32,375 nt of DNA from positions 1-32,375 of the forward strand of contig NZ_BOOA01000088.1 of assembly GCF_016862995.1 (NCBI RefSeq), given 5' to 3'. Made by a program: the position numbers and the translations under genes. The stretch comes from Acrocarpospora phusangensis. Its GTDB lineage: Bacteria; Actinomycetota; Actinomycetes; Streptosporangiales; Streptosporangiaceae. A model generated the notes under the pieces. That model searched no databases. It was given only the letters and a program-made list of their open reading frames with translations, and was not told the DNA's origin. Positions 1-32,375 of the stretch are shown in pieces. Positions within the stretch are counted from its first letter, which is position 1. Each line of letters opens with the position of its first letter.

Positions 1-648
1 CGTGACCTGCTGCTGGACTCCGGCGCGGCGGCCGTGGAGATCCTGCCCCTGGGCTTCGCCCGCTCCACCTTCCACTTCGCCGGGGTACCCGGCGTCGCCG
101 CCTCGGTGCACGACCTGTCCGGCATGAAGATCGCCACCTCCTTCTCCGGGCTGGTCGCCAAACACCTGGCCGAGAACGGCGTGATCCCCGGCGGGATCGT
201 GCACCTCGACGGGGCCGTCGAGACGTCACTGCGGCTGGGCGTGGCCGAGGTCATCGCGGACGTGGTCGAGACCGGCTCCACCCTCGCCGCGCTCGGCCTG
301 ACGATCATCGGCGCGCCGATCATGAAGTCCGAGGCGGTCGTGATCCGCCCCGCCGTCGCCGGGGCCGCGGAAGAGGCGGAACTGCGTTTCCTGCGCCGCC
401 TGAAAGGCGTGCTCATCGCCCGCAAGTACGTCCTGATGGACTACGACATCCGCGACGAACATCTCGCCCGCGCCATTTCCCTCACGCCGGGCCTCGAATC
501 GCCCACCGTCTCGCCGCTGCACCGGGAGGGCTGGACTGCCGTGCGGTCCATGGTGCCCGCCGACCAGGCGCAGAACATCATGGACCAGCTGGAGGCCGCG
601 GGGGCGCGCGCCATCCTCATCACCCGAATCCACGGCTGCCGCACGTGA
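1..648 (+). CDS. hisG: ATP phosphoribosyltransferase, 3' part (5' end outside window)
   Basis: HisG catalyses the first step of histidine biosynthesis, joining ATP and PRPP to give phosphoribosyl-ATP in the cytosol. The frame is open from base 1 and starts upstream of the window, so about 215 residues are visible. The run GVAEVIADVVETGSTL (about residues 80-95 of the visible part) is the conserved PRPP-binding segment of the family. It is followed by a C-terminal stretch of about 75 residues ending ARAILITRIHGCRT, which fits the ACT-like regulatory domain of the long, histidine-inhibited HisG form. Other his genes would be expected upstream. No terminator hairpin is obvious after the stop. 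The family call is secure; only the N-terminus is missing. Confidence 0.95.
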   Translation, partial: RDLLLDSGAAAVEILPLGFARSTFHFAGVPGVAASVHDLSGMKIATSFSGLVAKHLAENGVIPGGIVHLDGAVETSLRLGVAEVIADVVETGSTLAALGLTIIGAPIMKSEAVVIRPAVAGAAEEAELRFLRRLKGVLIARKYVLMDYDIRDEHLARAISLTPGLESPTVSPLHREGWTAVRSMVPADQAQNIMDQLEAAGARAILITRIHGCRT

Positions 649-707
649 CCGAATAGACGTCTTGACTTTCGCATACGGGATTTCCCAGCCATTCGCCGCG
701 ATTCATT

Positions 708-735
708 GTTGTAACGGTTGCATCGTTCCAACAAC
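708..735. repeat. Imperfect inverted repeat between hisG and the M48 gene
   Basis: GTTGTAACG (708-716) faces CGTT (724-727) and ACAAC (731-735), giving a 9-bp interrupted stem with a 7-base loop and a three-base bulge. It lies about 65 bases before the proposed start of the metalloprotease gene. It could be an operator or a weak transcript structure. There is no T-tract, so a terminator is unlikely. The function is a guess. Confidence 0.3.
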
Positions 736-798
736 CCGAAGACGATATTTCGCGATAATGAGGGCGGCGTTTGTTGGGGCCTATGTGTGGAGGCTTCC

Positions 799-3057
799 GT
801 GGATGTTGTCACTCTCTGGGCCCGGCGGATCGCGGAGCAGGTCGTTCCCGGTGAGGTGGCGGGCGCGGAGGCCGTGGGGGCCGCTTACGCGGCGGGCGGG
901 AAACGGCGTCGGGAGCTGTTCGCGGGCGGCGGCGCCGGGGAGCCGGGCGGATTCGGCGGCGGGCTCGGTCCTGGGGATCTGGCGGTCATTCTGGACGCGT
1001 TGCGGTTCGCGTCCGACCATCTGCTGGAGCTGGTGGCGGAGAATCCGCTCGCGAATCTGATGGTGCTGCTGGCCATGCGCCAGGGGATGCGACGGCGGGC
1101 GGGGACGACGGCGCAAGCCGTACGGGAAGAGGGGTTCGAGCGGGTTGTCGGAGGGTTGGAGGAGCGGCTGCGGGCGCAGGGCGTGGCCGCGGACCGGGCC
1201 GAGGAGCTGACGTATCAGACGTTGAAGGTGGTATTCCAGCAGGATCGGGACACGGAGGAGATCCGGGCGTTCCTGCGAGCCCTGTCCGCGAGCCCGGCGG
1301 CGGAGCCGGTATCCGCCGACAGGCTGCTGGCGCGGCAGGGCGAGGGCCCGGGATGGATGTTGCCGCCCTGGTTGTGGCTCTACTTCCTCGGGGTGAGCGC
1401 GCCGGGCGTGCCGATGCTGCTGGGCGGCGTGCAGGAGGACCTCGACGGGATATCCAGTCTGGTCGGATATCTGGCGGCAGGAGCGGAACAGGCGGCGGCG
1501 ACCCTCCTGACCGGAGCCGGGCTCCTTGAGCTCTTTCCCGCGCTGCTCCTGCTTTCGGGCATCTTGGGGGTGGCCTTCCCGGACGCTCGAGGTCGCTGGG
1601 CCGAGCGACGCCACCGGCTGCGGCCGAGCGACGACCCCACCATCCTGGCCATGACCGCGCTGGTACGGCGGCACGCCCCCGGCATCGACCTCCGCCTGGG
1701 CGACCACCACGACCGCGTGGCCCGGGTCTACCCGGTGGGCTGGCGTACCGCCAGGATCGCGGTGTATCCGCCGCTGCTGCGCATGTGGCACGCCGACCGC
1801 GAGGCCGCCACGGCGGTGCTGCTGCACGAGGTCGCCCACCTCCGCCAGGGAGACCACCTGATCGTGGGCTTGGCCAGCCCGTTCGCCTGGCTCGTACGCG
1901 TCTGGGGTGTGCTGCTCACGGCGCTCGTCCTCATCCCGGTCGTGCTTTATGTCACCGCCGACGGCCCCGAAGCTCAGGTGGTCGTGCTCACCCTGCTGCA
2001 CGACACCATGTCGGTCCCGATCGCGCTGATCCTGCCCGTGGCCGGCCTCTGGGTCGCCGAACTCAGCGCCGACCGGTTCGCGCTCCAGGAGGCGGGGCCG
2101 GCGGCGTTCCAGCGTGCCCTCGGACCCGCCGGACGGCGCGGCATCCGGGCCGTGTTCACCGCCCTCACCCATCCGCCGCGCGCCCTGCGCCTCAGGGCGG
2201 CCACCGCGTGGCCGGGCGGCACCGCCCTGTCCGCCGCCATCTGGCCGGTCGCCGTGGTGGCGCGGTTCGCGCTGATCGCCCTCTTCCAGCTGGTCGCCCA
2301 CCAGCTGAACGGCTACTCCTTCGGCGAGGCTCTGTCCATGGTCGGTACGGCGTTCCGTACCGAGTTGTCGGCGGCGCAGGTCGTCCTGATCGAGATCCTG
2401 GTGCTGCTGGTGAACTGGCCGCTGCTGGCGCCGCTGTGGATGCGCATCTGGACGCCGGTCCCGGCCGTACGGCAGCGGTTCGCGCCCTATCTGGTGTCCG
2501 CGCTGGTGCCGGCGGTCCTCGCGGCGGGCAGTCTGACGGCGGGGGTCACGACTCCTCCGCAGCCCTCGCCGCCGGGCCTGACACAGCCGACGGAATCAGC
2601 GGAGCCGACGCCGGAGCGGACCGGGATCGTGGACGACCGTCCGTGGGCCGGGCGGCAGCTGCCCGTACAGCTGCGGATCACTCAGGCGCGGCCGTTGCAG
2701 CAGGTGGGCGGCCCGCCCGAGTGGCTGGGGCCGGCCGTGAGCTGGCTCGGACCCGGGACCTGGCGGGCCGAGGCCGACGGGCGTCTCACCTTCGAGAACC
2801 CCGCGGGGCGGACCGACATCCGCGCCGGGGAGGGCCTCTGGTTCCGCGCCGGGGACGTGGTCACCTTCTGGCTGGCCGTGGAGCTCAACGATGGGGGTAG
2901 GCCGGTCGCCACCGAGATCAGCGGCGAGATCGACCTGGCCACGGCCACCATGACCGCGCTCTGGATGCCGAAGCTCACCTCCAGCGATCCGCGGGGGCTG
3001 CTGAACCTGCCGTCGTTCCAGATCAGCACCACGGTCAGCGTGGATCAGGCGGTCTGA
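799..3057 (+). CDS. Membrane-embedded M48-like zinc metalloprotease
   Basis: This 752-residue protein is probably an integral membrane peptidase of the HtpX/Ste24 (M48) type. HEVAH at residues 343-347 gives the two zinc-binding histidines and the catalytic Glu. AELSADRFA near residue 421 fits the ExxAD third-ligand motif of M48. About seven hydrophobic segments surround the catalytic region (residues about 190-600). A Pro/Thr-rich linker (about 605-630) then leads to a beta-rich C-terminal domain, probably outside the membrane. The GTG start at 799 is chosen because GGAGG sits five bases upstream; the same frame is open back to 718, but without a ribosome site. The last 13 bases overlap the 3' end of the convergent cyclase-like gene. 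The substrate is unknown. The family is fairly sure, while a link to the neighbouring CHAT module is only inferred from position. Confidence 0.8.
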   Translation: MDVVTLWARRIAEQVVPGEVAGAEAVGAAYAAGGKRRRELFAGGGAGEPGGFGGGLGPGDLAVILDALRFASDHLLELVAENPLANLMVLLAMRQGMRRRAGTTAQAVREEGFERVVGGLEERLRAQGVAADRAEELTYQTLKVVFQQDRDTEEIRAFLRALSASPAAEPVSADRLLARQGEGPGWMLPPWLWLYFLGVSAPGVPMLLGGVQEDLDGISSLVGYLAAGAEQAAATLLTGAGLLELFPALLLLSGILGVAFPDARGRWAERRHRLRPSDDPTILAMTALVRRHAPGIDLRLGDHHDRVARVYPVGWRTARIAVYPPLLRMWHADREAATAVLLHEVAHLRQGDHLIVGLASPFAWLVRVWGVLLTALVLIPVVLYVTADGPEAQVVVLTLLHDTMSVPIALILPVAGLWVAELSADRFALQEAGPAAFQRALGPAGRRGIRAVFTALTHPPRALRLRAATAWPGGTALSAAIWPVAVVARFALIALFQLVAHQLNGYSFGEALSMVGTAFRTELSAAQVVLIEILVLLVNWPLLAPLWMRIWTPVPAVRQRFAPYLVSALVPAVLAAGSLTAGVTTPPQPSPPGLTQPTESAEPTPERTGIVDDRPWAGRQLPVQLRITQARPLQQVGGPPEWLGPAVSWLGPGTWRAEADGRLTFENPAGRTDIRAGEGLWFRAGDVVTFWLAVELNDGGRPVATEISGEIDLATATMTALWMPKLTSSDPRGLLNLPSFQISTTVSVDQAV

Positions 3058-4262
3058 CCGGGCACGTGGATCCAGCAGTGCTCGGTGAAGCCCTTGTCCG
3101 GGACCGCTGCCGTGATCTTGTCGAAGCGCCAGGCCGGGTCGCCCTCGAAGGCGCTCGTGACCGACTCCTCGTAGATGTCGTCGGAGACGATGACGACGTG
3201 GTAGCCGGAGGCCGTGGCCAGCGCCTCCTTGGCGGCCGCGGAGTCGCGCATGCGGCAGGCGCGGATGATGCTGTTGCCGCCGTACCCGTTGACGCCCAGC
3301 AGGACGACGCCCTCGTCGAGAGCTACCCGCATGCGGACCACCAGCTCGGGCCGTACCGGGCGGTTGGCGGCGGCGAGGCCGCTGGCCAGCTCGCGCAGGA
3401 ACCAGCGGATGACGCGCGGCTCGTCGATGCCGGGCGGCAGCACGACCAGCCGGCCGTCACCCTGTTCCTGCACGTGGCAGCCGCGCATCGGCCGCAGCGC
3501 CGCGGCGAGCGCGCCGTCCAGCACCCGGACCAGCACCTCCTGCAGCCGTAACTGCTCGCCCGGGTCCCGCTTGCTGTACGCCTCGATGTCCACCGCCACA
3601 CACAGCCGCCGGGCGCCGCTCACCACCTCCTGCTCGGACAGCGACGCCGGGTCCCGGGTGGACATGATCGGCGAGTACGTGCCGTCCACCAGGCTCAGCA
3701 CGAACGGCTGCCGTTCCGGGGCGGCCGCCTCGACCTCCATGCCCAGTTCGGGGTCGGCGAGCCGCGCGGTCGCGGTGATCGTTCCCGTCAGGGAGGCGAC
3801 TCCGGGCGGGACCTGCAGGAGCACCCGCGCGGTCCGGCTGCCGTCGCTGAGCCCGCCGTTCGCGCCGTTCGTGCTGTCCGGCCGCAGCCGCCAGCGGAAC
3901 TCCGAGCCGCCGTCGCCGAACGTGGTGAGATTCCCCAACGCGGAAATATCGTCATATCGGGTGGCGGACAGGCGGCGTCCGATGACCTCGCCGCCGTCCA
4001 GGGAGACCTCGAAAACGGCCTCCAGATAGCTCATTCCCGACGCGGGCTCCTCAAGATCGAACGGAAACAGCAGCTGGAGATATGACCACAGATGCGCTCC
4101 CCGCGCCCCCGCCACCTCCGGCGGCAGGTCCTCCGGCGCCACCTCCACCACCGACGGCCGTCCCAGCCGGATCCCGGCCTCCCGGTTGAATCGGGTGCCA
4201 GCCCCCATCAGGGCTTCCTCCGCACCCAGGTCCAACCGAACCAACACGTCGTACCCGCCCAT
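3045..4262 (-). CDS. Beta-rich protein with C-terminal class III nucleotide-cyclase-like domain
   Basis: This 405-residue soluble protein has two parts. Residues 1-about 205 are beta-rich and not recognised. The rest reads as a divergent class III adenylate/guanylate cyclase homology domain. VAVDIEAYS (Asp225) matches the first metal-binding motif, QGDGRL (Asp269) the second, and NSIIR (Asn330, Arg334) the Asn-Arg pair that stabilises the transition state. The Lys that usually contacts the base three residues before GD is Gln here, so substrate or activity may differ. I recall similar domains as common in actinobacterial multi-domain signalling and conflict proteins. The ATG at 4262 has AGGAGG five bases upstream (4268-4273); an upstream in-frame start at 4283 lacks such a site. 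The gene lies 35 bases after the CHAT gene and is probably co-transcribed with it. It overlaps the M48 gene tail by 13 bases. Confidence 0.7.
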   Translation of the reverse strand: MGGYDVLVRLDLGAEEALMGAGTRFNREAGIRLGRPSVVEVAPEDLPPEVAGARGAHLWSYLQLLFPFDLEEPASGMSYLEAVFEVSLDGGEVIGRRLSATRYDDISALGNLTTFGDGGSEFRWRLRPDSTNGANGGLSDGSRTARVLLQVPPGVASLTGTITATARLADPELGMEVEAAAPERQPFVLSLVDGTYSPIMSTRDPASLSEQEVVSGARRLCVAVDIEAYSKRDPGEQLRLQEVLVRVLDGALAAALRPMRGCHVQEQGDGRLVVLPPGIDEPRVIRWFLRELASGLAAANRPVRPELVVRMRVALDEGVVLLGVNGYGGNSIIRACRMRDSAAAKEALATASGYHVVIVSDDIYEESVTSAFEGDPAWRFDKITAAVPDKGFTEHCWIHVPGQTA

Positions 4263-4297
4263 AAGCACCTCCTGGTTCCGCACGCTCGCTCACACGG

Positions 4298-7200
4298 TCA
4301 TCGCGCCAGCCCGAACAGGGTGAACGCCGCCCAGCTCCGCGGGGCCGCCGAACCGGCGATCATCGAGCACTGCGCCTCCCGGAGCGCCTGCGCCGTGCCC
4401 AGCGGGGTGTTCAAATGCGTCTCGTGAAACCGGCGAAGCACCCGCAGACTGTCCCGCTCCACGACCGGCCACAAGGTCATCAGCACCGCCACCGGCCCCG
4501 CACTCAAAAACGCCCGGCTCAGCCCGATGACCCCATCCCCGGTGACCTGCCCTCCGCCCGTCTCACAAGCGGCCAGCACAACCAACGCCACCGGCAGCTC
4601 CATGCCATGGACGACATCCGCCGTCAACTTGCCCGACGCCAACGCCACAAACGACGCCATCGGATCCGACGGCAACGCCTCAGCATGCGTGGCCAGGCAC
4701 AACACCCCCGGCCCCCGCGAAGCCCCAGCCACCAGTGCGTCCTCGGTGGCGTCCGCCCCCGCATGAATCTCCGCCTCCGCGAACAACTCACTCACCACCC
4801 GGAAGCCACCCCGCAGAATCGGCAACGGCCGGTACCCGACCGGCATCGGCTCCGGATCGACAAGCGCACAGATCCGCGTCGGCTTCCCCATCCCGGTACG
4901 GCGTGCCAGCAACGGCGGCAGAATCGACGCCGCCGGCAGAACCGTGGTCGTGTGCCGCTCGACCAGATACCTGCCCTCCGCGTCGATCAACGCGTGCAGC
5001 GGCACGCTCAACAGCTCGTCATGCGGGACCAGGGTGACCGCGATGTCCGGATCCGTGGGCAGTAAGTGAGCGATCGGGTCCCAAAGGATCTCCCCCAACG
5101 CCCGGAGCAGCTCCCTCGTCCGGACATCGTCGACCTTGGTGACGCGGAACCAGTGCTGCAACTCTCCCGCGAGCGCACGCAGGGCCAGATGGTCGACGTG
5201 CTGATCGACAGTGTGGACACGCCCGTCGAGATCGGTGACGAAAATGATGAGCCGGTCACCGAACCGGAAGTACTCGACGATCGGAGACTCGTAGTCCGCC
5301 AACAGGGCTTCCATGCGGGCCGGAGTAAGCGCGGGAGCGGCCTTCCTACCGGTCATCAGATCGGCGAACGCCCGCGCCCGCGCCATCTCCGAAGCAGCCA
5401 GCGCATCAATGGGAGCACCCAGGTCGAGCATCGTCCCCACCAGTTGCCCATGCAGCTCCCGGGCCTCCTCCATCATGAGGATGCGCTCCCAGTCCGACTC
5501 CAGACGGCCGCGCCACCGCTCCACATACCGACCGAGCCGAGCAATGGCATCCGCATTACTCGCCCGCACAAACGTGGCGTTACCCACCGGATCCAGCCGC
5601 CGCAGTTGCTCGTGACAGTGCTCCACCCGAGCCACCGCCCCCACCAGCACAACAGCGACATTCTTAACCAACAGAACAACCGCCGCTTCCTCCGCGCCCA
5701 GCGAAGCCGACCCGGTGAACCTCGAATCAGCGGAGGCCGGTTCGGTGACTTCGGAATGTCCGGGTGTGGGTTGGATCGCGGTGGCGAGGTCGCGCTCCCA
5801 GTGTTGTTCGCGGAGGTCCAGGTCTTCGGGGGAGCCGGCGCTGGCCAGCAATGTCAGGAGGTCGTCGCGGGCGGAGCGAAGCGGGTGGTTGTCGTCGATG
5901 ATGTGCAGGTCGGCGGCTAGTGCTTTGGCTATTTGTTCGTGTAGCCGCGTAGCCAGGCGATCGAGTTCTCCCGCCGCGGAGGAGACTTCTCCGCTGAAGG
6001 CGTCGAGGTCGGGTGGGGTTCGGTCCAAGCCCGACAGGAGCTCGATCGAAGTGTCGAGGTCGGTCGCGGAATCGGCGAGGAGGAGGCTCAGCCGTCCGGA
6101 TGACATGGCCGCCAGTGCTTCCACCATCTGACGGTCGAAGGCCAGTGTGTCTCCGGTATCGCGCAGGAATCGCTCCCAGGCGCCCGTCACCAATTCGCCG
6201 AAACTGATCTCGCGTCGCAGTGCGGTGGCGTCCCGCAGGCCCGCCATCATCGCCGCTAGATCATTTTCTACGAAATTTCGTGATATGCGCTGGTCGAGGA
6301 CTCGCATCCGCGCGAAAACCGAATCCGCGTCCGCCTCGGAGGGCTCCTCGTCACCCGCAGCCCTCCGGAGTTCGTCGTCCCAGTGCGCGATCTTCCTGCG
6401 AAGCTCGTCATTCGGATCATCCTCATTCCCCGAAAGAGTAACCTCCCCCTTAACGGCATCCTCCGCTAGGCCATCCATGCCGACGAGGCCAGCGCTACCG
6501 TGGCCAGGACTGGCGAAGCCAGCCCGCTCCTCACTGCTCACTCCACGGAGACCGGCGCTCTGGCCACCTCTCATGACATGAATGCCGGTCGTCCTGTCGC
6601 ACTCCATCCCGGGAGCGTTGATGCGCTCGTCAGGCGATGGGGGCGCTGAAGCGTGAGCCGTTCCCACGACCGTGGCTGGATGGTTCACATCCATTTCTGG
6701 AAGGCCCGTGAGCGTGGCTGAAGGGCCCGCGGCCGGAGGGTCCGCGACTGTGGCCGGAAGGTCGAGGTGCTCGTCACCCTTCGCCGCGCCAGGTGCCATG
6801 TCGACGCCCCGGCTGTCCTGGAGGCGGACAGCTCGCTCGTTTCCCCCCGCCGTTGTGGCGATATTTCGGCTTATAGGGGAGGAACGATCCAAAAGGGGGG
6901 CGTCGTCGACAGAGGTGGCGGTGATGGTGGCTTCGTAGTGGGTTGGGTGGCCGGTGAGCGTGGTGCCGGAGAGGGTGATCTTGCCTTGTAAGGCTGAACC
7001 GTTCACGGCGAGGTGGGCGGTCCCGGTGTCGGCTTGGACGGGGAGGTCGAAACCGATGCCCATGGGACTGTGGGTGGTCCTCCACCACATGGGGGGAGCG
7101 ATGGGCGCGTGGAGCGGGCCTAGTGTGACGGCGATGCCGGTGCCGTCCACCGTGACGTCGGCGTCTTCGTCCTCGACGACAACCCAGGTCAGACTGCCGG

Positions 7201-7453
7201 GTTCCATCCCAGGCGAGTTCAGCAGAAATTGCGAAGAAAGATCCCATTCGACGCTTATCTCGACGGCCGGGCAAGGCTCCCCGTCGAGCACGGGCTGAGC
7301 CGTCCCCGCAAAACACCACCGTGAGCGAGCCTCTGGCCGTTCCGCCACAATTGTTGATCGTAGAGAGTTCCGCTCATCTACGCCAGGTCCGTCCAGAATG
7401 CTCCACCTTAACGACTGTTCAGCGCTTGAATCGTGGGTACGGCGGTTGTCCAC
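4298..7453 (-). CDS. CHAT-domain (caspase-like) protease with beta-rich N-terminus
   Basis: The 1051-residue protein ends in a CHAT domain, the caspase/separase-related cysteine protease fold (about residues 760-1051). LATHAEA carries the catalytic His (His923) and LAACETGGG the catalytic Cys (Cys963), 40 residues apart, followed by the typical DGVIGLSRAFL and LMTLWPV segments. The first 160 residues or so are beta-rich and not recognised. Residues about 170-340 look low-complexity, and about 350-750 are helical and may form TPR-like repeats. Proteases of this kind are often activated by a partner or ligand. The start is uncertain: the frame opens with GTG at 7453, only 16 bases from the divergent regulator start. 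A GTG at 7348 would leave about 120 bases for promoters, but neither has a good ribosome site. The cyclase-like gene follows 35 bases downstream. Confidence 0.8.
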   Translation of the reverse strand: MDNRRTHDSSAEQSLRWSILDGPGVDERNSLRSTIVAERPEARSRWCFAGTAQPVLDGEPCPAVEISVEWDLSSQFLLNSPGMEPGSLTWVVVEDEDADVTVDGTGIAVTLGPLHAPIAPPMWWRTTHSPMGIGFDLPVQADTGTAHLAVNGSALQGKITLSGTTLTGHPTHYEATITATSVDDAPLLDRSSPISRNIATTAGGNERAVRLQDSRGVDMAPGAAKGDEHLDLPATVADPPAAGPSATLTGLPEMDVNHPATVVGTAHASAPPSPDERINAPGMECDRTTGIHVMRGGQSAGLRGVSSEERAGFASPGHGSAGLVGMDGLAEDAVKGEVTLSGNEDDPNDELRRKIAHWDDELRRAAGDEEPSEADADSVFARMRVLDQRISRNFVENDLAAMMAGLRDATALRREISFGELVTGAWERFLRDTGDTLAFDRQMVEALAAMSSGRLSLLLADSATDLDTSIELLSGLDRTPPDLDAFSGEVSSAAGELDRLATRLHEQIAKALAADLHIIDDNHPLRSARDDLLTLLASAGSPEDLDLREQHWERDLATAIQPTPGHSEVTEPASADSRFTGSASLGAEEAAVVLLVKNVAVVLVGAVARVEHCHEQLRRLDPVGNATFVRASNADAIARLGRYVERWRGRLESDWERILMMEEARELHGQLVGTMLDLGAPIDALAASEMARARAFADLMTGRKAAPALTPARMEALLADYESPIVEYFRFGDRLIIFVTDLDGRVHTVDQHVDHLALRALAGELQHWFRVTKVDDVRTRELLRALGEILWDPIAHLLPTDPDIAVTLVPHDELLSVPLHALIDAEGRYLVERHTTTVLPAASILPPLLARRTGMGKPTRICALVDPEPMPVGYRPLPILRGGFRVVSELFAEAEIHAGADATEDALVAGASRGPGVLCLATHAEALPSDPMASFVALASGKLTADVVHGMELPVALVVLAACETGGGQVTGDGVIGLSRAFLSAGPVAVLMTLWPVVERDSLRVLRRFHETHLNTPLGTAQALREAQCSMIAGSAAPRSWAAFTLFGLAR

Positions 7454-7469
7454 GGAGGCGAGGCGACGC

Positions 7470-10400
7470 GTGCCAAACGAACAAGCTGGTCCTGGAGCCG
7501 TGGGGAAAGGTGGTTTTGTCGGGCGAGAGCGGGAACTCGCCGTCCTTCAGCAGGCCTGGGAGAACGTCCAGCACAACGAGACGCGAATCATCAGCATTGA
7601 GGGCGACCCAGGCATCGGCAAAACCGCATTAGTACGCCGTTTCCTCCGCGAATGCCACCCAGAATCACTCATCTGGGCAAGCGGCGACGAAGCAGAAACC
7701 AACCTTCCCTGGGGCGTACTCACACAAATCGCTCATGTTCTCCCGATTCCCGGCGTCGTATCTCCGGACGGGCCGTGGGAGACCCGGACCGATCCCGTCT
7801 TCGTCGGCCAAGCGCTGGCCCGCCAACTCCAGGACTGCAAGGACCTGATCCTCGTCCTCGACGACGCCCAATGGGCCGACCGCCTCTCCCTGGCCACCCT
7901 CCGACTGGCCGCCCGCCGCCTCCTGGCCGACCCCGTCCTCCTCATCGTGATCCACCAGACCCCCGGCCCTCTCGACCGGATCATGCACGACAACCCCGCC
8001 CCCACCCTCGACGACGGCTGGCGCCGCCTGTTCGACTCCGACCGCGGCCTCCGCCTCCCCCTCTCCGGCCTGACCGCCCCCGACCTGGTACGACTCGCCG
8101 TCACCCAGGGCCACCACGGCCTCTCCCCCGGCGGCGCCGCCCGCCTCCACACCCACACCTCCGGCCATCCCCTCCACGCCCGCCACCTCCTGGACGAACT
8201 CCCCCTTCACGCCATCAACTACGGCCACGGCCCCCTCCCCGCCCCCCAAACCCTCACCACCACCCTCCGCACCCACCTCTCCCGCTGCTCCCCCACCACC
8301 CGCACCCTCCTCTCCGCCGCCGCCATCCTCGGCCCCAAATCCACCCTCACAACCCTCCGCACCCTCATGCACCCAAACGCCACTGAAGACCACAGCAAGG
8401 AGATCCCGACTAACCCCCCAAACCGAGAAGCCGAAGCACCCCACCCCCACTCCCCATCCCCCAACGCCCCCGCCCAACCTGGTGGAGAAGCCCCCACCAA
8501 CCCGCCACCCCACAACTCCGACATCCCCGCCCAACCTGGTGGAGCGGCCCAGACCAACCCCTCGCCCCACGACGCCGATACCGCTGACCAACCCGGTGGA
8601 AAGGCCCACGCGATCGCGATCCCCGGCAACGCCGGCACGGTCGCCCAGCCCAGCAGAGAAGCCCACTCCAACCCCCCATCCCCCAACGCCGACGCTGTCG
8701 CCCAAGCCGGGAGGGAAGCCCACGTCAACCCCTCTTCTCACTACACGGACGCCCTTGACCGATCCGGTGGAAACGCCCACACCGACCCCGGCAACGCCGA
8801 CTATGCCGCCCAGCCCAGCAGAGAAACCCACGCCAACCCCCCATCCCCCAACGCCGGCACCCCCGCCCAGCCCGGTGGAAGGGCCCACGCCAACCCCTCT
8901 TCTCACTACACGGACGCCCTTGACCGATCCGACGGAAAGGCCCACGCCGACCCCGGCAACGCCGGCACTGTCGCCCAGGCCGGGAGGGAGGCCCACGCCA
9001 ATCCATCGCCCCATGCTGCCGACGCCCCCGCCCAACCCGGTGGAGAGGCCTGGAGCAGCCCGCCACCCCACAACGCCGATGGTTTTGGCCAATCCGGTGG
9101 GGAACTGACCGGCTTCCCACGTCGCGAGGCTGACACCTTCACGCGAGACAACCGGGAAGAGAGATGGCTGACCCCATCAACCCCGGGCGCGGACGAGGCG
9201 TGGGTGTTTGGGAGGGCTTTGGAGGAGGCGGTGGGGATGCGGTTGTTGGAGGAGGTGCCGGGGGCGGCGGGGTTGGAGGTGGGGTTTCCGGGGGCGATGG
9301 TGCGGGGGCTGGTCTATCACGAGGTGGAGTTGGGGCTGCGGAGGGAGTTGCATCGGCGGGCGGCGAGGAGGGGTGGGGCGGGGGCGTTGTGGCATCGGAT
9401 CGCGGGGGCGGATGGGCCGGATGAAGGGCTGGCGGGGGATGTGGAGCGGGCGGCGCGGGAGCGGTTGGCGCAGGGGTGGTTGCCGCTGGCGGCGGTTTTG
9501 TGGCGGCATGCGGTGGAGTTGACGCCCGTGGGGGCGGCGCGCGGGCCTCGGTTGCTGGGGGCGGTGGAGGCGTTGCTTGTCGCCGGAGATATCGCGACAA
9601 GTCTCGAATATCAGGGGGAGGTCGCTGCGCTCGCCGTGGGTGGGGTTGAGGCCCCGGGAGCAGGGGGGATTGGGCGGTGGGCGGGTTATGTGTTCGGGTA
9701 TCAGTTGCTGTTGACCGGGCAGGTCGGGGAGGCGACGGTCGCGTTGCGGCGGGCCTTGGAGGCGGAGGAGCGTCATCCGCTGGAGCCCGCCGATCTGGCG
9801 GCCAGGATCGCGTCGCAGCTGACGATCATCGGGGTGCTCACGGAGTCGTACCCGCAGATGATCGATGATGCGAGGACGGCTGTGGCGGGGGCGAAGGAGT
9901 CGTGGGTGGCGGCTTTCGCGTGGTTCGCGAGGTCGATCGCGCTGGCGGTGGTCGGGCGGAGCGCGGAGGCGCTGGAGGCGCTGGCGGGGGTGGACGCGCC
10001 GGGCGCGGCGTCGGGGCTGGACGGCATGGTGGCCCGGGGCATGATCCGGTTGTGGACCGACGACCCGCAGGGCGCGCGGAGCGATCTCGCGTCGGCGGTG
10101 GACCGGGCCACCCGGGGGGAACCGCTGCGGATCGGGCAGGCGCTGGGGTTCCTGGGTGAGGCGGAGTACCGGCTGGGCGCGCTCGGCGAGGCCGTACTCC
10201 ATGCGGAACTCGCGGTGGGGGATGCGGAGGACAACAGCCGCGTGTGGGACTACGCCCTGTTGCATGGAATCGCCTGTTATCCGCTGGCCGCGCAGGGGGA
10301 GTGGGCGCGAGCGGAGGCGCATGCCGAGCAGGCCAGTCGGTGGGCGCGTGAGGTGGCCACGCCGGCGAACGTGCTGTACGCGGCGACCGCCCAGGCCATG

Positions 10401-11156
10401 CTCGCCCAGGCCAGAGACGACCCGACCTGGCTCCTCGCGGCGGCCGAGGACGCGGAGACGATCTATCCGACGCAGGAGCCGGGCACCCATCTGCTCGGAC
10501 CGCTCCGCGCGGAAGCGCTGTGCCGCCTGGGACGCCTCCCCGAAGCCCTCCAGGCCCTGCGGGAGTTCCAGGCCAGGCTCGGCCCGTCCAGCCGCAGATC
10601 CGTCGGCATGGGTGTGGCCCGGGTGAAAGCCCAGATCGCCACCGCTTCCGGACGGCACCAGGACGCGCTGCTCGAATGCCGTACCGCCCTGCAGATCGCC
10701 CGGGAGACCGGCCTGCGCCTGGAGGCGGCGAGGATCGAGCTGCTCACCGGAAAGTGCCAGCACACGATGGGCCGGCGCGCGGCGGCAGAACGCTCCCTCC
10801 GTGCCGCGTTGGACCAGTTCACCGCGATGGGCGCGACCGCGTACATGACGCAGACCCTGGACGCGGCCCACCAGGCCGGGATGGTCCTGGACACGCCTCC
10901 GGAGGCGCTGGGCGCCCTCACCGCCGCCGAGCGGGCGGTGGTCACGCTGGCCACGGCCGGGAACTCCAACCGGGAGATCGCCGAACGCCTGGTCCTCAGC
11001 GTGAAGACCATCGAGTTCCATCTGACCAACGTGTTCAGGAAGCTCGACATCGGCACCCGCGACGAACTCCGCAGGCTGCTGCCCGAGCCAGGGTGGCCGC
11101 GCGAAATCCCTGGGGTGCGACCCGGAAGTCCGCGGGGAGGCCGCGACCTACGCTGA
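7470..11156 (+). CDS. LAL-family LuxR transcriptional regulator with internal Pro/Gly-rich repeat
   Basis: This 1228-residue regulator belongs to the large ATP-binding LuxR (LAL, MalT-like) STAND family. FVGRERE opens the ATPase, the Walker A GDPGIGKT is at residues 45-52, and the Walker B segment ending LDD is at about 126-132. The TPR-like helical region spans about 580-1140. A C-terminal LuxR helix-turn-helix (about 1150-1205, LTAAERAVVTLATAGNSNREIAERL then SVKTIEFHLTNVFRKL) binds DNA. A 57-bp tandem repeat (residues about 342-546) is inserted between ATPase and TPR parts, which is not usual for the family. GTG 7470 is preferred because GGAGGCGAGG lies just upstream and it leaves space before the domain; ATG 7398 would overlap the CHAT gene. 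The divergent position suggests it controls the CHAT/cyclase unit, but this is inference. Confidence 0.9.
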   Translation: MPNEQAGPGAVGKGGFVGRERELAVLQQAWENVQHNETRIISIEGDPGIGKTALVRRFLRECHPESLIWASGDEAETNLPWGVLTQIAHVLPIPGVVSPDGPWETRTDPVFVGQALARQLQDCKDLILVLDDAQWADRLSLATLRLAARRLLADPVLLIVIHQTPGPLDRIMHDNPAPTLDDGWRRLFDSDRGLRLPLSGLTAPDLVRLAVTQGHHGLSPGGAARLHTHTSGHPLHARHLLDELPLHAINYGHGPLPAPQTLTTTLRTHLSRCSPTTRTLLSAAAILGPKSTLTTLRTLMHPNATEDHSKEIPTNPPNREAEAPHPHSPSPNAPAQPGGEAPTNPPPHNSDIPAQPGGAAQTNPSPHDADTADQPGGKAHAIAIPGNAGTVAQPSREAHSNPPSPNADAVAQAGREAHVNPSSHYTDALDRSGGNAHTDPGNADYAAQPSRETHANPPSPNAGTPAQPGGRAHANPSSHYTDALDRSDGKAHADPGNAGTVAQAGREAHANPSPHAADAPAQPGGEAWSSPPPHNADGFGQSGGELTGFPRREADTFTRDNREERWLTPSTPGADEAWVFGRALEEAVGMRLLEEVPGAAGLEVGFPGAMVRGLVYHEVELGLRRELHRRAARRGGAGALWHRIAGADGPDEGLAGDVERAARERLAQGWLPLAAVLWRHAVELTPVGAARGPRLLGAVEALLVAGDIATSLEYQGEVAALAVGGVEAPGAGGIGRWAGYVFGYQLLLTGQVGEATVALRRALEAEERHPLEPADLAARIASQLTIIGVLTESYPQMIDDARTAVAGAKESWVAAFAWFARSIALAVVGRSAEALEALAGVDAPGAASGLDGMVARGMIRLWTDDPQGARSDLASAVDRATRGEPLRIGQALGFLGEAEYRLGALGEAVLHAELAVGDAEDNSRVWDYALLHGIACYPLAAQGEWARAEAHAEQASRWAREVATPANVLYAATAQAMLAQARDDPTWLLAAAEDAETIYPTQEPGTHLLGPLRAEALCRLGRLPEALQALREFQARLGPSSRRSVGMGVARVKAQIATASGRHQDALLECRTALQIARETGLRLEAARIELLTGKCQHTMGRRAAAERSLRAALDQFTAMGATAYMTQTLDAAHQAGMVLDTPPEALGALTAAERAVVTLATAGNSNREIAERLVLSVKTIEFHLTNVFRKLDIGTRDELRRLLPEPGWPREIPGVRPGSPRGGRDLR
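8493..9107 (+). repeat. Eleven-copy 57-bp in-frame tandem repeat inside the LAL regulator
   Basis: The stretch divides into eleven consecutive units: nine of 57 bp (19 codons) and two of 51 bp (17 codons). A degenerate start of a further unit lies just before it. A typical unit reads HANPSPHAADAPAQPGGEA; the most constant positions are the NP pair near the start, the Q-P/A-G pair and the final EA/KA. A 41-base block at 8726-8766 is identical to 8891-8931, which is 165 bp (three units) away. This suggests recent duplication of a three-unit block. All length changes are multiples of three, so the host frame is kept. Confidence 0.9.
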
Positions 11157-11189
11157 TCGTCAATCCACCCGTAGGAGGCCTGACCCCTC

Positions 11190-12206
11190 ATGCGCAGACG
11201 ATCGGTGGTCTTGCTGATCACTCTGGCCGGCTTGGCCCTGCCCGGCCCGTCCCTCGCCGCGTCCCATCGCGAACCCACCAACGGCTTCTCCGCGAAGGGC
11301 CCCTGGAACACCAAGATCCCCCGCCATGTACGGCTCGCGCACAACTCGCAGGCCATCGTCAACAACATCAAGCTCGACAAGGAGCAGAACTTCGGTACCT
11401 GGGCCATCAACACGGACGAGTACTCGGCCCCGATCTACACCGTCGGCCGCCACACCCCGAAGAAGAAATGGGCCTTCTCCGACTGCCTCAACCTGCCGCA
11501 CCTGGCCCCGGTGATCGCCGACAGCCTGGCCGCCGTGCCGACCCCGCCGGACATGATCGTCTCCAAGGGCACCGACGCGTCGGTGGCGATCTACCAGCCG
11601 TCCACGGACACGTACTGGGACTTCTGGCGGGCGGAGAAGGACGCGGCCGGGAACTGGTCGGCCTGCTGGGGCGGCAAGATCGACCACTACTCCAAGAATC
11701 CGGGCATCTTCACGAACCCGCTCGGCGCGACCGCCACCGGCCTGCCGTTCGGCGCGTTCACGATCCGGATCGACGAGCTCCGGCGCGGCCGCATCGACCA
11801 CGCCCTCAACATCGTCACGGTACGGACCCGGGCGAACTGCAACTCCTGGCCGGCCACCCGCAACGACGGCTTCGTGGAGGGTGAGGACATCCCCTGCGAG
11901 GGGCAGCGTTTCCGCCTCGACCCCACGTTCGACGTCACCACGCTGACCAGCCCGGCCGCCCGGACGATCGCCCGCGCCATGCAGGAGTACGGCCTGATCA
12001 TGACCGACAAGGGCGGCGCCCTCGTCACGTACGCCGAGGACCCGCGTCCGTACATGGCACGCAACGGCGGCGTGGATCCGTACACGCTGCTGTTCGATCC
12101 CACCGATCTGGTCCCGGACGGCTCCGAGAAGTACTACGTGCTCTACGAGATCCCGGTTGAGCGCCTGCAGGCGCTGCCCATGGACTACGGCCGACCCCGG
12201 CCGTAG
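11190..12206 (+). CDS. Secreted protein of unknown function
   Basis: The 338-residue product starts with a clear Sec-type signal peptide: MRRRS, a hydrophobic stretch, then probable cleavage after PSLAA at about residue 24. The mature part has no membrane segment and carries several Cys (for example SDCLN, SACWG, ANCNS, IPCEG) that could form disulphides outside the cell. The middle contains IDHYSKNPGIFTNP, GLPFGAFTIR and IDHALNIVTV. I recall this pattern from secreted actinobacterial proteins without assigned function, perhaps carbohydrate-related, but I cannot name a family. AGGAGG (11173-11178) precedes the ATG at a rather long 11-base spacing. A strong hairpin follows the stop, so the gene is probably monocistronic. 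Confidence 0.75.
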   Translation: MRRRSVVLLITLAGLALPGPSLAASHREPTNGFSAKGPWNTKIPRHVRLAHNSQAIVNNIKLDKEQNFGTWAINTDEYSAPIYTVGRHTPKKKWAFSDCLNLPHLAPVIADSLAAVPTPPDMIVSKGTDASVAIYQPSTDTYWDFWRAEKDAAGNWSACWGGKIDHYSKNPGIFTNPLGATATGLPFGAFTIRIDELRRGRIDHALNIVTVRTRANCNSWPATRNDGFVEGEDIPCEGQRFRLDPTFDVTTLTSPAARTIARAMQEYGLIMTDKGGALVTYAEDPRPYMARNGGVDPYTLLFDPTDLVPDGSEKYYVLYEIPVERLQALPMDYGRPRP

Positions 12207-12212
12207 CGAGCG

Positions 12213-12248
12213 GGTCCGGGCGGTAACCCCCACCACGCCGCCCGGACC
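12213..12248 (+). terminator. Hairpin terminator after the secreted-protein gene
   Basis: A perfect 11-bp inverted repeat, GGTCCGGGCGG (12213-12223) with CCGCCCGGACC (12238-12248), encloses a 14-base loop and starts seven bases after the stop. There is no long T-tract, which is common for actinobacterial terminators. Confidence 0.6.
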
Positions 12249-12298
12249 ACCGGGTAAGGGCTTTCCAGCGATCCACTTATTCGGGGATAATTCCGACA

Positions 12299-13021
12299 GT
12301 GGATGCTTTCGACCGGAATGGCCTAGTGAACGAGAACCGGAATGCCCTTGTGGTCCGCGGCGGCTGGGAAGGGCACCAGCCGGTTGCCGCCACCGACCTG
12401 TTCATCCCCTACCTCCGTGACCAGAAGTTCGAGGTACGCGTCTCCGATTCGCCGGAACCGTACGCCGACGCCGCGTACATGGCGACCGTCGACCTCGTGG
12501 TCCAGTGTCTCTCCATGGGCGAGATCACGTCCGAGCAGTGCAGGGGCCTGTCGGAAGCCGTGGCCGCGGGTACCGGCCTGGCGGGCTGGCATGGCGGCAT
12601 CGTTGACTCCTACCGCGCCACCCCCGACTACCTGCACCTGGTGGGCGGGCAGTTCGCCTGCCATCCGGCGAAGCCGCCGCACGAGCAGGTGGAGGGCGCG
12701 CCGGACAACTGCTTCATTCCGTACCGGGTGACGATGCTTCCGGCGGCGGCCGAGCATCCCATCACCGCGGGGATCGCCGACTTCGACCTCGTCACCGAGC
12801 AGTACTGGGTACTCGCCGACGACTACAACGACGTGCTGGCCACGACCACGCATCCCGCCCGCTCGCCCTGGCACCGCGACGTGGTCGCCCCGGCGATCTG
12901 GACGAGGAACTGGGGGGACGGCCGGGTGTTCGTGGCCACGCCCGGCCACGACCTGAACGTGCTGGGGCACCCCAGTGTGCGCGAGATCATCGAACGGGGG
13001 ATGGTGTGGGCGAGCAGGTGA
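12299..13021 (+). CDS. ThuA-like (glutamine-amidotransferase-fold) protein
   Basis: The 240-residue protein resembles ThuA-domain proteins, a class I glutamine-amidotransferase-like fold linked to trehalose and other sugar use. The start NALVVRGGWEGHQPV (about residues 15-29) and LAGWHGGIVDSYR (about 93-105) match the family. The C-terminal RVFVATPGHDLNVLGHPSV is the usual ThuA closing motif. No catalytic Cys at the nucleophile elbow is seen, as is usual for ThuA proteins, so the reaction is unknown. It overlaps the start of the Gfo/Idh/MocA gene by 16 bases, indicating translational coupling. Start choice is weak: GTG 12299 has GGGGAT at some distance and GTG 12326 is an alternative. Confidence 0.8.
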   Translation: MDAFDRNGLVNENRNALVVRGGWEGHQPVAATDLFIPYLRDQKFEVRVSDSPEPYADAAYMATVDLVVQCLSMGEITSEQCRGLSEAVAAGTGLAGWHGGIVDSYRATPDYLHLVGGQFACHPAKPPHEQVEGAPDNCFIPYRVTMLPAAAEHPITAGIADFDLVTEQYWVLADDYNDVLATTTHPARSPWHRDVVAPAIWTRNWGDGRVFVATPGHDLNVLGHPSVREIIERGMVWASR

Positions 13022-14079
13022 AGGTGGGGATCGTCGGGTGTGGGGCGATCTCGGGGGCGTACACGACGACCATCGAGCGGCTTCCCGGGTTACATCTGAC
13101 GGCCGTCGCGGACCTGGATCCCGGCCGGGCCAAGACCGTCGCCGACGCAACCGGCGCGCGGGCCCTGTCGGTGCCGGACCTGCTCTCCGACCCCGACGTG
13201 GACATCGTGCTCAACCTGACCGTTCCGGCGGCCCACGCCGAAGTGGCCCTCGCCGCCATCGCCGCCGGCAAGGACGTGTACGGCGAGAAGCCCCTCGCCG
13301 CCACCAAAGGCGAGGCCCTCCAGGTCCTGCGCGCCGCCGACACCGCCGGAGTACGGCTCGGCTGTGCCCCCGACACCGTCCTCGGCACCGGCGTGCAGAC
13401 CGCCCGCCGGCACATCGACGACGGCCTCATCGGCACCCCCATCGCCGCCACCGCCGTGATGGCCACCCCCGGCCACGAACGCTGGCACCCCAACCCGGAC
13501 TTCTACTACGTCCCCGGCGGCGGCCCTCTCTTCGACATGGGCCCCTACTACATCACCGCCCTGATCACCCTCCTCGGCCCGGTCAGCAAAGTCATCGGCG
13601 CCGCCAGCCGCACCCGCGCGGAACGCGTCATCGCCTCCGGCCCCCGCGCCGGCACCCCCATCCCCGTGACCACCCCCACCCACGTGACCGGAATCCTCAC
13701 CCACGACTCCGGCGCCCTCTCCACCCTCGTCATGAGCTTCGACTCGGCCGCCACCCGCGCCCCCCACATCGAAATCCACGGCGACCAGGCCTCCCTCATC
13801 GTCCCCGACCCCAACCATTTCGACGGCGACGTCCTCCTCCACCCGGTAGACGGCACCTGGCGACCCCTCCCCGTCCGCGCCGGCTACCGCAACGCCGCCC
13901 GAGGCTACGGCCTGGCAGACCTCACCACCACACCCCCCACCCAACTCCCCCGCGCGTCAGCCCTCCTGGCCCTCCACGTCCTGGACATCATGGAATCCCT
14001 CCTCACCTCCACAACAACCGCTCAAACCGTGCCCATCACCACAACCTGCGAGCGGCCTCCGCCTGTGCCCCTGACGTAG
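13006..14079 (+). CDS. Gfo/Idh/MocA family NAD(P)-dependent oxidoreductase
   Basis: The 357-residue enzyme has an N-terminal Rossmann fold with VGIVGCGAIS at residues 7-16 for NAD(P) binding. The family EKP motif is at residues 94-96 (Lys95 helps catalysis). The C-terminal half contains GGGPLFDMGPYYI, which lines the substrate site in relatives. Members oxidise or reduce sugars and inositols in the cytosol; the substrate here is unknown. The gene begins inside the ThuA-like gene, and pairing with ThuA is known in sugar-use operons (ThuAB type), which supports a joint sugar role. GTG 13006 follows GGGGG by five bases; GTG 13018 is an alternative. The wobble position is strongly C-rich in the second half. 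A hairpin terminator follows six bases after the stop. Confidence 0.88.
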   Translation: MGEQVKVGIVGCGAISGAYTTTIERLPGLHLTAVADLDPGRAKTVADATGARALSVPDLLSDPDVDIVLNLTVPAAHAEVALAAIAAGKDVYGEKPLAATKGEALQVLRAADTAGVRLGCAPDTVLGTGVQTARRHIDDGLIGTPIAATAVMATPGHERWHPNPDFYYVPGGGPLFDMGPYYITALITLLGPVSKVIGAASRTRAERVIASGPRAGTPIPVTTPTHVTGILTHDSGALSTLVMSFDSAATRAPHIEIHGDQASLIVPDPNHFDGDVLLHPVDGTWRPLPVRAGYRNAARGYGLADLTTTPPTQLPRASALLALHVLDIMESLLTSTTTAQTVPITTTCERPPPVPLT

Positions 14080-14084
14080 ACGAA

Positions 14085-14111
14085 GGGGGCGAGGCAAACC
14101 GTCTCGCCCCC
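14085..14111 (+). terminator. Hairpin terminator after the ThuA/Gfo operon
   Basis: GGGGGCGAG (14085-14093) pairs perfectly with CTCGCCCCC (14103-14111) around a nine-base loop, starting six bases after the upstream stop. The T-tract is weak. Confidence 0.65.
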
Positions 14112-14129
14112 TGCTTGGAGCGCCAAACA

Positions 14130-14330
14130 GAATGACCGGGGGCACCGGCCTTGTCTCCGCGGAGCAGGCCGGATCAGATCAGGTGGAAGGTGTCGCGCCG
14201 GTAGGTCTCGGCGCAGGCCGGCTCCACTGTCGGTAGACGCGCAGCGTATTCTCATGTCGCGCCGGTAGGTCTCGGCGCAGGCCGGGCAGCGGGAGGCGCA
14301 GCGGATCAAAGCTGTCCGTGTGGTTCAGGC
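14130..14330 (-). pseudogene. Relic of a RepSA-type replication initiator (integrative element)
   Basis: Read on the minus strand, 14302-14255 gives a Cys-rich segment ending CPACAETYRRD. A second copy at 14218-14165 gives PACAETYRRDTFHLI, then TGA, then SGLLRGDKAGAPG. This matches, from memory, the zinc-finger-like region of RepSA initiators of actinomycete integrative elements (Cys-Pro-x-Cys-Ala-Glu-x-Tyr-Arg-x-Asp-x-x-x-Leu-Ile-x-Ala-Gly-Leu). A 31-bp internal duplication, a frame change between copies (offset 64 bp) and the in-frame stop show decay. Only about 60 codons of a protein normally several hundred residues long remain, and no neighbouring transfer genes are intact. Confidence 0.65.
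14191..14285. repeat. Perfect 31-bp direct repeat within the RepSA relic
   Basis: The 31 bases at 14191-14221 recur exactly at 14255-14285, 64 bp apart. Both copies fall on the Cys-Ala-Glu-Thr-Tyr-Arg-Arg-Asp codons of the RepSA relic, so the repeat is best explained as a local duplication in a decaying gene. Confidence 0.85.
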
Positions 14331-14449
14331 TAGTGGGGGCTAGAGCAGAGCCCCCGAGACGCGGTGAAACCGAACAGGCGGAGGCCAACCAGGGGCTGCG
14401 GGAATGCCCAAGAGGCGGAGCCCAATAGCGAAAGGCTTGGCGTTGGCGC

Positions 14450-14528
14450 GGGCGAAGCCCAGCGGGCGGGGCCTACGGGGCACGGGCGGAGCCCAGCGGG
14501 CGCGGCCAACGGGGCACGGGCGGAGCCC
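14450..14528. repeat. 34-bp tandem repeat, 2.3 copies, with small palindrome
   Basis: Units start at 14450, 14484 and 14518 with a period of 34 bp; the third is cut after 11 bases. Each opens with the hairpin-forming GGGCGGAGCCC (GGGCGAAGCCC in the first) and closes with ACGGGGCAC. Related GGCGGAG motifs occur just upstream at about 14377 and 14412. No gene is visible from 14331 to 14560, so together with the RepSA relic this fills the gene-free stretch between the Gfo gene and the YjbR gene. Confidence 0.75.
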
Positions 14529-14560
14529 GTAACAAAGGGTGGGTGGGTGGGGAGATCCAC

Positions 14561-14911
14561 TTAGATGGAGTCGTCGAAGCCGTGGGCCTCGAGGAGGCGT
14601 TTGGGGGCGGTGAGGCGCCAGGCTTCGGTGACGAGTTCCATCAGTTCTTCGCGGTCGATTTTGGTCAGGTGGACGACGACCCAGCCGAACCGCCCAGCCG
14701 TGAACTGGATCTCGAAGACGTCGGGGCGTTCGCCCACCAGCGCCATCTGTTCTTCGATGGTCGCCTTAAGGCCCACGGTCTCGGTGCGCTCCCAGAGATA
14801 CCCGAACCCCTTCCCATGGACCTTCAGCGAGATCCACTCGCTACCGTGCCCCTGCGTGACCTCAGGCAGCTCTTTCAACATGTCCAGGAACTCATCGACG
14901 CTCACACCCAT
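14561..14911 (-). CDS. MmcQ/YjbR family protein
   Basis: The 116-residue protein has the MmcQ/YjbR fold, a small domain related to DNA-binding proteins such as CyaY-like folds; its cellular role is unclear. Family marks are the N-terminal LPEVTQGHGSEWISLKVHGKGFGYL, GLKATIEEQMALVGERPDVF and the C-terminal GWVVVHLTKIDREELMELVTEAWRLTAPKRL, which covers nearly the whole length. The start ATG is nine bases after the stop of the kinase gene on the same strand, so the two are likely co-transcribed. Nothing suggests decay. Function cannot be stated beyond family. Confidence 0.85.
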   Translation of the reverse strand: MGVSVDEFLDMLKELPEVTQGHGSEWISLKVHGKGFGYLWERTETVGLKATIEEQMALVGERPDVFEIQFTAGRFGWVVVHLTKIDREELMELVTEAWRLTAPKRLLEAHGFDDSI

Positions 14912-14920
14912 GCGCCAAAC

Positions 14921-16591
14921 CTAGAGCGCCCCACCGACAAACGCCCATGCCCCATCCGGCCGGGCTCTCCGCCAGACCACCGACGCCGCCCACGCCGACC
15001 ACCAGGCCGCCGCGAGGGCCCCGACTTGGGCGAGCAGCAGGGCCGCGGGCAACCGAAGCAGGGGCGTACCGGAATAGAGCTCGACCAGCACGACCACGAC
15101 GCTGACCAGGTAGACGGCCGAGGCCACGAGCGGCGCGACGGCCGCCACCGGACTGAGCCGCCAGGTGAGCACACTGAGATAACCCAGCCAGACACCGGCG
15201 CCGACCATGCCGATCTGCACGGACGAGGTGGGGACGAGCAGGGCGACTCCACCCACGAACGGCAGAAGCGCCCCACCGACCAGAACCCAGCGCGGCCAGC
15301 CCGCGCCCGGCGCCAGCGTCTCCGGCAGAACCGGCGTGGCCAGAATGAGCAGGGCCACGAACACCGGCGGCAGCGCGACCAGCCACGGAACCGGAACCGG
15401 CAGCGAGAGCGCCACGAGCGCGGCGGCCGCCATACTCAGAACCGCCGCGCTGAAGCCCACCTGAGCTCCCGGATCAGGCAACCCCAGCAAGGCGAAAACA
15501 CGAGATTTCCGGACATGGCGGCCAGCCGGGATCCGAGGGCGGCCAGCGTCGGCGGCACCATACGTGGTCGCCACCCAGGCGGCCCAGCGCGCGGACTTCT
15601 CCCGCACCGCCTGCGTCCAGCTGTCCCACGCGGTCATGGCATGCGCCCCCGGCTTGCGCACCCGCTCCCCGTTCACCTGCCCCGATTCCGGCCCGACCAC
15701 CTCACTCCGAGCAAACCAGGCGAACTCCCCGGACCCACCCACCGCATCAGGGACATCCATGATCTCCCTCTCCAGATCCGCGACCGCGATCGTCAGCAGA
15801 TTGATGGCCTCCTCGGCGCTGATCCGCGCCGCTTGGTCCCTGCGCAGCAATCCGAGGATGGCCGGCCGCAACAGCCAGGTCCGCTGCACCGGCGGCGGCT
15901 CCTGCGTCAACGCGGCGACCGGATCCCGCCGGTCATACGGAGGCTCACCCTCGACCGCCGCGAACAACGTCGCCCCCAACGACCAGAGATCGCTCTCCGG
16001 CCCACCCTCCTCGCCTCTGATCCGCTCCGGCGCCATGTACGACAACGAGCCCACGATCGTCCCGCGCGTGGTGATCGTCGGATACCCCGCGGGCGGCGCG
16101 ATGCCGAAATCCGTCAGCACGACCTCCCCGTCGGGACCGAGCAGGATGTTCCCCGGCCGGATGTCCCGATGCACGATCCCCGCCGCGTGCGCCACCCGCA
16201 GCGCGTCCAGCACGTGCAGCACGATCCGCGCGGCCTCCCGCTCCGGCAGCTGCCCGAGCCGGTCCAGCCGCTCCTCCAGCGACTCCACCTGGAGCAACTC
16301 CATGACGATCCAGAGATCATTGGAGTCGTCGACGACGTCGTGCACCCGGATCACCGACGGATGCCGCAACCGCGCCGTCGCCCGAGCCCACCGCCGGATC
16401 CGCCGAGCCGCCTGGTCGCGCGCCTCCGGCCCCGCGTGCACAGGGAAATACACCCGTTTGACCGCGACATCCCGCGCAAGCACCTCATCGTGGGCTTGCC
16501 ACACCGAACCCATACCACCGCGCCCCAGTTCGCGTACCAGCCGGTAACGACTGGCGATTGCGCGGGCCTGCCTCACTCCCGAGTCCGGCAT
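14921..16591 (-). CDS. Transmembrane serine/threonine protein kinase
   Basis: The 556-residue protein is a Hanks-type Ser/Thr kinase with a C-terminal membrane part. The glycine loop GRGGMGSVW and the ATP-binding Lys in VAVKRV are near the N-terminus. The catalytic loop HRDIRPGN has His141-Asp143, and the DFG motif begins at Asp161, followed by an activation-loop segment and SYMAPERIRGEE. The usual HRDLKP Lys is Arg, a change also seen in some active kinases. Residues about 375-545 contain several hydrophobic segments (four to six helices) without a PASTA sensor. ATG 16591 (MPDSGVR) starts just before the kinase domain; the frame also opens from TTG 16642, which follows GAGAGG. The likely partner is the following YjbR gene. 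Confidence 0.88.
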   Translation of the reverse strand: MPDSGVRQARAIASRYRLVRELGRGGMGSVWQAHDEVLARDVAVKRVYFPVHAGPEARDQAARRIRRWARATARLRHPSVIRVHDVVDDSNDLWIVMELLQVESLEERLDRLGQLPEREAARIVLHVLDALRVAHAAGIVHRDIRPGNILLGPDGEVVLTDFGIAPPAGYPTITTRGTIVGSLSYMAPERIRGEEGGPESDLWSLGATLFAAVEGEPPYDRRDPVAALTQEPPPVQRTWLLRPAILGLLRRDQAARISAEEAINLLTIAVADLEREIMDVPDAVGGSGEFAWFARSEVVGPESGQVNGERVRKPGAHAMTAWDSWTQAVREKSARWAAWVATTYGAADAGRPRIPAGRHVRKSRVFALLGLPDPGAQVGFSAAVLSMAAAALVALSLPVPVPWLVALPPVFVALLILATPVLPETLAPGAGWPRWVLVGGALLPFVGGVALLVPTSSVQIGMVGAGVWLGYLSVLTWRLSPVAAVAPLVASAVYLVSVVVVLVELYSGTPLLRLPAALLLAQVGALAAAWWSAWAASVVWRRARPDGAWAFVGGAL

Positions 16592-16830
16592 GTCCCGGAA
16601 ATTACACAGGCCACCGCTCCACGTCCAGACTGTTGGAGTCAATGCCTCTCTGAAGCTTTCATCTGGAGCCCCAGCGGTACGCGATAGACCAGGTCACACC
16701 AATCCACAGCTGACACCCCATACACCGAAATTTCCTAGCTAAATGGTCGTGCGCCCGACTATCACGCGTGTTGGCCGCCCCGCCGCCCCCTGATAGGACG
16801 GAGATCACTTCAACCCAAACAGGAGGCACC

Positions 16831-17196
16831 ATGCCGGGAAAATGGCTTCGCACCACCGTCGCCGTCGCCGCAGCCGCCGCCACCCTGCTCCCCGCCAGTC
16901 CCGCCAACGCCGCCAGCCCCTGCACGATCTCGGGCGCCCTCTGCCTCTATGACGGCCCGGGGTTCACCGGCAACCTGTTCACCGCCAGCGCCCTCACGCC
17001 GGCGGGCGTCTGCGTCAACCTGGCCGCACACGGCTGGGGCGGCGGCCGGGTGAAATCCGCCGTCAACAGAAACGCCAAAACGGCCGTCCTGTACGCCTCC
17101 ACCAACTGCACCACCGGCGGCCCATTCCAGTACGTCTTCCCCAACCAGCTCGTTTCGCCCGTGGGTGTGACGGCTAACAGCGCGTTCGTGTATTAG
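16831..17196 (+). CDS. Small secreted I36-type peptidase-inhibitor-like protein
   Basis: The 121-residue precursor has a signal peptide (MPGKWLRTTVAVAAAAATLL) with probable cleavage after NAA at about residue 29. The mature part CTISGALCLYDGPGFTGN matches the start of the peptidase inhibitor I36 family of actinobacteria, which has a beta/gamma-crystallin-like fold and blocks extracellular metalloproteases in the known members. Four Cys in the mature part could make two disulphides. The ATG at 16831 has AGGAGG (16821-16826) upstream; the frame is open further back but without a site. The gene sits alone between divergent kinase and the deacetylase, followed by a strong hairpin. The target protease is unknown. 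Confidence 0.82.
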   Translation: MPGKWLRTTVAVAAAAATLLPASPANAASPCTISGALCLYDGPGFTGNLFTASALTPAGVCVNLAAHGWGGGRVKSAVNRNAKTAVLYASTNCTTGGPFQYVFPNQLVSPVGVTANSAFVY

Positions 17197-17205
17197 CCGG
17201 GAAAG

Positions 17206-17230
17206 CCCAGGGCCGGCGTCCGGCCCTGGG
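17206..17230 (+). terminator. Hairpin terminator after the I36-like gene
   Basis: CCCAGGGCCGG (17206-17216) and CCGGCCCTGGG (17220-17230) form a perfect 11-bp stem with a three-base loop, nine bases after the stop, followed by ACATTTCT. Confidence 0.8.
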
Positions 17231-17422
17231 ACATTTCTCGTGGTCACGCGTGAATGTTTCATCGGCGCGCCCCGGTTCTCCGAACTGACCAGGGCCGCGC
17301 CCGCGACATGGTTGCCCGGCACGGAACGGCGTCATATCTTGCGGCGAAACAATTCGCACCATCTCACGAAACGTTTCGAAGCCCAGATCCCCTCGATCCG
17401 CCGTCCAGACCCGGGAGCCAAA

Positions 17423-18169
17423 TTGATCAGATACCTGCGCCGTCTGACCGATCGTCCCAGCGCCGTGGCCCACCCGTCGAGGCTGGCCGCGCTGGCCGCC
17501 GCCGCGCTCGTGGTCGCGACCCCCCTCCCCGCGCAGGCCTCCACCCCGTCCTTCCACTGCCGGAACGGGTACGTCGGCCTGACCTACGACGACGGCCCCA
17601 TCCCCGAGACCACGCCGACCCTGCTGCGCGCCCTGCGCAAGGCCAACGCGAAGGCCACGTTCTTCAACCTGGGTTCGGCTTCAGAGACCAACCCCGACCT
17701 CGTACGGGCCCAGCAGCGCGCCGGCATGTGGATCGCCAACCACACCATGACCCACCCGCACCTCACCCAGATCGGCGAACCCGCCGCGTTCAACGAGATC
17801 GCCGACACGCAGAAGGTGCTGCGCCGCATCACCGGCCACCGCCCCACCCTGTTCCGGCCGCCGTACGGCGAGACGAACGAGCAGGTCAGGGAGGACGCGC
17901 GCCGCCTGGGCCTGCTCGAGGTCCTGTGGACGGTGGACTCCAGGGACTGGGCGGGCGCCACCACCGAGGAGATCGTGGCCGCCGCCGACACACTCCAGCC
18001 CGGCGGCATCATCCTCATGCACGAATGGGCGCAGCCGTCCGTGGACGCCGTACCCCAGATCGTCAGCAACCTCCGCAAGCGCGGCCTGTGCCCCGGCAAG
18101 ATCGTGTTCACGCCGCGCAAGGTGCCGTACAGCGACATCTTCTTCCACGCGGTGGCCGTCGCGCCCTGA
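17423..18169 (+). CDS. Secreted polysaccharide deacetylase (NodB domain)
   Basis: The 248-residue enzyme removes acetyl groups from a cell-wall or chitin-like polymer outside the cell. It has a twin-Arg-free signal peptide (MIRYLRRLTDRPSAV then a hydrophobic Ala-rich stretch, cleavage near AQAS, about residue 40). NodB motifs are in order: YDDGP with Asp56-Asp57 (catalytic base and metal ligand), HTMTH (His107, His111, metal ligands), RPPYG, TVDSRDW and ILMHE. TTG 17423 is chosen because GGGAG lies five bases upstream and the signal peptide then starts properly; the frame opens back at 17240 but that extension has no signal sequence. The exact substrate cannot be read. Its transcript is ended by the 18183-18215 hairpin. 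Confidence 0.9.
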   Translation: MIRYLRRLTDRPSAVAHPSRLAALAAAALVVATPLPAQASTPSFHCRNGYVGLTYDDGPIPETTPTLLRALRKANAKATFFNLGSASETNPDLVRAQQRAGMWIANHTMTHPHLTQIGEPAAFNEIADTQKVLRRITGHRPTLFRPPYGETNEQVREDARRLGLLEVLWTVDSRDWAGATTEEIVAAADTLQPGGIILMHEWAQPSVDAVPQIVSNLRKRGLCPGKIVFTPRKVPYSDIFFHAVAVAP

Positions 18170-18182
18170 CGCTCATACGAAA

Positions 18183-18215
18183 CGACGACGGCCCCCGGTG
18201 CGGGGGTCGTCGTCG
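18183..18215. terminator. Bidirectional hairpin between deacetylase and L31 genes
   Basis: CGACGACGGCCCCC (18183-18196) and GGGGGTCGTCGTCG (18202-18215) form a 14-bp stem with a single G-T wobble and a five-base loop. It lies between two convergent genes and can serve both. Confidence 0.8.
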
Positions 18216-18228
18216 GGTGGCGGAGGGC

Positions 18229-18477
18229 CTAGTGGCCGTACCGGCGTCTGAAGCGTTCGACGCGGCCGGCGCTGTCGACGATGCGGCCGCGGCCACTGTA
18301 GAAGGGGTGGCTCTCCGCGGAGACGTCCACCTCCACCAGCGGATAGGTGTTGCCGTCCTCCCATTCGATCGTCTTGGAACTGGTGACGGTCGAGCGGGTG
18401 AGGAACGCGAAGCCGGTGCTCGGGTCGCGGAAGACCACAGGATGGTACTCGGGGTGGATCTTCTTCTGCATGGTCAT
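18229..18477 (-). CDS. rpmE2: Ribosomal protein L31 type B (zinc-independent)
   Basis: The 82-residue protein matches the L31 type B family: [29 protein letters not shown] at the start and [24 protein letters not shown] at the end. It lacks the CxxC zinc motif of the standard L31, so it is the form that replaces the zinc-binding L31 in the 50S subunit when zinc is scarce. The start overlaps the stop of the L33 gene (ATGA), showing translational coupling. The pair is downstream of a Zur-like box, consistent with zinc-starvation control. A later start at the second Met (18471) is possible. Confidence 0.95.
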
Positions 18478-18638
18478 CTTTCCTCTCGGAAGACCACGTG
18501 CCTGCGGACGATCGGGTCGTACTTCTTCAGGGTGAGCCGGTCGGGGTGGTCACGGCGGTTCTTGCGGCTCACGTAGGTGAATCCGGTCCCGGCCGTCGAC
18601 CTGAGCTTGATCACCGGTCGGAGAACGCTTCTGGCCAT
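18474..18638 (-). CDS. rpmG2: Ribosomal protein L33 (zinc-independent)
   Basis: The 54-residue protein [19 protein letters not shown]... has the L33 signature [15 protein letters not shown] and ends [10 protein letters not shown], without the CxxC pairs of the zinc-binding form. It is therefore the Cys-free paralogue used under low zinc. ATG 18638 has AGAGGAG five bases upstream, so the ten-codon upstream extension in the same frame is not used. It is the first gene of the L33-L31B unit, whose upstream region carries the Zur-like palindrome. Confidence 0.95.
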
Positions 18639-18668
18639 CGGCACTCCTCTCTGCGCCGTGTAATGCAT

Positions 18669-18683
18669 TGAGAACCGTTTTCA
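18669..18683. promoter_or_regulatory. Zur-like box upstream of rpmG2-rpmE2
   Basis: TGAGAACCGTTTTCA is a 7-1-7 inverted repeat with one mismatch (TGAGAAC versus TGAAAAC) and closely resembles the actinobacterial Zur box of the TGAAAATNATTTTCA type. It lies 31 bases before the L33 start. Repression by zinc-bound Zur is inferred. Confidence 0.75.
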
Positions 18684-18777
18684 TTCCCGTATGGAGATGC
18701 TCCGCGTAACCCCCGATTTCTCCGGCGATTGACTAGCGTTGGAACGGTCAACGCCGCCCAACTCCCGGGAGAAGGCC

Positions 18778-18978
18778 ATGACCTGGCACCGCCTCAGCGC
18801 CAAGCAGCAGGACCAAGCCACCGACTTCGCGAACGAACTGCGCGTCCTGGGCATCCCCGACGCCGACCCCGGCAGGTGCGCCGAGCATCTGAACAACTGC
18901 TTCCAGTGGAAGCGCGCCGAGATCACCCTCGCCCAGCTGTGCGAACACGCCGGCTGGACGATCCCCACCGACAGGTGA
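18778..18978 (+). CDS. Small protein of unknown function (66 residues)
   Basis: The product is MTWHRLSAKQQDQATDFANE... ending GWTIPTDR, with two Cys (AEHLNNC, LCEH). It has no signal peptide or membrane segment and looks helical. ATG 18778 follows GGGAGAAGG at a suitable distance. It lies opposite in direction to the L33/L31 unit, whose box is upstream, but whether that control extends here is unknown. I do not recognise the family. Confidence 0.6.
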   Translation: MTWHRLSAKQQDQATDFANELRVLGIPDADPGRCAEHLNNCFQWKRAEITLAQLCEHAGWTIPTDR

Positions 18979-19081
18979 CGGCGTTTCTTTCCACCTTACG
19001 CTTCCGGCCGCGGGCCGCCTGATCTAGAAACACGCCCCGCGATCGTGCGATCTTCAGAGGGTCCCCGATCTGGAGCCGTCG

Positions 19082-19690
19082 ATGTCCAACCCGTACGGGT
19101 ATGAGGGCTGGCAGTCGCCCTACAGTCCGCAGCCCGGCTACGAGCCACCGCCGCCCCCGCGCGCGAACCCCGTTCCCGCGCTGGTGACCCTCTTCACGCT
19201 CGCCTTCCTCATGCTCGCCGGCGGCGGTTTCTCCCTGTACGTCGTCCTCACGGATGAACCGTCCGCCCCCGCGGCCCCAACCCGTCAGGCGGTCATCCAG
19301 CCGAGCACCGAGGCATCCCAACCCGCCTCCCCGCCGGCCTCCCCATCCAGCCCGGCCCAGAACGCCGAGTCGCCGCCTCCCGCCCAGCCCCCCGCGGCGG
19401 CCCGTGGCGCGCTCCTGTCCGACAGCGGCGCCGGCAACAAGACCACGGCCCAGTTCACCGCGGACGACTCCTGGCAGATCCACTACACCTACGACTGCAC
19501 CGCCAACCCGCTCGGCACCGGCCACGTCTCCGCCACCCTCAAAGCCGGCGAGGAACTGGTCGAGACCCCCTTCACTGAACTCGGGACGAAGGCCGACAAG
19601 ACCATCCCGCAGTCCCGTGCGGGCACCTTCCACCTGGAGGTCATCTCCATCGGCTGCGAATGGACGATCGAGGTCACGGATCTCCTTTAG
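19082..19690 (+). CDS. Membrane-anchored protein with Pro-rich linker, unknown function
   Basis: The 202-residue protein has a cytosolic Tyr/Pro/Gly-rich start (MSNPYGYEGWQSPYSPQPGYEPPPPP). One membrane helix (about residues 32-55) is followed by a Pro/Ala/Ser linker (about 58-115). A folded external part follows from about 120, with two Cys (YDCTAN, IGCEW) likely bridged. The Pro-rich start and linker suggest a cell-envelope sensor or lipoprotein-like role, but no domain is recognised. It is followed after nine bases by the AlaX gene, so co-transcription is possible. GGAG lies six bases before ATG 19082. Confidence 0.75.
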   Translation: MSNPYGYEGWQSPYSPQPGYEPPPPPRANPVPALVTLFTLAFLMLAGGGFSLYVVLTDEPSAPAAPTRQAVIQPSTEASQPASPPASPSSPAQNAESPPPAQPPAAARGALLSDSGAGNKTTAQFTADDSWQIHYTYDCTANPLGTGHVSATLKAGEELVETPFTELGTKADKTIPQSRAGTFHLEVISIGCEWTIEVTDLL

Positions 19691-19699
19691 GCTGCGGGG

Positions 19700-20455
19700 G
19701 TGGATGCTCATGGGCGTACAGAACGTCTCGAACTCGCCGATCAGGAACTGCGGGAGTGGGAGGCGACGGTTCTCGACGCCACCCCTGACGGCATCGTGCT
19801 CAACCGCTCCGCCTTCTACCCCGGGGGCGGCGGGCAGCCGGCCGACGAGGGCACCCTGCTCTGGCAAGGCGTCGAAACCCGCATCGCCGGCGTACGCAAA
19901 GGTGACGACCTCTACCTGATCCCCGTCGAAGGCGAGCCCCTTCCCGCGCCCGGCACCGTCGTCCGCGCCGCCCTCGCCGACGACCGCCGATCCGCCCTGA
20001 TGCGCACCCACTCCGGCCTCCACGTCCTGTGCGGCGTCGTCTTCCGCGACTACGGCGCCCTCGTCACCGGCGGCAACATGGAACCCGCCAAGGCCCTCGG
20101 CACCGGCGTCGTCGGCACCGCCCGCATGGACTTCAACCTCCCCGAGGTCCCGCCCGGCTTCAAAGAGGCCGTCGAAGCCGCCTGCAACGCCGAGATCGCC
20201 GCCGACCGCCGCGTCGACATCCGCGTCCTCCCCCGCGACCAGGCCTTCGCGATCCCGGACATCATCCGCACCGCCACCAACCTGATCCCCGACGACGTGA
20301 AGGAAGTCCGGATCGTCGACATCGTCGGCCTCGACTGCCAGGCCGACGGCGGCACCCACGTCGCCTCCACCCGCCAGATCGGCCGCGTCCGCGTCGCCAA
20401 AATCGAAAGCAAGGGCAGAGGCTTCCGCCGCGTACGCCTCGAAGTCGCCGACTGA
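19700..20455 (+). CDS. Alanyl-tRNA editing protein (AlaX-like)
   Basis: The 251-residue protein is a stand-alone AlaX editing domain that hydrolyses mischarged Ser- or Gly-tRNA(Ala) in trans. AFYPGGGGQPAD (about residues 38-49) is the conserved glycine motif of AlaRS editing domains. The zinc ligands are HSGLH (His104, His108) and CQADGGTH (Cys213, His220). The length fits the longer AlaX class. The GTG start at 19700 follows the upstream stop by nine bases. The gene is convergent with the cupin gene, seven bases apart. Confidence 0.9.
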   Translation: MDAHGRTERLELADQELREWEATVLDATPDGIVLNRSAFYPGGGGQPADEGTLLWQGVETRIAGVRKGDDLYLIPVEGEPLPAPGTVVRAALADDRRSALMRTHSGLHVLCGVVFRDYGALVTGGNMEPAKALGTGVVGTARMDFNLPEVPPGFKEAVEAACNAEIAADRRVDIRVLPRDQAFAIPDIIRTATNLIPDDVKEVRIVDIVGLDCQADGGTHVASTRQIGRVRVAKIESKGRGFRRVRLEVAD

Positions 20456-20462
20456 GGTCTCT

Positions 20463-20972
20463 CTAATGCGTCGGTGGCGTCAGCCCATAACGCGCCACGA
20501 CGTCGTCCAGCCAATCAGGATCGCCATAGGTCAGGCCGTATCTCTCCGCGAGTTCGGTGAATTCGGCCGTCTCGTGGAGGCTCATGCCGGCGGGCGGTTC
20601 GACAGCGGCGAAAAGCTCACTGAGCTCACGGAAGTAACTCTCGAAGCCACCCGGCGTAATGATTTCGACGATGCGCCCGGGCGTCGTCCCCGCATTCCAC
20701 ATGGCGTGCATCCGCCCCCGCGGCTTCGTGATGTACCCGCCGGGCCCCAGCACGATCTCGTCGTTATCGGACCGGAAGCCGATCTGGCCTTCCAGCACGA
20801 CGGAGTGCTCGTCCTCACGCGTATGCAGATGCGGCGCGGTGATCGTCCCCACCGCGAACGGATGCTCGAGAATGGCCACCCGGCCGTCGTTGTCACGGCT
20901 GTGAAGCTTGAACACCGCGCCGAAACCCCCGATGGCGACCGATTCCCCACCCCCGGACCGCACCACCTTCAC
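20463..20972 (-). CDS. Cupin-domain protein
   Basis: The 169-residue protein carries a cupin barrel. PHLHTREDEHSVVLEG (about residues 47-62) is motif 1 with its metal-binding histidines and Glu, and KPRGRMHAMWN (about 82-92) is motif 2 with the last histidine. The C-terminal part (RELSELFAAVEPPAGMSLHETAEFTELAERYGLTYG) is typical of a widespread group of small quercetinase-like cupins. A metal-dependent oxygenase or isomerase activity is possible, but the substrate is unknown. The GTG start at 20972 is preceded by GGAGGAG at a slightly long distance. Confidence 0.85.
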   Translation of the reverse strand: MKVVRSGGGESVAIGGFGAVFKLHSRDNDGRVAILEHPFAVGTITAPHLHTREDEHSVVLEGQIGFRSDNDEIVLGPGGYITKPRGRMHAMWNAGTTPGRIVEIITPGGFESYFRELSELFAAVEPPAGMSLHETAEFTELAERYGLTYGDPDWLDDVVARYGLTPPTH

Positions 20973-21028
20973 GTCCTCGCTCCTCCACAGTTCCGCAGGT
21001 CATCGAGGGGGAAGGCCGTCTCACCACG

Positions 21029-21295
21029 CTAACCCATGTCGACGACCCCGACCACGTCAGACGTCGGAAGGGTGGTGTTCTCGACTCCGCCTTCCTGATA
21101 GGCACGCGAGTCCATGGAGACGTGGCGGTTGTCCCCCTGGACCCAGACACGTCCCTGCGGAACAGTCAGCGGGCCGAATCGGGAATACGACGCCGGAGGC
21201 TCCTTGATGTACGGCTCCTCCAAGGGCTGCCCATCCAAAACCATCCGCCCACGATCGTCGCAGCACTCCACGGCGACCCCGGCGTTTCTGCCGTT
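21029..21295 (-). pseudogene. Signal peptidase I relic (C-terminal part only)
   Basis: The frame gives VECCDDRGRMVLDG, then VPQGRVWVQGDNRHVSMDSRA, and ends PTSDVVGVVDMG before a stop. GDNRxxSxDSR is the box E signature of signal peptidase I, and the preceding segments match its C-terminal beta domain. The catalytic Ser and Lys boxes and the membrane anchor are absent, and a TGA (21298-21296) cuts the same frame just upstream. Only about 88 codons remain, so it is most likely a truncated relic. Confidence 0.75.
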
Positions 21296-21455
21296 TCAGT
21301 AATTCCGCGAGGCGTCGTGCTCCAATTCGGCGACGGATCGGCGTGGTGCTCGCGGGACGGTGGACCGTAGCCGAACCTGATGATCATTTGGGGGTGGCCG
21401 CGGCGATTTCGAAAGGCTCAGCCGCCAGGGTCCCGTTCGCCCGCCGTTCCATCCA

Positions 21456-21492
21456 GGGCCGAAGGTCCCGCGTTGGCAGGGATTGCGGACCT
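21456..21492. promoter_or_regulatory. Two DosR/OsdR-like boxes upstream of the DoxX gene
   Basis: GGGCCGAAGGTCCC (21456-21469) and GGGATTGCGGACCT (21479-21492) fit the pattern RGGNCNNNNGNCCY (the second with one mismatch), starts 23 bp apart. They lie about 95 bases before the DoxX start, within the 290-base gene-free stretch 21296-21586. No other element is clear there. Binding by a DosR/OsdR-type regulator is inferred. Confidence 0.6.
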
Positions 21493-21586
21493 CTATCCCG
21501 GGGCCCTCCAGCTCTAAAGACAAATCCAGCCAAGGAGTGTCATTGGGGTGCGAAGAACACGACGAGAACCCTCTGAAAGGGGCCTC

Positions 21587-22174
21587 ATGATGGCCACCAC
21601 CGAAGGACGCCGCACCGTCCGCACCTCCCCCTCCTTCAGCGCGCCGGTGGCATCGACCGCGACGCCCCCGGTGAACCCGGTGAACCCGGTGAACCCGGTC
21701 GACTACGTCTGGGCCGTCGCCCGCATCGCCCTCGGCTGGGTCTTCCTCTGGGCCTTCCTGGACAAGCTGTTCGGCTGGGGCCTGGCCACCCCCGCCGCCA
21801 AGGCGTGGATCAACGGCGGCAGCCCGACCACCGGCTTCCTCAAGGGCGCCGGCGAGAACGCCCTCGGCGGCTTCTACGCCGGGCTGGCCGGCCAGGCCTG
21901 GGTCGACTGGCTGTTCATGACCGGCCTGCTCGGCATCGGCGCCGCCCTCATCCTCGGCGCGGGCATGCGCATCGCCGCCGCAGCCGGAACCCTGCTGCTG
22001 GCCATGATGTGGGCGGCCGAACTCCCCCTGGCCAACAACCCCTTCATGGACGACCACATCGTCTACGCCATCGTCCTGATCGGCCTGGCCCTGGCCTCCG
22101 CCGGCGACACCCTCGGCCTCGGCAGGTGGTGGGGACGCACCGCGATCGTCACCCGGTACCCGTTCCTCAAGTAG
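21587..22174 (+). CDS. DoxX-family membrane protein
   Basis: The 195-residue protein has four hydrophobic segments (ARIALGWVFLWAFLDKLFGWG; VDWLFMTGLLGIGAALILGA; IAAAAGTLLLAMMWAAELPL; IVYAIVLIGLALASAGDTLGLG) in the DoxX/DoxD layout. DoxX-type proteins are membrane components of respiratory or redox systems. The N-terminus carries three 9-bp repeats giving VNPVNPVNPV (about residues 27-36). ATG 21587 follows GAAAGGGG. It starts the dormancy-type island and its upstream region has two DosR-like boxes; a perfect 14-bp hairpin ends the transcript. Confidence 0.85.
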   Translation: MMATTEGRRTVRTSPSFSAPVASTATPPVNPVNPVNPVDYVWAVARIALGWVFLWAFLDKLFGWGLATPAAKAWINGGSPTTGFLKGAGENALGGFYAGLAGQAWVDWLFMTGLLGIGAALILGAGMRIAAAAGTLLLAMMWAAELPLANNPFMDDHIVYAIVLIGLALASAGDTLGLGRWWGRTAIVTRYPFLK

Positions 22175-22184
22175 CCGAGCCACC

Positions 22185-22217
22185 CGGGACGCCCATCCAC
22201 AGCGGATGGGCGTCCCG
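22185..22217 (+). terminator. Perfect 14-bp hairpin terminator after the DoxX gene
   Basis: CGGGACGCCCATCC (22185-22198) and GGATGGGCGTCCCG (22204-22217) pair fully around a five-base loop, ten bases after the stop, followed by TGTTTT. Confidence 0.9.
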
Positions 22218-22263
22218 TGTTTTCTGCTCTCGCCGGTGGATCACGGATGCCACACTGACGGTC

Positions 22264-23937
22264 ATGATCCAGCTACCCCCGATCCTCGCGGATCTGCGGA
22301 GTTACCGGCGAGCGTGGCTGCGCGGCGACCTGCTGGCCGGGCTCACCGTGGCGGGATATCTGGTGCCGCAGGTCATGGCGTACGCGACGGTGGCGGGGTT
22401 GCCGCCGGTGGCCGGGCTCTGGGCGGTCCTTGCGCCGCTGGCGCTCTATCCGCTGTTCGGGTCGTCGCGGCAGCTGTCGATCGGCCCCGAGTCGTCGACC
22501 GCCTTGATGACCGCCGTCGCGATCGGGCCGCTGGCCGCCGGCGATCCCACGCGGTACGCGGCACTGGCGACTTCGCTGGCCGTCATGGTGGGCGTGCTGG
22601 CCGTGGCCTGCTGGGCGCTCCGGCTGGGTTTCGTCGCCAATCTGCTGTCCCGGCCCGTCCTGGTCGGATATCTCGCCGGGCTCGCCCTCACGATGATCGT
22701 CTCGCAGCTGGGGCGGACCACGGGGATCCCGATCGAGGGCAACGAGTTCTTCGACGAATTGCTCTCGTTCGCGCGCGGGCTGCCGCGGATCCACGTGCCG
22801 ACGCTGCTGTTCGCCGTGGCCGTTCTGGTCTTCCTGTTCCTGCTGAAACGGCTGCTGCCCGCCGTGCCCGGCCCGCTCCTGGCGGTTCTGATCGCCACCG
22901 CCGTAGTCATGATCTTCGGTATCGAACGCTACGGGATCGAGGTCGTCGGGCCGATCCCCACCGGGCTCCCGGCGCCCGCGCTGCCGGTGAACGTGGACTT
23001 CAGCGACCTCGTCCTGCCCGCCATCGGCGTCCTCCTGGTCGGCTACACCGACAACGTGCTCACCGGCCGGTCCTTCGCCGAGCGGCACAAGCAGGAGATC
23101 GACGCCAACCGGGAGCTCCTCGCGCTGGGCGCGGCCAACGTGGGCGCCGGGGTGTTCCAGGGTTTTCCGGTCAGCAGCAGCGGCAGCCGTACCGCGCTGG
23201 CCGACGCGGTGGGCAGCCGCACCCAGCTGTACTCGCTGGTCACCCTGGCCGGGGTGGTCGTCGTCCTGATCGCCGCGGGACCGCTGCTGGCGGCGTTCCC
23301 CGTGGCGGCCCTCGGCGCCATCGTCATCTACGCCGCGATCCAGCTGATCGACGTGGCCCAGTTCCGGCGCCTGTTCGCGTTCCGCCGCAGCGAACTGCTG
23401 CTCGCGCTCGCCGCCTGCGTCAGCGTCCTGGTCTTCGACATCCTGTACGGCGTGCTGCTCGCCGTGGCTCTCTCCGTCGCGGACCTGCTCGCCCGCGTGG
23501 CCCGCCCCCACGACGCGATCCTCGGCGTCGTTCCCGGCCTGGCGGGCATGCACGACGTCGACGACTATCCGCAGGCGCGTACCATTCCCGGGCTGGTCGT
23601 CTACCGGTACGACTCGCCGCTGTTCTTCGCGAACGCGCAGAACTTCCGCCGCCGCGCGCTGGCCGCCGTCGACGAGCACGAGGGGCCGGTCCACTGGTTC
23701 GTCCTCAACGCGGAGGCGAATGTGGAGGTCGACATCACCGCGCTGGACGCCGTGGAATCGCTCCGCTCGGAGCTGGCCGGCCGGGGCGTCGTGTTCGCCA
23801 TGGCCCGGGTGAAACAGGATCTCCGGGATTCACTCGACGCTTTCGGGCTGACGGCCTCGGTGGGGGCGGACCATCTGTTTCCGACTCTGCCGACCGCTGT
23901 CGCCGCGTACGAGGAGTGGCGGGCCGGCCATCCGTGA
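22264..23937 (+). CDS. SulP-family anion permease with STAS domain
   Basis: The 557-residue permease carries inorganic anions such as sulfate or bicarbonate across the membrane. The first 410 residues contain ten or more hydrophobic helices. The N-terminal GDLLAGLTVAGYLVPQVMAYATVAGLPPVAGLW is the SulP signature, and VFQGFPVSSSGSRTALAD is the conserved core loop. A cytosolic STAS domain (about 430-557) ends the protein. ATG 22264 is preferred by family alignment; there is no good ribosome site, so the mRNA may be leaderless or nearly so. It starts 46 bases after a terminator and has no DosR-like box, so it is probably transcribed on its own. It is convergent, two bases apart, with the next gene. 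Confidence 0.93.
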   Translation: MIQLPPILADLRSYRRAWLRGDLLAGLTVAGYLVPQVMAYATVAGLPPVAGLWAVLAPLALYPLFGSSRQLSIGPESSTALMTAVAIGPLAAGDPTRYAALATSLAVMVGVLAVACWALRLGFVANLLSRPVLVGYLAGLALTMIVSQLGRTTGIPIEGNEFFDELLSFARGLPRIHVPTLLFAVAVLVFLFLLKRLLPAVPGPLLAVLIATAVVMIFGIERYGIEVVGPIPTGLPAPALPVNVDFSDLVLPAIGVLLVGYTDNVLTGRSFAERHKQEIDANRELLALGAANVGAGVFQGFPVSSSGSRTALADAVGSRTQLYSLVTLAGVVVVLIAAGPLLAAFPVAALGAIVIYAAIQLIDVAQFRRLFAFRRSELLLALAACVSVLVFDILYGVLLAVALSVADLLARVARPHDAILGVVPGLAGMHDVDDYPQARTIPGLVVYRYDSPLFFANAQNFRRRALAAVDEHEGPVHWFVLNAEANVEVDITALDAVESLRSELAGRGVVFAMARVKQDLRDSLDAFGLTASVGADHLFPTLPTAVAAYEEWRAGHP

Positions 23938-23939
23938 CC

Positions 23940-24563
23940 TCAGTAGGTTGCGGACTTCGCCCGTACCGTGATGTGGCCTTCGGCCTGAATCTTGCCGCGG
24001 GTCGCTCTGGTGAAAGCGAGCCAGGCCGCGCGGCGGATGTCCTCGGTCACCACGTCGCCGGGCTGGTTGAGCAGCGACACCTCGATCTGCACGGTGCCGT
24101 CGACGTCGAGCAGGCGGACGTCGGGGTTCTCGCCGAGTCGCCGGGCGATGGGGGTGACCGCCTCGGCGACAGCTCGGCGGACGATCGGGCCGGTGGGGGC
24201 CACGGCCTTGGCGCAGGCCGCGAGGAGTTCGTCCGGTTCGCACACCGCCATGGCTTCCCCGGCGAGGGTGGAACCCGCGGGAGGACGGCCCGCGATCAGG
24301 AGCGGGACACCGGTGCGGACCGCGCACATCGCTCCGGCTTCCCGCATGGTGAAGGGCCCGGGGACCGGCCTGACGTCCACCACCAGATCGACCACCTCGG
24401 GTCTCAGCGGGCAACGGCCGCCCACCGCCAGCCCGACGCAGGGCGCCGGTCCCACATCGGCCCCCGCCGGATGGCAGAACGCGACGTCGTGGCCGTCGAG
24501 GGCCAGGATCGCCCCGGGGACCGTTCCAGCGGCCGGGATGGATTCGGTGACGAGCACTTTCAT
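23940..24563 (-). CDS. Cys-containing protein of unknown function, dormancy-island member
   Basis: The 207-residue soluble protein starts MKVLVTESIPAAGTV, looks alpha/beta, and has four Cys in its first half. They lie in VAFCHP, APCVGL, GGRCPL and GAMCAV, with one further Cys in AVCEPDELL. The C-terminal third (VQIEVSLLNQPGD...) resembles small beta domains. I recall related proteins near stress and hypoxia genes of actinobacteria, but no function is known to me; a redox or metal role for the Cys is a guess. ATG 24563 follows AAGGTGG; the frame opens further back to 24674 but this would run through the upstream boxes. Two DosR-like boxes lie 39-73 bases upstream. Confidence 0.75.
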   Translation of the reverse strand: MKVLVTESIPAAGTVPGAILALDGHDVAFCHPAGADVGPAPCVGLAVGGRCPLRPEVVDLVVDVRPVPGPFTMREAGAMCAVRTGVPLLIAGRPPAGSTLAGEAMAVCEPDELLAACAKAVAPTGPIVRRAVAEAVTPIARRLGENPDVRLLDVDGTVQIEVSLLNQPGDVVTEDIRRAAWLAFTRATRGKIQAEGHITVRAKSATY

Positions 24564-24601
24564 GGAGGCCACCTTGCCCGGCCGCGGCTTCATCGCGGTA
24601 G

Positions 24602-24636
24602 AGGCCCGAAGTCCTCTGTGAAAGGCCAAGAGTCCT
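24602..24636. promoter_or_regulatory. Two DosR/OsdR-like boxes upstream of the Cys-containing gene
   Basis: AGGCCCGAAGTCCT (24602-24615) and AGGCCAAGAGTCCT (24623-24636) both fit RGGNCNNNNGNCCY, starts 21 bp apart. They sit 39 bases before ATG 24563 on the minus strand. This is the clearest pair in the window. Confidence 0.7.
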
Positions 24637-24698
24637 TTTCCCGAAACCGCGCCACCAAATTCGATTTTTCCCATTAATTCCCGTTAATGGGGTCCAAG

Positions 24699-25367
24699 TC
24701 AGTACACGGGTGGGAAGACCTGCTCGCCGCCGGTCGCCGGTGTGTCGATTGTCGAGACCGCGTCCACGATTCCGTCGATCTGGCGAATCGCCTGGAGGAG
24801 TCTGGCGGCCTCCGCCGCCGTGGCCTTCCCGCCGACGGTGACCACGCCGCCGCTGATCTCGACGGTCAGCGCCGCCGGATCCAGTCCGAGCGTGTCGCGG
24901 ATGACGGCGGTGATCTCCTCGTGCAGGTCGCCGACCGGCCGCGCGAAGACACGCAGCAGGTCGGACTGGTGCAGGGTGCCGCAGACACGGCCGGTGACCG
25001 CGTCGATGACCGGCAGCTGCTTGACGCGGTTCTCGTGCATCAGGCGCGCCGCCGCCTTGACCGGGGTGCCGGGCGTGACGACGATCGCCGGCGAGGTCAT
25101 CAGCTGCATCGCCGTCACCCCGGCCGCCTTGCGCCGCTCCTCACGCCGGGCCGGGGACAGGGACCCCAGGCCATGCCGTACCGGTTCGGTCTCCTTGAGC
25201 AGCAGGTCGTCCTCCGAGACCACGCCCACCGGACGGCGGTCCTGGTCGATGACGGTGACGGCGCCGACCTTGAAACGCTGCATGGCGGCCACGATCTCGC
25301 CGAAGCCCGCGTCCTGGGTGACCGCGATCGCGACGCGTCCCATGACGTCCATGACTTCCATCGGCAT
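24699..25367 (-). CDS. CBS-pair protein with C-terminal BON domain
   Basis: The 222-residue protein has two CBS motifs (about residues 1-60 with GAVTVIDQDRRPVGVVSEDDLL, and about 85-140 with VKQLPVIDAVTGRVCGTLHQSDLL) which together bind adenine nucleotides. A BON domain (about 145-205, LTVEISGGVVTVGGKAT) follows, expected to bind lipid or membrane surfaces. This layout is frequent in hypoxia-type stress clusters of actinobacteria. ATG 25367 follows GGAG at six bases; ATG 25382 is an alternative. It lies 28 bases after the universal stress gene on the same strand and is probably co-transcribed under its boxes. Confidence 0.9.
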   Translation of the reverse strand: MPMEVMDVMGRVAIAVTQDAGFGEIVAAMQRFKVGAVTVIDQDRRPVGVVSEDDLLLKETEPVRHGLGSLSPARREERRKAAGVTAMQLMTSPAIVVTPGTPVKAAARLMHENRVKQLPVIDAVTGRVCGTLHQSDLLRVFARPVGDLHEEITAVIRDTLGLDPAALTVEISGGVVTVGGKATAAEAARLLQAIRQIDGIVDAVSTIDTPATGGEQVFPPVY

Positions 25368-25395
25368 CTCACTCTCCTTCATCTCCGACCCGCCC

Positions 25396-26235
25396 TCAGG
25401 ACGTGATCCGGACGATGCCCACCGGGCAGGGGGCGTGGTGCATCATGGCCTGGCTGATCGACCCGAGGAGCATGCCCGTCAGGATGCCGTGCCCGTGCGA
25501 GCCGACGACGAGCAGGTCAGCGCCCTCGGCCGCGTGACTCAGGGCGTCGACGGGGTGCCCTTGGACGACGTCCGTCGACGCCCGCACGTCCGGGTAGGTC
25601 TCCTGCCATCCGGCCAGGGCCTCGGCCAGCGTGCGCCTGCTGGCCTCCGGTTCGGTTCCGAGAACGTCCGTACGGATGAGGTCGTGCCAGTCCCAGGCGA
25701 GAACGGCGCGCAGGTCGTTCCCGCGCAGGGCCGCCTCCTTGAAGGCGAACTCGAGAACGGCGGGCTGGGCGGTCGAGCCGTCCACCCCCACCACGATCTC
25801 CGGCCGGGGCGGCGACCGCCATTTCCGTACGACGACGACATCGCACACCGCGTGCCCGGCCACCCCGTACGCGACGGAGCCGACCAGCTTCCCGCGCAGC
25901 GCCCCGAGTCCGGAGTCTCCGACGACCAGCAGATCGGCTTCGCGCGACTCCTTGATGAGGGCCAGCCGGGGGTCGTCGCCCACCAGCGCCGGCTCGACGC
26001 GTACCTTCGGCTCGGCGCGCTGCGCCGCGGCGACGGCCTCGGCGAGCGCGACGTGCCCGCCGTCCCGCATCCAGCTCGCGACCCCGCTGTACGGCCCGGC
26101 CTGCCCCCGGTCGAGGCACCAGGCGGGCACCGCGTACACGACCCGCAGCGGCACGTCGCGGAGGACGGCCTCGTGAGCCGCCCACGCCACCGCCTCCAAT
26201 CCGGCGCGCAGGCCGTCCACTCCGACGATGATCAC
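25396..26235 (-). CDS. Tandem-domain universal stress protein
   Basis: The 279-residue protein has two UspA domains (about 1-140 and 143-279). Each ends with the ATP-binding pattern G-x2-G-x9-G: VVGDSGLGALRGKLVGSVAYG in the first, and VVGSHGHGILTGMLLGS in the second. Two-domain Usp proteins are typical of DosR-type dormancy regulons in actinobacteria and act in persistence under low oxygen. GTG 26235 is preferred because GGGAGG lies five bases upstream and MIIVGVDG is the usual family start; ATG 26268 is an alternative. Two DosR-like boxes are 61 and 83 bases upstream, and the CBS-BON gene follows. Confidence 0.92.
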   Translation of the reverse strand: MIIVGVDGLRAGLEAVAWAAHEAVLRDVPLRVVYAVPAWCLDRGQAGPYSGVASWMRDGGHVALAEAVAAAQRAEPKVRVEPALVGDDPRLALIKESREADLLVVGDSGLGALRGKLVGSVAYGVAGHAVCDVVVVRKWRSPPRPEIVVGVDGSTAQPAVLEFAFKEAALRGNDLRAVLAWDWHDLIRTDVLGTEPEASRRTLAEALAGWQETYPDVRASTDVVQGHPVDALSHAAEGADLLVVGSHGHGILTGMLLGSISQAMMHHAPCPVGIVRITS

Positions 26236-26295
26236 GATGTCCTCCCGCGGGGTCGATGCTGCCTTCATGTTCCGCGGTCAGTACCGCGGTGAAAA

Positions 26296-26331
26296 GGGCC
26301 GATCGGCCCGAACCGACAGGGCCTCCGTCCT
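26296..26331. promoter_or_regulatory. Two DosR/OsdR-like boxes upstream of the universal stress gene
   Basis: GGGCCGATCGGCCC (26296-26309, a perfect palindrome) and AGGGCCTCCGTCCT (26318-26331) have starts 22 bp apart. The first fits RGGNCNNNNGNCCY fully; the second deviates at one core position. They lie between this gene and the CBS relic. Confidence 0.6.
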
Positions 26332-26336
26332 GGGCG

Positions 26337-26535
26337 CTAACGGTGGCCCAGTCCGTCGGATGCCGGGTCCACCAGTTCGAGGCGGAACAGGGCGGAGCCG
26401 ACCTGCCCGGGGCCGGTCGCTGTTCCCACCTGGCCGGCGACCGCTTTGAGAATGTCGATCGTCGTGATGATGCCGACGGTCCAGCCCGCCTCGTCCACCA
26501 CGGGAAGCGCGTCCCTGCCGCAGTCGAGCTCCCCC
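26337..26535 (-). pseudogene. Relic of a CBS-domain gene
   Basis: The minus strand frame reads DALPVVDEAGWTVGIITTID, ILKAVAGQ and then a short tail to a TAG at 26337. This is the second half of a CBS motif. Upstream in the frame there is no convincing start and no other CBS motif; the sequence becomes unrelated before the P-type ATPase. About 65 codons remain, so I read it as the broken 3' end of an earlier CBS protein of the island. Confidence 0.65.
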
Positions 26536-26568
26536 TCGATGGGACCGCATCGAGCGGGGCGTGCGCTG

Positions 26569-26603
26569 CGGCCGAACGTCGTCTTGGTACGGACTTTCGT
26601 CCC
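26569..26603. promoter_or_regulatory. DosR/OsdR-like boxes upstream of the P-type ATPase
   Basis: CGGACTTTCGTCCC (26590-26603; reverse GGGACGAAAGTCCG) is close to the mycobacterial DosR core GGGACTTNNGTCC. A weaker half, CGGCCGAACGTCGT (26569-26582), lies 21 bp upstream. The good box is 66 bases before the ATG at 26670. Confidence 0.6.
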
Positions 26604-26669
26604 TGTCCGCCCGGAAACCCGCTGCCGAGACTGGGGGCGACGGACGAACCACCCGACCAGGAGCGACAG

Positions 26670-29267
26670 ATGGCGAGTGAGAAGGTCCCGGGGCTTTCGT
26701 GGACGGAGGCGGCCGAACGGCGCAGGCGGGACGGGGCCAACGTGCTGCCCCGGCAGCCGGCCGTCCCGCTGTGGCGCCGGGTCACCGGCCAGCTCCGCGA
26801 CCCCCTGATCCTCGTCCTCCTGGTCGCGGCGGTGCTGACCGTGGCCACGGGCGACTGGGCCGACATGGTCGTGATCCTTCTGGTGATCGTGGTCAACACC
26901 TCGGTGGGGGTAGGCCAGGAGATCCGCGCCGACCGTGCCATCGCGGCCCTGTCGGAGCTCGCCGCCCCGGCCGCGCGGGTGATCCGGGACGGCTCGCAGG
27001 CGCAGATCCCGGCGGCCGACGTGGTCGTGGGGGATCTTCTGGTCCTGGCCGAGGGCGACATCGTGCCCGCCGACGCCCGGGTGGTGGAGGCGGCGGCGTT
27101 GCTGGTCGACGAATCGGCGCTGACCGGCGAGTCGGTGCCGGTCGACAAGGGCCAGGAGGAGACGGTCTCCTCGGGCACGGTCGTGGTCCGGGGACGAGGC
27201 CGGGCGGAGGTCACGGCCGTCGGGACCGCCAGCGCGACCGGGCGCATAGCGGCCCTGATGGTCAAGACGGCCGGTCTCACGCCCCTGCAGCGACGGCTGG
27301 TGGGCGTCGGCCGCATGCTGGCCGGGGTCGCCGTGCTGCTGTGCGCGATCGTGCTGGCCCTGGGCCTGGTACGCGGCCAGCCGGTCGAACTCATGGTGGT
27401 GACCGCGATCAGCCTGGTGGTGGCGGCCGTACCCGAATCGCTGCCCGCGGTCGTGACCCTGAGCCTGGCGATGGGGGCCCGGCGGATGGCGGCCCGCCAC
27501 GCCCTCGTACGCAAACTGCCCGCCGTGGAGACGCTGGGGTCGGTGACCGTGCTCGCCACCGACAAGACCGGCACCCTGACCGAGGGCCGGATGGTCGCCC
27601 GGCGCATCTGGACGCCCTCGGGAGAGGCCGAGATCACGGGCTCCGGGTACGGCCCCGAGGGCGAGATCATTCATACATCCCTGGACGGTGCGAGCTTTAC
27701 CGACCTGCTGGAGGCGGCGGCGCTGTGCAACGACGCGAGACTGTCTCCTCCGCGGGACAACGGCGGGGAATGGACGGCGCTGGGCGACCCGACTGAGGCG
27801 GCGCTACTCGCCGCCGCCGCGAAGCTGGGTATCGCCGGTTCCGAGGTGCGGCAGCGATTTCCCCGGATCGCCGAGCATCCCTTCGACAGCGACCGCAAAC
27901 GCATGACCACCGTGCACCGGCTTCCGGACGGCCGCGTCCGGGTGATCTGCAAGGGCGCGCCCGAAGCGCTGCTCCATTCGCCGATCCTGACCGATGACCC
28001 GGCGCTCCTGGCCCGCGCCGCCGTACAGGCCGAACAGCTTGCCCGAAACGGCTACCGCGTCCTGGCCGTCGCCAGGCGCGACCTGCCGGACATGCCGGAA
28101 ATCGTCGAAGAGAACGGGCTGACCCTGCTCGGTCTGATCGCGATCCTGGATCCGCCGCGACCCGCAGCCGCCGCCACTGTCGCCGCCTGCCGCCAGGCCG
28201 GGATCAGAACCGTCCTGATCACCGGCGACCATCCCGGCACCGCCCGCGCCATCGCCACCGACCTGGGCATCATCGGCCCGGACGACCCGATAGCGGACTG
28301 CCGGACACCGGAACCACCCGACCCGGACAAGGTCAGCGTCTACGCCCGGGCCACCCCCGAACAGAAACTCGACATCATCCAGAGCATGCGGGACCGCGGC
28401 GACGTCCTGGCGATGACCGGCGACGGCGTCAACGACGGACCCGCGCTGCGCCGCGCCGACATCGGCGTGGCGATGGGAGAACGCGGCACCGAAGTCGCCC
28501 GCCAGGCCGCTGACCTGGTGCTGGCCGACGACGACCTCGACACGGTGGTGGCGGCCGTCGAGGAGGGCCGGCGCGTCTACACCAACATCCGCCGGTTCCT
28601 CGTCTACGCGCTGTCGGGCGGCGCGGCCGAAATCGCCGTGATGCTCCTCGGACCGTTCGCCGGCCTCGCCCTGCCGCTACTGCCCGCCCAGATCCTCTGG
28701 ATCAACCTGCTCACCCACGGACTGCCGGGGGTCGCCCTCGGCGGCGAACCCGCCGTGAAAGGCAGCATGTCCCGCCCACCCCGGCCTCCCGCCGAAAGCA
28801 TCCTCGGCGCGGGCCTGTGGCAGCGGGTACTCCGCATCGCCGTCGTCCTCACCGCGGTCACCCTCGGCGTCGCCATCTGGGCCCACCAGACCGGACGCCC
28901 CTGGCAGAGCATGGCCTTCTTCGCCCTGGGCGCCACCCAACTCGGCGTCGCGATCGGCTCCCGCGCCCGCCCCGGCTCACTCTCCAACCCGCTCCTGCTC
29001 CTCGCCGTCGCCGGCGCCCTCCTCCTCCAACTCGCCGGCCTCTACTTCCCACCCCTCCGCAACCTCCTCAACACCGCCCCCCTGCCCCTCGGCGACCTGC
29101 TCATCGTGTCCGCCCTGTCCGTCCTGGGGTACGCCGCCGTACGACTCGACCGAATCCTCCACCCAAGCCATCGTCCGAATACCCGGGGAACCCGCGACCA
29201 GCTCACCGCGAAAGCAGCGACCAATTCACCACGCAACCAGCGACCATCTCACCGCGACTTGCCATAA
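26670..29267 (+). CDS. P2-type cation-transporting ATPase (CtpF-like)
   Basis: The 865-residue pump moves a cation across the membrane using ATP. Key motifs are TGES at 152-155 (dephosphorylation), PESLP at 255-259 in the fourth helix, DKTGTLTEG with phosphorylated Asp298, and TGDGVNDG at 583-590. There are about ten membrane helices in the P2A layout, similar to mycobacterial CtpF, a known DosR regulon member. The cation is not readable; the PESLP core differs from the PEGLP of calcium pumps. The usual TGDGVNDAPAL has Gly instead of Ala at 590. The tail after about 830 is hydrophilic. ATG 26670 follows AGGAG by six bases. It is probably a single-gene unit under the DosR-like boxes. Confidence 0.92.
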   Translation: MASEKVPGLSWTEAAERRRRDGANVLPRQPAVPLWRRVTGQLRDPLILVLLVAAVLTVATGDWADMVVILLVIVVNTSVGVGQEIRADRAIAALSELAAPAARVIRDGSQAQIPAADVVVGDLLVLAEGDIVPADARVVEAAALLVDESALTGESVPVDKGQEETVSSGTVVVRGRGRAEVTAVGTASATGRIAALMVKTAGLTPLQRRLVGVGRMLAGVAVLLCAIVLALGLVRGQPVELMVVTAISLVVAAVPESLPAVVTLSLAMGARRMAARHALVRKLPAVETLGSVTVLATDKTGTLTEGRMVARRIWTPSGEAEITGSGYGPEGEIIHTSLDGASFTDLLEAAALCNDARLSPPRDNGGEWTALGDPTEAALLAAAAKLGIAGSEVRQRFPRIAEHPFDSDRKRMTTVHRLPDGRVRVICKGAPEALLHSPILTDDPALLARAAVQAEQLARNGYRVLAVARRDLPDMPEIVEENGLTLLGLIAILDPPRPAAAATVAACRQAGIRTVLITGDHPGTARAIATDLGIIGPDDPIADCRTPEPPDPDKVSVYARATPEQKLDIIQSMRDRGDVLAMTGDGVNDGPALRRADIGVAMGERGTEVARQAADLVLADDDLDTVVAAVEEGRRVYTNIRRFLVYALSGGAAEIAVMLLGPFAGLALPLLPAQILWINLLTHGLPGVALGGEPAVKGSMSRPPRPPAESILGAGLWQRVLRIAVVLTAVTLGVAIWAHQTGRPWQSMAFFALGATQLGVAIGSRARPGSLSNPLLLLAVAGALLLQLAGLYFPPLRNLLNTAPLPLGDLLIVSALSVLGYAAVRLDRILHPSHRPNTRGTRDQLTAKAATNSPRNQRPSHRDLP

Positions 29268-29517
29268 CTGGAGCATGGTCGCCACCTCACTCGGGACGCG
29301 GCCGGTCTGGTCCCACACACCCAGCACCCAACCTTCTCCTTCGGCAACCGAATGCCGGTCGTTCCGTCTGCGCCTTGTGGGTTCCCCGCTTGAACGCAAT
29401 CCGTCCCCCACTCGTGATGCGGCGTGGGTGGGCACCCATGGCCACACTGGACATCCTTCCAACCTTGGCGTACGGCGATCTGCTGCATCGCCCCACCAAG
29501 CCGCCTGTTGAGCAGCT
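29268..29517. other. Gene-free stretch without recognisable feature
   Basis: No frame here has a convincing start, ribosome site and family motif. Several short overlapping frames exist on both strands, for example one ending VAVRWSLVAW on the minus strand, but none is recognised. Base composition is less extreme than in the neighbouring pump gene, as in the rest of the 29.3-31.3 kb stretch. A relic of a gene is possible but not shown. Confidence 0.4.
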
Positions 29518-30006
29518 TCAGGAGTTTCCGGTATCCCTAGGCGTCGGCACGTGGATTTTCGAGGCCTTGTCACTGCGACCGAGCAGTACTGCCGCCTCGC
29601 TCAGGACGTCCGCGGCGGCCATCACCTGCTCCGCGTGTCTCCTGGCCGCCGCCGCGACCGACCGGTACAGATCCTCCGCCACGTCAACAACGAAGGCCCC
29701 ATAGATGCGATCTTCTGCCGCCATCGCGACTTGGACATGGCCGGCGAACACCCCATGCATGGCCGCCGACAGCTCGGCCGGCCCGTCCGCTGTCTTCACC
29801 GCTCCAACTCGCTCGGCGTCGGCGGGCGCATAGAACCAGACGCTGACATCTCCCCCGAACTCCTCAAGACAGCCGAACGCCCACAGCTCTCCCGAGCATT
29901 CAAAGATCCCAGCGACAGGACGATCCTCGGGCCCTATCGCGCGGACCAGGGCCACGTTGAGATTGGGAAACCAGGGGTGCGCTCCGAGAACGAGAGGTAA
30001 GGCCAT
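29518..30006 (-). CDS. Protein of unknown function (162 residues)
   Basis: The soluble protein starts MALPLVLGAHPWFPNLNVALVRAIG. It appears alpha/beta for the first 115 residues (AGIFECSGELWAFGCLEEFGGDVSVWFYAPADAERVG) and ends in a helical segment (DVAEDLYRSVAAAARRHAEQVMAAADVLSE). There is no signal peptide or membrane helix. I do not recognise the family. ATG 30006 is chosen as the first Met of the conserved-looking part; the frame opens to 30090 and no start has a good ribosome site. It lies between the pump and a second unknown protein on the same strand, about 200 bases apart. Confidence 0.55.
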   Translation of the reverse strand: MALPLVLGAHPWFPNLNVALVRAIGPEDRPVAGIFECSGELWAFGCLEEFGGDVSVWFYAPADAERVGAVKTADGPAELSAAMHGVFAGHVQVAMAAEDRIYGAFVVDVAEDLYRSVAAAARRHAEQVMAAADVLSEAAVLLGRSDKASKIHVPTPRDTGNS

Positions 30007-30211
30007 GGGCTCACGGTAACTCTCGGGTACGACAGCCCGAAGACCCCGAACTGAAATTCGAGCACTTCGTTCCACTTCACCTTGTGCCACCTGTTCTTGG
30101 CCCTTTGACGAGGGGTCCCAGGCGAACGCTCATAAGCAGATGACGCCGTGGCGACGGCGCAACGGGACGCGCCGCGCTGGAAGTGCAGCTGGAACACGCG
30201 TGTGTTCCCTA

Positions 30212-30928
30212 TCAGATGCTCGAACTGAAGGCCGCTACCGCGTATCCCGGCGTCACTCTGTTGATCACATTGTTCACCATCTGCACGGTTATCTTGTCCA
30301 ACGGAACATCGGTGAGTAGGGGGATCGAGGACGTGACGGAATTGTCGAGGGGCCCTTCTCCGTCGACTTCCGCGAGTGCTTGGGCCGGGTTCGCCTGGAG
30401 GCCCGGGTTCGCCTGTAGATAATCGACCTGGGCGGGGGTCAGTTCGCGGATGTAGGGGAAGCCATCGATCTTGATGAGCAGGAGGTTTCCGATGAGGATG
30501 AACGCGTTGGCGCTTTCCTGGACCGCTGCCATGAGCGCGGCAACAGCTTCCGCCTGAACCTTGCTGGCCTGGGCCGCAGGCTCGTCGTACCAGCGGATTT
30601 CGGCACCGGCTTTGAGTTTGTCGGCCGACTGTTCCAGTCGCTCATCGGTGAAGTATCTCCGGACGCGGACGACGAACGCCTGCCAGATCGAGCCGCGCAC
30701 CTGGGGTCCGGCTTCGGCGATTTCCAGGCCGAACGCCTCGGCGGCCTGAGCCAGCGCGGCGAGAACCGGGGCGTGGTCACGTTCGTCACTGAGATAGACA
30801 ATCGCCGCCGAGAGCGTGCCCGGATCCCTGGAAACCTTCCTGAGAATGCGGCGCATCGCCTCGTCGGCGGCCGGATCAGGCGTCGGGGCGACGAGAGACG
30901 GGTTGTTAGCCGACGAGGGAGAGGTCAC
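30212..30928 (-). CDS. Actinobacterial protein of unknown function (YLSDE...LIKID type)
   Basis: The 238-residue protein has a disordered start (first 20 residues), then AAIVYLSDERDHAPVLAALAQ, a central helical part, and LLLIKIDGFPYIRELTPAQVDYLQANPGL. From memory this arrangement (YLSDE near the start, an Ile-Lys-Ile-Asp segment and Leu-Thr-Pro-Ala-Gln) occurs in a widespread actinobacterial family without known function, often of similar length. No catalytic motif, signal peptide or membrane helix is evident. GTG 30928 follows AGGAG by five bases. No operon partner is apparent; the neighbour downstream is another unknown protein. Confidence 0.75.
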   Translation of the reverse strand: MTSPSSANNPSLVAPTPDPAADEAMRRILRKVSRDPGTLSAAIVYLSDERDHAPVLAALAQAAEAFGLEIAEAGPQVRGSIWQAFVVRVRRYFTDERLEQSADKLKAGAEIRWYDEPAAQASKVQAEAVAALMAAVQESANAFILIGNLLLIKIDGFPYIRELTPAQVDYLQANPGLQANPAQALAEVDGEGPLDNSVTSSIPLLTDVPLDKITVQMVNNVINRVTPGYAVAAFSSSI

Positions 30929-31071
30929 TGCGACTCCTGACGTTTCCGGACTCTGTTCCGCACTCTAGGGCCGGACCCGCCCGGCAACCCTACGAAGCGG
31001 CAAAGCTCCAGCGGCGATCGATCGCAACCGTGCCTGACTACCCCAACTGATCAATAACCTGATTATGGGTA

Positions 31072-31260
31072 TGTGGCACCGAGGGAACTCCGACAGACTT
31101 TGTGTCTTTGTTCTCTGATCACGGCATCCCAATTGAGGACGTCTCGCGCCTGGTCGGACACTCAAACACGGTCATCACAAGAGTAGGTCTACCGTCCTCA
31201 TCCAAGGAGGGCGACTGCGATGGACGCATTTTCCCGCAGGTGCGACACGTAGCCGTTCAG
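31072..31260 (+). pseudogene. Decayed tyrosine integrase, C-terminal part
   Basis: With frame changes, the stretch reads as the end of a tyrosine recombinase. The segment TPRELRQT (around 31078-31100) leads into FVSLFSDHGIPIEDVSRLVGHSN, which carries the LRHxF-like box and the LVGH box. After a frameshift near 31179 the phase gives E, TAG, VYR and then ATAMDAFS, where TAC at 31190-31192 would encode the catalytic Tyr. At least two frameshifts and one in-frame stop are present. It points to the tRNA 3' end about 60-110 bases away, as expected for an integrated element whose int gene borders att. Confidence 0.8.
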
Positions 31261-31282
31261 CATGTCACCCAGTTCGTCACTC

Positions 31283-31316
31283 AGACCCCGTTTCCTTGAT
31301 CGGAGACGGGTCTTTT
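31283..31316 (+). terminator. Long hairpin with T-tract between integrase relic and tRNA
   Basis: AGACCC and GTTTCC (31283-31295, one bulged C) pair with GGAGAC and GGGTCT (31302-31313) around a six-base loop, followed by TTTT. On the plus strand it looks like a proper rho-independent terminator; its origin may be the former element. Confidence 0.7.
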
Positions 31317-31319
31317 CGC

Positions 31320-31396
<77 letters not shown>

Positions 31397-31493
31397 GGCC
31401 GGGTTACACCCTACGGTACCGGGGGCGTTGTCGGCACATCAGATCATCGTGGCGAGGGTTCGGTGTCCCAGGTGCACGCCTGATGATCAAGGT

Positions 31494-32375
31494 TTAGGGC
31501 TTCGGTGGGGCTTCGGGGACTCGGATGACGATTCGGTTGGTTGCGGTGCCTGTGGACTGGGTGGTCCAGGCGGAGGAGATGTCGGTCAGGGGGGTGACGG
31601 TGTGGTCGACGGAGAGGGTGCCGGTGGCGGCGTGGGTGAAGATCTCGGTGAGGGCGGTGTGGCGTTGGGCAGGGGTGAGGGCGTTGTTGGTGTAGCCGAG
31701 GAGGGAGGCGGTGGAGGCGCGGAGGCTGGAGGAAGTGAAGGTGGCGGAGTCGGAGGCGGAGCCGCCCAGGTTGACGATTCGGGCGCCGGGGGCGAGGACG
31801 CGGGAGGCGGCGGTGGCGGGGATGCCGAAGACCGGGTCGATGACGACGTCGGCCAGGCCGTCGAGGGCTTCGCGGAGGTGGAGGGTGAGGGTGTCGGGGG
31901 TGTGGTCGGGGTGGAGGGCGACGACGGCGTCGGCGCCATTCTTGGTGGCGAGGGCCTGGGCGCGGGGGGAGCGGCAGACGGCGACGACTCGGCGGGCGCC
32001 GAGGAGGCGGGCCGCCTGGACCGCGACCTGGCCGACCGCGCCGCCGGCGCCGAGCACGATGACCTGTTCGCCGGGGCGGAGGGCGGCGCGCCAGGTGAGG
32101 GACATCCAGGCGGCGACGGCGGAGAGGCCGAGCGAGGCCGCGGTCTCGTCGGGGGTGCCGTCCGGGATGGGGACCAGGTCGTCGCTGGGTACGGCGCACA
32201 GGTCGGCCATGCTGCCGTCGCCGGGTTGCATGCCGGCCTGGGTGGGAAACCACACGCGGGTGCCGTCGGCTAGGCGGCCGACGCCTTGCACGCCCGGGAT
32301 GTACGGCAGGGCGGGCTGCCCGAAATAGGACGTTCCGCTTGCGCACAGGACGTCCAGTGGGGTGATGGGTGCGGC
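31494..32375 (-). CDS. MDR-superfamily quinone oxidoreductase-like (5' end outside window)
   Basis: The visible 293 residues belong to the zinc-free medium-chain dehydrogenase/reductase group (quinone reductase-like), which uses NADPH to reduce quinones or enones in the cytosol. The fold marks are LPYIPGVQGVG in the N-terminal domain, VIVLGAGGAVGQVAVQAARLLGARRVVAVCRS for the Rossmann cofactor site, and NLGGSASDSATF. No structural or catalytic zinc Cys set is seen. The frame runs off the end of the window, so the start and roughly the first 40 residues are missing. Wobble bases are strongly C-rich, giving a misleading open frame on the opposite strand. Confidence 0.9.
   Translation of the reverse strand, partial: AAPITPLDVLCASGTSYFGQPALPYIPGVQGVGRLADGTRVWFPTQAGMQPGDGSMADLCAVPSDDLVPIPDGTPDETAASLGLSAVAAWMSLTWRAALRPGEQVIVLGAGGAVGQVAVQAARLLGARRVVAVCRSPRAQALATKNGADAVVALHPDHTPDTLTLHLREALDGLADVVIDPVFGIPATAASRVLAPGARIVNLGGSASDSATFTSSSLRASTASLLGYTNNALTPAQRHTALTEIFTHAATGTLSVDHTVTPLTDISSAWTTQSTGTATNRIVIRVPEAPPKP

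Follow-up and report, generated by a model that had tools for sequence, protein, structure and literature searches.

Caspase-like proteases and cyclic nucleotides are each known separately in bacterial immunity. Pycsar systems pair a class III-type cyclase with an effector that carries a cyclic-nucleotide-binding domain and a TIR or membrane part, and the CHAT proteases of type III CRISPR systems (Csx29, SAVED-CHAT) are the precedent for CHAT in phage defence. The theme of cyclase, caspase and Crp in actinobacterial conflict systems is likewise already known; Kaur et al. (2020, PMC7159879) link a CRP-like cNMP-recognising factor to some related peptide-processing systems. Here we describe a gene set, conserved in some soil actinobacteria, from Acrocarpospora phusangensis, found in a stretch of 32,375 nucleotides (contig NZ_BOOA01000088.1) that we refer to in its entirety as the window. 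At its core, a caspase-like protease of the CHAT type would be joined to a nucleotidyl cyclase of class III via a new domain without a Pfam family that we name NDOM. The set is best read as a pared-down version of a signal-and-protease module of actinobacteria. This arrangement is not found described in the literature searched, which excluded subscription papers and preprints and thus leaves its absence unproven, and the gene set does not appear in the consulted portions of PMC7159879, PMC8195603 and PMC4215837.

Four long reading frames are present in the window, encoding an M48-type membrane metalloprotease with a C-terminal extra domain (799..3057, plus strand), a cyclase-like protein, a CHAT protease and a LAL regulator. 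The M48 start at 799 is taken from the first-pass annotation, positions 718 and 787 being open too. The M48 and cyclase genes overlap by 13 bases, as that annotation had claimed; they are arranged tail to tail, the plus-strand M48 gene ending at 3057 and the minus-strand cyclase gene at 3045; since they are convergent, they do not form one transcript. The proposed coupling of the cyclase gene to CHAT also holds: both occupy the same strand in operon-like fashion, separated by 14–35 bp depending on whether the cyclase starts at 4262 or 4283 relative to the CHAT stop at 4298. The NDOM-cyclase frame opens at 4283, and the start common to its relatives is 4262. The frame of the CHAT gene (4298..7348, minus strand) opens at 7453; the start at 7348 is the more likely one, because the relatives L051, L052 and L058 have a GTG at the matching position. 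The STAND-type LAL gene (7470..11156, plus strand) is indeed divergent and begins near the CHAT start, at a separation of about 120 bp; its own start, at around 7470, follows the one called in L031.

The peptidase domain of the CHAT protein (4310..5113, minus strand) matches PF12770 with an E-value of 4.2e-50 and 171 bits against a cut-off of 24, and it harbours a His/Cys pair (numbered H923 and C963 in the 1051-aa frame) that is invariant in 9/9 aligned proteins, all of which predicts a protease. Both residues align with the His and Cys of the Csx29 chains, which we take to be catalytic. The window CHAT as a single sequence did match the Csx29 chains, although the full-length CHAT profile (A4) gave no PDB match at E 0.001. 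The N-terminal domain of the protein (6854..7348, minus strand; alignment A8) has no PDB relative at a useful E-value, and a Pfam scan found no cyclic-nucleotide-binding domain in the CHAT protein. The M48 protein matches PF01435 (E 4.7e-7, 30.2 bits against a cut-off of 20.3) and contains an HEVAH motif which, along with the E and D of ELSAD, is invariant in 4 aligned proteins; it thereby possesses both the HExxH motif and the distal Glu that plays its part in M48 peptidases. The motif and the M48 match are shared with HtpX-like peptidases, from which the window protein differs in its long N-terminal part, its C-terminal extra domain and a score of 13 bits against the HtpX cut-off of 341; the M48 profile has no PDB relative at E 0.1.

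The first-pass annotation had grouped all four genes and had called the grouping accidental should the CHAT and cyclase-like pair not co-occur in other genomes or should each gene be mobile on its own. Gene order in relatives upholds the greater part of the grouping. The M48, cyclase and CHAT genes are found together in 8/8 loci, and this type of M48 adjoins CHAT and cyclase in each of the 10 genomes that possess it among 200 searched, as compared to 0/6 genomes for a more distant M48. A CHAT gene is located within 6 kb of NDOM at 21/25 loci when Pfam's cut-off is applied, as against about 0.7% expected at a random point (122 CHAT matches in ~197 Mb, 12-kb span); the loci in this comparison are related by descent and do not count as independent cases. 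NDOM occurs beside CHAT in several layouts, and CHAT is absent nearby at two NDOM-cyclase loci (G205 and G196). An accidental grouping, which could draw only on the confinement of the LAL linkage to a single genus, is on these counts exceedingly improbable, and for M48, NDOM-cyclase and CHAT it is refuted by their co-occurrence. The M48-bearing set exists in two layouts, between whose M48 promoters visual inspection revealed no shared sequence beyond a short CGTTCC; no consistent palindromic Crp site was found in the M48-Crp gap.

The part of the grouping that does not survive is the LAL regulator (AAA_16 E 4.5e-18, GerE E 1.1e-12 in Pfam). Across 21 stretches of the 16 core-bearing genomes, the called genes include LAL beside the set solely in three Acrocarpospora genomes, and with its linkage confined to the genus we rejected it as a core part and regard it as a neighbour. 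Nevertheless, all four genes could form one functional unit in which control of the divergent CHAT promoter has passed from Crp to LAL: the LAL and CHAT genes point away from each other in 3/3 Acrocarpospora loci, all of which lack an adjoining Crp or degenerate cyclase, and the CHAT-LAL divergent region (7349..7469, no strand assigned) looks alike by eye in the three genomes. However, these genomes keep the set with the same right flank, and the conservation extends to genes further right (a probably secreted protein, ThuA and GFO/IDH), which may be plain genus synteny; moreover, Sphaerisporangium has neither Crp nor LAL in its retrieved locus DNA. We consider such a unit quite unlikely.

More widespread companions of the core are a Crp-type receptor and a degenerate cyclase paralogue, which belong to the set in 11/16 genomes with the core; of the five others, one locus is cut by a contig end. 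Neither adjoins the set in the window. A Crp-type domain lies close to the cyclase domain, or shares a protein with it, in 13/21 other loci, and the Crp of the relatives carries an HTH according to a Pfam scan of one. The presence of a cyclic-nucleotide receptor in 11 relatives makes a nucleotide messenger plausible, and it points first to a transcriptional receiver, ahead of the CHAT switching that the first-pass annotation had offered as a hypothesis. The first metal-binding Asp is absent in 11/11 degenerate paralogues, its position being a gap in 6 of these.

The protein encoded next to CHAT is a fusion of an N-terminal NDOM (3675..4262, minus strand) with a nucleotidyl cyclase domain (3060..3608, minus strand; residues 226–408 of a 412-aa frame). 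No Pfam family matches it at E-values as high as 1, and the Pfam cyclase models match 0/26 members of its family. The label 'cyclase-like' was nonetheless correct: the family profile (A5) retrieves nine PDB entries below E 0.02, all of them class III cyclases, with 5d0g (E 1.6e-5) and 3mr7 (E 2.8e-5) at the top, which establishes class III homology. In the residue table both metal-binding Asp residues and the catalytic Arg (D232, D276 and R344 in the window) are intact in 16/16 CHAT-linked cyclases. The transition-state Asn position is Ile or Val in all 16; the first base-selecting position is Gln in 13, Gly in 2 and Ala in 1, and the second is invariably Gly, such that the window has Gln/Gly in place of the adenylyl Lys/Asp pair. 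Given these substitutions, both the cyclase activity and its product are putative. The best profile match, the Mycobacterium avium class III cyclase Ma1120 (PDB 5d0g, 4wp8), likewise keeps the Arg and lacks the Asn; according to PMC4215837 it has Ala there and is active, and it uses Lys101/Asp157 for ATP where the window enzyme has Gln and Gly.

The same substitutions lend themselves to a different explanation, in which the domain makes no messenger but binds a nucleotide as an allosteric sensor subunit of CHAT, a nucleotide-sensing protease. The missing Crp beside the window set and the degenerate paralogues in the same operons fit this idea, as do the inactive cNMP cyclase domains of several vWA components reported by Kaur et al. 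(PMC7159879). Selection for binding alone, on the other hand, need not preserve the metal-binding Asp residues and the Arg in 16/16 proteins, Ma1120 is an active cyclase despite having Ala for Asn (PMC4215837), and the 13/21 loci with a Crp-type domain speak for a messenger. We hold the sensor to be unlikely and retain the cyclase as a predicted messenger-producing enzyme.

NDOM could be aligned across relatives (alignments A6 and A7) and in L121 and L122 is encoded by a gene of its own (206 aa); it has no PDB relative at a useful E-value. Homology between NDOM and the CHAT N-terminal domain was not detected (hhalign probability 0.1 on a per cent scale). Gene linkage is the basis on which NDOM may be an adaptor between CHAT and cyclase. 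Among hand-picked neighbours, a second cyclase-CHAT coupling occurs in L165 and L166 (CHAT E 2e-7 and 1e-7, own profile). NDOM defines a domain family that is a marker of CHAT operons and has no match in Pfam, and the cyclase belongs to a family overlooked by current Pfam models.

The distribution of the set bears on its purpose. In mycelial actinobacteria it might serve house-keeping or development as a cyclic-nucleotide/Crp regulon for stress or sporulation, with CHAT and M48 in protein quality control and with no part in defence or death. M48/HtpX-type proteases are commonly stress proteases, the three Acrocarpospora genomes keep the set with the same right flank, and no mobile copy came to light, neither of the L157 NDOM or CHAT on plasmids (tblastn; CHAT limit 1e-30) nor of the window cyclase on viral contigs, in a search that reaches close relatives only. 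We find this explanation doubtful: NDOM is patchy (19/297 genomes of the family, 8/394 of the class, and the window alone among 396 of the phylum), the set is present in three of the five genomes searched in the window's genus, the M48-bearing set has its two layouts, and NACHT, TIR, PNP and dynamin genes lie near relatives of the module parts. The neighbours picked by hand show a NACHT-cyclase fusion in L047 (NACHT E 1.5e-22, plus an LRR match that stays below cut-off) and, in L042, an NB-ARC/TPR protein next to the cyclase domain, and NDOM neighbours include TIR, PNP and TPR-CHAT genes; of 10 such proteins, three were without a Pfam match at E 0.01 and another four matched below the cut-off only.

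For the set as a whole we favour a module of the conflict or cell-death type in which a cyclic nucleotide would be the signal and CHAT, together with M48, would deliver the output; we give this reading an even chance. From the gene set, the intact catalytic residues and the co-occurrence, which are direct evidence, we infer activities, a messenger, an adaptor role and a defence or cell-death purpose as follows. A stress or infection cue would be sensed via the CHAT/NDOM proteins or at the membrane, and the cyclase would produce a cyclic mononucleotide; in relatives, where the core is accompanied by the Crp-type receptor and the degenerate cyclase and, in part of the Streptosporangiaceae, by M48, Crp would read this nucleotide and change expression, with the degenerate paralogue as a brake or partner. 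CHAT might then cleave a cell protein while M48 acts at the membrane. As neither Crp nor degenerate cyclase is found beside the window set, a distant Crp, LAL or direct contact must substitute there. A bolder version, which we rate as possible though improbable, is a cyclic-mononucleotide immune pathway with a CHAT effector, in which the Gln/Gly cyclase would make an unusual nucleotide that licenses CHAT via the NDOM adaptor, with the degenerate cyclase as brake and a membrane M48. The small cyclase-CHAT set would allow a direct test of cyclic mononucleotide control over a bacterial caspase relative.

How does the window set compare with the described systems? No PADLOC defence model fits its four proteins; the matches fall on LAL only, namely CARF3 models (best E 9.5e-8), which cover its HTH and do not count as a CARF receptor, and one match at E 0.049. 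In the VMAP/EACC1-type NTP-dependent conflict systems of Actinobacteria (Kaur et al. 2020, PMC7159879), the signal or effector domains include peptidases of the caspase superfamily and cNMP cyclases, as may be the case here; a scan of 11 window proteins with the general Pfam models gave no MoxR, vWA, VMAP or EACC1 match, and here cyclase and CHAT come with NDOM, to which relatives add Crp, degenerate cyclase and M48. Among the window proteins scanned, no CD-NTase, Cas10, SAVED, other Cas or CARF receptor of CBASS or type III CRISPR systems was matched (Pfam, 11 proteins; PADLOC, four), and its CHAT domain, though similar to Csx29 in its matching His and Cys, scores 36.4 bits against the Csx29 cut-off of 300. 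The set resembles Pycsar in its class III-type cyclase and in the cyclic-nucleotide-binding protein of its relatives; the Crp of L054 matches the PycTIR (E 2e-17), TIR effector and PycC (E 2e-6) models through its cyclic-nucleotide-binding part. The window cyclase has no PycC match at E 0.1 (1/26 family members has one, E 0.0033), and Pfam finds no cNMP-binding domain fused to a TIR or membrane part among the four proteins. Unlike in Pycsar, the receptor in relatives is a Crp with a DNA-binding domain, and CHAT is added; an immune pathway with a CHAT effector, if true, would be the protease counterpart of Pycsar.

The left edge of the window, which is contig 88 of a 9.1 Mb genome of the family Streptosporangiaceae, carries the end of hisG (34-648). 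An M48 metalloprotease gene follows on the plus strand (799-3057) and runs 13 bases into a minus-strand gene (3045-4262 or 4283) encoding a cyclase domain preceded by a new domain, here called NDOM; the first-pass annotation had recorded this overlap correctly, but the two genes meet tail to tail. The gene for the CHAT caspase-like protease (4298-7348) lies on the same minus strand as the cyclase gene, only 14-35 bp away, in agreement with the proposed coupling of the pair. LAL, a STAND/LuxR-type regulator, is encoded on the plus strand (about 7470-11156) and is followed by genes for a probably secreted protein, ThuA and a GFO/IDH oxidoreductase. Two other Acrocarpospora genomes (G002, G004) encode cyclase proteins 86% and 70% identical to that of the window. 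The left neighbours of the module vary, being hisG in the window and other genes in two relatives' stretches (L031, including a SIR2_2 gene, and L032); by contrast, the right flank is conserved among all three. Upstream of M48, a patch (740-780) containing CGTTCCAA and a GATAAT-like box is similar in the window and two further Acrocarpospora stretches (L051, L052). Near tRNA-Val, a 238-residue protein (30212-30928, minus strand) gave no Pfam match at E 0.01.

M48, NDOM-cyclase and CHAT form a genuine set whose conservation goes beyond synteny. Searching genome contigs with an M48 profile and two peptide patterns identified eight loci, in Acrocarpospora (A. corrugata and A. catenulata), Planotetraspora (three), Microtetraspora, Microbispora and Sphaerisporangium, and the suggested grouping of M48 with cyclase and CHAT was borne out in all eight. 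M48 is convergent with cyclase-CHAT in Acrocarpospora and Sphaerisporangium, and divergent from an operon of Crp (a cyclic-nucleotide receptor with a helix–turn–helix), a degenerate cyclase, CHAT and NDOM-cyclase in Planotetraspora, Microtetraspora and Microbispora; the existence of two layouts implies that the association outlived a rearrangement. Most loci of the divergent layout share CGTTCC and a TTTATAGC patch on the Crp side. The M48 of Sphaerisporangium corydalis (L058/L081) is broken, with an internal stretch missing and the N-terminal part apparently on another contig, and the NDOM-cyclase gene of Microtetraspora is apparently split over two frames. At E 1e-20, members of the window's M48 family occur in 16 of 200 family genomes and are adjoined by CHAT and cyclase in ten. 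In the remaining six the M48 is more distant (about 40% identity in the cases measured) and CHAT was not found near it; two of the six lie on contigs below 7 kb, one of which gave no gene call. Small, probably secreted proteins are encoded in place of CHAT beside distant M48 genes (L079, L080, L082 and L086, the last an N-terminal M48 piece of genome G213).

The core of CHAT, cyclase and NDOM also occurs without M48. In one genome (G132), the stretch retrieved encodes Crp, degenerate cyclase, CHAT and NDOM-cyclase; two (G163, G101) have CHAT, a separate 206-residue NDOM gene, a separate cyclase gene, Crp and degenerate cyclase; and in two of a second family, f19 (G317, G432), genes for cyclase, NDOM, CHAT, the degenerate cyclase and Crp are distributed over both strands. 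Crp and the degenerate cyclase adjoin the core in 11 of 16 core genomes and were not seen beside it in four (three Acrocarpospora and Sphaerisporangium); the sixteenth (G482, f19) ends at a contig edge and is counted neither way. The first metal aspartate is missing from all 11 degenerate paralogues (an alignment gap in six); two of the 11 retain the second aspartate and two the arginine. One 502-residue protein (L124:8935-10443) combines a Crp-type domain, a cyclase domain and a LuxR-type helix–turn–helix resembling the LAL end by BLAST. Four Crp-like genes lie elsewhere in the genome of the window; the one closest to the Planotetraspora Crp shares 43% identity with it. LAL (AAA_16 and GerE in Pfam), which had been proposed as a module member, is divergent from CHAT in the three Acrocarpospora loci; it was not found among the called genes of the other core stretches (21 stretches, 16 genomes in all, some represented twice). 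LAL may have replaced Crp as the local regulator, but the genes to its right are conserved too, so its position could reflect plain synteny. LAL contains an in-frame tandem array (8467-9044; 165-bp unit, 3.4 copies, 8485-9044), and the LAL proteins of two other Acrocarpospora genomes do not align over about residues 323-607.

NDOM is present in 19 of 297 family genomes (9/68 genera); of the 394 class genomes, eight have it, three from family f1 and five from f19; among 396 phylum genomes its profile found the window only. A CHAT match above the Pfam cut-off lies within 6 kb of NDOM at 21 of 25 loci in 24 genomes, which hold 122 CHAT matches in total; one of 14 control genomes had CHAT in the same test. 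Outside the 21, G482 has a CHAT fragment at a contig end (by our own profile); in G416 the match falls short of the cut-off, and the G205 and G196 loci have no CHAT within 6 kb. Two genomes (G000, G002) are rich in CHAT, with 13 and 20 matches against 1-9 in the other 22. The CHAT neighbours are diverse, including a TPR-CHAT protein (L161) and CHAT with a TIR gene nearby (L158), and PNP genes adjoin NDOM in L160 and L162.

The window's CHAT domain matches Pfam at E 4.2e-50; its histidine and cysteine align onto those of Csx29 chains and are invariant in 9/9 aligned proteins. The N-terminal 165 residues are 67, 57 and 46% identical to Acrocarpospora and Sphaerisporangium proteins, more weakly matched in L121 and L122 (35 and 26%), and showed no relationship to NDOM by profile comparison. 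The cyclase protein matched no Pfam family, and none of 26 family members matched the Pfam cyclase models. A profile of 26 diverse domains, run against PDB sequences, gave nine matches below E 0.02, all nucleotidyl cyclases (the next match had E 0.44), led by Ma1120 entries (best 5d0g, E 1.6e-5) and 3mr7 (E 2.8e-5) and including a natriuretic-peptide receptor and a soluble guanylyl cyclase. By our assignment of residues from these alignments, the metal aspartates D232 and D276 and arginine R344 are present in 16/16 CHAT-linked copies; the transition-state asparagine is replaced by Ile or Val in all, the first base-selecting place holds Gln (13), Gly (2) or Ala (1), and the second Gly (16/16). 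As described for Ma1120, an adenylyl cyclase can be active with Ala at the asparagine place, its ATP preference being set by a Lys101/Asp157 pair, and the guanylyl cyclase Cya2 has Glu/Gly (PMC4215837). The CHAT-linked copies likewise lack the asparagine, but mostly have Gln/Gly in place of Lys/Asp, and these residues do not single out a substrate. Judged by their residues, the CHAT-linked cyclases are catalytically competent, and since the asparagine is dispensable in Ma1120, activity of NDOM-cyclase is plausible. In the window's genome, a search with the window cyclase, up to E 1, matched only the protein itself.

Cyclase activity, a messenger, control over CHAT and the purpose of the module are what we infer. 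The best-supported reading is a role in conflict or cell death, on which we could as easily be wrong as right; the boldest reading, that a cyclic nucleotide directly licenses CHAT, appears unlikely. Among 21 further cyclase loci for which longer DNA was retrieved, 12 have a Crp-type gene within the stretch and one has it fused (13/21), these loci being the best matches and not a random draw. Ten neighbour or family proteins, picked by hand, were scanned with Pfam. One is a NACHT protein (L047:4709-7825, E 1.5e-22; an LRR match fell below cut-off) that begins with a family cyclase domain, which gives it an NLR-like architecture bearing a cyclase. Another is an NB-ARC/TPR protein adjoining the cyclase (L042), and a third a dynamin-like protein encoded about 4 kb away (L034). 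Four gave matches below cut-off only (nSTAND3 in two, DNA_alkylation in one and TPR in one), and L035, L037 and L044 had no match at E 0.01. Dynamin-like GTPase genes also lie near cyclase-CHAT sets (L118:14257-16830 and L157:4694-7279, Dynamin_N; L156:3522-6074, by likeness of its start only), and in L165 and L166 the gene for a different cyclase protein shares 4 bases with the end of a CHAT-like gene. The word CHAT is absent from the main text of Kaur et al. (PMC7159879), who describe caspases and cNMP cyclases as signal or effector domains in actinobacterial conflict systems, some of them linked to a CRP-like factor; the neighbours of the present cyclase family are the kind of company set out there for such systems.
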